Of a stretch of DNA of 64,000 nt, positions 1-64,000 are shown piece by piece. Every line of letters begins with the position of its first letter. Position 1 is the first letter of the stretch. Below the pieces are notes generated by a model, which was given only the letters and a program-made list of their open reading frames with translations, had not been told where the DNA came from and did no database searches. Source of the DNA: Gemmatimonadota bacterium (GTDB lineage Bacteria > Latescibacterota > UBA2968); assembly GCA_009838845.1 (NCBI GenBank), contig VXRD01000049.1, positions 1-64,000 on the forward strand. Reading direction: 5' to 3'. Both the position numbers and the translations under genes were made by a program.

Positions 1-707
1 GGCGTGGGGGATCTAAAGGCAATGGCGGGCGGGCGCTCAATATGACCAGGCGCGGATTTGCCGTTGTTGATGTGGAATATCGACTTAGCGGCGAAGCCCT
101 CTTTCCTGCGCAAATAGAAGATTGCAAAACAGCCGTGCGCTGGGTGAAAGCAAATGCAAAGAAATACAATCTCGACCCCGACCGTATCGGCGCGTGGGGA
201 TCGTCTGCTGGGGGGCATCTAGTGGCGATGATGGGTTTAACGCATGATGAAAATGTATTTGAGACGGATGATCACAGCCAATATTCGAGTCAGGTGCAGG
301 CGATATGCAACTGGTTTGGTCCTACAGATTTTTTGCGTATGAATGATTTTGAAGGTCGAATTGATCACGACGCAGCCGATTCTCCAGAGTCCAGACTAAT
401 TGGTGGTCTCATTCAGGAAAATAAGGAGAAAGTCGCCGCGGCCAATCCCATTACTTATGTCAGCAAAAACGATCCGCCCATGCTGATTATGCACGGGGAA
501 AAAGATCGGGCAGTTCCCTATAATCAGAGCGAGTTGCTCTATGCTGCGATGCAAAAAGCGGGTTTGGATGTCACGCTCTACAAGGTTGTCAATGCCGATC
601 ACGGCTTTCGCAATGCCACGCAAGATAGCGCGGCATCGCTCTTTGAAATGTCCGCTCAATTTTTAGAAAAGCATCTCAAACCCCAAACGGATGCCGCATC
701 GCCATAA
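1..707 (+). CDS. alpha/beta hydrolase (esterase/lipase-like), 5' end cut by window
   Basis: The frame is open from base 3 with no start before the edge, and the codons upstream of the first ATG (position 42) still encode family-like sequence (GSKGNGG), so the gene begins outside the window. Visible catalytic triad: nucleophile Ser in GSSAGG, acid Asp in GEKDRAVP and His in NADHGFRN. The pattern [21 protein letters not shown], where a Tyr-Arg strand precedes the nucleophile elbow, is typical of the BD-FAE / acetyl-esterase type of serine hydrolases that act on short-chain esters of sugars. No signal peptide can be judged because the N-terminus is missing. Followed by a strong terminator. Substrate is not readable from the sequence. 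Confidence 0.85.
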
Positions 708-728
708 AGGGTATAATGTGAATGAATA

Positions 729-766
729 AGCCCTGGAGAACTCAATCTCCAGGGCTTTTGTTTTTT
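729..766 (+). terminator. rho-independent terminator
   Basis: Perfect 11-bp stem (729-739 with 746-756, AGCCCTGGAGA) and 6-nt loop, followed by a T-rich tract to 766. It closes the hydrolase gene, 20 bases after its stop. Confidence 0.9.
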
Positions 767-783
767 GAAGAGACCGCAGTCAG

Positions 784-1389
784 CTAACGAAACTCCAAAC
801 TCGCCACAATTTGCTCATATTCGGTTAGTGGATAGCCTGCATCCCGGCTGCCGTTGCCGATCATGTAATACCCCACCCCATTGTGGATGGCTATGGCTAC
901 GAGAAATCGGGTGCCGGGATATGCTCGGTTGGAGCGTTCTATTTGAGAATAACGAAATTGCCACTGAATCGCCTCGCCCACCTTGAGTTGGATGCGATGT
1001 TTTTCGCCGATAACGCGATATTCATCAAATGCTGGTACCAGGAACCGGTCTTCAAAAGCCTGAACGAGTTGATCCAGTGTCATTGTGTTGAATTCGGCTC
1101 GTAGTGCTTGTGGCTCCAGGCGCATTTGTGGACGAAAGTCACTCGTAAGCCCAGGACTGAGAATGCGTACGGTTACGGGCGATAAACCATTGATGTCTCT
1201 TTGTGATGTAATAGTTGCGACATCGATACCCCACTGTTCGCTGGGACGACTGACTCGAAATCCCCATGAGTTGTTGGTATAAACAAGCCCGTCTAAACTG
1301 GGTTCAGGCTCTGTGGGGATTGGTTTACACCCAGAAGTTGCCAACAGGCTACACAGAGCCAAAGCGCAAAATATTCGGATGTGTATCAT
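784..1389 (-). CDS. small lipoprotein of unknown function
   Basis: 201 residues. Start chosen at 1389 because AAGGAGAT lies 5 bases upstream; an upstream in-frame start at 1422 has no such site. N-terminus is a lipoprotein signal with lipobox LATSGC, so the mature protein is probably anchored to a membrane facing the periplasm. The body has the order 'YTNNSWGFRVSRP ... RFLVAIAIHNGVGYYMIGNG ... EYEQIVASLEF', weakly reminiscent of PsbP/DUF1795-like folds, in which a short Tyr-x-Asn ... Gly-Phe start and a final 'sF' strand recur; this is only a resemblance. It follows the large cytochrome fusion gene on the same strand with a 44-base gap, so the two may be co-transcribed. Confidence 0.7.
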   Translation of the reverse strand: MIHIRIFCALALCSLLATSGCKPIPTEPEPSLDGLVYTNNSWGFRVSRPSEQWGIDVATITSQRDINGLSPVTVRILSPGLTSDFRPQMRLEPQALRAEFNTMTLDQLVQAFEDRFLVPAFDEYRVIGEKHRIQLKVGEAIQWQFRYSQIERSNRAYPGTRFLVAIAIHNGVGYYMIGNGSRDAGYPLTEYEQIVASLEFR

Positions 1390-1433
1390 ATCGATCTCCT
1401 TTTCGATCAATCGCGAAAGCAAACAGGTACTGA

Positions 1434-4349
1434 TTATTTGACGCCAGATGGCCTAGCTGTGTTCCTGTCGCGTTGGAGCAATTCTGGATGCAGGCGATAA
1501 AATATCGCTTCTATCTGCTTCAGACCCTCTGCTTGCACCACAAAACGCCCATCGATTACGACAGTCGGTGATCTTGTCGGTATCACGCCCAGTGCTCGAG
1601 CAGTGGCGTGTATTTCTGTTCTGTTGTCTGTTCCGCTGACGTCAATGCCCATCTGTTTTAAGCAGTTTACTACAGAAGATGTGTCGGAAGTAGCCTTCTG
1701 TTTGTGGCATAATAGCGCGTCAACTATCCGCTCTGGAGCGGTCTGTTGTGCCTGCCGAAATAGCGCATTTTGTTTGTCATTGCCCACAAAATGCAGGCGT
1801 AAGCGCTCGGGTGCATTAACTTTTTTGCCCCATTGCAAGAGTCGTTCTGCTATTTGTAGTGCTGGAGACACACTAACATCCATAAACAGGTCCATACCAT
1901 CTAAATTCTGGCCTTGAAAAACCCGCGCAATGGGTGTCAATAGCACAGTTGGTACAAAATGATCGCCAACGCGCTGCATCAGGTGTGCAAACCGATTAAA
2001 ATGGGCTGTTTTCTCAAATTCATTATTCAGCACATAAGCTGGCACCCGATCCAGCCTATAACGCGCAATCAGGTTCTGTCCCATCTCGCTGTTCACATCT
2101 ACGGTTTGGAACTCAGCACCAGGAAAGAGCGATAGTGTGGATCGAATAAACGAATATGTATCACACACTGCACAGGTCGCGTCGTTGAGAATGGCCGTTT
2201 GAAAGGAAATGGGATCGCGCACTTCGCATTGCGCGCGGGGTGTTCCGCCGTTTAAGCACAGGCCAACTTTGCCCGTATGTACACAATCCCGATCGCTGAG
2301 GCACTCGGGAACATCGGTGCAAAAGGGCAAATTTTTATTATTGCGACAGATGAACTGCGCCACCTCATGAGAAGAAGTTTTGACATCGCGCCCATTTACG
2401 CGCAATGTGGGCGATGCGTTGATCCCCAGCAGATTGGCTCTGCGAATATTTTCGGCAAATAATGCTTCACCCGCATCGCTTTCGGACAACTCGGCGATTT
2501 TGTCTGTGTTCATGTTCACCTGTGTTGCACAAACGCGCCAATCGGTTGCAATGCCCGATTTATTGCGACACAAAATGTAATCCCAGAACCGATCGGGATA
2601 AAGCGACATCACAACGGTTTGTCGAATGCCTTCGGCTATTTCTCTATCGCCGTGTAAACTGCGAAAGCGACCCGATCCCGTCGAGGTCGTCGCCTGACAT
2701 CCCGGCTGTGTTGTCCGTGTCGTGCGTGCGGCAGGAGGAGGCGATGCGTCATGCTTTGCACTTGCTTCGTCTGCGATAAAATACAGATGAAAGTCGATTT
2801 GATCCCTCAGTTTGCGAAACAGAGGGGCAAGGGTTTGTTCTGCATGTATGCCATAGGGACAATCTGCCATCACAAATAGCTCGACGAGGGGGCGACCATT
2901 TTGGCTCTGCCCTGTTTCACCGTGCCCTGTGTCCAATTTGGTTATTGCGTGCGAAGAGCCGTGTCCCTTGTGATTCACTTCTGCCAGCATATCAGCAAAT
3001 CGGGTGTCAAAGTCGGGCGTCTGGTTTGCATCGTGACAGCGCTGGCACAAATCGGGAGATGGCGTGCGGCGAATATTGCGGGTTTCTGGACGCCGAGCGT
3101 GTTGTTCTCCCGGTCCGTGGCACACTTCGCATTGCACATTTGTAAGCCGTTTGACATCTTTGCCAATTTTGAACCCCGTGGGATATCCAAATCCCGTTGT
3201 ATGACACGTTACGCAGTCGGGCTGATAGTGTTTTTGTTTTTGCAACAAGCGATTAAATGCATTTGCATGATGCGACTGTTCCCAGTCTGCTACCTCGGCA
3301 GCGTGACATCCTTTACACGTTTCTACCCCGACATATCTATTGGTGCCCTGACGCACCTGATCTTCCAGTGCAAATCCCGCAAATCTCGGTCGCGCTGTCT
3401 GCTGCAACGCCGAATTTTTTTGAACCAGATTGTAGAATTCATCCACGAGCCGCTTTACTGTGCGGTCTTCGCCAATGGATTCTGAGAGCAATACAGAGGT
3501 GATTTTTTCTGCTGTCACCCGTCCATTTTCTACGTTTAAGATCGCCTGTCCAATTGCCTTGCCCTGAGGCTGGATGCCCAGCAACAGGGTATTGCCGATC
3601 CGATGGGTTGTCTCGGTAGATCGCGTGCTGATCACGATATCTATATCGGCGATATTTTGTACGAGGTCGCGTTCTGTCTCTCGATCCAAATCGCTCAATA
3701 CAACTATGAGATCGGTCTTTTGACGCACAGATGCGACCGCTTCCTGGATGCCATCGAGTTTAACATCTATGCCATCGGGCATATTTATGTGTGAGGTACC
3801 TGCCCCCATTGCCATACCGTGTACTTCAATGTCCCGTTCACCCGCCACACCTATGATACCTACGCGCACATCGCCCGCGTCCAGAATTCGTACGGGTGCC
3901 CCCATTTGCACATCGTTTATCTTCAAGTTTGCACTTACAAAAGGGACGCCGATCGAATCGCGCATGGTTTCAAAGAACGCTTGTCCAAATCGCAATTCTC
4001 CCACACCGATATTGGCGGCGTCGTAATGGATGGCTTTCATGGCTTTCAAATGTATTTTGCAACGCAATTGGTCCAATACAGTATCGCCTGCAAATAGACC
4101 GCCGGCATCTAATAACAGGGCATTGGGATACGATCGCTTTAAGTCATTTACCATTGTCGCACGCCGCGCAATGCCGCCGAGCTGATTGTCCGCACAACCA
4201 CACACTTCCAGAAAACTCTGTGTGTCTCCTGTATAAAGCAATACTACTTCCGCCGCTCTACTTTGCCCGATGAGACAAAAGACAGCTAATAGGAGACACA
4301 AAACGAAGGGAGATCTTTCACAATCCCATCTGTGTTCATCTGTGTTCAT
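1434..4349 (-). CDS. secreted metallophosphoesterase-like / tetraheme cytochrome c / thioredoxin-fold fusion
   Basis: 971 residues. The start at 4349 is inferred: the longer frame (from 4418) would run through the lepB terminator, while this ATG precedes a good signal peptide (about residues 13-32, ending QSRAA). Order: UshA/5'-nucleotidase-like metallophosphoesterase fold (about 33-300) with a VCGC motif; four CxxCH heme sites at about 345 (CKGCH), 379 (CVTCH), 405 (CEVCH) and 434 (CQRCH), as in cytochrome c554-type proteins; then thioredoxin/DsbA-like segments (VELFVMADCPYG near 488, and CAVCD, SPTLRVNG further on). In the phosphoesterase part the usual GNHE and GHTH metal motifs read GVGE and STRS, so phosphatase activity is doubtful. 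Likely a periplasmic or surface redox protein; electron partner unknown. A low-complexity Pro/Thr stretch sits between thioredoxin segments, without a frame break. Confidence 0.8.
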   Translation of the reverse strand: MNTDEHRWDCERSPFVLCLLLAVFCLIGQSRAAEVVLLYTGDTQSFLEVCGCADNQLGGIARRATMVNDLKRSYPNALLLDAGGLFAGDTVLDQLRCKIHLKAMKAIHYDAANIGVGELRFGQAFFETMRDSIGVPFVSANLKINDVQMGAPVRILDAGDVRVGIIGVAGERDIEVHGMAMGAGTSHINMPDGIDVKLDGIQEAVASVRQKTDLIVVLSDLDRETERDLVQNIADIDIVISTRSTETTHRIGNTLLLGIQPQGKAIGQAILNVENGRVTAEKITSVLLSESIGEDRTVKRLVDEFYNLVQKNSALQQTARPRFAGFALEDQVRQGTNRYVGVETCKGCHAAEVADWEQSHHANAFNRLLQKQKHYQPDCVTCHTTGFGYPTGFKIGKDVKRLTNVQCEVCHGPGEQHARRPETRNIRRTPSPDLCQRCHDANQTPDFDTRFADMLAEVNHKGHGSSHAITKLDTGHGETGQSQNGRPLVELFVMADCPYGIHAEQTLAPLFRKLRDQIDFHLYFIADEASAKHDASPPPAARTTRTTQPGCQATTSTGSGRFRSLHGDREIAEGIRQTVVMSLYPDRFWDYILCRNKSGIATDWRVCATQVNMNTDKIAELSESDAGEALFAENIRRANLLGINASPTLRVNGRDVKTSSHEVAQFICRNNKNLPFCTDVPECLSDRDCVHTGKVGLCLNGGTPRAQCEVRDPISFQTAILNDATCAVCDTYSFIRSTLSLFPGAEFQTVDVNSEMGQNLIARYRLDRVPAYVLNNEFEKTAHFNRFAHLMQRVGDHFVPTVLLTPIARVFQGQNLDGMDLFMDVSVSPALQIAERLLQWGKKVNAPERLRLHFVGNDKQNALFRQAQQTAPERIVDALLCHKQKATSDTSSVVNCLKQMGIDVSGTDNRTEIHATARALGVIPTRSPTVVIDGRFVVQAEGLKQIEAIFYRLHPELLQRDRNTARPSGVK

Positions 4350-4354
4350 CTGTG
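4327..4354. repeat. short tandem repeat (10-bp unit) at a gene start
   Basis: Two full and one partial copies of TGTGTTCATC on the plus strand; on the minus strand it reads ACAGATGAAC repeated and encodes MNTDEHRW, the very N-terminus of the cytochrome fusion gene. The same kind of sequence is familiar to me as a dispersed repeat in many unrelated genomes. Confidence 0.7.
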
Positions 4355-4376
4355 GTTGCTTTCTGAATTTACCTTG

Positions 4377-4406
4377 AAAAAAAGGCCCGATAAGAATATC
4401 GGGCCT
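4377..4406 (-). terminator. rho-independent terminator of lepB
   Basis: Perfect 10-bp stem (4383-4392 with 4397-4406) with a 4-base loop, followed on the minus strand by seven T (4383-4377). It lies 22 bases after the lepB stop and separates lepB from the cytochrome fusion gene. Confidence 0.9.
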
Positions 4407-4427
4407 CACAGATACCATTTTTTTGGG

Positions 4428-5093
4428 TTATTCCAACAAGCCCAACCTGCTCCAACGGATTTTTTCAAAAATATTCCACAGAGGCTTTTGGCTATCCCAG
4501 GAATAATAAATAAATAATGGGTGGGCTTTTACTTTTTCCAGGGACACCATCCCCCAAAATCGGCTGTCGTAACTGCTGTCGCGATTGTCTCCCATCGCAA
4601 AAAAGTGTCCCGGTGGCACTGTGCGAGGTCCGTAGTTGTCTCGTGGGCTATGCTGTTTGTGTTCTACTCTGGGGTCTTCGTGCTTAACGCCTTCTGGATT
4701 CTCAAATCGCTTTCCATCTACATATACAATTTTGTTTTTGATTTCCACTGTCTGCCCTTCAACCGCAATACACCGCTTGATAAAATCGCGCGATTCATCC
4801 CGGGGAAATTCAAAAATCACCAGATCTCCCGGTTGGGGGGTTGAAAATCCCGGTACGCGAAATGAGGGCAATTTAGTGTTCAGAATCGGCACGCGGTCGG
4901 GTATTTGCGTGCCGAAGGTCAGTTTATCACCCAGTACGTAATCGCCTTCTAATAGCGTATCTTCCATCGATCCCGAGGGAATGTGATACGCTTGTACCAG
5001 CGTCCCCCGGATCAAAATGGCTAAAAATATGGCGATTCCAAATTCTCGCAAGTTACTCCGTTTTCGCTTCTTTTTATTCTTTCTCTTTAGCAT
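4428..5093 (-). CDS. lepB: signal peptidase I
   Basis: 221 residues. Cleaves signal peptides of exported proteins at the outer face of the inner membrane. Highly basic N-terminus (KRKNKKKRKR) followed by one membrane segment (FGIAIFLAILIRGTLV), then box B with the catalytic Ser in IPSGSMEDTL, the general-base Lys in FIKRCIAVEG, and box E GDNRDSSYDSRFWG. All catalytic boxes are intact. GGAAGG lies 4 bases before the start. It ends at a strong terminator. It lies 78 bases after the Gfo/Idh gene on the same strand. Confidence 0.95.
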   Translation of the reverse strand: MLKRKNKKKRKRSNLREFGIAIFLAILIRGTLVQAYHIPSGSMEDTLLEGDYVLGDKLTFGTQIPDRVPILNTKLPSFRVPGFSTPQPGDLVIFEFPRDESRDFIKRCIAVEGQTVEIKNKIVYVDGKRFENPEGVKHEDPRVEHKQHSPRDNYGPRTVPPGHFFAMGDNRDSSYDSRFWGMVSLEKVKAHPLFIYYSWDSQKPLWNIFEKIRWSRLGLLE

Positions 5094-5171
5094 AGTCCTT
5101 CCATTGTGGTGAGTTGTCGGTTATACTGTGTCGTGCCCTGCAAGGGCGGTAACTGATCTGGCTGCTTTCTT

Positions 5172-6149
5172 TCAACGATTTTGCGAAAAATAAGTTCGTT
5201 CGGGTTGGCCTGTTTCGGCAGATTTGTTTGCCGCGAGCGAAATATCGAGGCTGCGCAAACCGTCTTCAAAGTCAGACAAGATTCCCGATCCATCTCCCGA
5301 ACGAATTGCTGCCATAAATACTTCGTCAATATCTTCCGATTCGAGCATTTCGCCGATCTCAGCTGCACTGCCTGGAAATACAGTTACACCATTTCCAGCG
5401 ACGGTCGCTCGCATATCGCGCATGATGATATCAATGCCATTTGAGCCACCGCCATTGCGGAGAACGCAGGTGGAACTCAGCGTGCCCACAGCACCATTTT
5501 CAAATTGGAGCGATAGGGCATATACATCGGGGATATCGAGATTTTCGACATCGTTCAATGCGCGGGTGGCGTAATACGCGTGTACTTCTGCAACATCGCC
5601 CACGAGGTAACGCAATAGGTCGATCTGATGTGTGGTCTGTTCGACAATTTGCCCACCCGACTGCGCCATCACGCGCCACCACGGCGTGCCCGGCAAACCG
5701 CCCCAGCGATAGGCCAGGGCCATGGCGACGGTCTTGTCTTTTAAAAATTCACGCCCCTGTTTTGCCCATCCCGTATATCGCTGTTGATAGCCCACAGATG
5801 TCAGCACACCCGATTTTTGAATGGCTTCCAGAATTTCCAATCCCTTTTCCATTGACGGCACTACGGGTTTTTCCAACAACATGTGTACGCCCTGTTGCGC
5901 CGCCAAAATCTCTGCATCATAATGTGCAAATGTCGGCACGACCACATACATCGCGGTCAAATTTTCACTGTCCAGCATCACGCGATAGTCGGTATAAGCC
6001 GTGCCACCAAATTCCGAAGTTGCGCTTTGTGCGGTTTCTTCTTTTATGTCACAAATTGCAACGATCTCGACATCTTCTATATTGGCTAACGCGCGCATGT
6101 GCGACCGCGCACGCCCTCCAGCGCCCACAAAACCCACATTAATACCCAT
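5172..6149 (-). CDS. Gfo/Idh/MocA family oxidoreductase
   Basis: 325 residues. NAD(P)-dependent sugar or cyclitol dehydrogenase family. N-terminal Rossmann fold with GFVGAGGRARSH, acidic residue in ICDIKEE at the end of strand 2, the EKPV motif (LLEKPVVPSM, about residue 95) and the active-site region TTHQIDLLRYL, where His is the usual substrate-binding residue. A C-terminal GFO_IDH beta-sheet domain follows (GALSLQFENGAVGTLSST-like region). Start supported by GGAGG 6 bases upstream. Substrate cannot be read. The next gene on the strand is a PhyH-type dioxygenase, a frequent neighbour in carbohydrate-degrading regions of such genomes. Confidence 0.9.
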   Translation of the reverse strand: MGINVGFVGAGGRARSHMRALANIEDVEIVAICDIKEETAQSATSEFGGTAYTDYRVMLDSENLTAMYVVVPTFAHYDAEILAAQQGVHMLLEKPVVPSMEKGLEILEAIQKSGVLTSVGYQQRYTGWAKQGREFLKDKTVAMALAYRWGGLPGTPWWRVMAQSGGQIVEQTTHQIDLLRYLVGDVAEVHAYYATRALNDVENLDIPDVYALSLQFENGAVGTLSSTCVLRNGGGSNGIDIIMRDMRATVAGNGVTVFPGSAAEIGEMLESEDIDEVFMAAIRSGDGSGILSDFEDGLRSLDISLAANKSAETGQPERTYFSQNR

Positions 6150-6240
6150 TTATATCCTCCATGTATTTTCTCGTTCAAAAATAGACTGCATGCCCAAAAC
6201 TGTCAAGAGGCATGCCCATTATTAAGCTGTGTTGTGGCAC

Positions 6241-8131
6241 TTTGCATTATTTTTTTACCACTGGCCCCTGTGGCGCCTCCTTGCTGTACAATGTACTACC
6301 TCGCTCGTAAGACGCGACGACTGAACCGTCGGCAATTTCCAATCTGGGTACGTTTTTTTCGAACACATCGCGGTCGGGGCCGCGCATGACAGCCATCTGT
6401 TCATCGCTCATGCCCGAGACGAGATCGCCCCACCGTTTTTCCGAGTGGGTCAATTCTCCGCCGCTGCGATTGAAGTTGCGCGATGAGTATTTGTGCAAAA
6501 TCCCCCGCCGCGAGATGTCGCTTTTCCACGCCAATGTGCCATGTGTGGTGCCGCCATCCATGAAGAAGAGCACGTCGCCCGCTTTCATTTCGACGTGTTT
6601 TACCAATCCCATGTGGTCATCGCAGGTGCGCACGCCTGGGGGGAGTGAATAATACGCTTTGTGCGATCCCGGCACACACGCAAACCCACCGTCGGCTTCG
6701 GTCACGTCGCGCAATTGCCATGTCACAGTTACGGCTTCACAATAGCTTCGCCCATTTTGATAGATATATCCGCGCCCTGGATTGAGCGGTTCATTGGAGT
6801 CGTGCAGGGAATGGCCCGATGTGCCTTTGACCGCACAAAATGCCGTTCCTCCGCCCGTGCGACCACCACTGGCACCCATCCAGTTTAGCCGATGTTCAAC
6901 TGCCGGATGGGCGAGCATTCTCCGAAAGGGATCACAATGGGGACTGGGCAACTGCGTCAGCCCACCCAACAGGGGCCTGCCCGTGCCCGCGAGACTTTTT
7001 GACCCGCGTGCGAGTTCTTCGCCAACGACGATTCGGTCCTCAAATTTGTCAATGGTGGCATTGGCCTGTGCCAGCCATTCTTCATCCATGATCCCGCGCA
7101 GTACCAGGTACCCGTTTAAGTCCCAAAAGTAAAATTCTTTTTCGTCAATGCCCGAGTTTGGATTTTTAATCAGGAAAGACGGGTGAAAAATCTCGCGCGA
7201 TTCGTCCAATGCGATTGCCTCGCCGTCTGTTTTCAAAGTCGGTGGCGGCGTTGTATTGCGATATCCGGGGCGATACAGCGATGCGCGTTGTTCAGGTGTT
7301 AGTTCTTCCATCAAGTCGGATACTGGCATTTTTTCTGTTTCAGGGCCAGATCCCGCAGAACGGATCACACCGCGACCTACATATTCGTAGGATAGCAAGC
7401 GCTGCGGTCCCTCGCCTTGCCACGGACGCATGCCCTGTACGACGCTCAGACCGACGATGAGCAGATCACCCGCTTTTAGTTCGGGTTGAAAAATATAGTC
7501 CCGGTCATCCTCGCCGGTCAATATGTCTTCTGGCGTTTCCACATTTGCCTTGTGGGTACACGGTACGAATACAAATCCGCCGTCGTCAGCCTTAACATCA
7601 GAGAGTGCCCAGATTACGCGCACGCCTTCACAAAATCTTCGATCGTTCTGATGATAATATGCCAGCGCGGGATCTCGTGGCTCATTGCCGCCCTCCAGCG
7701 GAGCCGAGGTGTCACAGGTTTCGTCGCACAGTATTTCAGGTGCGCGGTCGAGCCTGAAACCGTATCCTACAATTTGATTCAGATACCACACGAGTTGGGG
7801 ATGGATCAACAAGTCGCGGAATGGTTCGCGCAAATCGCCTTCCCAGCCGAGCATGCCCTCGAGCGATCCGACCCGATCAATCGCGTCGTTTAACCGCGCG
7901 ATTTCGGGACGGGTCAAAGCCCCCGATATATGCAAATAACCTGTTAAATCAAAGGCGTAATTCTCTTCGTTTGTCATCGTTTCCCGGTCCATTTCAGCCT
8001 CCTTGACTGTGATGTACCTGTTTGTCTGCCGATATGCAGGCATGAATGTGGCGGTTTATTCATGAAAAGCTCAAACCGATTCAAAAAACAAGTATAAAAT
8101 GAAACCCTTATTGACCGATTGCTTGACGCAT
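6241..8131. repeat. tandem direct repeat, copy A (gene plus upstream region)
   Basis: Copy A aligns with 8180-10070 at a constant offset of 1939 bases with no visible insertion or deletion. It covers a whole dioxygenase gene and about 140 bases before its start, including a shared minus-strand TTTTATACTTG that may be a -10 element. Similarity ends abruptly on both sides, at GCTTGACGCAT upstream. Confidence 0.9.
6247..7992 (-). CDS. double-domain phytanoyl-CoA dioxygenase (PhyH) family protein, copy A
   Basis: 581 residues; start at 7992 because AAGGAGG lies 5 bases upstream. Two PhyH-like halves: about 8-270 (FDLTGYLHISGALTRPEI ... DGGFVFVPCTHK) and about 290-570 (FWDLNGYLVLRGIMDEEW ... DGGFACVPGSHK). 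The family uses Fe(II) and 2-oxoglutarate held by an HxD...H triad. Here the halves are degenerate in different ways: the N-terminal half has YYHQNDRR but a Gln (SVVQGMRPW) where the distal His should be; the C-terminal half keeps the distal His (TTHGTLAW) and a following Arg, but at the usual HxD site reads YQNG, with GHSLHD upstream as the only nearby His cluster. Oxygenase activity is therefore uncertain. No signal peptide: cytoplasmic. Confidence 0.85.
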   Translation of the reverse strand: MDRETMTNEENYAFDLTGYLHISGALTRPEIARLNDAIDRVGSLEGMLGWEGDLREPFRDLLIHPQLVWYLNQIVGYGFRLDRAPEILCDETCDTSAPLEGGNEPRDPALAYYHQNDRRFCEGVRVIWALSDVKADDGGFVFVPCTHKANVETPEDILTGEDDRDYIFQPELKAGDLLIVGLSVVQGMRPWQGEGPQRLLSYEYVGRGVIRSAGSGPETEKMPVSDLMEELTPEQRASLYRPGYRNTTPPPTLKTDGEAIALDESREIFHPSFLIKNPNSGIDEKEFYFWDLNGYLVLRGIMDEEWLAQANATIDKFEDRIVVGEELARGSKSLAGTGRPLLGGLTQLPSPHCDPFRRMLAHPAVEHRLNWMGASGGRTGGGTAFCAVKGTSGHSLHDSNEPLNPGRGYIYQNGRSYCEAVTVTWQLRDVTEADGGFACVPGSHKAYYSLPPGVRTCDDHMGLVKHVEMKAGDVLFFMDGGTTHGTLAWKSDISRRGILHKYSSRNFNRSGGELTHSEKRWGDLVSGMSDEQMAVMRGPDRDVFEKNVPRLEIADGSVVASYERGSTLYSKEAPQGPVVKK

Positions 8132-8134
8132 CTC

Positions 8135-8166
8135 AAAAAAAACTGCCCATTTAAATGGACAGTTTG
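8135..8166 (-). terminator. rho-independent terminator between the duplicated genes
   Basis: On the minus strand a 13-bp stem with one G-U pair (8153-8165 with 8140-8152) is followed by a T run. It lies in the unique 48 bases between the two repeat copies, so it belongs to copy B only and insulates copy A. Confidence 0.85.
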
Positions 8167-8179
8167 TGAGTCGTGACGC

Positions 8180-10070
8180 TTTGCATTATTTTTTTGCCAC
8201 TGGACCTTTGGGTGCGTCCTGGCTGTACAATGCACTGCCTCGCTCGTAAGACGCGACGACTGAACCGTTGGTAATTTCCAATCTGGGCACGTTCTTTCTA
8301 AACACATCGCGGTCGGGGCCGCGCATGACTGCCATCTGTTCATCGCTCATGCCCGAGACGAGATCGCCCCACCGTTTTTCTGGATGAGACAATTCTCCTC
8401 CGCTGCGATTGAAGTTGCGCGATGAATATTTGTGCAAAATTCCCCGTCGCGAGATGTCGCTTTTCCACGCGAATGTGCCATGTGAGGTGCTGCCATCCAT
8501 GAAGAAGAGCACATCGCCCGCTTTCACCTCTATGTGTTTTACCAATCCCATGTGGTCATCGCAGGAGCGCACACCCGGGGGGGTAGGATAATACGCTTTG
8601 TGCGATCCCGGCACGCATGCAAACCCACCATCGGCTTCGGTTACATCGCGCAACTGCCAGGTTACGGTTACGGCTTCGCAATAACTGCGTCCATTTTGAT
8701 AAAAGTATCCCCGGGTTGGATTGAGCGGCTCATTGGAGCCGTGCTGGGAATGGCCCGATGTGCCTTTGACCGAGCAAAATGCCGTTCCTCCACCCGTGCG
8801 ACCACCACTGGCGCCCATCCAGTTCAGCCGATGTTCAACGATCGGGTGGGCGAGCATTCGCCGGAAAGGATCGCAATGGGGACTGGGCAACTGAGTCAGT
8901 CCACCCAACAAGGGTCTGCCCGTGCCCGCAAGGGTTTTTGATCCTTGTGCGAGTTCGTCGCCAACGACGATTCGATCCTCAAATTTGTCAATGGTGGCAT
9001 TGGCCTGTGCCAACCATTCTTCATCCATGATTCCGCGTAGCACCAGGTACCCATTTAAATCCCAAAAGTAAAATTCTTTTTCGTCAATGCCCGAGTTTGG
9101 ATTTTTCATCAGGAAAGACGGGTGAAAAATTTCGCGCGATTCGTCCAATGCAATTGTCTCACCATCTGTTTTCAAAGTCGGTGGCGGCGTTGTATTGCGA
9201 TATCCGGGGCGATAGAGCGATGCGCGTTGTTCAGGTGTTAGTTCTGCCATCAAGTCGGATACTGGCATTTTTTCTGTTTCAGGGGCAGATCCCGCAGAAC
9301 GGATCACACCGCGGCCTACATATTCGTAGGATAGCAAGCGTTGCAGTGCCTCGCCTTGCCACGGACGCATGCCCTGTACGACGCTCAGGCCGACGATGAG
9401 CAGGTCGCCCGCTTTTAGTTCGGGTTGAAAAAGATAATCCGAGTCATCCTCGCCGGTCAATATATCCTCTGGCGTTTCTACATTTGATTTGTGCGTACAC
9501 GGTACAAATACAAATCCGCCGTCACCAGCTTTGACATCAGAGAGTGCCCAGATTACGCGTACACCTTCGCAAAATCTTCTATCGTTCTGATGATAATATG
9601 CCAGCGCGGGGTCTCGCGGCTCATTGCCACCCATCAGGGGGGCAGAGGTGTCACAGGTTTCGTCGCACAGTATTTCGGGTGTGCGGTCGAGCCTGAAACC
9701 GTATCCTACAATTTGATTCAGATACCACACGAGTTGGGGATGGATCAATAAATCGCGGAATGGTTCGCGCAAATCATCTTCCCAGCCGAGCATTCCTTCG
9801 AGCGATCCGGTCCGATCAATCGCGTCGTTTAACCGCGCGACTTCGGGACGGGTCAGGACTCCCGGTATATGCAAATAACCTGTTAAATCAAAGGCGTAAT
9901 TCTCTTCGTTTGTCATGGTTTCCCGGTCCATGTCAGCCTCCTTGACCTCAATATACCTGTTTGCCTGACGATATGCAGGCATGAATGTGGCGGTTTATTC
10001 ATGAAAAGCTCAAATCAGTTCAAAAAACAAGTATAAAATGTAGTCCCTATTGACCGATTGCTTGACGCAT
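8180..10070. repeat. tandem direct repeat, copy B (gene plus upstream region)
   Basis: Second copy of the 1.89-kb unit described at 6241-8131. Differences are scattered single substitutions, so both copies have stayed under selection or the duplication is recent. Confidence 0.9.
8186..9931 (-). CDS. double-domain phytanoyl-CoA dioxygenase (PhyH) family protein, copy B
   Basis: 581 residues, the same length as copy A, start at 9931 with AAGGAGG 5 bases upstream. By eye more than 90% identical to copy A. The same pattern of missing ligands is kept: YYHQNDRR with Gln instead of the distal His in the first half; YFYQNGRSY with SHGTFAW in the second half. Where copy A has GHSLHDSNEP, copy B has GHSQHGSNEP, so the Asp there is not conserved but both His are. 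Conservation of the odd pattern in both copies argues that it is functional. It faces the sulfatase gene across a 236-base divergent region. Confidence 0.85.
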   Translation of the reverse strand: MDRETMTNEENYAFDLTGYLHIPGVLTRPEVARLNDAIDRTGSLEGMLGWEDDLREPFRDLLIHPQLVWYLNQIVGYGFRLDRTPEILCDETCDTSAPLMGGNEPRDPALAYYHQNDRRFCEGVRVIWALSDVKAGDGGFVFVPCTHKSNVETPEDILTGEDDSDYLFQPELKAGDLLIVGLSVVQGMRPWQGEALQRLLSYEYVGRGVIRSAGSAPETEKMPVSDLMAELTPEQRASLYRPGYRNTTPPPTLKTDGETIALDESREIFHPSFLMKNPNSGIDEKEFYFWDLNGYLVLRGIMDEEWLAQANATIDKFEDRIVVGDELAQGSKTLAGTGRPLLGGLTQLPSPHCDPFRRMLAHPIVEHRLNWMGASGGRTGGGTAFCSVKGTSGHSQHGSNEPLNPTRGYFYQNGRSYCEAVTVTWQLRDVTEADGGFACVPGSHKAYYPTPPGVRSCDDHMGLVKHIEVKAGDVLFFMDGSTSHGTFAWKSDISRRGILHKYSSRNFNRSGGELSHPEKRWGDLVSGMSDEQMAVMRGPDRDVFRKNVPRLEITNGSVVASYERGSALYSQDAPKGPVAKK

Positions 10071-10167
10071 TTGATTTGGCTCTGTAAATTGCGCCTGTTC
10101 TTTCTCTAATGCTTGCTTTATTCGGATCACTGAAATTTTTCTGCTGTGAGTAATGAAAGGCATTATA

Positions 10168-11595
10168 ATGGCAAAGTCGCGTCCCAATATTGTGCTTGTG
10201 ATGTGCGACCAGATGCGCTGGGATGCTGCTGGTTTTGCGGGTAGTTCTGTTGTTCAAACGCCCCATCTGGATCGTCTATCCGAGGGTGGTGTGTGTTTTG
10301 AAAATGCCTATTGCGCTTCTCCTGTTTGTTCGCCTGCTCGGGCGAGTTGGTTGACCGGGTGCTATCCCCATGCTCATCTGCAATTGCGAAATTATGGGCC
10401 AAAACGAGGAAAAGACTGGGGGAGTTATCTGCCGCAGGACCGCGTTACGATGGGCGATGTTTTGAAACGCGCGGGATATCGCTGTGGCATGGTAGGCCCG
10501 TGGCATCTGGGCGATGACCATGCACCACAGCACGGGTTTGAGGATTTCTGGCAGACCTATCGATATCTGGACGACGAATATACAGATCCCCTTTTCGATT
10601 ATTTTGAACGCGAGGGGGTACCTAATCTCTACAGCGATAAGGATGCCGTCACGCAATACGGAAATATACTGGCTTTTACGACACTTACAGATCCGCGACA
10701 GCAGCGTACGACCTGGACGGTTGACCGCGCGATTGATTTTTTGCGCCGGCAAGAAGATGACCCGTTTTTTCTTTTTGTGAGTGTTAAGGATCCGCATCCC
10801 CTCATCGTTATCCCACCAGAATTGCTCGAGCTCTATCCGGTAGATCAAATGCCCTTGCCGGATTCTCTGCGAGATCCACTTGAGGGTAAACCGCATTTTC
10901 AAACCCGCACAAAATTTCGCATGCCCAATACAGTGATAGATCGGCAGTTCTGCGAGATGATTGCGTACTATTACGCTCTGATCACTCATATTGACGCGCA
11001 GGTCGGGCGTCTGGTCGGCGTTCTTGAAGAACAGAATATGCGCGATAATACGATCGTGGTTTTTATGAGCGACCACGGCGAACTGCTCGGTGATCACGGT
11101 TGCACAGAAAAGTGTCTGATGTACGAGGCCTCGGTCAGAGTTCCTTGCCTGCTTTCGTGGCCGCGTGTGCTCCCAATGGGTTTGCGCGTGACGACCCCGC
11201 TTGCCGGTGTTGATTTAATGCCGACTTTGCTCGATCTGGCAAACGAGGCGCCGCCCGAGAAAATCGACGGTCGCTCCGTTGCAGACGCGATTCTGAATGG
11301 TCGGCAACCCAAATCTCAGCCCATTTTTGCAGAGATCGCCAGCCAGGAGGCCGTTTATTGGGAGTCAACAGAAAGAGAGCAGTTTGCCGCGCATGTGATG
11401 AATCTCGATGGTCGCTGGAAGTATATTCGCAATCGTTTTGATATCGACGAGTTGTACGATTTGGAGACAGATCCGGGCGAAATGCAAAATCTCGCGCAGC
11501 TTTCCAAATATCAACCGCGCATTACAGCTATGCGCCAGCAAATCGCCGAGATGATTTGCCATACGGGTCCCGGTCCTTACGATTGGTGTTTGTAA
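10168..11595 (+). CDS. type I sulfatase (formylglycine-dependent)
   Basis: 475 residues. Hydrolyses sulfate esters, probably of a carbohydrate. The start at 10168 is preferred over 10153 because GAAAGG sits 7 bases before it. Metal-binding Asp pair in VMCDQMRWD near the N-terminus, the maturation signature CSPARASWLTG (Cys becomes formylglycine), and the C-terminal metal site MSDHGELLGDHG. The C-terminus has the usual RWKYIRNRFDIDELYDLETDPGE region. No signal peptide is apparent, so it may act in the cytoplasm after uptake. The maturation enzyme is not in the window. The next gene is 34 bases downstream and carries its own good ribosome site; the pair is probably one transcript. Confidence 0.92.
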   Translation: MAKSRPNIVLVMCDQMRWDAAGFAGSSVVQTPHLDRLSEGGVCFENAYCASPVCSPARASWLTGCYPHAHLQLRNYGPKRGKDWGSYLPQDRVTMGDVLKRAGYRCGMVGPWHLGDDHAPQHGFEDFWQTYRYLDDEYTDPLFDYFEREGVPNLYSDKDAVTQYGNILAFTTLTDPRQQRTTWTVDRAIDFLRRQEDDPFFLFVSVKDPHPLIVIPPELLELYPVDQMPLPDSLRDPLEGKPHFQTRTKFRMPNTVIDRQFCEMIAYYYALITHIDAQVGRLVGVLEEQNMRDNTIVVFMSDHGELLGDHGCTEKCLMYEASVRVPCLLSWPRVLPMGLRVTTPLAGVDLMPTLLDLANEAPPEKIDGRSVADAILNGRQPKSQPIFAEIASQEAVYWESTEREQFAAHVMNLDGRWKYIRNRFDIDELYDLETDPGEMQNLAQLSKYQPRITAMRQQIAEMICHTGPGPYDWCL

Positions 11596-11629
11596 GTGCA
11601 GGTAGCGCGCAAAAAGGAGAACTGACAAG

Positions 11630-12577
11630 ATGAGAGAATCAACAGGTTTTGCCCAGAAAGATCCCATTCCATTTGAGGTGTTTGCGGGTTTCGAGCGGCT
11701 TGAGAGTGTCAATCCCATTCTTGCCTGCGAGCCGCCAGAGTGGGCCGCTGCTGCTCATGCATTTGTGATGGATGATACGGTTCACTATTTGTGGGGGAGG
11801 AGAAAAGAGGGCAATTATTGGGTTTTGATGCATAGCACGGCTCCGGTGAAAGATCCGGCAAAGATCGCGCACGATCCGCGCAATCCCGTGCTTTTGCCTT
11901 CGAGCGAGGGATTTGACGATTATACAATCGAATATCCTTTTCCGTTTTGGAATCCCGCCGATGGAAGGTTCTATGTTTATTATTTGGGGCGAAGACAAAA
12001 GCCGCCAAAGCAGACGGGTCTATTGGTCGGGGATGGTGATTTTGGCAAATGGACGCGCGTTTGTCAGACGCCTGTGATTGCCTCAGATACCGCGCACGAG
12101 CGACAGGGGTCGTCGCATCCCTCGGTTGTGGTTGTAGATGATACCATACATATCATTTATACGGGGGAGTCGGCAGATCCGCCGACTTTATGTCACGCGA
12201 CCGCGCCGACGAGCGACCCCGAGGCTGTTACCAAAGATCCCGCCAATCCCATTTTTAAAGGCAGTGGAGAAATGTGGGATAGTTGTGGTGTTCGAGAGGC
12301 TGAGATTTTTAAGGGTCCACAGTATTTCCATCTCTTTTACGGGGGTTCCGATGGCGAGACCTGGCGGATTGGACATGTTCGGACGCGCGATTTTCGCACC
12401 TTTGAACCCAATCCGCACAATCCAATTTTTTCGCCCTCGCCAGATCCCGATGCATGGGACTGCGATGGGATACTAACGCCTCAGGTGATTGAAATCGACA
12501 ACCGCTACTACATGGTTTATGCGGGTATGAGAGGGAGGGAGTGGCAGACGGGGCTCGCGGTAATGCGATCTCTATGA
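11630..12577 (+). CDS. GH43/GH130-like five-bladed beta-propeller protein
   Basis: 315 residues; AAGGAGA 8 bases upstream supports the start. Repeats typical of five-bladed-propeller glycosidases (families 43, 32, 130): stretches such as VHYLWGRR, IHIIYTGES, YFHLFYGGSDGE and YYMVYAGMRG, each ending a blade, separated by 'DPxNP' turns (DPRNPVL, DPANPIF, NPHNPIF). Acidic residues in these turns could serve as general acid and base, but I cannot assign them. No signal peptide. The location beside a sulfatase suggests hydrolysis or phosphorolysis of an oligosaccharide. Convergent with the next gene, one base apart, with no visible terminator between them. Confidence 0.75.
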   Translation: MRESTGFAQKDPIPFEVFAGFERLESVNPILACEPPEWAAAAHAFVMDDTVHYLWGRRKEGNYWVLMHSTAPVKDPAKIAHDPRNPVLLPSSEGFDDYTIEYPFPFWNPADGRFYVYYLGRRQKPPKQTGLLVGDGDFGKWTRVCQTPVIASDTAHERQGSSHPSVVVVDDTIHIIYTGESADPPTLCHATAPTSDPEAVTKDPANPIFKGSGEMWDSCGVREAEIFKGPQYFHLFYGGSDGETWRIGHVRTRDFRTFEPNPHNPIFSPSPDPDAWDCDGILTPQVIEIDNRYYMVYAGMRGREWQTGLAVMRSL

Positions 12578-12578
12578 C

Positions 12579-13682
12579 TCAGTCTTTCAGAACGCGGTTG
12601 GGCGTGTACTGGTTTGTATAGTGACGCATGTTTCCCGTGGCGTTGTTCTGTTTGATGGCGTCGGCGGGGAAGGTATGGAGAAACCAGTTGTTGTAGATTT
12701 CAGCACTTTCCTGGGGGATACCCCGAATGACTACGGCGGGTACACTGGTGGCGTGAAAGGTATTGTGGTGGATTAACATGAGATCGCCGGCGATGTGCGT
12801 GTCGTCACCGCGATCCCGGCCGCCGTGCATGTCAAAGCTGTGGCTGTTGGCGTTTTCCAGAATCAGGTTGTAACGGGCCTCATAGCTGGTGCCGGGTCTC
12901 CCAGTGCCTGCAATGTGGTGGCGGCACCAGTCGAACAAATTGGCTTCAATAAGGGCGTTGGACTGGTCCAGCACCACGCCGTAGCCCAGGCCATAGCGCT
13001 GGTTGTGGTGAAAATAGTTGTGATGGATGTGGTTGTCCGTCGAGCCTGCCCGCAGGAAGATCGCGGCGTGGCTCCAGCCCCAGAGTTCGCAGTTATCGAC
13101 TTCGAGATTGGGGTATTCGGTCTGGATGGCGCGAGAGTTGGGGATGCTGTAGTAGTGCCCTTCTGCGTGGAGTTGTCTCATCTGCTCGGTGCGCCTGAGG
13201 GTGTCCGGTCCCTGGAAGCGAAGGCCAGTGATACGGACGTTGGGTCCGGCGGCGATAAAGAGAGGTATGGTTTCGAGTTGTTTGGAGTAGAGCAGGGCAC
13301 CCTGAGAGCCGGGCTTGCCCCGGCCGCTGGCGAGCGTGATGCCCCCGCGTATGGCGATGTTCTGGTGTCCGGTCAGGTCGATTCTGACGGTATCTACTAT
13401 ATAGACTATCTGGTTGGTACCGGCGAACTCGAGGGCGTCGAGCAGTTCCATGCGGTTTGTGACCAGGTATTCGGATGGGTCAAGAAGGCGGTTATAACCC
13501 TCGCCGCCACCGATGGGATTGCCGGTGGGGTTGATGTCGGCACCGAATTTGTCATCTGACAGCAGGGGTTTTTCCTGCTGATCGTTGCCGTCTGAGGAAG
13601 GATCGGGGGTGAGTGACTTTTCTTTGTCAGAACAGGCGAGTAAAAGGAGGAGTGCGGTGAGATATCTAAGCATTCCCGACAT
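12579..13682 (-). CDS. right-handed beta-helix (pectate-lyase-like) lipoprotein
   Basis: 367 residues. Start at 13682 chosen for GAAGGAT 7 bases upstream; a second ATG lies three codons later. N-terminal lipoprotein signal with lipobox LLLLAC, followed by a polar linker (SDKEKSLTPDPSSDGNDQQ). The body shows successive short strands ending in Asn/His turns (NVRITGLRFQG, NLEVDNCELWGWSHAAIFL, DNHIHHNYFHHN, NALIEANLF, MLIHHNTFHATS), the hallmark of the parallel beta-helix of pectate lyases and related enzymes. HHNYFHHN resembles the polysaccharide lyase 1 region. Likely a cell-surface enzyme that attacks polyuronates; the catalytic Arg was not identified. Confidence 0.78.
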   Translation of the reverse strand: MSGMLRYLTALLLLLACSDKEKSLTPDPSSDGNDQQEKPLLSDDKFGADINPTGNPIGGGEGYNRLLDPSEYLVTNRMELLDALEFAGTNQIVYIVDTVRIDLTGHQNIAIRGGITLASGRGKPGSQGALLYSKQLETIPLFIAAGPNVRITGLRFQGPDTLRRTEQMRQLHAEGHYYSIPNSRAIQTEYPNLEVDNCELWGWSHAAIFLRAGSTDNHIHHNYFHHNQRYGLGYGVVLDQSNALIEANLFDWCRHHIAGTGRPGTSYEARYNLILENANSHSFDMHGGRDRGDDTHIAGDLMLIHHNTFHATSVPAVVIRGIPQESAEIYNNWFLHTFPADAIKQNNATGNMRHYTNQYTPNRVLKD

Positions 13683-13750
13683 GTTAATATCCTTCTCTGA
13701 ACCACTCACAACACGAAGAGAAATTTTAAGCTTAACTTTGTAATAAAATT

Positions 13751-14011
13751 CTATTGCAAAGGTGCTAATTTGCTCAATGATTCATGATTTCGCGCTCGTC
13801 GCCACAGATTTCTCAAGTCGTTCTGATGTAATGATGCCCACTCAATTGTCAAACCCAATGCTCGTGAAGGTAGGTCGCCTGCGATTACCGCCAATGTCTC
13901 AATATTTATCAAGGCTTCATATTCTGCATATTCCGCATGGAAATGTGGAGGAGGATGATCATTTACATGTATTCTGATAATGATTCCATAAAACCGACAT
14001 ATCTCAGGCAT
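13751..14011 (-). CDS. DUF4160 family protein
   Basis: 86 residues. Matches the family by its opening PEICRFYGIIIRIHVNDHPPPHFHAEY, in which an HxxPHFHA block is conserved. The first codons overlap the end of the DUF2442 gene by 8 bases, so translation is probably coupled. DUF4160 and DUF2442 genes commonly occur together in pairs resembling toxin-antitoxin cassettes; no biochemical role is established that I know of. The pair is visibly richer in A+T than its neighbours, which fits acquisition as a mobile cassette. Confidence 0.85.
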   Translation of the reverse strand: MPEICRFYGIIIRIHVNDHPPPHFHAEYAEYEALINIETLAVIAGDLPSRALGLTIEWASLHQNDLRNLWRRARNHESLSKLAPLQ

Positions 14012-14291
14012 TTACATTTTCCATCCTTAACCTGGGAAAAATATCCTCGGGCGTTTCTCCCGTAATTTCCAAATAGAGCGAATCTGCACATAGATCTATT
14101 TCATCTGTCCAGATAATAAATCTGCCGTTTTTAACTTGAAAATTTCGAAACACGCTTGCATCTTTCCAGGCCGAGAATATACCTTTTCCAACGAGATGGG
14201 ATAGATCTACTTCGCCTTCAACGCCATCTGAATATTGAATCCAAATTTTATAATCAGCACACGCTTTTGCAGATATGATTTTAATCATCAA
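14004..14291 (-). CDS. DUF2442 family protein
   Basis: 95 residues. Opening 'IKIISAKACADYKIWIQYSDGVEGEVDLS' and the block IIWTDEIDLCADSLYLEITG are typical of this small family. TAGGAGAT lies 7 bases before the start. First gene of a two-gene transcript with the DUF4160 gene. Transcribed away from the PRPP synthetase-like gene across a 130-base divergent region. Confidence 0.85.
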   Translation of the reverse strand: MMIKIISAKACADYKIWIQYSDGVEGEVDLSHLVGKGIFSAWKDASVFRNFQVKNGRFIIWTDEIDLCADSLYLEITGETPEDIFPRLRMENVNA

Positions 14292-14423
14292 TAAATCTCC
14301 TATGCCAGACTGTGATCCGTTTCAGAATGGTTTATCAACCAAAAACTACGGCAATTTAGTTGATTGATCAAGTCGAATACAAGTCCAACCAACACGGGGC
14401 CATTCACAAGAAAGGAGTTCGCA

Positions 14424-15392
14424 ATGCGCGATATTGTGGTCTTTAGCGGAAACGCACATCGTCAATTGGCAGAGCATATATGCCAGTATCTGAGTGTGCC
14501 TCTTAGGCAGAGCACGATTAACCGCTTCAGTAACGATTGCATTCAGGTGCAGTTGAACGCCAATTGTCGGGAGGCCGATGTCTTTCTGATTCAGCCTCTT
14601 GTGCCACCTGTCCAGGACCATCTCATGGAACTCCTGCAGATGCTGGACGCGGCACGCGGGGCATCGGCTGCCCGTACGACGGCCGTTATTCCATACTACA
14701 GTTACGCACGGTCAGATAAAAAGGATGCGCCTCGCATTTCTATTGCAGGGAGACTGGTGGCAGATTTGATTGATACGGCAGGTGCTAATCGGGTGCTTAC
14801 GATGGCCCTTCACGCGCCGCAGGTACATGGATTTTTTCGCATTCCCGTCGATCATCTCAATGCTCTCCATGTGTTGGCGAGATATTTCCGGGGCAAAGAC
14901 CTGGCGGATACGGTCGTTGTTTCGCCCGATCTTGGAGGCGCAAAGGAGGCAACGCATTTTGCCCGTCTGCTCAAGTTACCTGTAGCTGCTGGAACCAAGC
15001 GCCGCATCAGCGATGAAAAAGTCGTGATTGATTCAATCGTTGGCGATGTAGAGGGGAAGAAGGTGATTGTTCTGGACGAAGAGATAGCCACGGGGGGAAC
15101 ACTTGTGGAACTTATTGATCGCCTTCGGGAGCGCGGCGTTAATCACATCACGGTATCCTGCACACACGGACTTTTTACTGGACAGGCTCTGCCGCGTTTG
15201 GGTGCAATTGCAGAGGTGAAGGAATTGGTGACGACAGATACAGTTCCACTTTCTTCACAGAGCCAATGTCCTCCCAATCTGACCAGTCTATCCGTGGCAC
15301 CTCTCCTGGGTGAGGCAATCCGCAGGATACACCACGGGGAATCGGTCAGTAGTCTATTCACGGCTCCAGATTGGATCGTCGATACAGAATAG
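14424..15392 (+). CDS. ribose-phosphate pyrophosphokinase-like protein (divergent)
   Basis: 322 residues; start at 14424 because AAAGGAG precedes it by 6 bases. Family reaction: ATP plus ribose 5-phosphate gives PRPP. Recognisable blocks: FSGNAHRQLAEHI at the N-terminus, YYSYARSDKKDAPRISIAGRL (flexible-loop region), SPDLGGAKEATHFA, and the PRPP-binding loop VLDEEIATGGTLV. Two departures from the canonical enzyme are visible: ALHAPQVHGFF where DLHxxQ is usual, and EEIATGGT in place of DDxxxTGGT. It could be a PRPP synthetase of a divergent branch or a paralogue with another role; the housekeeping prs may be elsewhere. Confidence 0.82.
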   Translation: MRDIVVFSGNAHRQLAEHICQYLSVPLRQSTINRFSNDCIQVQLNANCREADVFLIQPLVPPVQDHLMELLQMLDAARGASAARTTAVIPYYSYARSDKKDAPRISIAGRLVADLIDTAGANRVLTMALHAPQVHGFFRIPVDHLNALHVLARYFRGKDLADTVVVSPDLGGAKEATHFARLLKLPVAAGTKRRISDEKVVIDSIVGDVEGKKVIVLDEEIATGGTLVELIDRLRERGVNHITVSCTHGLFTGQALPRLGAIAEVKELVTTDTVPLSSQSQCPPNLTSLSVAPLLGEAIRRIHHGESVSSLFTAPDWIVDTE

Positions 15393-15406
15393 AGGCTTTT
15401 GGGCCA

Positions 15407-15706
15407 TTAAGTCGCAGGGGCGGTATCAGTTAATGGCTCAATTCGAAGATCACCGATCCTTTGTTGCGCGTGCCAGAGGTCGTATTGCAGTTGCAAATTC
15501 ATCCAGAAAACAGGCGTTGTCCGAAATGCTTTGCTCAACCGAATCGCCATTTCTGGACTCACTCCAGCCTTGCCATTGACAAGCTCCGAAACGGTCTTTC
15601 GCGCCACGCCGAGTGTATGGGCTACTTCTGTCACTGTCAGGTTTAGTGGGATTAAACAAAGTTCTTTTAAAATTTCACCTGGATGAGCCGGATTGTACAT
15701 TTCCAT
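15407..15706 (-). CDS. higA: HigA family antitoxin (XRE helix-turn-helix)
   Basis: 99 residues from the ATG at 15706, chosen because GAGGAG lies 7 bases upstream. Opening [14 protein letters not shown] is the HigA signature; the helix-turn-helix covers about residues 20-55 ([28 protein letters not shown]), followed by [17 protein letters not shown]. Normally it binds and neutralises the HigB ribonuclease and represses the operon. Here only the last part of higB is left just upstream, so the antitoxin is orphaned. Confidence 0.9.
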
Positions 15707-15717
15707 AAGCATGCTCC

Positions 15718-15779
15718 TCAGTGATAGTCCACGAGATCCACATCAAATACGACGCCATCTTTAAAATAGGTTAAAGATA
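15718..15779 (-). pseudogene. higB: 3' remnant of a higB toxin gene
   Basis: On the minus strand, immediately before higA, the frame encodes [18 protein letters not shown] and then stops (TGA at 15718-15720), which matches the C-terminal end of HigB toxins (usually F-x-W-x-G-x-A-x-D-V-x-I-x-D-Y-H). Only about 20 codons remain; upstream lies queC on the opposite strand, starting at 15780. The toxin body (about 70 residues) is missing. The stop codon sits 9 bases before the higA start, as in an intact higBA operon. Confidence 0.75.
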
Positions 15780-16463
15780 ATGAAAAAGAAAGCTGTTGTC
15801 TTGCTCAGTGGTGGTTTGGATTCTACTACAACTTTGGCTATTGCCACAAATCGGGGTTATGCCTGTTACGCGATTACATTTCGCTATGGACAGCGACACG
15901 AAATCGAATTCGAATGTGCGAAAAAAATTGCCGCTCATTTTGGCGTTCGGGATCACGTTATTGCCAATATTGATTCGCGCGCTTTTGGTGGTTCGGCATT
16001 AACCGACGATATCGATGTGCCCAAAAATCGAGATGAGAGCGAAATGTCCGACGGTATCCCGGTCACTTATGTACCCGCTCGCAATACGATTTTTCTTTCT
16101 TACGCGCTTGCACTGGCCGAATCTCTCGATATCCGCGATATTTTTATTGGCGTCAACGCGATTGATTACAGCGGTTATCCCGATTGCCGCCCCGAATATA
16201 TCGCCGCCTTTCAAGATATGGCGAATCTCGCCACTAAAGCTGGTGTTGAAGGGGATGCGTTCACGATTCACACGCCGCTTATTGATCTGACCAAAGTCGA
16301 GATTATCAAACGCGGCGTAGAACTCGGCGTTGATTACGCTATGACCTGTACCTGTTACGATCCCGACATAGAAGGCCGTGCGTGCGGGCAGTGCGACGCC
16401 TGCTTGTTGCGCTTGCAAGGTTTTGCTCAGAATGGTATAAAAGATCCGGTGGCCTATCGGTGA
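15780..16463 (+). CDS. queC: 7-cyano-7-deazaguanine synthase
   Basis: 227 residues. Converts 7-carboxy-7-deazaguanine to preQ0 using ATP and ammonia, for queuosine in tRNA. N-type ATP pyrophosphatase loop [13 protein letters not shown] at residues 6-18, [16 protein letters not shown] in the middle, and the zinc-binding Cys set [19 protein letters not shown] at about 195-213. Full length for the family. No other queuosine genes lie in the window. Its 5' end abuts the broken toxin gene, and its promoter must lie in that 70-base strip or in higA's upstream region. Confidence 0.95.
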
Positions 16464-16564
16464 GAGGTGGTTTTTCATTGCCGCAATGTACGCTTGCTAA
16501 ATTTATGCGGATTTACGATCTTACGGGCAGTTATTGGTACATTCACCTTTAAAGAATTGTGTTT

Positions 16565-17902
16565 ATGTCTGCTCTTTCTCTTGACCAGCTCATTGCCGAC
16601 TATTGCGATCAAAACGCATACTCGCAACGCCTTTTTAAACGCGCACAAGAAGTTTTGCCCGGCGGCAATACGCGCACCGGTGTTTTTGTCAATCCCTTCC
16701 CGATTTACGCGGACCAGGGTGAGGGTGTTCATATAGATGATGTCGATGGCAACCGCCGTCTCGACTTCGTCAACAACGCCACCGCCCTCATCCTCGGTCA
16801 CGCCCATCCCGCTGTGAGCGATGCCCTGCGCGAACGCATCAATAGTGGCACGGCCTTTTTTGGCCCTACCCAACTCGAAATCGAATGGGCAGAACTCCTG
16901 CGCGAGCGCGTCCCTTCCCTCGAACATCTGCGCTTTTGCAGTTCGGGGACTGAGTCTGTAGGTAATGCCTTGCGCGTTGCCCGCGCTTTTACGGGGCGTC
17001 AAAAAATTGCCAAATTTGAAGGTGCGTATCACGGTATTGACGATCCGGCTCTCATAAGCTATGTGCCACCTGTTACTCCTGATCTCGGTCCCGAAGACGC
17101 GCCTCATTCGGTGCTTTCTTCTGCCGGCCTGGCACCAGCGACGGCTGAAAATGTCGTTGTTTTGCCCTTTAATAATGCGCGCGCTTGTGAACATCTCATT
17201 CGCCAGCACGCCGAAGAACTCGCATGCGTTATTATTGATCCGCTTTCTACGGCTGCGGGTATGGCTCTGCCGGATCTCGAGTTTCTCACGCTTTTGCGCG
17301 ATGTGACGCGGGAACTCAGTATTCTCCTTATTTTTGATGAAATTGTCAGTTTTCGAATGACGTCGGGTGGTACACAGGCGGCATACAATATTACGCCCGA
17401 TTTGACCTGTCTGGCGAAGGTTATTGCTGGCGGTACCCCGGCAGGTGCTTTTGGCGGTCGCAAAGATGTGATGGCTCTGTATGATCCCACTTCTGGTTCG
17501 CCTGCGATTCCTCAATCTGGTACGTACAATGGCAATCCGCTCGTGGCTATCGCTGGTCTTATGACTCTTAAAACCATGGACTCAGATGCATATCGCCATA
17601 TTGACTCGCTTACCGAATACATTGCCGCTGGTCTCAAAGATGCTTTCAAGAGTGCCAGTATCCCGGCGACTATTGTCACTGCTGGCTCGCTTTTTCGCAT
17701 CTACTTTCTCGACTATACACCTGCCAACTATCGCCAGGCCGCACAAGACAGTAGCGAAAAACACCGCTGGCTCTATTTCTATCTTTTGAACCACGGCATT
17801 GTCATCCGCCAGGGCGGCTGTGTTTCTCTTCCCATGACGAGCAAACACGCCGATGATTTGATCAACTGCGTGCGTGAGGGATTGCGCGTTTGGCCCTATT
17901 AA
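16565..17902 (+). CDS. class III aminotransferase, HemL (glutamate-1-semialdehyde aminomutase)-like
   Basis: 445 residues from the ATG at 16565; a GTG two codons earlier is possible, and the ribosome site is weak (AAAGAA). Blocks typical of the glutamate-1-semialdehyde aminomutase branch: RAQEVLPGGNTR near the N-terminus, FCSSGTESVGNALRVARAFTG binding the PLP phosphate, FEGAYHG, LIFDEIVSFR (Asp contacts the PLP nitrogen) and the Schiff-base Lys in TCLAKVIAGGTPAG. First gene of a tight run with spacings of 11, 1, 10 and 24 bases. The deacetylase and PhyH partners suggest a catabolic amino-sugar or amino-acid role rather than tetrapyrrole synthesis, although hemJ is in the same run. Confidence 0.85.
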   Translation: MSALSLDQLIADYCDQNAYSQRLFKRAQEVLPGGNTRTGVFVNPFPIYADQGEGVHIDDVDGNRRLDFVNNATALILGHAHPAVSDALRERINSGTAFFGPTQLEIEWAELLRERVPSLEHLRFCSSGTESVGNALRVARAFTGRQKIAKFEGAYHGIDDPALISYVPPVTPDLGPEDAPHSVLSSAGLAPATAENVVVLPFNNARACEHLIRQHAEELACVIIDPLSTAAGMALPDLEFLTLLRDVTRELSILLIFDEIVSFRMTSGGTQAAYNITPDLTCLAKVIAGGTPAGAFGGRKDVMALYDPTSGSPAIPQSGTYNGNPLVAIAGLMTLKTMDSDAYRHIDSLTEYIAAGLKDAFKSASIPATIVTAGSLFRIYFLDYTPANYRQAAQDSSEKHRWLYFYLLNHGIVIRQGGCVSLPMTSKHADDLINCVREGLRVWPY

Positions 17903-17913
17903 TCCGAAAATAA

Positions 17914-18636
17914 ATGTCTGTATCCATACCAGATGGCCTTGTTATCCTTACCTTTGATGACGGCGTCAAATCACAACATACTTTTGCCGCACCCATCTTG
18001 CGCGAATGCGGTTTCAACGCCACTTTCTATATCACCGAGGGCTTGAACTTTCTCACGGATAAAACGCGCTATCTCACCTGGGAAGAAGTGCGAGAATTAC
18101 ACGATCTGGGCTTTGAAATTGGGAATCACACGCGGCAACACAAAAGCGTTGCCAACCAATCACGGGAGGAACTTTTATCCGATATCCGCTACATCGATCG
18201 GCAATGCAACCACTACGGTATCCCGATTCCCACCACATTTTGTTATCCTGGCTACACCAATACCCCCGAAGCTGTTGAGCTGCTCAAAGAACGCGGTTTT
18301 ACTTATGCCCGACGTGGCACTGTACCCGAATATCCTTATGATAGGGAAGGTGGTCGCGGCCCGGCCTATAATCCCGAGCAACACGATCCGCTTCTCATTC
18401 CGACTACGGGCGCGTCGGGACCGCACTGGAACTTCGACGATTTCTTGTGGTCGCTTGATCAGGCTCAAAACGGTTGTGCCACGGTCCTCACCTTTCACGG
18501 GGTGCCCGATCTCGATCATCCATGGGTGCATACCGAACCCGCATTTTTTGAACGCTGTATGCAACATCTCACAGATAATGGACACCGAGTAATCGCCCTG
18601 CGCGATCTCACAAACTACATCGCTATGGAGTCCTGA
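17914..18636 (+). CDS. polysaccharide deacetylase (NodB domain)
   Basis: 240 residues. Carbohydrate esterase family 4 fold: motif 1 VILTFDDGVKS (first Asp catalytic base, second metal-binding), motif 2 GNHTRQHKS (the two metal His), motif 3 FCYPGYTN, and a late catalytic His region (TVLTFHGVPDL). No signal peptide, so it would act on a soluble intracellular substrate, perhaps an N-acetylated sugar or a cyclic amide. Its stop codon is followed almost at once by the PhyH start (TGATATG), implying coupled translation. Confidence 0.9.
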   Translation: MSVSIPDGLVILTFDDGVKSQHTFAAPILRECGFNATFYITEGLNFLTDKTRYLTWEEVRELHDLGFEIGNHTRQHKSVANQSREELLSDIRYIDRQCNHYGIPIPTTFCYPGYTNTPEAVELLKERGFTYARRGTVPEYPYDREGGRGPAYNPEQHDPLLIPTTGASGPHWNFDDFLWSLDQAQNGCATVLTFHGVPDLDHPWVHTEPAFFERCMQHLTDNGHRVIALRDLTNYIAMES

Positions 18637-18637
18637 T

Positions 18638-19438
18638 ATGGTCGATCCTCTTCCCCTTATTGCCTACGACACGCTTGCAGAGCAAACTGAAGCTCTGTAC
18701 CGCGATGGCTATGCGTATCTACCAGGTGTATTGACGTCCGATCAAGTGACAAAACTCCGCGATCACATGGACACGCTCACACCGATCTCGGAAAGTTTTG
18801 ACAAAAACGGGCGCCCTGAAGATGTCGGTTTTATCAATAAACACATCAACAATGCGTTTAACCGGCACGCTCATTTTTTACAATTTCTCGACCGTCCCGG
18901 TGTGATTGAGCTCGCTGAAGCTATACACGGCGATGATTGCCACTGCATTGGTATGACCGCATGGATGACGGGTCCCGGTCGTCCCGATCAGAATCTCCAT
19001 ACTGACTGGCTTCCCCTGAGTCTGCCTGCAGATATACTTGAGGATTCTCGGGTGCGTATCCCCATTTTTATTACTACGGCGCATTTCTATCTCGACGATA
19101 TTACCGAAGCCCTTGGTCCCACTAATTTTATCCCTGGTAGCCACCTTTCGGGCAGAAGCCCCAATGGTGATACAGTCTGGAAAGGACAGACTGAAAAATC
19201 CATTATGTGCAATGCCGGTGATGTGGTCATTTTTCGCAGTGAGGTCTGGCATCGCGGTACGGCCAATACCAGTGATAAAACGCGTTTTTTGCTTCAAGTC
19301 CACTATGCGAAACGCATGATTACGCAAAAATATCCGCCCTATCTCAACCGTTTTCAGTTTGATCTCGAAATTCTCGAGCAGGCGACGCCGCGCCAGCGCC
19401 GCCTGATGGGCGATCACAAAAGCAGCAATTACGATTGA
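18638..19438 (+). CDS. phytanoyl-CoA dioxygenase (PhyH) family protein
   Basis: 266 residues. Unlike the duplicated proteins at 6-10 kb, this one shows a complete Fe(II) triad: HTD in QNLHTDWLPL and the distal His in EVWHRGTANTS, followed by the 2-oxoglutarate-binding Arg in DKTRFLLQVHY. The GPTNFIPGSH block is also intact. Expected to hydroxylate a small molecule using oxygen and 2-oxoglutarate in the cytoplasm. It is translationally linked to the deacetylase gene (GGAG overlaps that gene's end), so both probably work on the same compound. Confidence 0.9.
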   Translation: MVDPLPLIAYDTLAEQTEALYRDGYAYLPGVLTSDQVTKLRDHMDTLTPISESFDKNGRPEDVGFINKHINNAFNRHAHFLQFLDRPGVIELAEAIHGDDCHCIGMTAWMTGPGRPDQNLHTDWLPLSLPADILEDSRVRIPIFITTAHFYLDDITEALGPTNFIPGSHLSGRSPNGDTVWKGQTEKSIMCNAGDVVIFRSEVWHRGTANTSDKTRFLLQVHYAKRMITQKYPPYLNRFQFDLEILEQATPRQRRLMGDHKSSNYD

Positions 19439-19448
19439 GGAGGGTACT

Positions 19449-19883
19449 GTGACTTTCTTGATAGGATATTATTTGTGGCTAAAAGTTGTACATCTCATCG
19501 CTATCATCGGCTGGATGGTCGGTATTTTGTATTTGCCGCGGCTATTTGCCTATCACGCCGATGCCTCTGCTGATACGGATGAGACATTTCAACAGATGGA
19601 ATACAATCTTATGCGGCTTCTGCTTATGCCTTGTATGATTGTCGTTTTTATTACGGGCATTCTTTTGATTTTTGCAACGGAGAGCCTGGCGAGCGGGTGG
19701 CTTCATACCAAAATTCTACTCGTGCTCATGCTCGCCGGTTTGCACGGCATGATGTCGCGCCAGCGCAAGAATTTTCAACGCGGCGAAAATACCAGAAGCG
19801 CGGCTTATTTTCGCACTTTTAGCCACGTTACAACGCTTATTGTAGTCCTCGTTGTCGCGCTGGCTGTTCTAAAACCTTTTTAG
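19449..19883 (+). CDS. hemJ: HemJ-type protoporphyrinogen IX oxidase (UPF0093 membrane protein)
   Basis: 144 residues with a GTG start at 19449, six bases after GGAGG. About four membrane helices. Family blocks: LKVVHLIAIIGWMVGILYLP with the conserved His, LFAYHADA, and GWLHTKILLVLMLAGLHG with the conserved Lys and His. HemJ oxidises protoporphyrinogen IX to protoporphyrin IX in heme synthesis in many bacteria that lack HemG and HemY. It closes the operon with the aminotransferase, deacetylase and PhyH genes. Confidence 0.88.
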   Translation: MTFLIGYYLWLKVVHLIAIIGWMVGILYLPRLFAYHADASADTDETFQQMEYNLMRLLLMPCMIVVFITGILLIFATESLASGWLHTKILLVLMLAGLHGMMSRQRKNFQRGENTRSAAYFRTFSHVTTLIVVLVVALAVLKPF

Positions 19884-19907
19884 TTTCCTTTTAAGTGGGA
19901 GTGAAGC

Positions 19908-20657
19908 ATGGCAAACGACGAATTTATGATTCCGCGACGATTGATCAATTCGGACCGGGAAGAAACACCGAGGTCCTTGCTGGACCTGATTGAACAAGGG
20001 CCATTCGATTTGGATACGGCGGCGTGGTGGATGTCGCATGTGACGAATGGGGCATCGTGGATCGTGGGGTCGGGACCGGGCGGAATCGGGAAATCGACGA
20101 CGATGCGTTCCTTTCTGAGCGTTGTACCCGGGGACCGGGCATTTGCGATTGCGATGCCGGGGGAGATCCCGCCGCTCGCAGATCAGAAACGCTGCACGAT
20201 TGCGCTCGAATTAAGCGATCATCGGCCGCCCGGCTACCTTTGGAACCAGGACTTGCGTGACTTCTTCGACCTATCAAAGGCGGGACATCAGCTTGTGGGG
20301 AACGTTCATGCGGATACTCTGGAAGAGACGCGTGAACAGATCGTCGGGGCGTGTAGCGTTCCCGAAGAACAGTTCCATCACATCAATATCATTGCATTCG
20401 TCTGGCTGGAAGGTTATGAACGCGGAAACAGCAGGCGGATCAGGGATCAGACGTCGCGGCGGTTTCTCACAAGTGTACATTACACCGATGGTTCAGGCGC
20501 TCACGAGCAAGTCTATTCGGAAGGATCGGGACTCTCGCCCAACGCGCCGAGGGATGTGGAACACGAAGCAAAGTGCCGCACTTTTTTGGAGGAGGCACTG
20601 GGAGAAGCGTCGCGGGATATAGATGAACTGAGGGAGCGATATCTGGCCTGGTATTAG
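19908..20657 (+). CDS. P-loop ATPase resembling secretion/pilus ATPases
   Basis: 249 residues; GGGAG 7 bases upstream of the start. Walker A GSGPGGIGKSTTMRS at about residue 55. Further on, GHQLVGNVHADTLEETREQ resembles the His box (G-H-x-H-A-D) of GspE/VirB11-type hexameric ATPases, but the usual N-terminal domain and an obvious acidic Walker B are not evident. No membrane segment. It lies 24 bases after hemJ and 77 bases before the helicase-nuclease gene. It could belong to either unit; an association with the helicase is an inference from position and similar base composition. I do not recognise a named family. Confidence 0.6.
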   Translation: MANDEFMIPRRLINSDREETPRSLLDLIEQGPFDLDTAAWWMSHVTNGASWIVGSGPGGIGKSTTMRSFLSVVPGDRAFAIAMPGEIPPLADQKRCTIALELSDHRPPGYLWNQDLRDFFDLSKAGHQLVGNVHADTLEETREQIVGACSVPEEQFHHINIIAFVWLEGYERGNSRRIRDQTSRRFLTSVHYTDGSGAHEQVYSEGSGLSPNAPRDVEHEAKCRTFLEEALGEASRDIDELRERYLAWY

Positions 20658-20734
20658 AAACAGGTGGCTACACGCCAAAATTTTACGTCAGCAATCTTGC
20701 AAATAAGAAACGCAACGCCATCTGAGGACTGTTG

Positions 20735-23700
20735 ATGGAACTCCCCAACGATCTACGCTTCATCTCGTTAAAGTACGCCGGACTATGCCGAGCGTGCGCG
20801 ATAAGCCTCAAAGTCGGTGAGCGAGCACACTGGTCACCATCGTCGAAAGAGGTCTGGTGTATTGACTGCGCGAGTGAGGAATCCTCGGCCCAAGTCGCAT
20901 CAGATAGTGTAGTGGGTAGTTCTTGGAGCGCGATAAAGAACGCAAGTCCCAACAGCGCGAGCGCGTTAAATCTGGCTGCCAACAGATCGCATACTCCGTG
21001 GCAAAAACTGTGCGCATATGCACAACGGTGTATCGAAGCGGAAGCTGCGAAATCACTGGTCCCGTACGTCGAAGAGAACTCTTTGTGGTTCTTACATTCA
21101 GGACAAGAGAAACTGGTAGTTGGACAGGACGACTCGACACCGGCGTCTGGAAAACTCGCCAATCGTCTGTCTCGCACGCGATCACAAGACGGGCGGTCAA
21201 TCATATATGGCTGGCCAACGGTCGTCGTGATTGATCGTGACCATAAGCCTAAGGTCGCTCCTCTTTTTGTCGTCCATATCGAACCGGAACGAAGTCGCAA
21301 TGACAAGTGGGAACTTCATGCCACAGGGGAGCCGGAGTTCAACTTAGCCATCACGGCAAGCGGTATCTTCGACCCTTCAATCATCGAAGACGTCAGCGAC
21401 CTGTTAAGTGACAACTTGCCATTCGGAGATGCCGATGCTTTTGCCGCCCTCGCCGGACGAGTGGCTGGCCTGCTTGGACTCAAGATCCTATCGCGACTCA
21501 ATCCGAGAATGCTCGAAGCGCACGTAAGTCGCAACCAAGGTGTCTACAACGCCGGGGTCACAGTCATGGCCGAGGCGTCTGGATACACCGTCGCTCTTCG
21601 TGAGGAATTGCGACAACTACAGACCCGAAAAGACTGGGTGACTACTGCTGCGGCCTTTCTTCTCCCCAATAGTTTCGTGCAGAAGGAATACAAGCGCGTC
21701 CCGTCCGAGCCTCTTGCGGCACCGCTTGTATGCAACCAATCACAGGAGGAGACACTTGAGTGTCTCCGCAGAGAACCTCTGACGATTGTGACCGGTCCAC
21801 CTGGGACAGGAAAAACGCAACTCGTAGTGAATGCGGTTACAAACGCGTGGCTGGACGGCGACAAAGTCCTGGTGACCTCGACCAACAATGCTGCGGTTGA
21901 TGTGGCCGTTGACCGTGCAGAGGAAGACGTTTGTAATGGCTTGTTGGTCCGCACCGGCAATCGCGATGTGCGCGAGCAGGTTCCGGATCGCATCATTGTA
22001 GCGTCATATCAGGCGGAAACTCACGGCGGCAACCAGGCGGCAGCGCGTGCTCAGTTGAAGCGGATCGCCACTGAGCGCACCCGGTTAATGAAGAAACTAA
22101 CACGGCTGGAAGAACTGGACGAGGAACTGTTGCGGGTTGTCGAGGAGCAGGAGGAACTCAGGCCAGCTTTGAAAGAGACGGCACTAACCCTATGGCCTAC
22201 TGCCAGTCTTCCCGAACTGCCCATCAGTTCCCACGAAATAGAGATACGATCCAGACGATTGTTGCGGACGTGGTTTTTCCGTCGCTTCCGCGCACGACGC
22301 CTACGCAGGCGACTCGACTGTCTCGAAACCGCTCCATTAGAGCAACTGGCTAACTGGGCTCGAATGGATCAGCGTATGGCAAAGCTGACCTCCCAATTGG
22401 AAATTGGGCGATCAGAACGGCAACAACTGAAGGCCGCTGTGGGGGATCCGGCGACCCGTGTGCGAGAAGCGGACGAGAAATGGGCAGAAGCCAGCCTCTG
22501 CGCGATCCGTGCAGATACCGCGACGCGAATCTGCTCTGGTGCTGATCGCCTGGCAGCTTTCGGCACAATCTCTGCCAACATAGACCATTTCAAACGGGCC
22601 ATTGGCAATTCGTTTCACTACTTACGAGGCTGGGCATGCACAGCACTGTCAGCGCAACATAACTTCCCTTTGGAATCAGGACTATTTGACCTTGTGATCG
22701 TTGATGAGGCCAGCCAGTGCAGCCTGGCGGCGGTGCTGCCTTTGGCTTATCGCGCCAAACGTCTGGCAGTGGTGGGAGATCCATACCAACTGAATCCGAT
22801 CATTTCCCTCAGCGATGGGCTTTTACAAGAAATCGCCACACAAACGGGATTCAATAACGACGATCTGCGCAAGCGCGGCATTCATCACAAGGACGGCTCG
22901 GCCTATTCCGCGTTCGAGTTTGCAGCAAGACCCCAAATACCAGTTCTTCTCAATGAGCACTACCGCTGCCACCCACACATCGCTCGTTGGTTCAACAAAA
23001 CGTTCTACAGGGGTGAACTCACCATACTGACGGACATCTCCGATACGGCTCAGCGTGACCGTGCCATCTCGTGGTGCGATGTCGAGGGTACTGTAGAACG
23101 GCCCGCTTCTGGAAGTTGGCTAAACCGATCCGAGGCGGAACAAACGGTAAAACAAATTCAGGGCGTAATCGAGTCTGGTTACAAGACCGTTGGCGTGGTA
23201 ACTCCATTCGCCGCGCAGGCGCAACTCATCGATTGGCTCGCAAAAAGACAATTCGGCCAGGATTTTCTGTCCGACATCGGTTTTGTGAGCGGAACCGCAC
23301 ATCGCTTACAAGGAGATGAGCGTGAGGCAATCGTTCTTTCTTCCGTGCTTTCTCCCGGTATGTCCAAGAGCGGCATCCGTTGGGTAGAAAAAGAGAGAAA
23401 CCTCCTGAACGTGGCTGTGAGCCGTGCTCGTCGAGCGCTGATCGTTCTTGGACACCCGCTCATAGGAGATTTGGGTAGTCCAACTCTGGCCTCTCTGCGT
23501 GTCTATCTATGTGATGAGATTGCCCAGAATGAAGGTGTTGCTCAACCCTCAGCCGATTTTCGCACGGACAGCAGATCTGAACAACTCCTGCTTGACGCCA
23601 TGCAGATCCGGGATCTCTCGCCCTATGCTAAGCTCCAAGTGGAGGGGTATGAATTGGACTTTGCACTACTGGAACAGGGAATCAAGCTAAACATCGAGGT

Positions 23701-23899
23701 TGACGGCGATCAGCATCTCGACGCGAGAGGCCGACAACGGCGCCAGGACATTGCCCGGGATCGCGTTCTATTTAACCTCGGTTGGACAGTTTTGCGGGTA
23801 GCGACGTGGCGATGCCACGAAGAAATTGACTCAGTGATTGAAGAAATCAGGAAAACGCGGGACCGATTGCTTGTCGAAGCCTCTCGCCAGACGTTTTAA
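20735..23899 (+). CDS. SF1 (Upf1/DNA2-like) helicase with zinc-ribbon N-terminus and C-terminal DUF559-type nuclease
   Basis: 1054 residues from the ATG at 20735 (GAGGA 8 bases upstream; a TTG lies one codon before). Two CxxC pairs at about residues 19-50 (CRAC, CIDC) suggest a zinc ribbon. Helicase motifs: I TGPPGTGKTQL (about 355), Ia VTSTNNAAVDVAV, II VIVDEASQCSL (about 655), III VVGDPYQLNPI, V SGTAHRLQGDEREAIVLSS, VI NVAVSRARRALIVLGHP. A helical, coiled-coil-rich insertion lies between I and II (about 440-600). From about 945 to the end an endonuclease fold of the Vsr/DUF559 type: IEVDGDQHLDARG with Asp and His, then DRVLFNLGWTVLRV. Such helicase-nuclease fusions often act against foreign DNA. 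Cytoplasmic. Confidence 0.88.
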   Translation: MELPNDLRFISLKYAGLCRACAISLKVGERAHWSPSSKEVWCIDCASEESSAQVASDSVVGSSWSAIKNASPNSASALNLAANRSHTPWQKLCAYAQRCIEAEAAKSLVPYVEENSLWFLHSGQEKLVVGQDDSTPASGKLANRLSRTRSQDGRSIIYGWPTVVVIDRDHKPKVAPLFVVHIEPERSRNDKWELHATGEPEFNLAITASGIFDPSIIEDVSDLLSDNLPFGDADAFAALAGRVAGLLGLKILSRLNPRMLEAHVSRNQGVYNAGVTVMAEASGYTVALREELRQLQTRKDWVTTAAAFLLPNSFVQKEYKRVPSEPLAAPLVCNQSQEETLECLRREPLTIVTGPPGTGKTQLVVNAVTNAWLDGDKVLVTSTNNAAVDVAVDRAEEDVCNGLLVRTGNRDVREQVPDRIIVASYQAETHGGNQAAARAQLKRIATERTRLMKKLTRLEELDEELLRVVEEQEELRPALKETALTLWPTASLPELPISSHEIEIRSRRLLRTWFFRRFRARRLRRRLDCLETAPLEQLANWARMDQRMAKLTSQLEIGRSERQQLKAAVGDPATRVREADEKWAEASLCAIRADTATRICSGADRLAAFGTISANIDHFKRAIGNSFHYLRGWACTALSAQHNFPLESGLFDLVIVDEASQCSLAAVLPLAYRAKRLAVVGDPYQLNPIISLSDGLLQEIATQTGFNNDDLRKRGIHHKDGSAYSAFEFAARPQIPVLLNEHYRCHPHIARWFNKTFYRGELTILTDISDTAQRDRAISWCDVEGTVERPASGSWLNRSEAEQTVKQIQGVIESGYKTVGVVTPFAAQAQLIDWLAKRQFGQDFLSDIGFVSGTAHRLQGDEREAIVLSSVLSPGMSKSGIRWVEKERNLLNVAVSRARRALIVLGHPLIGDLGSPTLASLRVYLCDEIAQNEGVAQPSADFRTDSRSEQLLLDAMQIRDLSPYAKLQVEGYELDFALLEQGIKLNIEVDGDQHLDARGRQRRQDIARDRVLFNLGWTVLRVATWRCHEEIDSVIEEIRKTRDRLLVEASRQTF

Positions 23900-23979
23900 C
23901 GTGACGAGGGATGCCGTGTCGTCTGCGTAAGAAACGACAGAAGGTGGAGACCGCCATGGCGTCACCAGCCTTTTTTCGG

Positions 23980-25110
23980 TCATGCCTGGATCTGATCCAG
24001 CCAGCCTTCCAGGGTGTAGCTCGGGTCGCCGATCTCCTCTGGACGGAGGCATGCCAGGTCGGTGCGGTGTATGGGCCGGATGCCGAGGTCGGGAAGGGTG
24101 GCACCGCGCTGGTGGAGGTCGGTGCCGTAGAGTTTTTCCAGGACGATGCCGTTGGCGTCGCACCAATCGCCCGAGTTGAGGGTGGGCAGGTTCTCTTTGG
24201 GGTCGAAACCGGGGGCGCCGAGGTGGCGGTGGATCCATTTTAGGGCGACGGTGTAGCCGAAGTAGGGTCGATGCCCTCCCGCTGGTTCGAACCAGCAAGC
24301 GATGTGGCCGTCCGGGAAATTTGGAGCCGCGCAGGCCACGGCGTTCCGGGTACCTTCCCACGCGGCACTGTCTCCTTCTGTGTCGATGATGACATCGGCG
24401 TCGCCGTTGAGAATGAGGACGGCGCAGTGGGGCGCAGCCAGGGAGAGGAACTCCGGCCAGGTACAGAGGGTGCGCAGGCGCTGATTTGGGACGCGGGTGC
24501 AGAACTTGCCGGTGACCGTCATGGTGTCGCACAGCGCCCAACCGGAGACCAGGGCCAGCTTGAGGCGGGTGTCGAGGGCCAGCATCCAGGAGGCCTTGGC
24601 GCCGCCGAGGGAGTTTCCCGCCACACCGACGCGCTCCCGGTCAATGTCGCTCCGGGTGAAGAGAAAATCGATGCCCCGCATCGTGTCGAAGACGAGCTTG
24701 CCCATGATGAGCCGGCCAGCATCATCGGCGCAGGTGTGGACTTCTTCAGGATCGTGTGCCCGGGTACCCAGGTCGCCGCAGATGTGCCGCTCTTCTTCTC
24801 CGACCGGGTCCAGAACCAGGCAGGCCAGCCCGAGTTTGGCGTAGAGTTGGGGGATGTAGGTGTACTGCCACTGGCTTTTGCTGCCGCCGTGGCCGCAGGT
24901 GATTACGATGGACGGCATGGGTGCGGTGGGGTGTGCGGGTCGATAGAGCACGGAGGGGACGCGGGAACCGGGTTCGCTCGTCCAGATCCATTTTTCGACG
25001 ACGATTCCATCCCATTCGATCTGTCCGCGGGACTCCGGAGCCAGGTCGCAGCGGACCGTGGGAATGCCCAGAAGGTCGTGCAGAGCGCGGCGCAGGGATT
25101 CGGTTTGCAT
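23980..25110 (-). CDS. alpha/beta hydrolase (acetyl-xylan-esterase-like)
   Basis: 376 residues from the ATG at 25110; a longer frame from 25251 runs into tmRNA and is rejected. No clear ribosome site. Nucleophile Ser in VAGNSLGGAKAS, acid region LNGDADVIIDTEGD and His in PAGGHRPYFG. The oxyanion loop is VITCGHGGSKSQ. The layout, with a long insertion DPVGEEERHICGDLGTRAHDPEE between the oxyanion loop and nucleophile, is that of the 'acetyl xylan esterase / alpha-beta hydrolase' proteins common beside sulfatases. The gene is clearly GC-richer than its surroundings (many codons ending in C or G), which suggests transfer. It has no same-strand partner nearby. Confidence 0.82.
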   Translation of the reverse strand: MQTESLRRALHDLLGIPTVRCDLAPESRGQIEWDGIVVEKWIWTSEPGSRVPSVLYRPAHPTAPMPSIVITCGHGGSKSQWQYTYIPQLYAKLGLACLVLDPVGEEERHICGDLGTRAHDPEEVHTCADDAGRLIMGKLVFDTMRGIDFLFTRSDIDRERVGVAGNSLGGAKASWMLALDTRLKLALVSGWALCDTMTVTGKFCTRVPNQRLRTLCTWPEFLSLAAPHCAVLILNGDADVIIDTEGDSAAWEGTRNAVACAAPNFPDGHIACWFEPAGGHRPYFGYTVALKWIHRHLGAPGFDPKENLPTLNSGDWCDANGIVLEKLYGTDLHQRGATLPDLGIRPIHRTDLACLRPEEIGDPSYTLEGWLDQIQA

Positions 25111-25197
25111 GGGAATGTTCTTTGGAAGGGCAGCGGGATGGTAGCGTGCCGTGAGACGATGAAGGGCCGGCCTGTAGGTCGGCTCGCCACGAAAGAA

Positions 25198-25582
25198 TGG
25201 TGGAGGCGGCGGGAATCGAACCCGCGTCCGAAAGCAGTTTGATAACGGCATCTACGTGTGTAGTCTATTCACTTAGGATCTCGCACCTCGCGCCCCAACA
25301 GACAGGGTCGCTGAGATGCCAGCTCGATGGTTGGGGCTGTGGCCCACTCTCATCCGGAGGCCCTCGAGCGGAAACCCCCGCACCAGCCTGCTCTCGTCGG
25401 CGCTCTGCCCAGACCACGCAGGCAAGGTCTGAGAGAACGGACTGCGTAACGGTTAGTTAGGCAGCCATTGCGTACGTGTTATCGTCCGCAGTTGCGTTTT
25501 TTCCCAATTGTTTTACGAGGTGATTGGGTACCTCGACACGCAGCTATTATCTCTCCACCCCCGTCGAAGCCGTGTCGCCCCC
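25198..25582 (-). ncRNA. ssrA: transfer-messenger RNA (tmRNA)
   Basis: 385 bases including an encoded CCA. The 5' end GGGGGCG (25582 downward) pairs perfectly, with one G-U, to CGCCUCC before ACCA at 25198. The 5' end continues GACACGGCTTCGACGG, the standard tmRNA start, and the T arm reads GGACGCGGGTTCGATTCCCG. The tag frame after AAAAAAC gives A-T-A-D-D-N-T-Y-A-M-A-A and two stop codons (TAA, near 25455), a typical degradation tag but ending AMAA rather than ALAA. Rescues stalled ribosomes with SmpB; smpB is not in the window. Confidence 0.97.
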
Positions 25583-25594
25583 AGCACACGAAAA

Positions 25595-25623
25595 AATATA
25601 TCTAAGTTAATCCTTCCAGTCAA
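25595..25623 (-). promoter_or_regulatory. sigma-70-type promoter of tmRNA
   Basis: TTGACT (25623-25618) and TATATT (25600-25595) separated by exactly 17 bases. The -10 ends 12 bases before the mature tmRNA 5' end, leaving a short leader for RNase P. Confidence 0.85.
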
Positions 25624-25635
25624 GCGGTCCCCAGC

Positions 25636-26571
25636 CTAATTCTCCTTAAACCACTCTATTGTCTGTCGCAGTCCCTGATCTGGCGTCACCTGAGGTTCCC
25701 ATCCCAGGAGTTTTTTGGCCAGGGTGATATCGGGTTGTCGCATTTGGGGATCGTCGCCGATTTGTGCATTGGGCATCAGCGCGATTTCGCTTTTGCTCTC
25801 GGTTAGTTTAATAATTTTTTTTGCCAGATCTAACATTGAGGTCTCACTCGATGGATTGCCGATGTTTACGGGGGCGTGATAATCCGTGTGCATCAATCGA
25901 TAGATCCCTTCAATCAGGTCTGAAACATAACAAATACTACGCGTTTGACTACCATCGCCATATACTTTCAATGGTTCACCTGCCAGTGCCCGATTGACAA
26001 AATTGGGAATGGCTCGTCCATCGTTTTTGCGCATGCGGGGGCCATAGGTATTAAAAATCCGCACAATCCGCGTATCGACCCCGCTTTCGCGGTGATAGGC
26101 CATTGTCATGGCTTCGGCAAAGCGCTTGGCTTCGTCATAGACACCACGCACGCCCAGTGTATTGACATTGCCCAAATACGATTCTGGCTGCGGATGTACC
26201 AGCGGATCGCCGTAAATTTCGGATGTTGAGGCCAAAAAAAACTTCGCTTTTTTTGCACGCGCCACACCGAGCGCGTTGTGCGTGCCGTGCGCGCCCACTT
26301 TCAGGATGCGAATGGGGTAGCGCGAAAAATCATCGGGGCTGGCCGGGCTGGCAAAATGCAATACATAATCCAATGGCCCCTTCACATAGATGTATTGCGT
26401 TACATCGTGTTTGATAAATGTAAAACCGTCCTGACCAAACAGGTGTGTGATATTTTTTGCGCGTCCGGTCAACAGGTTATCCATGACAATTAGTTCGTGC
26501 CCTTCATCCAGCAATCGGTCGCACAAATGCGATCCCAAAAACCCCGCGCCACCTGTTAGTAAGATACGCAT
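25636..26571 (-). CDS. UDP-glucuronate decarboxylase-like NAD-dependent epimerase/dehydratase
   Basis: 311 residues from the ATG at 26571. SDR Rossmann motif [26 protein letters not shown], the acidic active-site residue in [14 protein letters not shown], and the YxxxK pair in [11 protein letters not shown]. The blocks YGDP-VHPQ-E-Y-GNVN are those of UDP-xylose synthases, which oxidise and decarboxylate UDP-glucuronate. Located 10 bases after a nucleotide-sugar dehydrogenase that could supply a uronate. Cytoplasmic; supplies a sugar donor for surface polysaccharide or glycan. Confidence 0.88.
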
Positions 26572-26581
26572 ATAGTTCCTG

Positions 26582-27928
26582 TTACAGTTTAAAGACGTGA
26601 TCTTTGTTTCCAGATACAACCTGTGTGGCATTGCGCGTATCGACAATACAGCGCGCGTGCTTGACTATCCATTCATAATCCCAATTGCTGTGATGTGTCA
26701 CAATTACCACACAATGGGCTTCTGTTATGTTTTTTTTATTTAAAGAGGTACTCTTCAAGTCCAAACTTTCTGTCTGCAAGTGATCCACAAACGGATCGCA
26801 ATACGAGACTTTCGCCCCTTTCTCCTGAAGCATTTCTATAATATCCAATGCTGGTGACTCGCGAATATCGCGCACATCGGGTTTGTACGTCACGCCCAAT
26901 ATCAGGATGTTCGCGCCTTTCAAACACCGCTCGTATTCGTTGAGTGCGTCGGTGATTTTATCGACCACATACCCTGGCATGCTGCGCGTCACTTCGCTGG
27001 CCAATTCGATAAAGCGCGCATTGTAATTCAAGGTCTTGAGCTTCCAGGCCAGAAAGTGCGGATCAACCGGGATACAATGCCCGCCCAGCCCTGGACCGGG
27101 ATAAAATGGCATGAATCCAAACGGCTTGGTCGCTGCGGCATCGATTACTTCCCAAACATCCACCCCCAAGCGGTCACACATCAGGGCCACTTCATTGACA
27201 AGACCAATATTTACACTGCGAAAAGTATTTTCCAGCAACTTGGTCATTTCTGCTGCCTGGGTTGATGAGACCGATACAACTTCGCCGATCGATTGTCGGT
27301 AAAAATGCGTGCCTATTTCTGTGCAAGACGGGGTAATACCACCCACGACCTTGGGCGTGTTGGTGATGGTATAAACCCTGTTGCCCGGATCGACGCGCTC
27401 TGGAGAAAATACCAGAAAAAAGTCTCGACCGACCTTCAAGCCACTTTCTTCGAGCAGGGGCAATACCAGTTCATGGGTCGTACCTGGATACGTCGTGCTC
27501 TCCAAAATCACCAGTTGTCCACGGCGCAGTCGGTCTTTGATTGCGCTACATGCTTGCAAAATAAACGAGACATCCGGGTCGCGTGTTTTATTTAAGGGTG
27601 TGGGCACACATACCACGACTACATCGGCCTCATGGAGCACATCGCATTCTCGAGTTGCTGTCAATTTTCCCACAGCTTTGAGCCCCGCTACTTCAAATTC
27701 CGATACACCCTGCACATCGGACTTTCCCGATTCTACCAGATCTACTTTGCGCGCCGATGTATCGATTCCCGTGACAGAAAATCCCACCTTGCCCAATTCC
27801 ACGGATAGGGTCAATCCCACATACCCCAATCCCATCACCGCTATCCGTGCTTCGTGCGATGCGATTTTTTCCTCCAGCATCTGTCTGGGGTTGGCAATTT
27901 CTCGAGGTAATCTTTCCGGTATAGCCAT
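26582..27928 (-). CDS. nucleotide-sugar dehydrogenase (UDP-GlcNAc / UDP-glucose 6-dehydrogenase family)
   Basis: 448 residues. Two-step oxidation of a UDP-sugar C6 alcohol to a carboxylate. NAD site [17 protein letters not shown] at about 31-47, VVVCVPTPL, the [12 protein letters not shown] loop, the catalytic Cys in [15 protein letters not shown], and a C-terminal [19 protein letters not shown]. The [12 protein letters not shown] wording is most like the WbpA branch, which acts on UDP-GlcNAc, whereas the neighbouring decarboxylase would prefer UDP-glucuronate; substrate is unresolved. Its ATG overlaps the argF stop codon by one base (TAATG), so translation is coupled. Confidence 0.88.
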
Positions 27929-28851
27929 TATGTTATCCGCTCTGGTCCGATCATTTGAATCAATACGGCCTTTTGAATATGCATGCGATTCTCTGCTTGA
28001 TCCACAGCAATGCATCGCTCGCTTGCCATGACCTCATCCGTTACTTCATATCCCTTGTGTGCAGGTAAGCAGTGCATTACATAAGCATCTGTCTTTTTGA
28101 GCAATTCGCTATTGATCTGATATGGCATGAATACTTTGGTGCGCCGCTTCTTTTCTTCTGAAAATTCTGGATTGTTAAAAAATTCCATATCAATCCACGT
28201 ATCGGTATAAACAAAATCTGCATCGGCAACAGCGGCTTCCAGATCCAGCGTTTCTTCAAACAACCCGGTTGCACGCGCTGCTTTGACCAGTTCGGGGTCT
28301 GCCGATGGCTTGTTGATCTCTGGCGTCACAGCCGTTATGCGTACGCCTGCTTTTGTGCACGCTGTCACCAGCGAATTGCACACATTGTTCCAGATGCCCA
28401 CATAAACTACATGCGTTCCCGCCAACTTGCCTCGCACTTCCAGGATCGATAGCAGATCGCCCAGAGCTTGACAGGGGTGATAGCGGTCACAACATCCGTT
28501 GATCACAGGGACTTCGGAGCCGAGAGTCAGCCGCAGCAGATCTTCGTGTTTGAGCATGCGCGCCATAATCACATCGGCATATCGCGACAGGACCTGTGCC
28601 TCATCGCGCACATCGGCCAATCCAAAGTTGGTGGTCATCCAGTCCAAAAATACAGCCTGACCTCCCAATTGATGCATGCCCACTTCAAAAGATACGCGGG
28701 TGCGCGTCGATGTTTTTTGAAATAACATCGCCAGAGTTTGTCCCTTTAGCAAACCTTCATAGCGCTCGGGATTCTTTTTGATCACCAGACCCATTTCTAC
28801 CGCATGCAAAATATCATCTGGCGACCACGTCTTCAGTGTCAAAAGATCCAT
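27928..28851 (-). CDS. argF: ornithine carbamoyltransferase family protein
   Basis: 307 residues from the second ATG of ATGGATATG, which lies 8 bases after AAAGG. Carbamoyl-phosphate loop FQKTSTRTRVSFE at about 45-57, DRYHPCQALGD in the middle, and the HCLPAHKGYEV motif near the C-terminus. Makes citrulline from ornithine and carbamoyl phosphate. The ornithine-binding SMG loop of the standard enzyme is not seen: the equivalent stretch reads TDTWIDMEFFNNPEFSEE. Such a change is known in carbamoyltransferases for modified ornithine and also in a separate branch annotated as OTC, so the exact substrate is a little uncertain. The upstream frame through the octamer repeat is not coding. Confidence 0.88.
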   Translation of the reverse strand: MDLLTLKTWSPDDILHAVEMGLVIKKNPERYEGLLKGQTLAMLFQKTSTRTRVSFEVGMHQLGGQAVFLDWMTTNFGLADVRDEAQVLSRYADVIMARMLKHEDLLRLTLGSEVPVINGCCDRYHPCQALGDLLSILEVRGKLAGTHVVYVGIWNNVCNSLVTACTKAGVRITAVTPEINKPSADPELVKAARATGLFEETLDLEAAVADADFVYTDTWIDMEFFNNPEFSEEKKRRTKVFMPYQINSELLKKTDAYVMHCLPAHKGYEVTDEVMASERCIAVDQAENRMHIQKAVLIQMIGPERIT

Positions 28852-28876
28852 ATCCATTTCCTTTCTATAAAAAGCG

Positions 28877-29054
28877 CGAATAGACGAATAGACGAATAGA
28901 CGAATAGACGAATAGACGAATAGACGAACCCCGCCCAACCACCCAAAACCTCTGGATTGCGGCTAAAATCATGCCGCAATGACGGCCTATTTGTCTATGA
29001 ACTGGCCTGAACCAGTTGTACCCCGTTCCGTTGATTCGTTGATTCGTTGATTCG
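28877..29054. repeat. structured intergenic element with inverted octamer arrays (copy 1)
   Basis: Left arm: six exact tandem copies of CGAATAGA (28877-28924), then CGAACCCCGCCCAA. Right arm: three copies of GTTGATTC (29030-29053), whose complement GAATCAAC is the same GAATNNAC pattern in inverted orientation. Between them lie two hairpins: ATTGCGGC/GCCGCAAT (28956-28980) and AACTGG/CCAGTT (29000-29017). A related element is at 35531-35645. Lies between argF and nrnA, both on the minus strand. Confidence 0.85.
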
Positions 29055-29069
29055 TGCCTTTATACCGAT

Positions 29070-30029
29070 TCACAATTGTTCGCGCACAACAGATAGCAAA
29101 CGCGCTTGCACTTCGTCAACAGTGCCTTTAATCTCGCATCCCGATGCGCGGATGTGACCGCCACCATCAAATTGACGGGCAATGCGATTGACATCCACTT
29201 TTCCCCGCGACCGCAAACTCACGCGCTGTTGTCCAGGGTCCTGTTCTTTGAAAAATAGTGCGACTTCAACCCCGTCAATCGACATCGCGTGATCGACCAC
29301 GCCATCCAGATCGCCATTCATCGCATGGGTTTTGTGATCGACGTACAATGTGCTGATTTGTCCATTTTCGTGTAGTGTTAAATTCGATAGCGCGAATCCC
29401 AGGGTTTTCACCGTTTGGTACGTTTGATGCGCAAACATGTTCTCCGCAATCTGTTGTGGGTCAGCGCCGTGCGTAACGAGTTCTGCGGCAACGCGGAGTG
29501 CGCGTTCTGGATGCGAATGTTTAAATAGCTTTGTGTCAAAAACAATTCCGGCATATAAACACGTTGCGATCTCAAATGTAAATCCCGAATTACTACGACG
29601 GGCGTGCCAGTTTATGAGCAAATAGATCAATTCACTGACAGAACTGGCATCTGGATCAATCACCCGTACATCGCCCTTCTCATCTGCATCTACATGGTGA
29701 TCAATCACCAGCGTTTTTGTCGCAGGCCCAATCAGATCCGCGACATCCCCAATGCGTTTTTTCGATGTCGTCGTATCCACTACCACGAGGCGCGGTACTA
29801 CTGGAATTGAGCTGTACACCGACTCTATGCGATCATAGCCCGGCAAAAACCGATATTTGCGATCCGGCGTCTCGTCCGCCACCACAATGCGGTGCTTCTG
29901 GTTCTGGCGCGTCAACCAGTGGCTCAACCCCAATAACGCACCGAGGCCATCGCCATCGGCATTCACATGCGTTGTCAGCACGAGTTCCTCGCCTGCCAAC
30001 AAAAAATTCAGAGCCGCTTGAAAGTCCAT
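29070..30029 (-). CDS. nrnA: DHH-family phosphoesterase, nanoRNase / pAp phosphatase type
   Basis: 319 residues from the ATG at 30029 (a TTG lies four codons upstream; no strong ribosome site). Degrades very short oligoribonucleotides and/or 3'-phosphoadenosine 5'-phosphate. Motifs: TTHVNADGDGLGA (metal His and two Asp), VVVDTTTS, the eponymous VIDHHVDADE, and the C-terminal DHHA1 motif FDGGGHIRASG. All manganese ligands of the family appear to be present. Last gene of the ftsE-ftsX-coiled-coil run, 45 bases after the previous stop. Confidence 0.9.
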   Translation of the reverse strand: MDFQAALNFLLAGEELVLTTHVNADGDGLGALLGLSHWLTRQNQKHRIVVADETPDRKYRFLPGYDRIESVYSSIPVVPRLVVVDTTTSKKRIGDVADLIGPATKTLVIDHHVDADEKGDVRVIDPDASSVSELIYLLINWHARRSNSGFTFEIATCLYAGIVFDTKLFKHSHPERALRVAAELVTHGADPQQIAENMFAHQTYQTVKTLGFALSNLTLHENGQISTLYVDHKTHAMNGDLDGVVDHAMSIDGVEVALFFKEQDPGQQRVSLRSRGKVDVNRIARQFDGGGHIRASGCEIKGTVDEVQARLLSVVREQL

Positions 30030-30074
30030 TTTTATATCCAAATGTACATATCAATGCAAGAGGATAGCTATTCG

Positions 30075-30638
30075 TCAACGTTTTAAAATCTGCTCGTGCC
30101 GACGTTTTAAAATTTGCTGTCGCCGCTTCTGAGAACTGAGTATGGTGAACAGAATATTTCCCCGTTTGCGCGCCGCCTGTAATGCCTGGACATCCCGCTG
30201 GTCCTGGTCTTTTAACCGGGACAAATACAGCATGCGTTGTGCCGCATCTCGTAGCGACTTTGCCGAAAACAACACTGAGAGTGTTCCCTGTCGTCCTATT
30301 TTGTATATTTCACGCGCACGTTGCGCTATATTCTGCTCGCGATTTTTGAGTTGTGACTCAGCCAGTCTAAGCAGTTGCTCAGTACGGTTGATTTCAATCT
30401 CCAGATTATTGATTTCCTCAGTCAAATTCAGAGATATGTCCTGAGTCTTTTCATCTGGTTGAGCCGATACTTCAGACGAGGCTTGAGGCGTTTGCAGGTC
30501 ACGCGTTTTTAAGCTGTCCATCGCCGCTTGCTCGGCTTTCAGGCGTGCTTCCAGAACTTTTATTGTCTGCGCGCTTCCGTTGGGAGATAATGCGAGTAGA
30601 AGAGCTATTATACACAATATGTACGCTGGTTTTTGCAC
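30075..30638 (-). CDS. EnvC/PcsB-like exported coiled-coil protein without peptidase domain
   Basis: 187 residues if started at the GTG at 30638, which follows TTGAGG by 6 bases and gives a clean signal peptide (KPAYILCIIALLLALSPNGSAQ minus cleavage). Two long coiled-coil stretches (about 25-50 and 70-110; EEINNLEIEINRTEQLLRL) and an REIYKIGRQGTLSVLFSAKS block that is characteristic of EnvC/PcsB-type murein hydrolase activators, which are worked by FtsEX. The M23 (LytM) domain that normally follows is absent: the protein ends KRRHEQILKR, a repeated segment, at a TGA, and only 45 bases precede nrnA. Starts 17 bases after ftsX. Either it activates an amidase encoded elsewhere, or it was truncated. 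Confidence 0.75.
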   Translation of the reverse strand: MQKPAYILCIIALLLALSPNGSAQTIKVLEARLKAEQAAMDSLKTRDLQTPQASSEVSAQPDEKTQDISLNLTEEINNLEIEINRTEQLLRLAESQLKNREQNIAQRAREIYKIGRQGTLSVLFSAKSLRDAAQRMLYLSRLKDQDQRDVQALQAARKRGNILFTILSSQKRRQQILKRRHEQILKR

Positions 30639-30655
30639 GCTATACCTCAACCATC

Positions 30656-31519
30656 CTACGCGATTTCTTTCAACACGTGGTTCAGGGATGCCCAACTGCC
30701 TATCGCGCCCAGTACGATGCCCAATGCCACCAGGCAGAATGACAGTTCAATCGTTGGTGTGACTGTCAACTCCGGTACGCGAACAGCCCACCACGGTGAT
30801 ATATAAGCCAACATCAGGGGGGCTAAAAATCCACCGATAAAACCCAATAGTGCCCCTCCAAACCCAAAGATCATCCACACAGTTATATTCGTTGCGCCGA
30901 CCAACCGCATAATCCCAATGGCATCGCGCTGCGCGAGTACCATCAACTTGGTCGCATGGCTTACTGCAAATGCACACGCAAAACACAACATACACCCAAG
31001 CGCGAGTCCAATGCCGGTGATTACTGTAATAAAATGCTCTAAGGAATCCGCCCAAACTTCTCCCACATTTACACCTTCTACAGCACTGTGACCAGTTACA
31101 GATCTTGCAACAGTTCGAGCGCGGCGCGGCATATTCTCTCCGGGCGAGATATGTACTCTGAGCGAAGCGGGCAATGGATTGCTCGAAAGCGCATCGACCG
31201 TACCCAGGCCAAATCGTGACCGAAATTCTCTGGCTGCCTCGTCCTGATCCACATACACAATTCCGGCTACCTCGGACCTTGCTTCTAACGTGCGCCGCAA
31301 TGCGAATATGCGCTGAGGTGAAATACCATCTTTTAAGTAAATGTCTATCTCCACCCGTGCGCGCAATCGGTCAACCAGCGCGTTCCCACTCTCGATGACC
31401 TGCCAGAAGAATCCCAATACCAGCAGCGATGCCCCAATGGTCGCCACAGAAATTACACCTGCGATTCTCGTACACACAACTCCTTGCCATGCCTCGCGCA
31501 ATACCAGCGACAATTTCAT
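30656..31519 (-). CDS. ftsX: FtsX-like cell-division permease
   Basis: 287 residues from the ATG at 31519. Topology as expected: first membrane helix (VISVATIGASLLVLGFFW), a periplasmic domain of about 130 residues (VEIDIYLKDGISPQRIFALR ... VGEVWADSLEHF), then three helices, with the cytoplasmic loop LAQRDAIGIMRLVGATN that contacts FtsE. Transmits a signal from FtsE to a periplasmic murein-hydrolase activator. Neighbouring genes on both sides fit this role: ftsE 17 bases upstream and the EnvC-like gene downstream. Confidence 0.92.
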   Translation of the reverse strand: MKLSLVLREAWQGVVCTRIAGVISVATIGASLLVLGFFWQVIESGNALVDRLRARVEIDIYLKDGISPQRIFALRRTLEARSEVAGIVYVDQDEAAREFRSRFGLGTVDALSSNPLPASLRVHISPGENMPRRARTVARSVTGHSAVEGVNVGEVWADSLEHFITVITGIGLALGCMLCFACAFAVSHATKLMVLAQRDAIGIMRLVGATNITVWMIFGFGGALLGFIGGFLAPLMLAYISPWWAVRVPELTVTPTIELSFCLVALGIVLGAIGSWASLNHVLKEIA

Positions 31520-31536
31520 TTTACTTTTCCATTTTC

Positions 31537-32202
31537 TCAATTTGTGACTTGCTCAATGATGCCATTTCCCAACTGCAATATTCGCCAGGGATATCGGTTT
31601 TCCTGCACTGCATCACGTGTCGCTATGACTACAGCTATTCCGCGTGCATTTATCTTTTTAAAAATAGCCATCACCTGCTCTGTTGCCTCGGAATCCAAAT
31701 TGGCTGTTGGTTCATCTGCCAACAAGATAAGGGGATCATTCACCAGTGCCCGCGCAATTGCCACTCGTAGCCGTTCATAACCCGACAACTCATCTGGATA
31801 CACATTGCGTTTGTGCAACAAATCCACATCCGACAATATTGCCTGTGTTTTGCGCTTGATCCAGCGTCGCGAAATACCTGTTACTTCAAGCGCGAAGGCC
31901 ACATTTTCATAAACTGTGCGATGGTCTAATAGTTTGAAGTCTTGAAATACCACGCCCACTTGTCGTCGCAATCGAGGGATATCCATTTTTCGAATTTGCC
32001 GCGAGTCGTAATCTCCCACAGATACCACGCCCGAACTGGGCAATTCCGCAAATATAACCAGCCCGAGTATCGCGCGCTTTTCCGCTTCGGTCTGTCCAAT
32101 CAGATAGACAAATTCGCCCTGATTGATCTCTAAATTGGCGTCGATCAATATCGGTTGTCCCTGCTGCTCGACACCCACGTTTTGTAATTTAATCACAGGC
32201 AT
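31537..32202 (-). CDS. ftsE: FtsE-like ABC protein with degenerate nucleotide-binding motifs
   Basis: 221 residues, normal length. The family ATPase works with FtsX at the division site. Retained: Q-loop VFQDFKLL, Walker B LILLADEPT, D-loop NLDS. Altered: Walker A reads GQTEAEKRA where G-x-x-G-x-G-K-S/T is needed, so both loop glycines after the first and the Ser/Thr are replaced while Lys stays; the ABC signature is LSGYERLR instead of LSGGEQQR; and the H-loop His is Arg (VIATRD). I checked the Walker A codons directly in the sequence (GGA CAG ACC GAA GCG GAA AAG CGC), and there is no frame disturbance. ATP hydrolysis seems unlikely. The gene is still in its normal order with ftsX. Confidence 0.88.
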   Translation of the reverse strand: MPVIKLQNVGVEQQGQPILIDANLEINQGEFVYLIGQTEAEKRAILGLVIFAELPSSGVVSVGDYDSRQIRKMDIPRLRRQVGVVFQDFKLLDHRTVYENVAFALEVTGISRRWIKRKTQAILSDVDLLHKRNVYPDELSGYERLRVAIARALVNDPLILLADEPTANLDSEATEQVMAIFKKINARGIAVVIATRDAVQENRYPWRILQLGNGIIEQVTN

Positions 32203-32234
32203 GATGTACGACTGCTTCAGTAGTTCCCATTGAA

Positions 32235-32978
32235 CTATTTTTTTAGAACAAAATGCACCCGGTCCGAAAATTCTGTCGGTGGTGCATACCCAAATCCACC
32301 GTATGCTCCCACTATATCAAAAGGCGATTTATCTACAATTTCTTCAATCGCCGACAAGGAATAGATGCGCTGTTGATGCACTTCTTTGACCACTTCATCC
32401 GTGTCTTCAAAGTGAATATCAAATTTGTTGTATTGCACACCCTTCTCGTAATAGCTGTGTCGCCGATATGAAAATCCATCCCCCGAATCTTCTGACTGCA
32501 TATTGCTAAAGTATTGCCTCGAATTGCTCTCTGTACAGATATCGACCACAAAAATACCGTTGAAATTTACAATGCGATGTACTTCTTCCAGAGCACATGC
32601 GATCAGTTCGGGTGACATCAAATAGTTGATGCTATCGTACAAACACAACACGGCATCACAAGGAGGCAAATCGCTCAAATCGAGCAAATTGCGATGGTAA
32701 AATGGAATGGGATAGCGCAACTTGCGCGCCTTTTCTATAGCCATATCCAGCATTTCCCGGCAACCATCCGCACCCATCACATCGAACTTCTGACGGTATA
32801 ACTGAATTGCCAGACTACCCGTGCCACAGGCCAGGTCCAATACGCGGTTGGGTTTGACTTTGTGTCGTGCGAGCAATGACGACACATAATGCGCCCAATG
32901 TACGTAATCCACGTGTCGCATCACATGGTCGTAAATGGTCGCTAAGCGACTATAAGGTGTTGCCTCAGTAGTCGGCAT
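32235..32978 (-). CDS. class I SAM-dependent methyltransferase
   Basis: 247 residues. Motif I VLDLACGTGSLAIQL at about 45-59, an acidic residue in VMGADGCREML binding the ribose, LCLYDSINYLMSPEL and a C-terminal half typical of small-molecule methyltransferases (YYEKGVQYNKFDIHFEDTDE). Substrate not identifiable. Separated from the S4-domain gene by a terminator and from ftsE by 32 bases, so it may be the first gene of the ftsEX run. Confidence 0.88.
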   Translation of the reverse strand: MPTTEATPYSRLATIYDHVMRHVDYVHWAHYVSSLLARHKVKPNRVLDLACGTGSLAIQLYRQKFDVMGADGCREMLDMAIEKARKLRYPIPFYHRNLLDLSDLPPCDAVLCLYDSINYLMSPELIACALEEVHRIVNFNGIFVVDICTESNSRQYFSNMQSEDSGDGFSYRRHSYYEKGVQYNKFDIHFEDTDEVVKEVHQQRIYSLSAIEEIVDKSPFDIVGAYGGFGYAPPTEFSDRVHFVLKK

Positions 32979-32983
32979 AAAAT

Positions 32984-33008
32984 GAAAAACGGCCAGCCCG
33001 TGCCGGCC
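32984..33008 (-). terminator. rho-independent terminator after the S4-domain gene
   Basis: On the minus strand GGCCGGC and GCTGGCC (one G-U pair) close a 4-base loop and are followed by G and five T. It ends the surA-like / S4-domain transcript. Confidence 0.75.
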
Positions 33009-33050
33009 TTGACCTTTCTACTTTGCGGAGTGATGAGGGGAGCGCACGTC

Positions 33051-33323
33051 TCAAAAAAATTCTGGTGCCCGTGCCTCATTTCGAATAACGCGATAATATT
33101 CAGGTGCTCGTTTCCGCGACACATTGCCCCGTGGAATCGCCAATACTTCAAACTCTAACAGGCGATCGGAAAACGCAATGCGCACTCTCTGGCCGACACG
33201 CAAAGCGCGACTCGCCTTGGCTTCCTGCCCATCTACTGTCACAATCCCATTGCCACACGCCCGCTTGGCCTCTGATCGACGCCGCACCAGACAACACGTA
33301 TTTAGATAGATATCTAATCTCAT
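33051..33323 (-). CDS. S4-domain RNA-binding protein, RqcP/HslR type
   Basis: 90 residues: one S4 domain (MRLDIYLNTCCLVRRRSEAKRACGNG, then VTVDGQEAKASRALRVGQRVRI) and a short basic tail. HslR and RqcP bind ribosomal 50S particles blocked with nascent peptidyl-tRNA and help ribosome-associated quality control. The size and single domain fit; it is too short for a pseudouridine synthase. The stop of surA lies 6 bases before its start, so the two genes are co-transcribed. Confidence 0.85.
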   Translation of the reverse strand: MRLDIYLNTCCLVRRRSEAKRACGNGIVTVDGQEAKASRALRVGQRVRIAFSDRLLEFEVLAIPRGNVSRKRAPEYYRVIRNEARAPEFF

Positions 33324-33329
33324 ACTATC

Positions 33330-34571
33330 CTATTCCAGCCGCACATCCACATATAATTTCGCTCGTGTTTCCGCCAGTTTTTCGCGGAATAATGCTTGCA
33401 AGCGTTCCTCTTTGGCAATTTGTTCTAATGCAGTGGCCTCGTCATTGATGCGGAATAGGTTCCAGCCGCCTTCCACTTCTACGGGCAAACTCACATCGCC
33501 CGGCTTGAGTGCTCGCACCACCTCTGCATATTGGGGTGGAAGGTCAGTTCTGGGAAAACTTCCCAGAAATCCGCCGCGCGATGCTGTTTCTTCAAAGTCG
33601 GAATGTTCGCGCGCAAGTTCGGCAAAATCCGCTCCGTCTTTAATTTGTTGATACAACGCCATTGCCTTTTGCTGCGAGGCTTTTTCGTCTTTTTGCAACA
33701 AAAACAAAATGTGACGCGCCCGCACCTGATCGCCCGAGATTTCCTCAACGCGAATAATGTGAAAGCCAAATTGCGATTGCACGAGGTCGCTCACTTCGCC
33801 GACTTTGAGACTAAAGGCAACGTCTTCAAATGCAGGTACCATGGTACCGCGTCCAAAAAAGCCGAGATCTCCACCTTGAGACGCGCTACCAGGGTCTTGT
33901 GAGTATTCTTTTGCCAGTGCTGCAAAATCTTCACCTGCTCGAATGCGTTCTAAGACTGCTTCTGCCTGGGGGCGAATTTTGTCCTGTTGTTCTGTCGATG
34001 CAACAGGTTCAACAAATATATGGCTCAAAGACACGACATTCGACTCGCCGCGCCGGTATTTTTCTTGAAATTCCTTTATATCCCGGGGCGATACGCTGAC
34101 CTGCTGCGCCAGTATTTCATACATACTGCGTTCCAAATACTGATTGCGAAATTGCTCCCTGAATTTATCTCGCATCTGTCGCTCGGTCAACCCCGCTTTT
34201 TTTAATTCTTCGGCAAAAGCCGCTGTGCCAAATTGTTCCTTAAACTGGCGAACCTGCGCCCGCACCATTTCTTCCACGCGCTCGTCATCTACCTCTATGC
34301 TGTCTTCTCGCGCTCTGACCAGTAATAAGTTGCGCTGAATTTCATTTTCCAGCACCTTATTGAACATATTCTCAAGCTCTGCCTGCGGTACGGTTCGCAC
34401 ATCAATTCCTCGACCGATCAATTCCATCCGCAGTTTGTTTTCCACATCGGATCGCAGCACAATTTTGTCATCTACCACTGCTATAATTTTATCCAATAAG
34501 ACAGGCTGTGCACGCGCTGTGCCCGCGAGCAGAAATACTCCAATCAGCAAGTTGATAAGCAGCGTTTTCAT
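33330..34571 (-). CDS. surA: SurA-like periplasmic chaperone with two PpiC rotamase domains
   Basis: 413 residues. Signal peptide ([21 protein letters not shown]). N-terminal SurA helical domain about 25-165 ([21 protein letters not shown]), then parvulin domain 1 at about 175-270 ([44 protein letters not shown]) and domain 2 at about 280-375 ([22 protein letters not shown]). Escorts outer-membrane proteins through the periplasm. Preceded by a second PpiC gene 38 bases upstream. Confidence 0.92.
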
Positions 34572-34608
34572 GTCGATAAATTCCTTGTATTAGTAGTCGG
34601 TTCAGTCC

Positions 34609-35466
34609 TCACTTTGCACTATTCAATTGCTTCCAATCCACTGACCATTCAATCCGTTCTTTGAGTTCGGCAAGCAATTTGGCGCGTTGCGCACGTCGGC
34701 GCTCGGTCAGGATGCGTTGCTGAATCTCGCTGCGCACATCGACCAGGTCGCGTATTGAACCCGTGTCGTTTCGATCCATTACTTCGATGATATGGTAACC
34801 CAACTCGGTACGCGTGCGTATCCGGTGTCCCAATTTGGCATCCCAACATGCCGCCCAAAAAGAAGGGTTGACCATATCTTCGGTAAAGTACCCCAGATCG
34901 CCACCATTTACAGCCGACTGATCGATTGAGACTTCGCGTGCTACCTGTTCAAAAAACTCGCCCTTTTGCAGCCGGTTCCACGCCCGAGTCTGTGCATTTC
35001 GGTCTGCCACAATGAGGTGCCGCACCCTGAGTTCGAGTTGATCGCGCTCGAAATCTGCACGATGTTCTTCGTAATAGGTGAGAATTTCATCCTCTGAGAC
35101 TTCGGCATCGCGTGCGTGCGTGCGTGCCATCAATTCGCTCGCCAACAGTTGCCGAACAGCGCGATCAATGCGATCTGATATTTCGGGGTCCTGGTCGAGT
35201 TGTTGTCTTATGGCTTCTCGATAGAGGAGTTCTTCCGCGATCCAATTTTCGACCAATATTTGTTTTTCTTTTGGCGAGATTGTGCCTGCAAACGGAGGGG
35301 GAATACGCCTCTCCAATGCTTCTTTGGTCAGATGGCGATTCCCCACTTGCGCCACGATGGAAACTTTTTGTGGCCTCTCGCATCCCCACATGCCAATCAG
35401 GCAGATTATCAGGCCAATTTTCAAATACCGCGCTCGCTTCAAAACGCGATCCCTCGTTACATTCAA
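34609..35466 (-). CDS. PpiC-type peptidyl-prolyl isomerase lipoprotein
   Basis: 285 residues. Lipobox LIGMWGC after a single hydrophobic stretch (LKIGLIICLIGM) indicates a lipid-anchored periplasmic protein. SurA-N-like helical region with 'ENWIAEELLYREAIRQQ', then a parvulin core at about 150-245 (VRHLIVADRN, NGGDLGYFTEDMVNPSFW, GYHIIEVMDRN) and a charged C-terminal helix. The arrangement resembles PrsA-like foldases. The start has no strong ribosome site, so a nearby alternative is possible. Forms a transcript with surA and the S4-domain gene. Confidence 0.88.
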   Translation of the reverse strand: MNVTRDRVLKRARYLKIGLIICLIGMWGCERPQKVSIVAQVGNRHLTKEALERRIPPPFAGTISPKEKQILVENWIAEELLYREAIRQQLDQDPEISDRIDRAVRQLLASELMARTHARDAEVSEDEILTYYEEHRADFERDQLELRVRHLIVADRNAQTRAWNRLQKGEFFEQVAREVSIDQSAVNGGDLGYFTEDMVNPSFWAACWDAKLGHRIRTRTELGYHIIEVMDRNDTGSIRDLVDVRSEIQQRILTERRRAQRAKLLAELKERIEWSVDWKQLNSAK

Positions 35467-35530
35467 ATACTTCGCATATAGGCTCTAACTATTGGACAGC
35501 AAATAAAGTTCCAGACGGTAAACGACAAAA

Positions 35531-35645
35531 CGAATCTACGAATCTACGAACCCCGCCCAAAAAACAACCTCAGATGGATGGGCCTCTAAATTGCATCTAT
35601 TCGCTGATTCGTCTATTCGCTGATTCGTCTATTCGTCTTCGAATA
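35531..35645. repeat. structured intergenic element with inverted octamer arrays (copy 2)
   Basis: Left arm: two copies of CGAATCTA (35531-35546) then CGAACCCCGCCCAA, the same 14 bases that follow the left arm of copy 1. Right arm: five octamers 35597-35636 alternating CTATTCGC/T and TGATTCGT, the complements of GAATAG and GAATCA units. Lies between mfd and the PpiC lipoprotein gene, both on the minus strand, ending near the mfd stop. Confidence 0.85.
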
Positions 35646-35652
35646 TACGCCT

Positions 35653-38600
35653 TCAAATTAGGCTCTGCAACACATTTTTAGCCGATTCTAACCGCGATTG
35701 CGGTCCCTTTCCAATTAGTGCGACTTCGATTTTTGGAGGCTCTCCCAGGGCAAATTCCAGGGGGATTGGTGACTGTGTCACCATCCGTTCGATATCTGTT
35801 CGCATCAGGGGTTTGTCTGGCGACAGGGTCATTGTCATGGTCTGTCCGATTTGCAACTGGGACAACCTGAGTTGGCGGGCCAAAATTTTGACCTGTAAGA
35901 TGTCTAATAATGCGGACGTGGGGTCGGGCAAAGGTCCAAAGCGGTCCGCGAGTTCTTCCTCTATTGCCAGGACTTCCACTGTTCGCCTTATCTGGCCCAA
36001 TCTCTGATAAAACTGCATTTTTTGATCTGCATCTGGAATATAGTCGTCTGGAATATACGACGAGACGGACACCTGTACATCTGGCTCAATCGCAGGTTCA
36101 GTCTCATCGCCTTTAATTTGCCGCACGGCTTCGTCCAAAAGGCGCGTGTACAAATCAAATCCCACGGCTGCTATATGTCCGTGTTGTTGCGCGCCGAGCA
36201 AGTTGCCCGTGCCCCTGATTTCCATGTCCCGCATTGAAATGTGAAAACCCGACCCTAGATCTGAAAATTCTTCGATGGCGCGCAATCGCCTCACAGCCGG
36301 TTTTTTGAGTGCTTGCCACGACGGCACAAATAAATACGCATATGCCCGCCTATTCGACCGTCCCACCCGGCCTCGCAATTGATACAACTGTGCCAATCCC
36401 AGGCGATCTGCCCGATTTACGATTAGCGTGTTCGCGTTGGGAATGTCCAGTCCGGATTCCACGATCATGGTCGAGACCAAAACATCGTATTTGTGCTCAA
36501 AAAAGTCCATCATCACTTTTTCGAGTTGTCGCTCGGGCATTTGTCCATGTCCCATACCAAAACGCACCTGCGGTAGCAGGTGAGTGAGAAAGTCCATCGT
36601 CGTGTGCATGGATTGAACCCTATTGTGGACAAAATAAACCTGCCCACCGCGATCTACTTCCCGTAAGACCGCTTCGGCAATGCGGTCTTCTTCAAAAGCC
36701 AGCACTTCGGTCTGAATTGGCAAGCGGTCTTTGGGCGGGGTTTGTATGACAGACATATCGCGTGCGCCCATCAGCGACATGTGCAGGGTGCGCGGAATAG
36801 GTGTGGCGGTAAGTGTCAACACATCTACCAGGCGTCGCATTTCTTTTAACCGCTCTTTGTGCCGCACTCCAAAGCGGTGTTCTTCGTCTATGACCAGAAG
36901 GCCGAGGGATTTGAAGTTGACATCTTTTGACAACAACCGATGCGTGCCCACCACGATATCTACGGTGCCTTTCTTCATTGCTTCGAGGGTTCGCGTCTGT
37001 TCGGCCCGCGTTCGGAAGCGGCTCAAGACTGCTACATGAACGGGAAATTCGGAAAACCGTTCGCAAAATGTGCGATAATGTTGTTGCGCCAATATGGTCG
37101 TGGGGGCGAGCACTGCTACTTGTTTGCCATCTAAAATTGCCTTAAACGCCCCGCGAATCGCCACTTCTGTTTTGCCATATCCCACATCGCCACAAATCAA
37201 GCGGTCCATGGCAGACTGCGCTTCCATATCTTTTCGCACGGCGTCAATCGCTTCTTGTTGATCCCGGGTTTCGCGATAGGGAAACGAGGCTTCAAGTGCA
37301 TTCATTTCTGACCCGTCAGACGAAAATGCCATGCCCGGTTGCGCCTTGCGTTCGGCGTATAATGACACGAGCTCTGCCGCCATTTTGAATATGGCTTTAC
37401 GCGTCTTTTCCTTTAGCCGCTCCCATGCTATTGTGCCCAATTTGCTCAATACAGGTACTACGCCATCTTGGCTTGAATATTTTTGCACCTGATCCATCTG
37501 ATCCACGGGCACAAAAACCCGATCCCCATCCCGATATCCAATGGTCAGACAATCGCTGGACATGCGGCCTATTTCAATTCGCTTCACGCCTTCAAACCGA
37601 CCGATTCCGTGATCTACGTGTACGACAAAATCGCCGCGCTGAAGTGCGGTCACGGTCTTGATGGGCTGCGCGTCTTGAAAACGTCGATACCGCCGCCTGC
37701 GATGTACGCGACTGTAAATTTCGTGGTCGTTGATCAAAAAGACTTTGCCGGGGCGGTATGTAAATCCGGATTGTAGTGTGCCCACGTACAGGGAGACCAC
37801 ATCAGCACTTTCTTCCAAAATTTCTTCCAATCGCGCTTTTTGTCCATCACTTTCACACAGAATGACCACTTCATAAGCGTCCAACCAGTGCTTTCGCAAA
37901 TCCTCTTTTAACAGTTGCACATGGCCTTCGTAGTGTCGCCCACTCTGTCCACCCAAATCCACCACTTCCTCAGATGCCCCTCCCAGTGCGCGATTCAAGA
38001 CCCGGGGCATGCGTTCCAATTGCCGAAGCACGGTTTCCGGTTGTCGGAGTACACACCGCGCTGGCAAGGGTTCTGTTTCCGCCCGCCGTTTTTTTTGTCG
38101 CTGTGCGATTTGCTCACACGCGTGCCAGGCGTTATCCGCGGCATTAGCGATGCCATCCGGGTCATCGAGGACGAGCCAGCATCCTGCGGGCACGTAATCC
38201 AGCAATCCCGTTCGTTCGCCATATAACACACTCAAATAGTGTTCCTGTCCTTCAAAAATGCCTTCGCGTTCCAGTAAGTTTCGCACCTCGGGCAATTCAA
38301 TGTCCAGATCCCGTTCTGCTATTTCCAGGTTTTCCAGATAAATATCTGCCAGTGTAAGCGGAAGTACGCTTTCTCGACAGGGCAAAATGCGCGTTTTCTC
38401 CATTTGCTCGATAGACCGCTGCGTGCTAAAGTCAAATGCCCGGATGGATGAAATTTCATCGCCCCAAAACTCCAGTCTGATCGGATGCGCGTTGCCAAAC
38501 GAACAAATATCCAGGATGCCGCCGCGCATCCCAAATTGTCCCACACCTTCCACGGTTGTTACCCGTTCATATCCAATTTCCACCAGATGATCCGCCAGTT

Positions 38601-39060
38601 GTAGGGGCGATGTTTCCTGTTCCAGACGAAGCGTTTTTACACTCAAGTCAAAGAGGTCTGGAGGTATCGTGTGTCCCATTAGAGCTTCGATGGGTGTGAC
38701 CACAATGCCGCTGGCCTCCCGGCGTAGCTGGTCCAATGCTTCCATCCGCAAGCCCACGACATCGAGGTGCGGCGAACGCCCGTCAAAATGGGCTACATCC
38801 CAACCCGGAAAGTAGCCCACATGGTCTTCGTCTAATAGCCGCTCCAAATCATTGCGCAATAACTCGGCGCGGTCCTCATCTGCACATACGACTACCACGG
38901 GGCCAGGTACGGTTTCTTCAATCCACGCGATGGCAAATGCCGATAGCGATCCTGATCCTCCGCGCATGGTTATGACCCGCTCTCCCGATTCCAGTTTTTG
39001 CGACAAGTCCTTAAATGGCGTCGAGTTTTTGATTCTGTTGTACAATCTGTCAACGGACAT
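35653..39060 (-). CDS. mfd: transcription-repair coupling factor
   Basis: 1135 residues, start at 39060 with GGGAGG about 12 bases upstream; the longer frame crosses the tRNA terminator. Removes RNA polymerase stalled at lesions and recruits UvrA. UvrB-like N-terminal module (about 30-330; GERVITMRGGSGSLSA, FGMRGGILDICSFG), the RNA-polymerase-binding Tudor-like domain (LQRGDFVVHVDHGIGRFEGV, near 490), then the translocase: Walker A CGDVGYGKTEVA, DEEH box VIDEEHRFGVRH, RGRVGRS, and the C-terminal UvrA-interaction domain. Full length for the family and no damage seen. Confidence 0.96.
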   Translation of the reverse strand: MSVDRLYNRIKNSTPFKDLSQKLESGERVITMRGGSGSLSAFAIAWIEETVPGPVVVVCADEDRAELLRNDLERLLDEDHVGYFPGWDVAHFDGRSPHLDVVGLRMEALDQLRREASGIVVTPIEALMGHTIPPDLFDLSVKTLRLEQETSPLQLADHLVEIGYERVTTVEGVGQFGMRGGILDICSFGNAHPIRLEFWGDEISSIRAFDFSTQRSIEQMEKTRILPCRESVLPLTLADIYLENLEIAERDLDIELPEVRNLLEREGIFEGQEHYLSVLYGERTGLLDYVPAGCWLVLDDPDGIANAADNAWHACEQIAQRQKKRRAETEPLPARCVLRQPETVLRQLERMPRVLNRALGGASEEVVDLGGQSGRHYEGHVQLLKEDLRKHWLDAYEVVILCESDGQKARLEEILEESADVVSLYVGTLQSGFTYRPGKVFLINDHEIYSRVHRRRRYRRFQDAQPIKTVTALQRGDFVVHVDHGIGRFEGVKRIEIGRMSSDCLTIGYRDGDRVFVPVDQMDQVQKYSSQDGVVPVLSKLGTIAWERLKEKTRKAIFKMAAELVSLYAERKAQPGMAFSSDGSEMNALEASFPYRETRDQQEAIDAVRKDMEAQSAMDRLICGDVGYGKTEVAIRGAFKAILDGKQVAVLAPTTILAQQHYRTFCERFSEFPVHVAVLSRFRTRAEQTRTLEAMKKGTVDIVVGTHRLLSKDVNFKSLGLLVIDEEHRFGVRHKERLKEMRRLVDVLTLTATPIPRTLHMSLMGARDMSVIQTPPKDRLPIQTEVLAFEEDRIAEAVLREVDRGGQVYFVHNRVQSMHTTMDFLTHLLPQVRFGMGHGQMPERQLEKVMMDFFEHKYDVLVSTMIVESGLDIPNANTLIVNRADRLGLAQLYQLRGRVGRSNRRAYAYLFVPSWQALKKPAVRRLRAIEEFSDLGSGFHISMRDMEIRGTGNLLGAQQHGHIAAVGFDLYTRLLDEAVRQIKGDETEPAIEPDVQVSVSSYIPDDYIPDADQKMQFYQRLGQIRRTVEVLAIEEELADRFGPLPDPTSALLDILQVKILARQLRLSQLQIGQTMTMTLSPDKPLMRTDIERMVTQSPIPLEFALGEPPKIEVALIGKGPQSRLESAKNVLQSLI

Positions 39061-39091
39061 AAATTTTAACTTTCCTCCCAAACAGTACACG

Positions 39092-39130
39092 CCAAAAAGC
39101 TCGACACATGATATGCGTCGAGCTTTTTGG
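39092..39130 (-). terminator. rho-independent terminator between tRNA-Asp and mfd
   Basis: Perfect 14-bp stem (39092-39105 with 39117-39130, CCAAAAAGCTCGAC and complement) around an 11-base loop, with A/T tracts inside the stem base on both sides. It lies 5 bases after the tRNA CCA and should end the tRNA transcript. Confidence 0.85.
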
Positions 39131-39134
39131 CAAA

Positions 39135-39212
39135 TGGCGGGGTAGACGGGGCTCGAACCCGCGACCACCGGCGTGACAGGCCGGTACTCTAACCAGACTG
39201 AGCTACTACCCC
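39135..39212 (-). tRNA. tRNA-Asp (GTC)
   Basis: Cloverleaf on the minus strand: acceptor GGGGTAG/CTACCCC, D arm with TAGCTCAGTCTGGTTAGAG, anticodon stem CCGGC with loop CTGTCAC (anticodon GTC), T arm GCGGGTTCGAGCCCCG approximately, discriminator G, and encoded CCA at 39137-39135. Confidence 0.97.
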
Positions 39213-39219
39213 AAGTTCA

Positions 39220-39225
39220 ATTATA
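39220..39225 (-). promoter_or_regulatory. possible -10 element of tRNA-Asp
   Basis: A perfect TATAAT ends 7 bases before the mature tRNA 5' end. No convincing -35 hexamer at 16-18 bases. Confidence 0.45.
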
Positions 39226-39366
39226 AAAATGATCTTCAAAATTCCATGAAGGTCCGAAAATTTAACAAGGTGTCTTTTTGGTGTCAAGCAAATTTAATAC
39301 ATCATACCCCTTGTTTTTGGCATCTCATCTCGTTATGTTAGGGCAAAACTCTCAAAGGAGGATTCT

Positions 39367-42300
39367 ATGACCCGACGCGATGCCTTATGGATCGTTTGCT
39401 TCCTGATCGCAGGTGCGCTCGGTCTAACCTGTTATATACAGTTTTTTGACCGCGCGCTTCCAGTTGCTTCGCTCAATTTTCGCGTTGATCGCGAACAAGC
39501 ACATCAGGCTGCCGAAGCGTATCTTAACCATCTGGGTTACGATCTCACAGATTATGAAAGTGCTCAGGTCTTTTCATACTCCAGCCTGCCCCAGGTGTTT
39601 CTCGAACGCACCCTGGGTCTTGAGGAAACCAACCGTCTCGTGCGTGAGTGGGTCTCGGTATGGTATTGGAACATCCGCTGGTTTAAGCCGCTGCAAAAAG
39701 AAGAATTGCGCGTGCGTATTGATCCCGGCGGACGCATCGTAGGGTTTACGCATAGTATTCTGGAATCTGACGAAGGCGCGAGTCTTTCAGAAGAAGATGC
39801 CCGCGTTATTGCGGAAGTCTTTCTAACCGATGTGCAGGGCTTTCAACTCGACGATTACGAATCTATCGAAGCGTCGAGTATTGAGCGCCCCAATCGAATG
39901 GATCACACTTTTACTTACCGCAAAAAAGATTTTGTTGTGGGCGATGATGGGCACTACCGTTTGCGCGTTACGGTTAAGGGCGACAAAGCGGGTTATTTTG
40001 CCGAATATCTCAAAGTGCCCGAAACTTTTTCGCGCAATTATCGAGAAATTCGCTCGCGTGCGGGCCTGCTCACCAATATTGCTTCGGTTTTCTTTTTTGC
40101 GCTGGGTATCGCAATGGTTGTCGTGCTCGTGCGTAAATATCGCCAGCACACATTGATATGGCATGCTGCTCTTGGCGTGGGTATTCTCGTGGCTGCTACC
40201 AGTTTCCTCGGTGCCGTCAATGGGTATCCGCTCACGCGTTTCGGTTACGATACCACGCAGTCATTTGTTTCTTTTATTCTCACCTTTATCTTCGGCGGTC
40301 TGTTGAGTGCAGTGCTGAGCGGGGTTATTATCGCGTTGTCCGGTACAGCCGGGGGGGCTGCCGCTCAGGATGTGGAAGGCTGGAAAAATCCGCTCGCGCG
40401 TCTGTCTCTGCGGGGCTGGCGATCTGCGAATTTTGCGCATGTCACCCTTGTCGGTTATGGGCTTGCATTTGCCCATCTGGGATACGTCACCATCTTTTAC
40501 ATTTTGGGCAATGATTATCTGGGGGTCTGGTCTCCCGCGGCGATGACACAGTACAGCAATACGTATAGTACTTACTTGCCGTGGATTTATCCCCTGCTTA
40601 TCGGTCTTCTCGCTGCGACGATGGAAGAATTTTTCTTCCGCCTGCTCGCCATTTCCCTGCTCATTAGGTATCTAAAAAAGACCTGGTTGGCCGTGCTCAT
40701 TCCCGCGATTGTGTGGGCCTTTTTGCACGCGAATTATCCGCAGGAGCCTATTTATATTCGCGGTCTTGAACTCACAGTAGTCGGCGTTATCTTTGGCATT
40801 GTGTTTTTGCGCTACGGTGTTTGGGCAACGATTATTTCGCATTATGTGTACAATTGCTTTCTCGGCATTTATCCGATGGTGCAGTCCGATAGTCTCTACT
40901 TCAAGGTCTCGGGTATTCTGGCGGTTGCGATTATCTTTATTCCTGCCATTCCCGCTATTTTTGGTGTGATTACGGGGCGCTATAAAGAGATTGAGGAACC
41001 CGAGGAGGTTTCGCCCCCTGAACCGCCAGAGGCGCCAGTATCCGAAACACCGATTTCCGAACCCGAACCACCCGCTGACCCCGAGGTCGAACGCAAAACC
41101 CTTTCGGATTATCTCATTCCCAAAAGTGGTCTCGTCGTTTTTGGCGTTCTGGGGCTGATCGGTTGGTCCGTGTATTTTATATCCGACCTCCCGGGATTTG
41201 CCAAATACGCCCGCGAGTCCATGATCACACGGGCCGAGGCGATTGAGAAGGCAGAGGACATCCGGCGTCAACTCGGGCTCGATCTCGAAAGTTATCAACG
41301 CACCACGTCATTTTCCAGTGGTTTTGGATCTGGCCATTTTACACATCTTATCCGAAATGTCGATCTGGCGCGTGCGGACACGCTCGCTGCTGAGCATACA
41401 GCTTCGTGGCGCTGGAGGGTGCGCTGGTTCAAACCTCTGGAAAAGGAAGAACTCACCGTCAGTATTGATGGCAATGGCGATTTATGTCGCATATCGCATT
41501 ATGTCCCCGAAAATCGGGAAGGCGCAGAACTCAGTACGGAAGAAGCGCAAAAGATCGCCGAGGTCTTTCTATCCGAATATTTACAGCGCGATGTGACAGA
41601 TACTGCTCTTTACAAACGCCTTGAAGCTCGTTCGCAAAAACGCGAAAACAGAATGGACCACAGTTTTGTGTGGGAGCGCACGGATATCAAAGTTGAAGAG
41701 GGAGAATTTCGCATTATTGCCTCTGTACAGGGCGATCAAATCGGTCAGACAAACGCATACTACAAAGCACCCGAAGAGTTTTTGCGCAAATTGCGCGAAC
41801 GCACGGCCAAAATTACCATTGTCTCTACTGTCTCGACAATCGCAGTTATTGTTACGGCTGTGCTCGCCATTATTTTCTTTTTACGCGCCTATCGCGATGG
41901 ACATGTCAACTGGCAGTTGCCCATTCGCGTTGGCATTCTATCTGGTGTGTGCTTTGTACTCGCAACACTCAATAATCTGCCTGCGTTCTACGCAGGTTAT
42001 AATACCAGTGAAGCAATGAGTACTTTTCTCGGAGATAAACTCATTGGCTTCATCATAGGACTTGTTACTGCTGCGATCATGGTTTTTTTACTTTGTGCGT
42101 TTGGCGATACGATGTATCGCCGTGAACGCCCCCGTGAGATGCAAATTTCCGATTGGATCGATGTGCTCCGCCTTAAGATAAATAGCGGGGCACTCTGGTG
42201 GCAGGTTGCCTTTCTGGTCGTATGCTGTTTGGGTATTGCCAGGGGGAATGGCATTTTTTCGTCTTATATCAATTTCACCTATCTCGGCGATTATCTCGTC

Positions 42301-42765
42301 GCAGGTGGTGGTAGGCCCCCTGAAATCAATAGCTATTTCCCCGCATTTGGGGAACTAATCGACGAAGTCAACGGTATGCTCATAGCTCCCTTTGCCATTC
42401 TGGGTATTCTGTTTGTCTGGTGGCGCGTGATAGGCAAGATAAATCTGGTTATTCTCGGCGTATTGCTCGTGCTTATCTTTCAATCGGTGATCTCGCCAGC
42501 AAAAGACTTTTACCACGCGGGCATTCTTCTCGCCAAAAGCATCCCATATTGGGTGATTATGGCTTTCCTCATTTTGAAGTATATCCGCTTCAATCTGCTC
42601 TTTTATGCCGTGATGGCCTGGTGTTCAATTATTTTTGTTGGCATTCGCTATCTCAAATACGATCCCGGTATTTACCAGATCAATGGCACTCTCATGATCC
42701 TCTTTGGCCTCGTTCCCCTCGTTCTCGCCGTTCTCGCATGGTACAAAGCGCGATCCTCTGTGTAG
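39367..42765 (+). CDS. giant CPBP-family intramembrane protease-like protein with internal duplication
   Basis: 1132 residues, SD AAAGGAGG 5 bases before the ATG. First half: N-terminal helix, a soluble periplasmic domain of about 210 residues, then a CPBP (Abi) membrane core with the catalytic Glu-Glu in MEEFFFRLLA (EExxxR, about 418) and FLHANYPQE (motif 2 His, about 455). After a Pro/Glu-rich linker (EPEEVSPPEPPEAPVSETP) the second half repeats the soluble domain (compare VWYWNIRWFKPLQKEELRV with ASWRWRVRWFKPLEKEELT; RPNRMDHTFTY with RENRMDHSFVW) and a membrane part in which EExxxR is missing. So one active-looking and one degenerate copy are fused. Substrate unknown; the family includes CAAX-type proteases. 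Confidence 0.85.
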   Translation: MTRRDALWIVCFLIAGALGLTCYIQFFDRALPVASLNFRVDREQAHQAAEAYLNHLGYDLTDYESAQVFSYSSLPQVFLERTLGLEETNRLVREWVSVWYWNIRWFKPLQKEELRVRIDPGGRIVGFTHSILESDEGASLSEEDARVIAEVFLTDVQGFQLDDYESIEASSIERPNRMDHTFTYRKKDFVVGDDGHYRLRVTVKGDKAGYFAEYLKVPETFSRNYREIRSRAGLLTNIASVFFFALGIAMVVVLVRKYRQHTLIWHAALGVGILVAATSFLGAVNGYPLTRFGYDTTQSFVSFILTFIFGGLLSAVLSGVIIALSGTAGGAAAQDVEGWKNPLARLSLRGWRSANFAHVTLVGYGLAFAHLGYVTIFYILGNDYLGVWSPAAMTQYSNTYSTYLPWIYPLLIGLLAATMEEFFFRLLAISLLIRYLKKTWLAVLIPAIVWAFLHANYPQEPIYIRGLELTVVGVIFGIVFLRYGVWATIISHYVYNCFLGIYPMVQSDSLYFKVSGILAVAIIFIPAIPAIFGVITGRYKEIEEPEEVSPPEPPEAPVSETPISEPEPPADPEVERKTLSDYLIPKSGLVVFGVLGLIGWSVYFISDLPGFAKYARESMITRAEAIEKAEDIRRQLGLDLESYQRTTSFSSGFGSGHFTHLIRNVDLARADTLAAEHTASWRWRVRWFKPLEKEELTVSIDGNGDLCRISHYVPENREGAELSTEEAQKIAEVFLSEYLQRDVTDTALYKRLEARSQKRENRMDHSFVWERTDIKVEEGEFRIIASVQGDQIGQTNAYYKAPEEFLRKLRERTAKITIVSTVSTIAVIVTAVLAIIFFLRAYRDGHVNWQLPIRVGILSGVCFVLATLNNLPAFYAGYNTSEAMSTFLGDKLIGFIIGLVTAAIMVFLLCAFGDTMYRRERPREMQISDWIDVLRLKINSGALWWQVAFLVVCCLGIARGNGIFSSYINFTYLGDYLVAGGGRPPEINSYFPAFGELIDEVNGMLIAPFAILGILFVWWRVIGKINLVILGVLLVLIFQSVISPAKDFYHAGILLAKSIPYWVIMAFLILKYIRFNLLFYAVMAWCSIIFVGIRYLKYDPGIYQINGTLMILFGLVPLVLAVLAWYKARSSV

Positions 42766-42774
42766 GAGGTGTCT

Positions 42775-43992
42775 GTGACCCCTATCCGCACGGCCTGGCC
42801 GACTTCGGTAGCGGAGGAGGCTTACTGGCAGTCGATTCGCAAGGAGTACATGATTGCGCCGGATGAAGTTTATCTCAATACTGGCTCTTTTGGTTCACAG
42901 CCCAGACCCGTGTTTGAGAAGATGTTGGAAATATTGGAGGATGTTGAACGCAATCCTACGCGACATCGAGCGGAATATAACAGCGTTATAGATAGCTCTC
43001 GTGCCCACCTGGCAGCGTTTATCAATGCGCCAGCAGAGGATATTGCTTTTGCCACCAATGTTACTATGGCTATCAACATGGTTGTGCATGGGCTGGATTG
43101 GCGTCCGGGCGATGAAATCCTGGCTTCAGATCAGGAATACGGTGCGATTGACAACTGTCTGCATTTGGCTGAGCGCCGCTATGGCGTGGTGGTCAAGCGC
43201 GCCGAAATTCCCATTCCTCCCGAACATCCCAAAGATATTCTGAATGCTTTTGAAAGTGAATTTACAGACCGCACCAGACTGGTTTTTTGCAGCCATATCA
43301 CCACCCGCACGGGGCTGATTACTCCGATTAGAGCACTGGCCCTACTGGCGCATGATCGCGGTGCGCTGATTGCAGTAGATGGCGCGCACGCCCCGGGGAT
43401 GATTCCGCTGAACTTGCGGGACCTCGGTTGCGATTTTTACGGCGGCAATTGTCACAAATGGCTCTGTGCGCCCAAAGGCACGGGTTTTCTTTATGCATCA
43501 TCTTCAATGCAAGAGCGGCTCAATCACGTTGTTGTGAGTTGGGGATATAGCCAGGAAGGCGCGAGGAGGGGGGCAGACGGCATTTTGCGGATCAATGACC
43601 GTCCGTTTATGTGGGGTATTGAGAACTGGGGGACTCGAGACCAGGCCTGTTTTGCAGCGGTGAGCGCAGCGGTTGAATTTCAAGAGGCGGTTGGCAAAAA
43701 GCGAATTCGGGAACGGGGACAACAACTGGCGGCGTATCTGAGAGGTCGTTTGGCTGCAACTGGTTGGGCAAAACTGCTTACGCCTTCCGTGCCAGATCTA
43801 TCTGGTTCTATCTCGGCTTTTCATCTTTCTGGATTTGACGACCTGGATCTTCTTTATGAGCGATATCGGATTACTGTGCCGACTGCAAAGAGCGATGGTG
43901 TTTACTGGATGCGCGTTTCTACCCATATCTGCAATGGCTTTGATCATGTAGATCGTTTGATAGATGCGTTATATGAAGAAAGAGATGCCTGA
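42775..43992 (+). CDS. class V aminotransferase-fold protein (isopenicillin-N-epimerase-like)
   Basis: 405 residues with a GTG start at 42775, five bases after GGAGG. PLP fold type I: VYLNTGSFGSQPRPV near the N-terminus, FATNVTMAINMV (phosphate site), AVDGAHAPGMIPL (Asp on the pyridine nitrogen) and the Schiff-base Lys in GNCHKWLCAPKGTGFLY. This wording is that of the cysteine-desulfurase-like family that includes isopenicillin N epimerase and many unassigned epimerases or lyases. Ten bases after the CPBP gene, so possibly co-transcribed, without an obvious functional link. Confidence 0.87.
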   Translation: MTPIRTAWPTSVAEEAYWQSIRKEYMIAPDEVYLNTGSFGSQPRPVFEKMLEILEDVERNPTRHRAEYNSVIDSSRAHLAAFINAPAEDIAFATNVTMAINMVVHGLDWRPGDEILASDQEYGAIDNCLHLAERRYGVVVKRAEIPIPPEHPKDILNAFESEFTDRTRLVFCSHITTRTGLITPIRALALLAHDRGALIAVDGAHAPGMIPLNLRDLGCDFYGGNCHKWLCAPKGTGFLYASSSMQERLNHVVVSWGYSQEGARRGADGILRINDRPFMWGIENWGTRDQACFAAVSAAVEFQEAVGKKRIRERGQQLAAYLRGRLAATGWAKLLTPSVPDLSGSISAFHLSGFDDLDLLYERYRITVPTAKSDGVYWMRVSTHICNGFDHVDRLIDALYEERDA

Positions 43993-44002
43993 ATTGTTGT
44001 GT

Positions 44003-45796
44003 TTAAGAATTTACTTCATGAAATCCTCTGGGCAAATCTTCTCCCTTTACAAGTGCGGCTTTCAATGCGCGTGAGTGCTGACAATTTCCTCTGTATTGAA
44101 ATCCGCGGCATGCACAGGACACGTCGTTTCCATCTACTTCTAATTCGTAAAAAGCCCCTGGTCGTGATGAACTCTCCGCACGATACTTTGTAATTTTGGG
44201 TCCACTCAATACCCGCGCCAAAATCTCAATGGCTTCTTGCGATGGTTGTTGGCGTTCAACCGGTTCACCTGTGCCAAATGCCTCTGCATGCGCTTCCCGG
44301 AAGGTTGCGCTTGCCTCGCGCAACACTTCGCCCACTTGTGCGCTGTCTATGTCCCTGAGCAAGGCATCTACTCTGGGTTGTAACACGTTCATAATGCGTC
44401 GCATTTCACCCATTACATCGCGATGGAAGTCTTCGGGCAGTGCGCGGCCTTCTACCATTTGATCAATCAAATCCGCTTTTGTTTCCAGTACTGTGCGTAC
44501 AAATGTATCGACTGTATCAAGTCCAACCATATAAGTTACATTTACCATACCCGTCTGCCCAATGCGATAAGCCCGATCTTCGGCTTGCCAGTGATTGACG
44601 GGTACCCAGTCCAGATCGTTAAAAATGACCTGGCGAGCCGCTGTCAGGTTTAGCCCCACGCCGCCTGCTGTGATATTTGCCAGCAATAATCGCACGTCAT
44701 CGTCTTCCTGAAACCGATCCGCCCTTTCTTGTCGTTGTGCTACCGGCACTTCACCTGTGATGACCACGGCCTGGTCGCCGAATTTTGTTTTTAAAATTTC
44801 CAGTGGGCGCAAGAAGCACGAAAATACTATCGCTTTTTCTCCTTGATCCACCACATTCTCTACAAAGGGCAATGTCGTTCGCACTTTGGATGTCGCCAAT
44901 CGAAGTCTTGCCCTTGTCAACTGTCCCAGCGCGCGTCCCCGGTCTTCAGATGACGAGGATTCCTCCAAAGCCTCTCGCACTCCTCGCCGAGAGTATTTTT
45001 GTAGTAGTTCCAGGACGGCTGTGCTCATTCGATGCGCGACTCTACTCGATACATCTACATCCAACCACGTCCGTATCTTGGGTGGCAAATCCAGGACCTG
45101 ATTCTTTGTCCGCCGCAGCATAATTCCGTGTAAATGTACAGTTAATTCTTCGATATTACTCGCGCCATCTGTTACCCATCCGTATTCCCCCTTATACGCA
45201 TCGCAATACCGTTTTGCAAATCCCATAAAACTGCGTCCCAGTGCATGTCGGGCAAGTTGTAGCAATGGGAAGAGATCTCTTGGCCGACTCGTCAAGGGCG
45301 TGCCCGTTAAGATATGTACCACTGTTTCTTCGGGCAATTGCCTCACCAGTTGCACAGAAAATTTGTGCCGCTGACTGCGGTGGTTTTTTAAATAATGCGC
45401 TTCGTCAAAGACAACGCCTTTCCATCCCAGTGCGCATAACGCATTGATGTGCTTGCCCAGGATATCGTAATTGATAATCGCCCAGCCCTCAAACCCAGCC
45501 TCGGGGGGATCGTCCGGTCCAATAATCCATGTCTGTACACGGGGTAGAACAACCGCAATTTCTCTCGCCCAATTGCGCTTCACTGTTGCCGGGCAAATCA
45601 CCAGATACGGTCCCTGAGGTTCGGTTTGTGACATCGCTATTACGGATTGCCGCGTTTTGCCCAGTCCCATGTCATCGGCTAAGATCGACCGCCGACGCCC
45701 CATCAAAAACGCTATCCCCTCTACCTGATGTGGATACAGTCCTTTGGCAATATCTGTTGCGCGGTTGAGTATTCCTGTGTCGAATGTTTCAGCCAT
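44003..45796 (-). CDS. SNF2-family DNA translocase with C-terminal SWIM zinc finger
   Basis: 597 residues from the ATG at 45796. SNF2 motifs: I DDMGLGKTRQ at about 48, II VFDEAHYLKN, III TGTPLTSRP, V ITAGGVGLNLTAA, VI WQAEDRAYRIGQTG. Near the C-terminus a CxC...CxH SWIM finger (CACRGFQYRGNCQH, about 565). SWIM fingers usually precede the helicase in bacterial SNF2 proteins; here the finger comes last. ATP-driven DNA translocation is expected; biological role not known. Divergent from ilvC and convergent with the class V gene (10-base gap). Confidence 0.88.
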   Translation of the reverse strand: MAETFDTGILNRATDIAKGLYPHQVEGIAFLMGRRRSILADDMGLGKTRQSVIAMSQTEPQGPYLVICPATVKRNWAREIAVVLPRVQTWIIGPDDPPEAGFEGWAIINYDILGKHINALCALGWKGVVFDEAHYLKNHRSQRHKFSVQLVRQLPEETVVHILTGTPLTSRPRDLFPLLQLARHALGRSFMGFAKRYCDAYKGEYGWVTDGASNIEELTVHLHGIMLRRTKNQVLDLPPKIRTWLDVDVSSRVAHRMSTAVLELLQKYSRRGVREALEESSSSEDRGRALGQLTRARLRLATSKVRTTLPFVENVVDQGEKAIVFSCFLRPLEILKTKFGDQAVVITGEVPVAQRQERADRFQEDDDVRLLLANITAGGVGLNLTAARQVIFNDLDWVPVNHWQAEDRAYRIGQTGMVNVTYMVGLDTVDTFVRTVLETKADLIDQMVEGRALPEDFHRDVMGEMRRIMNVLQPRVDALLRDIDSAQVGEVLREASATFREAHAEAFGTGEPVERQQPSQEAIEILARVLSGPKITKYRAESSSRPGAFYELEVDGNDVSCACRGFQYRGNCQHSRALKAALVKGEDLPRGFHEVNS

Positions 45797-45822
45797 AGAG
45801 ACGACCTGTTTAGTGAATTTAG

Positions 45823-47394
<1,572 letters not shown>

Positions 47395-47416
47395 GCTATC
47401 TGTTTTAGTACATGAC

Positions 47417-47455
47417 AAAGCGCTGTGCAGAAGTGATCTACACAGCGCTTTTTTG
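47417..47455 (+). terminator. rho-independent terminator of ilvC
   Basis: 11-bp perfect stem AAAGCGCTGTG (47417-47427) with CACAGCGCTTT (47441-47451), followed by TTTTG. The stem's A/T end on the other side could also serve the convergent RND gene. Confidence 0.88.
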
Positions 47456-47472
47456 TTAGGTGTTGGTGCGAT

Positions 47473-50400
47473 TCAGGCCCTTTTTGCCACGGCTACAATC
47501 CGCTTTGTATATCCCGACAGGTCGTCCATAAGCGAATATATGGTGGGCAAGATGACGAGCGTGAGGATGGTAGAGATCGAGAGGCCAGAGATAATGACCA
47601 GACCAATTGGTCCCCAGCGCCTGGCATTGCCTTCGGCATTGCCGTAAATCATCGGGATAACCAGCGGCGTAAGCCCCAGGATGGTCGTGGTTGCGGTCAT
47701 CAAAATGGGACGCAGGCGATCCTGTCCGCCGCGCAAGATCGCATCTCTTCGATATAGCCCTTGCTTGCGATAGCGATTGATGTGGTCGATTAATACAATG
47801 CCGTTGTTGACCACAATGCCAAACAAGATGAGCAATCCATAGGTCGCATTGCTGTCCAGCGCTATGCCGAATATGTAAAGTCCCAATGCGACGCCTATAA
47901 ATGCAAAACTGATGGAAAACATGATCGTAAATGGATGGACATAAGACTCAAATAGCGATGCCATGATCAGATAAATGAGTAGTGCCGCGAAAATCATAGT
48001 GAAATTCGTTTCGCCCTCTTCTGAAGCCATATAGCGGAATCGTCGATCCATCTGCCAACTATACCCCTGGGGCAATGGGATGGCATCCATGCGGTCGCGC
48101 ATTTCATAACCGACCGTTTGGACTTCGGATGCTTCCGTATTTGCGAACACGGTTACGGTTGACATCCGATCCTGGCGTTCAATGGATCGGGGACCTTTGG
48201 TCAATTCAAAATCGGCCAGGCTGGCAAATGCAATCATATTGCCCCGGTTGTTTTCAAAAGAGAGGGTTTTGAGTTGATCCAGTGTGGCGCGGTCCTCTTC
48301 TCGCAATTGCAGCGCAATATCGATTTCTCCATCCGGCGTTTTGAATTTGCTATTTCCGCGCGCTCCCAATGCCGTGGCAACAGTTGTAGCTATTTGCTGC
48401 GGTGACAGGCCGTATTGTTGCGCGCGTTCTCTCCTCACCGAGACCCTGATTTCTTCTGTGCCACTTTCCAGGCTGGTTTCCACGTCGTGAATGCCCTCGA
48501 TATCGTCCATTCGCAGCCGAATATCTTCAGCCAAAATCGCCAGTACTTCGGGATTTCGCCCTTTGATTTCTACCCCGACGCCCGTGCCACTGCTACCACC
48601 ACGCCTGAAGCCCGCCTTAAAACGCACGCCTGGGATGTCTTTGGGCAGCAAAGCACTTACCTTTTTTTTCACATCATCTGTGCTCAACGGGCTTTCTTCG
48701 ACGGGTTTTAAGTACAAATAGATCGTATTGCCGCGTCGGGTGCTAAATCGCGTTTTTATCGCTTCGATATCCAGTTCTTCCTTTTGCGGGATGATAATGG
48801 CTTCAATTTGTTTGAAAAGCGCGAGTGCGTCGTCGATATCGTAGGTTCGCGGCATTTCCACCATATAGCCCACCATTCGGTCGGGTTGATAGCGATAGCG
48901 CTGTACTTCAATTTTGGTGAAAATGTATATGCCGCCAAAGAGGATAATTGTAGCGACGACAACGGTGGTCCAGCGATAGTGCAGCGTGGTGCTGATTACG
49001 CGCGTGTAAACACCTTTGAGACCAAGATGTCGAAAGCGAAAATAGAAATAGCCGGTTGTGGCGACAAATGCGCCCAGCACGATCCACACGCCTATCGGCA
49101 CGGTTGAAAGCCCGCCTAAAACCCACAGGGTACTATCTTTGAGCCAGTTGGCCGATTCGACAATGCCTTCCTGGTAAATGAGATACGCAGCGCCTGTGGC
49201 GAATAAAGTGCCCAATCCAATTTTTAAGAAGAGATCAACGCGATTACCCGCATTTGAAAATGCCCGAGAGCAGGCCAGGGGTATGAGTGTTAAAGCCACG
49301 CATAGTGCGGCTACGACTGCAATGCACACGGTGATGGCAAAATCGCGCATCCACATTGTATTGTACGATCCAGAAATAAAGATGAGGGGTACAAATACAC
49401 ATATTGTCGTCAGTGCCGCCGCCAGTACGGGTATGCCGATTTCGCGGCTGCCCTCAATTGCTGCGGTTCGCGTGCCATCGCCGACATCAAAACGCCTGCG
49501 ATAAATATTTTCCAGAGCCACGACCGCTGGATCGACCAGCATCCCAATGGCGACCATCAGACCCATCATCGAGATCATGTTCAGCGTAATAGTCGATCCA
49601 AATACTTGCCGCATCAGATACATGATCATAAAAACGCACAATACCGAAATGGGAATGGCCGACCCCACAATGAGCGTGCTGCGGAAGTTTCGCAAAAACA
49701 CAAAAATGATGCCAATAGCCAGCATGCCTCCCAACATGGCGGATTGCCCCAGGCTGGTAATGCCCCTTACCACTGCTTCTGATTGGTCTCGACGTAAGTG
49801 CAATCGCAATTTGTCGCGCCCAATTTCATCTTGAAGAGCGTCTAACTCTGCCCGAACCAGCCGGCAGGTTTCTACCAGATTGGCTGTCGAGGTTTTGCGA
49901 ATTTCCATAGAGACCACATCGCGCCCGTCCATGCGTTCAAAATATCGCTTTTCAGGATAGTCGTAACTCACCTGCGCCACATCTTTTATTTCCAGACCAT
50001 TGGGAAGCGTGAGATCGCGTATTTGATCCACTTCATCAAATTCGCCCACTGTCCGAACAGCGAGGCGTTTGTCGCCTTCGGTGACGTAACCGCCAGAAAT
50101 ATTGATGTTGTTGGAGCGAATCGTTCTGTTGAGGGTGCGGATATCTAAGCCATGGGCATGCATGCGATTTTTATCGACATCGACTCGGAGTATTCTTTCA
50201 TCGGCACCTTCCATTTCGACATTGCCCACCCCGGGGATGCGTTGCAAGCGCGGTAAGATTGTGTTTTTATACACTGTGACGAGTTCAGATTGATTATCGC
50301 CCAGCCAGATCATATTGTAGTCCAGAATTTCCCAATCCGACGAGTCCCATCTGCGCATCTCAATGCGTTCGAGGTCTTCGGGAAGTCTGCCGCGAACTTG

Positions 50401-50739
50401 ATCGACGCGATCTCGCACCTGAATAGATTTGAGATCCATATCGGTACCGTAGTCAAATTCCATGAACACATAACCCCGACTGTCATAGGATCGCGCGCGG
50501 AGTGACTCAATGCCGGGAATCGTGCCCAGCATCTCTTCCATTGGCTTGGTAATTTTCTTTTGAATCTCTTCGGGCGATGACGAGGGATATGTATAGCTCA
50601 CATACATCCTGGGATACTGCAAGTCGGGCGCGTATTCGAGCGGCAATCTGAATAGGGAAATAAAACCCATGACTATGAGACTGAGCGCTATCATTACAGC
50701 AGTAATGGGTTTTTTGATCGCGTATTCCGAGAGTTTCAT
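47473..50739 (-). CDS. RND-family efflux transporter (AcrB-like inner-membrane subunit)
   Basis: 1088 residues with the usual 12-helix layout: MKLSEYAIKKPITAVMIALS start, two large periplasmic loops, and helices 2-6 and 8-12. In helix 4 the proton-relay region reads VAIGMLVDPAVVALENI, with one Asp kept and the second replaced by Pro; in helix 10 it reads GIVVNNGIVLIDHIN, without the AcrB Lys. These are also seen in non-enterobacterial HAE1/HME-like branches. No membrane-fusion or outer-membrane partner is adjacent. Driven by a promoter overlapped by a palindrome (50834-50851). GAGG lies 8 bases before the start. Confidence 0.92.
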   Translation of the reverse strand: MKLSEYAIKKPITAVMIALSLIVMGFISLFRLPLEYAPDLQYPRMYVSYTYPSSSPEEIQKKITKPMEEMLGTIPGIESLRARSYDSRGYVFMEFDYGTDMDLKSIQVRDRVDQVRGRLPEDLERIEMRRWDSSDWEILDYNMIWLGDNQSELVTVYKNTILPRLQRIPGVGNVEMEGADERILRVDVDKNRMHAHGLDIRTLNRTIRSNNINISGGYVTEGDKRLAVRTVGEFDEVDQIRDLTLPNGLEIKDVAQVSYDYPEKRYFERMDGRDVVSMEIRKTSTANLVETCRLVRAELDALQDEIGRDKLRLHLRRDQSEAVVRGITSLGQSAMLGGMLAIGIIFVFLRNFRSTLIVGSAIPISVLCVFMIMYLMRQVFGSTITLNMISMMGLMVAIGMLVDPAVVALENIYRRRFDVGDGTRTAAIEGSREIGIPVLAAALTTICVFVPLIFISGSYNTMWMRDFAITVCIAVVAALCVALTLIPLACSRAFSNAGNRVDLFLKIGLGTLFATGAAYLIYQEGIVESANWLKDSTLWVLGGLSTVPIGVWIVLGAFVATTGYFYFRFRHLGLKGVYTRVISTTLHYRWTTVVVATIILFGGIYIFTKIEVQRYRYQPDRMVGYMVEMPRTYDIDDALALFKQIEAIIIPQKEELDIEAIKTRFSTRRGNTIYLYLKPVEESPLSTDDVKKKVSALLPKDIPGVRFKAGFRRGGSSGTGVGVEIKGRNPEVLAILAEDIRLRMDDIEGIHDVETSLESGTEEIRVSVRRERAQQYGLSPQQIATTVATALGARGNSKFKTPDGEIDIALQLREEDRATLDQLKTLSFENNRGNMIAFASLADFELTKGPRSIERQDRMSTVTVFANTEASEVQTVGYEMRDRMDAIPLPQGYSWQMDRRFRYMASEEGETNFTMIFAALLIYLIMASLFESYVHPFTIMFSISFAFIGVALGLYIFGIALDSNATYGLLILFGIVVNNGIVLIDHINRYRKQGLYRRDAILRGGQDRLRPILMTATTTILGLTPLVIPMIYGNAEGNARRWGPIGLVIISGLSISTILTLVILPTIYSLMDDLSGYTKRIVAVAKRA

Positions 50740-50833
50740 AAATGGGCCTCAAAGGGGCAAAAATTGAAGGTTGAAGTAAGATGTGAGACGCGATTCGCAG
50801 GGTGCGTCTATCAGAGACTGAGACAGATTTCGC

Positions 50834-50851
50834 TAAGTAACCATTTACTTA
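50834..50851. promoter_or_regulatory. palindromic operator, TetR-like
   Basis: Perfect inverted repeat TAAGTAA-CCAT-TTACTTA, followed by another ACTTAC half unit. It sits at the expected transcription start of the RND gene, where a bound repressor would block initiation. No TetR gene is adjacent. Confidence 0.65.
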
Positions 50852-50860
50852 CTTACGGAT

Positions 50861-50888
50861 AATATACCACATTTCGCCGCAAAAGCAA
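50861..50888 (-). promoter_or_regulatory. promoter of the RND transporter gene
   Basis: TTGCTT (50888-50883) and TATATT (50866-50861) with a 16-base spacer. Leader of about 115 bases to the start codon. The rest of the 265-base gap shows only A/T-rich sequence. Confidence 0.65.
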
Positions 50889-51004
50889 CCATAGTTTTTT
50901 AAAAATTTTACCGTTACAGAAAAGACTTGCGATTTTGTTTTAATAGATATTTCATGCTGAAGTCTGGGTCATAATCACACATTCACTTTCCAAAGGAGAC
51001 TTCC

Positions 51005-51886
51005 ATGGGCAATCGCGTCAATCGCGCAGTTGAGTTGCTTTCACAAGATCAACCTATCTATTACACGGGCGCACACACGGGGCATGTGCTTACGTTTGAA
51101 CAGGGTCAGAATGACGCCAGTACCTGGGCGGATTATATCAATGTGGGTATGGAACACGGGGCTTTTAATCTGGGAGGGCTTGACGACTATATGCGCGGTC
51201 TGGTCAGCGGGGGACCTACAAATAGCGGGCACAGGACGCCAGCCGTTATTGTTGAAGCCCCTGTGGAGGGCGCATCGGAAAATATTGTGCGCTATAATGC
51301 CTGGCAATTTCGGCAGATTCTCGCGCGCGGTGTACACGGCGTGTTGCTCTGTCAGGCGGAATCGCCCGATGCGATACGCGCTTTTGTCGAGTCGTGTCGC
51401 TATCCCATTAACAAGATCGGCGTTGGACACGGCCTCAGTACAGGTACGCGAGGCGTGGGCTCCGAATCATCGGCAACAGCGATATGGGGTGTTAATCGCG
51501 ATGAGTACATCCAGAAAGCCGATCCCTATCCGCTGAATCCCGATGGCGAGTTGCTGTTGGGCATCAAGATTGAGAATGTGCGCGGCGCATCCAATATCGA
51601 ACAGATTCTCAAGGTGCCCGGCATTGGGTTTGCAGAAATGGGACCGGGCGATTTGAGCATGTCGATGGGATATTTGCACCGTCCAACGCCTTTTTCTCCC
51701 GAAATGCAAGAGGTGAGAGATCGCGTGAAGGCCGCGTGTGCAGAAAACGGCGTTGCTTTTCTCGAGGGGGGTAGTCCCGAGACGGTTACCGCAAAAATAG
51801 ACGAGGGCGTGCGCGTGGTTTCTGGGGGCAGGGAAGAGATCGCGCGTATTGGACGTGAATATTCAGGCCGTCGCATGCCGGTTTAA
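51005..51886 (+). CDS. HpcH/HpaI aldolase/citrate-lyase family protein
   Basis: 293 residues; AAAGGAG lies 6 bases before the ATG. TIM-barrel class II pyruvate aldolase family: VIVEAPVEG, GVHGVLLCQAESPDAIRAF, LLGIKIENVRG with the metal-binding Glu, and GFAEMGPGDLSMSMGY with the second metal ligand Asp. The usual catalytic Arg/His near the N-terminus is less obvious (YYTGAHTGHV). Cleaves or forms 4-hydroxy-2-oxo acids. Isolated gene; substrate not known. Confidence 0.88.
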   Translation: MGNRVNRAVELLSQDQPIYYTGAHTGHVLTFEQGQNDASTWADYINVGMEHGAFNLGGLDDYMRGLVSGGPTNSGHRTPAVIVEAPVEGASENIVRYNAWQFRQILARGVHGVLLCQAESPDAIRAFVESCRYPINKIGVGHGLSTGTRGVGSESSATAIWGVNRDEYIQKADPYPLNPDGELLLGIKIENVRGASNIEQILKVPGIGFAEMGPGDLSMSMGYLHRPTPFSPEMQEVRDRVKAACAENGVAFLEGGSPETVTAKIDEGVRVVSGGREEIARIGREYSGRRMPV

Positions 51887-51922
51887 TAAAAAAATAGGGC
51901 TGTGCGATGTTTGCACAGCCCT
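51886..51922 (-). terminator. rho-independent terminator of the MORN lipoprotein gene
   Basis: 10-bp stem AGGGCTGTGC (51896-51905 with 51913-51922). The minus-strand side has seven T (51894-51888), so it terminates the downstream minus-strand gene; it may also stop the aldolase transcript. Confidence 0.85.
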
Positions 51923-51944
51923 GGAGGTCCGATTTAATACTCGC

Positions 51945-52418
51945 TTAAAATGGATTGCCCTGGCGGGCCAGCTCAAATTTGCGCCAGCCGACTTGTTTGT
52001 CATTTTCAAATACTTTTTGTATGGCGTAAAAGGAGGACGGGTCGTATTCTCGCCAGACGCCTGTTTTCTTTCCCTCCAGGTATCGGCCTTCTTCTTTTTT
52101 TACACCGTTTCTAAAATAAGATATCCAATGCCCATCCTTCACACCACTGGTCCAGTTGCCTTCTGTTTTTTTCTGTCCGTTGCTGTAAAATGTGATTTCA
52201 AGTCCGTCTTGCATGACGCCATTTTTGTATGTACCCTGCCCGCGCACGTTGCCCGCGGCATCGTAATATGTCCAAACCCCAGCGCGGGCACCACTGTCGT
52301 ATTGCCCTTCTGCGAGTACGCGGCCGTATTGTTTTATTTGTGTCTGTCCTTCAAATAGCGCGGGCATCTGACACCCGGCTGTGAGGATTCCTACGAGAAG
52401 AATTAAAACTCTGATCAT
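51945..52418 (-). CDS. MORN-repeat lipoprotein (YwqK-like)
   Basis: 157 residues. Signal with lipobox ILTAGC, then about four MORN_2 repeats of about 22 residues (YGRVLAEGQYDSGARAGVW, AGNVRGQGTYKNGVMQDGL, NGQKKTEGNWTSGVKDGHW, NGVKKEEGRYLEGKKTGVW). Proteins of this class are often annotated as 'toxin-antitoxin YwqK-type antitoxin', but no toxin gene is near. Probably an outer-membrane-anchored protein that binds something through its beta hairpins. Function unknown. Confidence 0.85.
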   Translation of the reverse strand: MIRVLILLVGILTAGCQMPALFEGQTQIKQYGRVLAEGQYDSGARAGVWTYYDAAGNVRGQGTYKNGVMQDGLEITFYSNGQKKTEGNWTSGVKDGHWISYFRNGVKKEEGRYLEGKKTGVWREYDPSSFYAIQKVFENDKQVGWRKFELARQGNPF

Positions 52419-52643
52419 TTATTTTCTCCTGTGTTGTTCTTTGATGAATATTTTACTACAATAGAACTAATATACATAACTGCTTTCATAAGGCAAGATG
52501 AAATGACAAATGACTTGTTTAATACGTGCGTGTGCTCATACATATTATACCAGACCTCAACCGAAAAGCGATTGTACTCAACGATCTCTTTATTGTCACA
52601 ATCGTCTTCTCATTGTAATTTTTTATAAAATAAAGAATCCAAT

Positions 52644-53369
52644 ATGCTACTCATCGAACTCGGTCAACGCCTTCGCGCTCAACGGGAACGCCTTGGTCTC
52701 AAGCAAAACGATATTGCCAATGCCCTGCAGGTAAGCCCACAGGCTGTCTCCAAGTGGGAAAGGGGTGAAAACGGTCCCGATATTGCCACTTTGGGACCGC
52801 TTGCCAGATTGCTCGGCGTTTCTACGGACTGGCTTTTGGATGCACATAGCGAAAATCAAGATGTTTTTGATGCTACTATCTTCACCTCTACAGTTGTCGG
52901 TGCATACCAAAAATCATTGCAAATGGAAGCGCGGGAGTTTGCAGCCTGGGCAAATGGTATTTTGTTTCAACTGACCGAAGCTGTTTTGCGCCACGATGGC
53001 GTTCCGCTCAGATATATGGGAGACGCATTTTTGTGTTTTTTTTCTGGCGTTCACCATCAGCTTCGCGCTGTCCAGGCAGCGGCATTTTCTCAGCGGCTCA
53101 TCAGCGAGGACCTGGTCATCGGCTTGAGTAGCGGTGAGATTTATTTGGGCGCGATGGGGCATCCCGATTACGCCCATCCCGATGTGACAGGCGAAGTGGT
53201 CAACATCGCATTTATTGTCCGAGAATGGGCAGAAACAAATGTCCGCAAAGGAATTGCAGCAACGACATCCGTATTGAACAATCTCGATGAAGTTTTTGAT
53301 ATTTCCCAACCCACAGAAATCAATTTTCGCGGCATCAAAACGCCCATCTCACTGGTCAGAATCAGATAG
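52644..53369 (+). CDS. XRE helix-turn-helix fused to a class III nucleotidyl-cyclase-like domain
   Basis: 241 residues. Residues about 6-62 are an XRE/Cro helix-turn-helix (LRAQRERLGLKQNDIANALQ, VSPQAVSKWERGENGPD). From about 75 to 240 the pattern follows class III adenylate/guanylate cyclases: FDATIFTS (first metal Asp), VLRHDGVPLRYMGDAFLCFF (second metal Asp in GDA), IGLSSGEIYLGAMG, and the HPDVTGEVVNIAF block with the Asn of the transition-state pair. The substrate-specifying Lys is Arg here. It is short but contains both metal Asp. Cytoplasmic. Either a DNA-binding cyclase or a regulator that senses a nucleotide. A 225-base A/T-rich gap precedes it, without clear signals; the gap behind it to ahcY is 44 bases. 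Confidence 0.75.
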   Translation: MLLIELGQRLRAQRERLGLKQNDIANALQVSPQAVSKWERGENGPDIATLGPLARLLGVSTDWLLDAHSENQDVFDATIFTSTVVGAYQKSLQMEAREFAAWANGILFQLTEAVLRHDGVPLRYMGDAFLCFFSGVHHQLRAVQAAAFSQRLISEDLVIGLSSGEIYLGAMGHPDYAHPDVTGEVVNIAFIVREWAETNVRKGIAATTSVLNNLDEVFDISQPTEINFRGIKTPISLVRIR

Positions 53370-53413
53370 GGGTGTTCCCTGCCGCGTATGCCAACCGAGA
53401 GAAAGGATGAAAT

Positions 53414-54865
53414 ATGGCCGATATAGTGTTGCCCGATAGCGCGACTGATATTCAAATTCCCGATTATTCGCATCTGCCCTATAAAGTCGCCGATATGTCT
53501 CAGGCAGATTTTGGACGGAAAGAGATCACAATCGCCGAGCGCGAAATGCCCGGGTTGATGGCTGTGCGCGAAAAATACGCAGACCAGAAACCTCTGAAGG
53601 ATGCCCGCATAATGGGATCTCTGCACATGACGATTCAGACGGCTGTGTTGATCGAGTCGCTCAAAGTGCTGGGGGCCGATGTGCGCTGGGCGTCGTGCAA
53701 TATTTTTTCTACTCAGGATCACGCCGCTGCCGCTATTGCGGAAACGGGTACGCCGGTTTATGCGTGGAAGGGCGAGTCGCTGGAAGAATATTGGGAATGT
53801 ACTTTGCAGGCACTCAATTTTGTGGAGGGTGGACCGACACTTATTGTCGATGATGGCGGGGATGCGACGCTGCTGGTTCACCGGGGGTATCAGGCTGAAG
53901 ACGATCCTTCGATTCTCGATGAGCCGACAAATAATCGCGAATTGGAGATTGTCAATGCCGTGCTCAGGCGGCAACTCGAACGCAATCCGCGTTTTTGGCA
54001 CAATATGGCCGCGGATATTCAGGGTGTGTCAGAGGAGACTACAACGGGGGTTCACCGTCTGTATCAGATGAGGGATGAAGGCAAGCTTCTCTTTCCCGCG
54101 ATCAATGTCAATGATTCGGTGACCAAATCGAAATTCGATAATCTCTATGGCTGCCGCGAGTCGCTCGCCGATGGTATTAAGCGCGCGACAGATGTTATGG
54201 TCGCCGGGAAGGTTGTGTGTGTGTGTGGTTATGGCGATGTGGGCAAGGGTTGTGCCCAATCTATGCGCGGATTTGGTGCGCGCGTGTTGGTGACAGAAAT
54301 CGATCCGATATGTGCTTTGCAGGCGGCGATGGAGGGGTTTGAAGTGACGACTGTGGAAGATGCACTTTCCGAAGCCAATATTTTTGTTACGACGACGGGC
54401 AATACGGATATTATCCGCATTGAGCACATGGAAAATATGCTCGATCAATCCATTGTGTGCAATATCGGGCATTTTGACAATGAGATTCAGGTCGATAAGC
54501 TGGGCGATTATCCGGGTATTGTGCACGAAAATATCAAGCCGCAGGTCGATAAATACACGTTTCCAGATGGGCGTGCGATCTTTTTGCTCGCAGAAGGCCG
54601 TCTGGTCAATCTCGGCTGTGCGACCGGGCATCCTTCTTTTGTGATGTCCAATTCGTTTACCAATCAGGTGCTGGCGCAAATAGACCTGTGGGCACAGCAG
54701 CGCGAAATTGGCGTTTATACCCTGCCCAAACACCTCGATGAGGAGGTTGCGCGGCTTCACCTCGAAAAACTCGGTGTAAAGTTGACCGAACTCACGCAGA
54801 AACAGGCCGATTATATTGGCGTGTCCGTCGAAGGTCCGTATAAACCCGATCATTATCGGTATTGA
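53414..54865 (+). CDS. ahcY: adenosylhomocysteinase
   Basis: 483 residues. Hydrolyses S-adenosylhomocysteine to adenosine and homocysteine. AAAGGAT lies 7 bases upstream. Blocks: [50 protein letters not shown], the NAD-binding Rossmann stretch [52 protein letters not shown], and a C-terminal KPDHYRY, which closes the active site. It contains the roughly 40-residue insertion of the longer bacterial form. The linked metF gene, 44 bases downstream, recycles homocysteine by supplying methyl groups. Confidence 0.96.
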
Positions 54866-54909
54866 TTAGGGCTTATTCCGCCAGTTCCTGATCCCCAGTC
54901 CCCTTTTTT

Positions 54910-55788
54910 ATGCGATTTTTAGACTATTTTACCGGTAATCAGCCGGTCATTTCTTTTGAGATTTATCCGCCGCAGACGCAGGGTGGTATGCGCGCCCTCA
55001 AAGCGCGGGTTATACCCAATTTGCTCAAGCTGAATCCCAGTTATATGACGGTTACGTATGGTGCGGGTGGTTCTACCCGCGCCAAAACACTGGAGATTGC
55101 CTCGCTTATCCAGAACGAATTTGGTCTGACTGCGGCGTGTCATCTCACCTGTGTGGGGTCGTCCCGAACGGATATCGATGATATTCTGAAGGCGATTCGC
55201 ACAGAGGGTATTCGCAATATTGTCGCGCTTCGCGGCGATCCCCCGCGCGGCGAAGATACTTTTGTGCCCGCGAAGGATGGATTTGCATACGGCAATGAGC
55301 TTGTGGCGCATATTCGCAGTACTGAACCGAAAGACGATGGGTTTGGGTTGGCTGTTGCAGGGTATCCCGAGAAACACCTCGAAGCACCCGATTTTGATAC
55401 GGATATTGAAAATCTCAAGCGCAAGGTCGAGTCAGGTGGGGATATTATTATTACGCAGCTTTTTTACAATAACGAGTATTTTTTTCGTTTTGTTGATCGC
55501 GTGCGTGCAGCCAATATTACAGCACCTGTTGTCCCGGGTTTGATGCCGATTCTCGCGGCGGGACAGATACAGCGCATCGCGTCTTTGTGCGGGTCTGAGA
55601 TTCCGGAGGATTTGCAGGATCAACTCAAGGGGGCTGTGGATGATGAAGATAAGGCGATGAGAATCGGTATTGATCAGTGCATTGGGCAAGCAACCGAATT
55701 GCTCGAGCAGGGCGTGCCGGGTATTCACTTTTACGTGCTCAACAAATCCACCCATATGCGTCGGATTATCAGTGCGCTTCCTCTCTGA
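54910..55788 (+). CDS. metF: 5,10-methylenetetrahydrofolate reductase
   Basis: 292 residues. FAD-dependent TIM barrel: SFEIYPPQTQGG with the catalytic Glu, YMTVTYGAGGSTRAKTLEI, ACHLTCVGSSR, NIVALRGDPPRGE, VAGYPEKHLEAPD and ITQLFYNNEYFFRFV, all standard. Makes 5-methyl-THF for methionine synthesis, fitting the ahcY gene in front of it. The last 20 bases overlap the end of a convergent gene. Confidence 0.95.
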   Translation: MRFLDYFTGNQPVISFEIYPPQTQGGMRALKARVIPNLLKLNPSYMTVTYGAGGSTRAKTLEIASLIQNEFGLTAACHLTCVGSSRTDIDDILKAIRTEGIRNIVALRGDPPRGEDTFVPAKDGFAYGNELVAHIRSTEPKDDGFGLAVAGYPEKHLEAPDFDTDIENLKRKVESGGDIIITQLFYNNEYFFRFVDRVRAANITAPVVPGLMPILAAGQIQRIASLCGSEIPEDLQDQLKGAVDDEDKAMRIGIDQCIGQATELLEQGVPGIHFYVLNKSTHMRRIISALPL

Positions 55789-56386
55789 GCGGAAATTTCT
55801 CAGTGATTAACAGGATTGGCTTTTTATTGGCGAATACCCTGTAGGTGCGGCTGAGTAGTGGTTCCCCTTCAAGATGCGCAATGGCTTCCGGCAGATCCCG
55901 TGCGGTTTCAAAGCAGCACCACAATAATTCACGGCGGGTTTCCAGTCCGCTGTTTTGCAGTATTCCTCCCAATCCCGAAGGATCTGATTCCAATCCGTCC
56001 AAAATGCCTTTTGGCAAGTGTTGTGGTACAATGAGGGATGTGGCATACGCCTGAGTTTTCGGCGTTTCGTTGCCGATTGAGGGTGTTTGTAATGCTACTT
56101 GTCGCGCGATGACTGGTGCTCCTGATGGCAACTCGAGCCAGATATGCTCTGTGCAGAGTGTCTGTTTCGCCTGATGGAGGAGTACGACTTCCACAGGTGT
56201 GAGTGTATAGGCTTCGATGAGTCTTGTGACGGTGCCGTCGGTGACGATCAATGCCCGCTGGAATGGCGTTAATTGCGCGATGTTGATTTCTCCAGACATT
56301 GCTGGCCTTTCGGCTTGTGCGACAAATATATTTTTTACATGTGTGTCAGCAAAGGTTGTCGAATTGAAAATTGAATCTGTCTTCAT
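55769..56386 (-). CDS. DUF98 / chorismate-lyase-like protein
   Basis: 205 residues; AAAGGAC 9 bases upstream. Family wording: LTPFQRALIVTDGTVTRLIEAYTLTPVEVVLL, then VIARQVALQ, YATSLIVPQHLPKGI and LETRRELLWC. Members are related to UbiC chorismate pyruvate-lyase, which releases 4-hydroxybenzoate; members near this group have been assigned both chorismate lyase and other roles. The Arg that reads V-x-R-Q-V and the ETRRE Glu are present. No ubiquinone or menaquinone gene is adjacent. Confidence 0.8.
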   Translation of the reverse strand: MKTDSIFNSTTFADTHVKNIFVAQAERPAMSGEINIAQLTPFQRALIVTDGTVTRLIEAYTLTPVEVVLLHQAKQTLCTEHIWLELPSGAPVIARQVALQTPSIGNETPKTQAYATSLIVPQHLPKGILDGLESDPSGLGGILQNSGLETRRELLWCCFETARDLPEAIAHLEGEPLLSRTYRVFANKKPILLITEKFPLREEAH

Positions 56387-56514
56387 CGAGCTATTGTCCT
56401 TTCATATATACAGTTGTTGTGTAACGCAGGTGCACTTTAGACACATAAGGACAAAAAAAGTTCTGAAACATTGCATGTGTGATTCTAATCAGTTATTTTG
56501 ATGGAAAGGACAGC

Positions 56515-57279
56515 ATGCGTATCATAACCTGGAATGTAAACGGATTGCGGGCTGCGTTTCGCAAGGGGTTTATGGATCATATTAAAATGCTAAATCCCGA
56601 TGTGATCCTTTTGCAAGAAATTCGGGTTTTGCCCGAGCAACTATCTGTGAGCGAGCGCAATCCCGAGGGATGGCATGTTATCTGGCATCCGGCCGAGCGC
56701 AAAGGCTATGCGGGTACAGCGGTATGGTCTCGCACGCCTTTAAATGAGGAAGAACGCGGCGTGGATGGGGCCGATTCTGAAGGCCGGATTTTGCGGGTGA
56801 GCACTCTGGGGATTCAATTTGTCAGCGTGTACCTGCCTTCGGGATCTTCAGGTGATGAGCGCCAGGCGATCAAGGAGCGCTGGATGGATCGCTTTCGCCT
56901 CTGGGCTGATGGCATGGTGAAAAAACGGGTTCCCACGATTATGGGCGGTGATTTTAATATCGCGCATACCGAACGCGATATTTTTTATGCCAGGAGCAAC
57001 GAAAAAAATTCGGGTTTTTTGCCGCATGAACGCGCGTGGATGGGCGATCTCATCTCATCGGGCTGGCGCGATTTTACACGGGAACAATACGGCGATATCC
57101 AGGGGCCGTATTCGTGGTGGTCCAATCGGGGAAGAGCCAGAGAGTTGGACCGGGGCTGGCGTATCGACTATTTGTTGGGCAATGCAGCCGCCGCAAAGCG
57201 TGTTCAATTTGCCCGTGTTGATCGCGAAGGCGGCCTGACCATATCTGATCATGCACCGGTTGTTGTAGATTTGAAATAG
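56515..57279 (+). CDS. xth: exodeoxyribonuclease III (AP endonuclease)
   Basis: 254 residues from the ATG at 56515, four bases after GGAAAGGA. Endonuclease/exonuclease/phosphatase fold: TWNVNGLRAAFRKG, LLQEIRVLPEQL (metal Glu), VSVYLPSG, GGDFNIAHTERDI (Asp/Asn), and the catalytic ISDHAPVVVDLK at the end. The DIFYARSNEKNSGFLPHERAW stretch is typical of the ExoA branch. Acts in base-excision repair. Followed 22 bases later by tldD. Confidence 0.93.
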   Translation: MRIITWNVNGLRAAFRKGFMDHIKMLNPDVILLQEIRVLPEQLSVSERNPEGWHVIWHPAERKGYAGTAVWSRTPLNEEERGVDGADSEGRILRVSTLGIQFVSVYLPSGSSGDERQAIKERWMDRFRLWADGMVKKRVPTIMGGDFNIAHTERDIFYARSNEKNSGFLPHERAWMGDLISSGWRDFTREQYGDIQGPYSWWSNRGRARELDRGWRIDYLLGNAAAAKRVQFARVDREGGLTISDHAPVVVDLK

Positions 57280-57301
57280 CTCATACACACAGGAGATTTC
57301 C

Positions 57302-58732
57302 ATGCACAATCTTGAAACACATCCTTTTGCAGCGTTATTCGGCGTTGATGAAAGCGTGGCTGCGCAGGCATTGTCCGAAGCGATGTCCCGAGGTGCCGAA
57401 TTTGCCGATCTGTATTTTCAGCATGTGCGTACCACTTCTCTCAGTTTGGAAGATGGCATTATTTCCAGTGCCAATACAGGCGTTGATCAGGGTGTGGGGA
57501 TTCGCGCGGTGGTTGGAGATCAGGTTGGCTATGCTTTTTCCGAGAGTTTAGAGGCAGATGCGATTTATGCGGCTGCCCGGACAGCGGCTGCGATAGCAGA
57601 GGGCACAAAAAATGTGCCGCCGCAACACCTGCAGGGCAGAGAGGTTGACAATTACTACGCGATTGACCGCGACTGGGATGAGGTCAATATTACCGAACGC
57701 CTGCCACTGGTGCAGAATGCGGAAACTATGACTCGCGCAATGGATCCCGCAATAGAAAAGGTGTCTGTGGGGTGGATGGATAGAGATGAGTGCGTGCTCA
57801 TTGTGACCAGCGATGGTGTTTTCAATACGGATCGGCGGCCTATGGCGACGCTGTATTGTTCGGTGACTGCCAATAAGAATGGCGTGCGGCAGAGCAATGG
57901 GGCTTCGGTTTCCCGGCGCGAGGGGATTGGCTATTTTACCGAAGAGAATATCAAAGCGGTCTGTCAAAAGGCGGTTGATCGCACGATGATTCTCTTTGAG
58001 GCGCAGCGCCCACCTGCTGGTGAAATGCCGGTGGTGCTTGCAGCAGGTGCTTCGGGTATTTTGCTCCACGAGGCGATTGGGCACGGTCTGGAAGCGGATT
58101 TCAACCGCAAGGGGACTTCTATTTACGCGACGATGATAAACGAGAAAGTCGCTCCGGATTTTGTAACGATTGTCGATGATGGCCTGCAGGAAAATGATCG
58201 CGGAGCGCTCAATGTAGATGACGAGGGCCAGGCTACTGCGTGTACGACGCTTATTGAAAACGGCGTCTTAAAAAGCTATTTACACGATCGCATTTCGGCC
58301 AAGCACTACGGGGTTGCACCCACGGGGTCGGGACGGCGTGAGAGTTTTCGGCATGTTCCTATGCCGCGTATGCGATCTACGTATATGCTCGACGGTCCCC
58401 ACTCCCGCGACGAGATTATTGGCGCTGTCGATTACGGCATTATTGCCGATACGTTTACCAATGGGCAGGTGCAAATAGGCGCGGGAGATTTTACTTTTTA
58501 TATCAAGAATGGATGGCTTATCGAAGGCGGCAAAATCACCGCGCCGATCAAGGATGTCAATATTATTGGCAATGGTCCCGAGGCTTTGAAAAATGTGGTT
58601 ATGGCAGCAGGCGATGCCGTGTTGGATGATGGTAGCTGGACGTGTGGAAAAAATGGACAGGGTGTGCCCGTTTCGATGGGTGTTCCGACGATGCTGGTGG
58701 AAAAGAGTATGACTGTGGGTGGGGTGAACTAA
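57302..58732 (+). CDS. tldD: TldD metalloprotease subunit
   Basis: 476 residues. Zinc metallopeptidase that works as a heterodimer with TldE (PmbA) on unfolded or small peptides, for example microcin B17 leader and CcdA. The HExxxH zinc motif is intact (LLHEAIGHGLEAD, about 260), and the third ligand Cys is in WTCGKNGQGVPVSMG near the C-terminus. Adjacent to tldE with no spacing. No RiPP precursor or synthase is nearby, so a general protein-quality role is more likely. Confidence 0.95.
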   Translation: MHNLETHPFAALFGVDESVAAQALSEAMSRGAEFADLYFQHVRTTSLSLEDGIISSANTGVDQGVGIRAVVGDQVGYAFSESLEADAIYAAARTAAAIAEGTKNVPPQHLQGREVDNYYAIDRDWDEVNITERLPLVQNAETMTRAMDPAIEKVSVGWMDRDECVLIVTSDGVFNTDRRPMATLYCSVTANKNGVRQSNGASVSRREGIGYFTEENIKAVCQKAVDRTMILFEAQRPPAGEMPVVLAAGASGILLHEAIGHGLEADFNRKGTSIYATMINEKVAPDFVTIVDDGLQENDRGALNVDDEGQATACTTLIENGVLKSYLHDRISAKHYGVAPTGSGRRESFRHVPMPRMRSTYMLDGPHSRDEIIGAVDYGIIADTFTNGQVQIGAGDFTFYIKNGWLIEGGKITAPIKDVNIIGNGPEALKNVVMAAGDAVLDDGSWTCGKNGQGVPVSMGVPTMLVEKSMTVGGVN

Positions 58733-60049
58733 ATGGAACGAGAACTACTTCAACAGGCAGAGCAGGCGATTGAGCAAGCGCGAAGAGCAGGTGCGAATGA
58801 TGCGATAGCGCGGGTGCGGGATGAAAATAGCACGGAGTACACGTATCGCGATGGTAATATTGAGCAGGTTCAACAAAGTGCTACTCGCGGCTTGAGCATT
58901 CAATTGTATGTCAATGGGCGGTATTCAACACACCAGACCTCGGATTTGCGTGCGGCGTCAGTTGCTCGGTTTATCGAAGATGCGGTTGCGCTGACGCAAC
59001 ATCTGGCTGAAGATTCGCATCGCGTTATTCCCGATGCCGCGCTGTATGAAGATCGGCCGGATACCAATCTTCAATCCGACGATGTTGTGGTGCGCGATTT
59101 GCCCCGCGAGGCGTGTATTGATTGGCTAAAAAAAATGGATGCTATCACCCATACAGATGACCGCGTGGTGAGTGCTACCGCTGATGCCTACTATGGCTGG
59201 AATACGTCGGCTCGGGTGAGTTCAAATGGATTTTCGGGGATACAGAGCGGGACTTCGATAGGCTATGGCGCGAGTGTGACGCTAAAAGAGGGCGAGCATG
59301 GGCGTCCCGAAGATCATCGCTATGTGCGGGCGCATCATTTGTCGGATTTGCCCGATCCGGAGGTGGTTGCGCGCGAGGGACTCGACCGCGCACTTTCCCG
59401 ATTGGGTAGCGAAAAAGCACCGAGCGGGCGGGCGACTATGGTGGTTGATCCCGAAGCTGGCGGGCGTTTGATTGGGGCGATATGGGGTGCGTTGCAGGCG
59501 CGCAGCGTTCAGCAGAACCGGTCTTTTTTAAGAAATAAAAAGGACGCGCAAATTGCCTGTTCGCTCCTGACGGTGGCAGATGATCCCCTGATGGTGCGCG
59601 GTCTCGCATCTCGGCATTACGATGGCGAGGGAATTTCGGCAAAGCGCAGGTGTGTCGTCGATCAGGGCGTCTTGCAAATGTATTATGTCGATACGTATTA
59701 CGGGCGCAAACTCGGCTGGGATCCTACAACTGGAATGTCGTCTAATCTCGTTTTTGCACCGGGTGAGAAAGATCTCAATGGTCTGATTGCAGAGATTAAA
59801 GACGGCTTTCACGTCACGTCGTGGCTCGGTGGCAATGCCGATACGACGACTGGGGATTTTTCTTATGGTTTTCGCGGCTTTCGCATTGCCAATGGGCAGA
59901 GAACAGGTGCGGTATCGGAAATGAATATCGCTGGCAATTTTCTCGATTTGTTGCAAAATCTCGTCGCCGTGGGCAATGATCCCAATGTCTATTCCAGCGT
60001 GCAAACGCCTACTCTAATTTTTGACAATGTGGCGTTTAGCGGGAAGTAA
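58733..60049 (+). CDS. tldE: TldE/PmbA subunit
   Basis: 438 residues. Non-catalytic partner of TldD: N-terminal coiled section (LLQQAEQAIEQARRAGANDAIARV), GLSIQLYVNGRYSTHQTSDL, VVDPEAGGRLIGAIWGALQARSVQQNRSF, then LGWDPTTGMSSNLVFAPGE and a C-terminal beta region GRTGDFSYGFRGFRIANG-like. The HExxxH of TldD is absent, as expected for TldE. The start ATG follows the tldD stop directly (TAAATG). Confidence 0.94.
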   Translation: MERELLQQAEQAIEQARRAGANDAIARVRDENSTEYTYRDGNIEQVQQSATRGLSIQLYVNGRYSTHQTSDLRAASVARFIEDAVALTQHLAEDSHRVIPDAALYEDRPDTNLQSDDVVVRDLPREACIDWLKKMDAITHTDDRVVSATADAYYGWNTSARVSSNGFSGIQSGTSIGYGASVTLKEGEHGRPEDHRYVRAHHLSDLPDPEVVAREGLDRALSRLGSEKAPSGRATMVVDPEAGGRLIGAIWGALQARSVQQNRSFLRNKKDAQIACSLLTVADDPLMVRGLASRHYDGEGISAKRRCVVDQGVLQMYYVDTYYGRKLGWDPTTGMSSNLVFAPGEKDLNGLIAEIKDGFHVTSWLGGNADTTTGDFSYGFRGFRIANGQRTGAVSEMNIAGNFLDLLQNLVAVGNDPNVYSSVQTPTLIFDNVAFSGK

Positions 60050-60076
60050 AAAGAGTGGCATTAGAGAGGGAAAATA

Positions 60077-61360
60077 ATGTCTGCCGCGTCAAAAACGCCG
60101 CGCCATATTGCATTGGATATCCTCTGTCGCGTTGAACGGGGCGCTTATCTCGACCGTTTGCTCGACGCGCAGCGCGAACATATTCGCGGTCCCGATGGCG
60201 ATTTGCTTCAGCATCTCATTCGGGGTACGCTGACCTATCGGGCGCGGCTCGATCATATCTTGACACCCTATCTCAAAAAACCCCTGTCCAGACAGCATGC
60301 CAAACTCCGCAATCTCCTGCGCCTCGGTGTTTATCAACTCCAGTATCTCGACCGCGTGCCGCCGTATGCGGTTGTTTCTGAATCTGTTATTCTCGCCCGT
60401 CACATTCTCGGGGAGCCGATTGCGAAATTGGTCAATGCTGTGTTGCGTGGTGTGGCCGAAGATCGCAAGCCTGTTGTTTTTCCCGATTTTGATAGCGATC
60501 CCGTCGAATATCTCGCTATTACGACATCACATCCCCAATGGCTCGTTGCGCGGTGGATCAAACGCTACGGTGTGGATGAGACACGCACCCTGTGTGAATT
60601 TGACAACGCCCAACCCACCCTGACCATTCGCCCCAATGCGTTGCGAACGACGTCCGATGCCCTGCGCGAGCAACTCGCTCTCGAAGGGATTGACACAGAA
60701 TTTGCAGCATCCAATCTTCTCGCCGTATCCCATGTGGGCCACCTTTTTCAGAGCAGGGCTTATTGCGCTGGTCTCTTTAGCGTTCAAGGCGCAGGGGCTG
60801 CGATGGTTGTTCCCCTGCTCGATCCGCAACCCGGCGAGGCTGTTCTGGATCTGTGCAGTGCGCCCGGCGGCAAAACCACTGCTATGGCCGAGCGCATGAA
60901 AAATCGGGGTTTTATTCTCGCCACAGATCTCTATCCGCGCCGTCTCGAAATGCTAAAAAAAAACACGCACCGACTCGGGGTTACATGTGTTTATCCTCTC
61001 GCTGCCGATGCGCGTTATCTGGCTGTCAATCGCTTATTTGACCGCGTTCTGGTCGATGCGCCCTGTTCCTCGCTGGGTATTCTGAATCACCATCCCGATC
61101 TGCGCTGGCGGAAATTCGATATTCACGGTCTTGCACATTTGCAGCGGACGCTTCTCGATAGCGCTGCGGATTACGTCTGTCCAGGTGGTGTTCTCGTCTA
61201 TAGCACTTGTACCCTCGAACCCGAAGAAAATGAGCGCGTTGTCGAAGGTTTTTTAAGCGATCATCCGGGCTTTCAAATCACCCATCCCTATCTGCAATTG
61301 CTACCCCATCAAACTGGTAATGACGGTGTTTTTGCCGCGCGGTTGAAGCGCTCCGTTTAG
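60077..61360 (+). CDS. rsmB: 16S rRNA (cytosine-5) methyltransferase, RsmB/Sun type
   Basis: 427 residues. N-terminal NusB-like domain (about 8-135; ALDILCRVERGAYLDRLL, HLIRGTLTYRARLDHIL, LLRLGVYQLQYL), then a RsmB methyltransferase core: SAM motif VLDLCSAPGGKTTAMAERM, motif IV with the catalytic Cys in VDAPCSSLGIL, and the second Cys in YSTCTLEPEEN. Methylates C967 of 16S rRNA. Overlaps the last 4 bases of the convergent sulfatase gene. Confidence 0.95.
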   Translation: MSAASKTPRHIALDILCRVERGAYLDRLLDAQREHIRGPDGDLLQHLIRGTLTYRARLDHILTPYLKKPLSRQHAKLRNLLRLGVYQLQYLDRVPPYAVVSESVILARHILGEPIAKLVNAVLRGVAEDRKPVVFPDFDSDPVEYLAITTSHPQWLVARWIKRYGVDETRTLCEFDNAQPTLTIRPNALRTTSDALREQLALEGIDTEFAASNLLAVSHVGHLFQSRAYCAGLFSVQGAGAAMVVPLLDPQPGEAVLDLCSAPGGKTTAMAERMKNRGFILATDLYPRRLEMLKKNTHRLGVTCVYPLAADARYLAVNRLFDRVLVDAPCSSLGILNHHPDLRWRKFDIHGLAHLQRTLLDSAADYVCPGGVLVYSTCTLEPEENERVVEGFLSDHPGFQITHPYLQLLPHQTGNDGVFAARLKRSV

Positions 61361-62841
61361 GCCAACTCGTAGTGTCTGGGGTCAGGTAGTGGCACTGGCC
61401 GGGCATCTTCGGTGTTGATGCTCCAGTCGGCCAGTCGCAGACGCATGTCGGCGAGGGCGTCGCGGTGTTGATCTTCGTCGATCACATTGACCAACTCGCC
61501 TGGGTCGGCGACGAGGTCGTAGAGTTCGTCGCGGTCCCCCATGGGGTCGTGGACGTATTTCCACTGGCGGGTGCGGACCATCTTGCACCGACCAGCTGCC
61601 TCGCGCCACTGCAAGGTGTCAATCAAGGTCTTGCGGCCCCAGGGTTGAGGTAGCTTTTCCAGGTCGGCCATGGTAAAGAGCGGTCCTCCGCTTCCGTATT
61701 CGGAAAAAGTCGCGTCCCGGGGTGCGGCTGCGGTTACAGTGGGTAGCGGTATTCCGTGCATGGAATGCGGTTGGGCCATTCCTTGCAAGTGCAACAGCGT
61801 GGGTACCACGTCGATCAGATTGGCCATGCTCTGATCGCGCACCCCGGTGGTGACCTGCCCGGGCCAGGAGACGATCAGCGGCACCCGCGTCAGGCTGTCG
61901 TAGAAGACGCCGCCCTTGCACTGCATGGCGTGTTCTCCCATGAAGTCGCCGTGGTCCGAACAAAAGACCACAATTGTCTGTTCTCGTAGCCCCAGTGCGT
62001 CGAGTTTGTCGAGTATTTGGCCGAGTGCGTCGTCGATAAAGCGCACCATGCCAAAATACGAGGCCATAACGCCGTAAACGTCTTCAATTGGATCGCGGTG
62101 CATCCCCAGCATCTGGTAGAGCACGCGGTTGCGCTCGGGCGCTCGCTCGTCGTCAAATTCCCCGTCGCGCCAGGGGGGAAGGTCAATATTTTCGGGCGGA
62201 AACAGGGCCGCGTACTCGGCCGGACACAGCCAGGGCTCGTGTGGATCGGGAAAGGAGACCCACAGGGCAAAGGGTTGGTCTTGGTACTTTTCGATAAAGC
62301 GCGTCGTCTGTCCGGCGATCAGGCCGGTGGAGTGATCCTCCAAAGGTAACTCGGAGGTGCCGTAGCTGAAGCGGGGGTTCTGATGGGCGAGCTGGCGATT
62401 TTCGGCGGCGACCTTGCGGCGGCCTTCTGCCGGGCGGAACCAGTCCATGCCCCGCGTCTCTTCGCCGCTACCGCCGTGGGTACCGGGGTTCCACACGTCG
62501 AAGAGGGCCAAATCCTCCTCCTGTTCGAAGCAGTGGTTTTTGCCGATCAGGCCCGTGGCGTAGCCCGCTGCTTTCCAGAGTTGCCAGGCGTGTTCGGCAC
62601 CGGATGGCATCAAGGTCTGGTTGCGTCGTCCCCCGTGCGAGTGGGGAAACTGCGAGGTCCAAAATGAGATGCGCGCTGGCACGCAGAGGGGGTGCGGGGT
62701 GATGGCGTTTTCAAAGAGGACTCCGCTGTCTGCCAGGCGTTCCATCGACGGGGTTTGACAAAAGGTGTTGCCGTAGAGATGGCTGGCTGTGGCGCGCTGT
62801 TGGTCGGTCATGATTACCAGGATGTTGGGGCGGTCAGTCAT
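61357..62841 (-). CDS. type I sulfatase (GC-rich gene)
   Basis: 494 residues; GAGGCAG 8 bases before the ATG. Metal-binding ILVIMTDQQRAT at the N-terminus, formylglycine site HPLCVPARISFWTS, and CSDHGDFMGEH. The C-terminus has RQWKYVHDPMGDRDELYDLVADPGE. No signal peptide. It is clearly richer in G/C at third codon positions than rsmB and the ATP sulfurylase gene on either side. That composition suggests arrival by transfer. The maturation enzyme is not in the window. Confidence 0.93.
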   Translation of the reverse strand: MTDRPNILVIMTDQQRATASHLYGNTFCQTPSMERLADSGVLFENAITPHPLCVPARISFWTSQFPHSHGGRRNQTLMPSGAEHAWQLWKAAGYATGLIGKNHCFEQEEDLALFDVWNPGTHGGSGEETRGMDWFRPAEGRRKVAAENRQLAHQNPRFSYGTSELPLEDHSTGLIAGQTTRFIEKYQDQPFALWVSFPDPHEPWLCPAEYAALFPPENIDLPPWRDGEFDDERAPERNRVLYQMLGMHRDPIEDVYGVMASYFGMVRFIDDALGQILDKLDALGLREQTIVVFCSDHGDFMGEHAMQCKGGVFYDSLTRVPLIVSWPGQVTTGVRDQSMANLIDVVPTLLHLQGMAQPHSMHGIPLPTVTAAAPRDATFSEYGSGGPLFTMADLEKLPQPWGRKTLIDTLQWREAAGRCKMVRTRQWKYVHDPMGDRDELYDLVADPGELVNVIDEDQHRDALADMRLRLADWSINTEDARPVPLPDPRHYELA

Positions 62842-62860
62842 GGTGTTCTGCCTCGTTTTT

Positions 62861-64000
62861 TTATGCGGTTGCCGACATGGCTTTGCTCAATATTTCCGAT
62901 GTGCTGGGGCGCATGATTCGGGGATCGACTTGTTCGCCGTTGCTGAGTGTGTCGCGCACTTGAGAGCCTGAGATAAAGACCGGTTGTTCTTCGGGGTGAT
63001 TTTCCATCAAATCCACGCGTCCAAGTGATTCGTAATAGGCGGCAAATCCCACGTTCACGGGCTGAATTTGGAGGTCGCCATTCAGGCGCTCAAAAATTTC
63101 CTGTGCATCGAAGTCCCCCCAGATCGCGCTGCCGTCGTGATAGGGGGCATCGGCGTGTTTGCGGCCGATGATGATGTCGGTGAATCCAAAGTTCTGGCGG
63201 TAAATGGCGTGCATGACGGCTTCTTTGGGTCCGGCGTAGAACATTTTGATGTCCAGCCCGAGCAAGATCACCCTGTCCGGTACAGATTCACCGCGTTTTT
63301 GCCATAGGTCCGCATCGCTATCCCCTTCGCCCAGTCCTCGAGATGCGATGAGTGCTTCGTAAGTTTGCATGCGAATCTCTGCGTTCACGTCGTCCGATTT
63401 GGTTTCGCCCACCAGGGGATTTAAGCACGCGCCTGCGTTGTATCCCTGGTGCAGAAGGGTTTCCAAACCATATACCAGCGCGTATTCGTGTGCCCGATGC
63501 AGGGCATTGCGCGTTTGAAATGCCACAACGCGGTTCCAGCTTTTTTGAGCCAGGAGGGGTCTGACTTCTCGCGGGCTGAGTACGTATTGTCCAAAATGTG
63601 GATTTTTGGGTTGGGGCAGTACCTGAATTTCACCGCCTATGAGATGGATTTTGTCGGCATCGCCATTCAGGACCATATCGGCACCGGGATGGTCTGTGCG
63701 GTCCGTTAAATATACGCGCTGAAGATATTTGGTTTTGTCCCATTCAAAGATGTCGCTGATGTCCAGCATTGCCACAGTTTCGCCAGATGTGTTTTCCAGC
63801 GCAACTTTTTGCCCAATCGAAAGGGTTTTAGCGAGATCGGAACTTACGGGTAGTGATATTGGGATCGTCCAAGCATAGCGCTTGCCGCCCACTTCGATGA
63901 CGGATTCGTCGAGTACCCGATGATACGTTTGTGCATCCATCGGTCCTGTAAGCGGACTCAGCCCGCCGTCGCCGAAACGATAGACCGAGGATAAATCTGC
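62861..64000 (-). CDS. sat: sulfate adenylyltransferase (ATP sulfurylase), 5' end beyond window
   Basis: 380 codons are visible; the frame is open to base 64000 and the upstream codons still encode family-like sequence ([16 protein letters not shown]), so the real start lies outside. Activates sulfate with ATP to adenosine 5'-phosphosulfate. Sites: [18 protein letters not shown] (usual form QTRNPxHRAHE, Pro replaced by Ala), [14 protein letters not shown] (usual HPLVG, His replaced by Asn) and [11 protein letters not shown] (usual GRDHAG). These deviations are also seen in Sat from organisms that use sulfur metabolism in either direction; no apr or dsr gene is adjacent. Located 19 bases upstream of the sulfatase, so a link between ester sulfate release and sulfate activation is possible. 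Confidence 0.9.

Follow-up and report, generated by a model that had tools for sequence, protein, structure and literature searches.

The window, a stretch of 64,000 nucleotides, carries on its minus strand an ftsE-derived gene whose product is a predicted pseudo-ATPase, followed by ftsX and a gene for a short EnvC-like protein. The features of the locus are as follows.

32235..32978 (-), methyltransferase gene, the upstream flank of the ftsE-ftsX-envC slot, placed by synteny
31537..32202 (-), ftsE-derived gene for a predicted pseudo-ATPase of 221 aa with degenerate nucleotide-binding motifs
32071..32097 (-), altered Walker A motif (P-loop) GQTEAEKRA, residues 36-44, from the sequence reading and genus alignment
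31942..31944 (-), Q-loop Gln87 (VFQDF), kept in the window FtsE, from alignment
31774..31788 (-), altered ABC signature LSGYE, residues 139-143, from sequence and alignment
31711..31728 (-), intact Walker B motif ILLADE, residues 159-164, from sequence and alignment
31615..31617 (-), H-loop position 196 (ATRD), arginine in place of histidine, from sequence and alignment
30656..31519 (-), ftsX, 287 aa from the ATG at 31519, with the periplasmic FtsX_ECD domain and coupling region kept
30075..30695 (-), EnvC-like gene for a signal peptide and coiled coil with no LytM/M23 domain, an ORF of 206 aa with its likely start near 30650
30195..30335 (-), hairpin tip matching the two stretches of E. coli EnvC that bind FtsX (114-127 and 142-160), from profile alignment to PDB entries 8hd0/6tpi and genus conservation
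29070..30041 (-), DHH/DHHA1 gene, the downstream flank of the slot, placed by synteny

Read on the minus strand, the ftsE frame at 31537-32202 opens with ATG and has no internal stop, and the codons are as the preliminary description had given them, with GQTEAEKRA at the P-loop, LSGYE as the signature, arginine at the H-loop and a clean frame. In the structure of Streptococcus pneumoniae FtsE, Walker A spans residues 37-45 with main-chain phosphate contacts from G40-K43, and the site also contains Q88, D164, the catalytic E165 and the switch residue H197 (PMC7468199). When mapped onto these positions, the window protein has glutamate for G40 and G42, arginine for S44, alanine for T45 and arginine for H197, and it retains Lys43; that is, the second and third P-loop glycines are replaced by glutamate and the Ser-Thr pair by Arg-Ala. 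The Walker B motif reads ILLADEP and includes D163 and E164. The protein departs from the FtsE consensus in Walker A (GxxGxGK[ST]), in the signature (LSGGE or LSGGQ) and at the H-loop histidine, and both ATP binding and ATP hydrolysis are predicted to be absent.

The best NCBIfam match of the window protein is TIGR02673 (FtsE) at 220.5 bits (E 2e-65), which lies under the equivalog cut-off of 264.85; by the same model the congeneric genomes G002 and G008 score 230.7 and 200.3, and the intact sister G014 scores 266.5. An AlphaFold2 model (pLDDT 90.4) superposes on the solved FtsE structure 6z4w with a TM-score of 0.96, so the fold is predicted to be intact. Moreover, the gene order prsA-methyltransferase-ftsE-ftsX-envC-DHH-otc is common to the window and its relatives, some of which have extra sequence between envC and the DHH gene. 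Given this synteny with ftsX, and with FtsE as its closest match in both sequence and fold, the window protein is FtsE by descent.

The neighboring FtsX has an FtsX_ECD domain (PF18075, 54.4 bits against a cut-off of 23.5, E 1.9e-14) and a permease core (PF02687, 30.5 bits against a cut-off of 25.5, E 4e-7), and it matches TIGR00439 with E 3e-52 at 177.5 bits, below the cut-off of 255. Within the genus, the FtsX region that aligns with the X-lobe is conserved. The short EnvC-like protein, which is followed within about 34 bp by the DHH gene, has a coiled-coil match to PF24568 (31 bits, cut-off 27). A direct sequence search of the PDB with this protein gave nothing useful, but a profile built with the relatives' EnvC proteins did reach EnvC; the mapping onto 8hd0/6tpi was made through this profile, with the contact residues of the FtsX-binding segments of E. 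coli EnvC taken from PMC7668044. Across the genus, no part of this protein is better conserved than the hairpin tip, which is near-invariant.

In every genus genome with a complete gene the EnvC-like protein is 193-219 aa long, as against 389-463 aa in relatives, whose orthologues continue into a C-terminal LytM region (PF01551, M23, confirmed in those scanned). No LytM/M23 domain is present in the protein from the window or from the nine other genus genomes with a complete gene. Active M23 enzymes carry an HxGxD-type motif. The relatives' LytM domain has NRGIN at that position, which suggests that it has no catalytic activity, as in the activator EnvC.

As a separate observation, head-to-tail arrays of 8-bp units (TCTATTCG and other octamers), apparently intergenic, are found in the window at 28877-28928 and 35596-35638, and also at 29029-29055 and 35530-35550; the 16-mer TCTATTCGTCTATTCG occurs 211 times in the genome as against 0 times for a reversed control.

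FtsE motifs in the genus and its relatives

The genus was sampled with 11 genomes (G000-G010), two of which, G007 and G008, are single-contig assemblies. Whole-genome searches recovered an FtsE orthologue from all 10 genomes other than that of the window, with 80-89% identity in most of them and 65% in the deepest branch, G008. All 11 proteins have a broken P-loop, with the general form G[QH]T[ED]AEKRA, EAKKRA in G005, and GQTSAETSA in G008. Outside the genus, GxxGxGK[ST] is intact in each of the 16 relatives scored at the family, order, class and phylum levels (one locus, L038 of G053, being left out of this count), including the next-nearest genera (G011-G014), and all 80 FtsE homologues taken from a public genome collection, and representing diverse phyla, have both an intact P-loop and the H-loop histidine. 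The Walker A changes are fixed in the lineage, as the preliminary description had supposed they might be, and the case that it had set against itself, alteration of a single genome, did not arise, as the 10 other members share the broken P-loop. Sequencing error and single-genome decay are ruled out by the same distribution across 11 genomes, two of them single-contig. In the literature searched, coverage of which was incomplete, no report was found of a natural FtsE that lacks the P-loop.

Other motifs vary among the members. Gly142, the second glycine of the signature, is replaced in all 11 proteins. His196 of the H-loop is lost in five of the 10 members that cover the position and kept in the other five, the eleventh contig ending before the H-loop; the absence of this histidine, which had been described for the window FtsE, holds for that protein and for half of these members. 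Similarly, the Walker B and Q-loop motifs reported as intact are so in the window protein, but the Q-loop does not stay intact genus-wide, its glutamine being replaced by arginine in G007, G008 and G009. Residues retained in most members are Lys42 (10 of 11), D163 (11 of 11) and E164 (10 of 11). The alignment suggests that both P-loop glycines had probably been lost already in the genus ancestor, with G008 later losing the lysine and the other members the serine.

No second FtsEX was found in the genus: no genome carries more than one FtsX_ECD gene, and this gene adjoins the predicted pseudo-FtsE. Among the dozens of ABC nucleotide-binding domains (NBDs) in the window genome, the next best match to FtsE is G000:C161, which is 41% identical and adjoins a MacB/LolC-type permease. 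The suggestion that a second, intact FtsE does the work is ruled out on these grounds. Moreover, because the only NBD available to form the homodimer is degenerate, both FtsE sites should be dead. The genus FtsE would almost certainly not cycle ATP, and the residues expected at its interface with FtsX are kept, in line with the original proposal of an FtsE that binds FtsX and is unable to cycle ATP.

Loss of the amidase branch and of the operon

An AmiC-like amidase (PF01520, Amidase_3, E 1e-46 to 1e-53) is present in all eight class members with an intact FtsE, and to the eye its insert looks like the regulatory one of AmiA/B/C. The enzyme is likewise present in nine outgroup genomes whose FtsE was scored as intact, for a total of 17 out of 17. 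Domain searches show that it is absent from all 11 genus genomes. In relatives the gene is flanked by smpB on one side and a dnaC-like ATPase gene on the other. In the five genus genomes checked, including the single-contig G007 and G008, the two flanking genes are immediate neighbors and leave no space for an amidase; because they adjoin, the absence represents a clean empty site rather than an assembly gap. Loss of the entire division machinery is ruled out by the presence of FtsA and FtsZ in 11 of 11 genus genomes.

The sole Amidase_3 left in the genus is of the LysM type, and several M23 proteins are also retained. The LysM-type proteins (G000-G010; loci L150, L151 and L153-L161) have LysM repeats in those read, seemingly without the AmiA/B/C insert, and this enzyme is possibly an ungated amidase. 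It is also found in relatives with an intact FtsEX, which rules it out as a new replacement. Since the LytM domain of EnvC and the AmiC-like amidase are both absent, no target reached by a known route is left for the genus FtsEX. The preliminary description had offered regulation of septal hydrolysis by a different signal, and on this point it is not supported, as the hydrolysis arm is gone and has not been re-wired; its interpretation as a whole is partly supported and may be called half right.

Three states can be distinguished in the class. The first, with intact FtsE, FtsX, EnvC with LytM, and the amidase, is seen in G011-G014, G017, G018, G020 and G021. The second, with an FtsE of degenerate nucleotide-binding motifs, FtsX, a short coiled coil and no amidase, is that of the window genus. 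In the third, the methyltransferase and DHH genes flank a cleanly empty slot in place of ftsE-ftsX-envC, and the AmiC-like amidase is absent too; this state (loci L189-L196) comprises three genomes of family f2 (G015, G016 and G019) and the five that were examined from f4 (G022-G026), the amidase empty site itself having been observed in the three f2 genomes. A FastTree phylogeny of four proteins recovers the genus as one clade with G014 as its sister, nests G015 and G016 within an otherwise intact genus, places G019 beside the intact G020 (support 0.69), and sets f4 apart. On this protein tree there have been at least three separate complete losses of ftsEX-envC and one conversion, that of the window genus, each accompanied by loss of the amidase. 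The outgroup genomes G056 and G057 have the AmiC-like amidase without an FtsE orthologue match, and the reverse was not found among the genomes checked, so the dependency between FtsE and the amidase is one-directional.

Selection on the remaining genes and competing explanations

Pairwise NG86 estimates, made mostly from draft assemblies, give dN/dS values in the genus of 0.22 for ftsE, 0.27 for ftsX and 0.29 for the coiled-coil gene, with neighboring genes at 0.07-0.19. Overall constraint on ftsE is not obviously relaxed, as the yardstick value is 0.26, obtained from the only close pair with an intact FtsE. On a tree of four-fold sites (length 2.4), neutral evolution would be expected to produce about 71 nonsense changes in ftsE, 83 in ftsX and 76 in envC, figures that are approximate because the single long G008 branch accounts for about half of the tree length. 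None is seen in the complete copies, apart from two ftsE copies that end 4 codons early, and all three frames are open in every complete genus copy (the G009 ftsE copy is cut by a contig end). These three genes are under purifying selection, and the genus operon shows neither the neutral evolution nor the disrupted frames of a pseudogene. In addition, the pattern of conservation has shifted. Walker A, the signature and Walker B are the most conserved regions of intact FtsE, whereas in the genus the catalytic regions lose this advantage (ratio of genus to intact identity 0.97-1.14, versus 1.49 overall) and the best conserved regions are the Q-loop/FtsX-facing region and the helical domain, at 0.88-0.90.

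Three losses in the genus, namely the amidase gene, the LytM domain of EnvC and the nucleotide-binding residues of FtsE, are established by sequence and synteny, and all three predate the genus split. Our favored explanation, held with moderate confidence, is that the FtsEX-EnvC-amidase pathway was dismantled in the genus ancestor, where the AmiC-like amidase gene would have been deleted as EnvC and FtsE lost these parts, and that the remnant has been kept as a constitutive, ATP-independent divisome scaffold. FtsE would dock on the Z-ring and hold FtsX, FtsX would touch the divisome through FtsA and late proteins, and the small coiled-coil hairpin would clip onto FtsX and cap or stabilize its periplasmic domains. 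Such a complex would resemble the hydrolysis-independent recruitment phase of E. coli FtsEX, and the septum would then have to be split by enzymes that FtsEX does not gate, for example the LysM-type Amidase_3 and M23 peptidases. Once neither a LytM domain nor an amidase is left to be gated, the ATP switch would no longer serve a purpose, whereas the scaffold role still would. We infer that FtsE, FtsX and the coiled coil still assemble, that the parts of FtsEX still bind FtsZ, FtsA and FtsX, and that the genus FtsE does not bind ATP even though Lys42, Asp163 and Glu164 remain in most members. The stronger statement, that FtsEX has become naturally ATP-independent throughout the genus, with FtsE acting purely as a pseudo-ATPase scaffold and little left of EnvC but a clip that binds FtsX, seems to us an evenly balanced proposition.

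Strong conservation of the FtsX periplasmic domain and the coiled-coil tip is also compatible with re-purposing, in which the ATPase was lost and FtsX with its short coiled coil recruits a different periplasmic partner, such as a LysM-type amidase or an M23 peptidase, without an ATP switch. Enzymes of both types are kept in the genus, and V. cholerae FtsEX-EnvC reportedly activates AmiB without nucleotides (as stated in PMC11139282). We consider this explanation unlikely, however, as the operon was not found to have gained a gene and the LysM-type amidase is not a tailored replacement, since relatives with an intact FtsEX have it too. Slow decay, with the operon a functionless relic heading for the complete loss seen in sister lineages, would fit the repeated emptying of this slot, which lost ftsEX-envC on at least three occasions within the class, and the different drift of the catalytic motifs among members. 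It appears distinctly improbable when set against the dN/dS values of 0.22-0.29 in all three genes, the lack of premature stops in complete copies (other than the two truncations of 4 codons) where some 71 nonsense changes would be expected in ftsE alone, and the finding that the contact surfaces are the best conserved parts.

The retention of Lys42 and the Walker B acidic residues noted above, within a fold predicted to be intact, could mean that the odd P-loop still binds nucleotide and that FtsE either binds ATP without hydrolyzing it or turns it over very slowly. Against this, substitutions have removed both P-loop glycines as well as the Ser/Thr pair, acidic residues stand at the phosphate positions, and the most divergent member lost the lysine and not the serine, implying that neither is protected; taken with the genus-wide replacement of Gly142 and the loss of the H-loop histidine in five of 10 members, these changes leave residual binding very improbable. 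That a different ABC NBD powers FtsX, as the abundance of such domains and the similarity of G000:C161 might suggest, is scarcely credible when the latter is encoded beside its own permease and the one FtsX_ECD gene per genome, at most, adjoins a predicted pseudo-FtsE that is itself under selection.

Known FtsEX systems and degenerate ABC transporters

Work on E. coli mutants has left two matters under debate, whether FtsEX has a divisome role apart from hydrolase switching and what purpose the ATP cycle serves, the roles in assembly and in hydrolase switching being hard to separate. Evolution appears to have separated them, in that three lineages lost the amidase, EnvC and FtsEX together and the window genus lost only the hydrolysis arm and the ATP site. 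The constitutive scaffold proposed here predicts that ATP cycling by FtsE is dispensable once the amidase branch has gone. If this is true, FtsEX has a selectable division function, free of hydrolase and of ATP and apart from amidase control, and the ATP cycle is needed only where there is a hydrolase to gate. The genus system would provide natural separation-of-function alleles that name the surfaces still under constraint, and suggests that a second, ATP-free structural job of the FtsEX complex can outlive its role in wall cutting. We therefore describe the genus complex as a predicted new natural variant of FtsEX, a pseudo-ATPase complex that has been maintained although its hydrolysis arm has gone.

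The genus resembles the FtsEX-EnvC-AmiA/B systems of E. coli, P. aeruginosa and V. cholerae in the folds and domains of FtsE and FtsX and in the FtsX-binding tip of EnvC (PMC7668044), but it is without a functional FtsE P-loop (as predicted), a LytM domain and an AmiC-like amidase, so that both switch and effector are missing. E. coli FtsEX is brought to the Z ring by the FtsE-FtsZ interaction, and it contacts FtsA and recruits EnvC without ATP hydrolysis (PMC7343993); midcell localisation is also preserved in the FtsE variants K41A and D162A (PMC10269673). Engineered ATP-site mutants of E. coli FtsE (K41A, D162N, D162A) are like the genus case in the site affected, and they too localise, recruitment being independent of hydrolysis (PMC7343993, PMC10269673). 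These are point mutants, however, and D162N blocks constriction when overexpressed, whereas in the genus several motifs have been lost naturally and the losses are fixed. Because septal synthesis in E. coli is blocked by overexpression of an FtsEX that cannot hydrolyze ATP (PMC7343993), a permanently idle genus FtsEX would need a compensating change, perhaps in FtsA.

Binding of FtsX to a coiled-coil partner is shared with S. pneumoniae FtsEX-PcsB and mycobacterial FtsEX-RipC, and the Pfam model CC_PcsB matches the short genus protein; in PcsB and RipC, however, a catalytic domain is part of the protein itself, and the genus coiled coil stands alone. In Caulobacter, FtsX binds the coiled coil of LdpF, and loss of FtsE is more severe than loss of LdpF or AmiC (PMC5607218), but LdpF still has a LytM domain and AmiC is retained in that species, neither of which is present in the genus. 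Finally, natural loss of catalytic residues, as in the genus FtsE, is known from ABC transporters with degenerate sites (ABCB11/BSEP, MRP1, BmrCD and TAP), although these keep one active site per transporter, which the FtsE homodimer of the genus would not.
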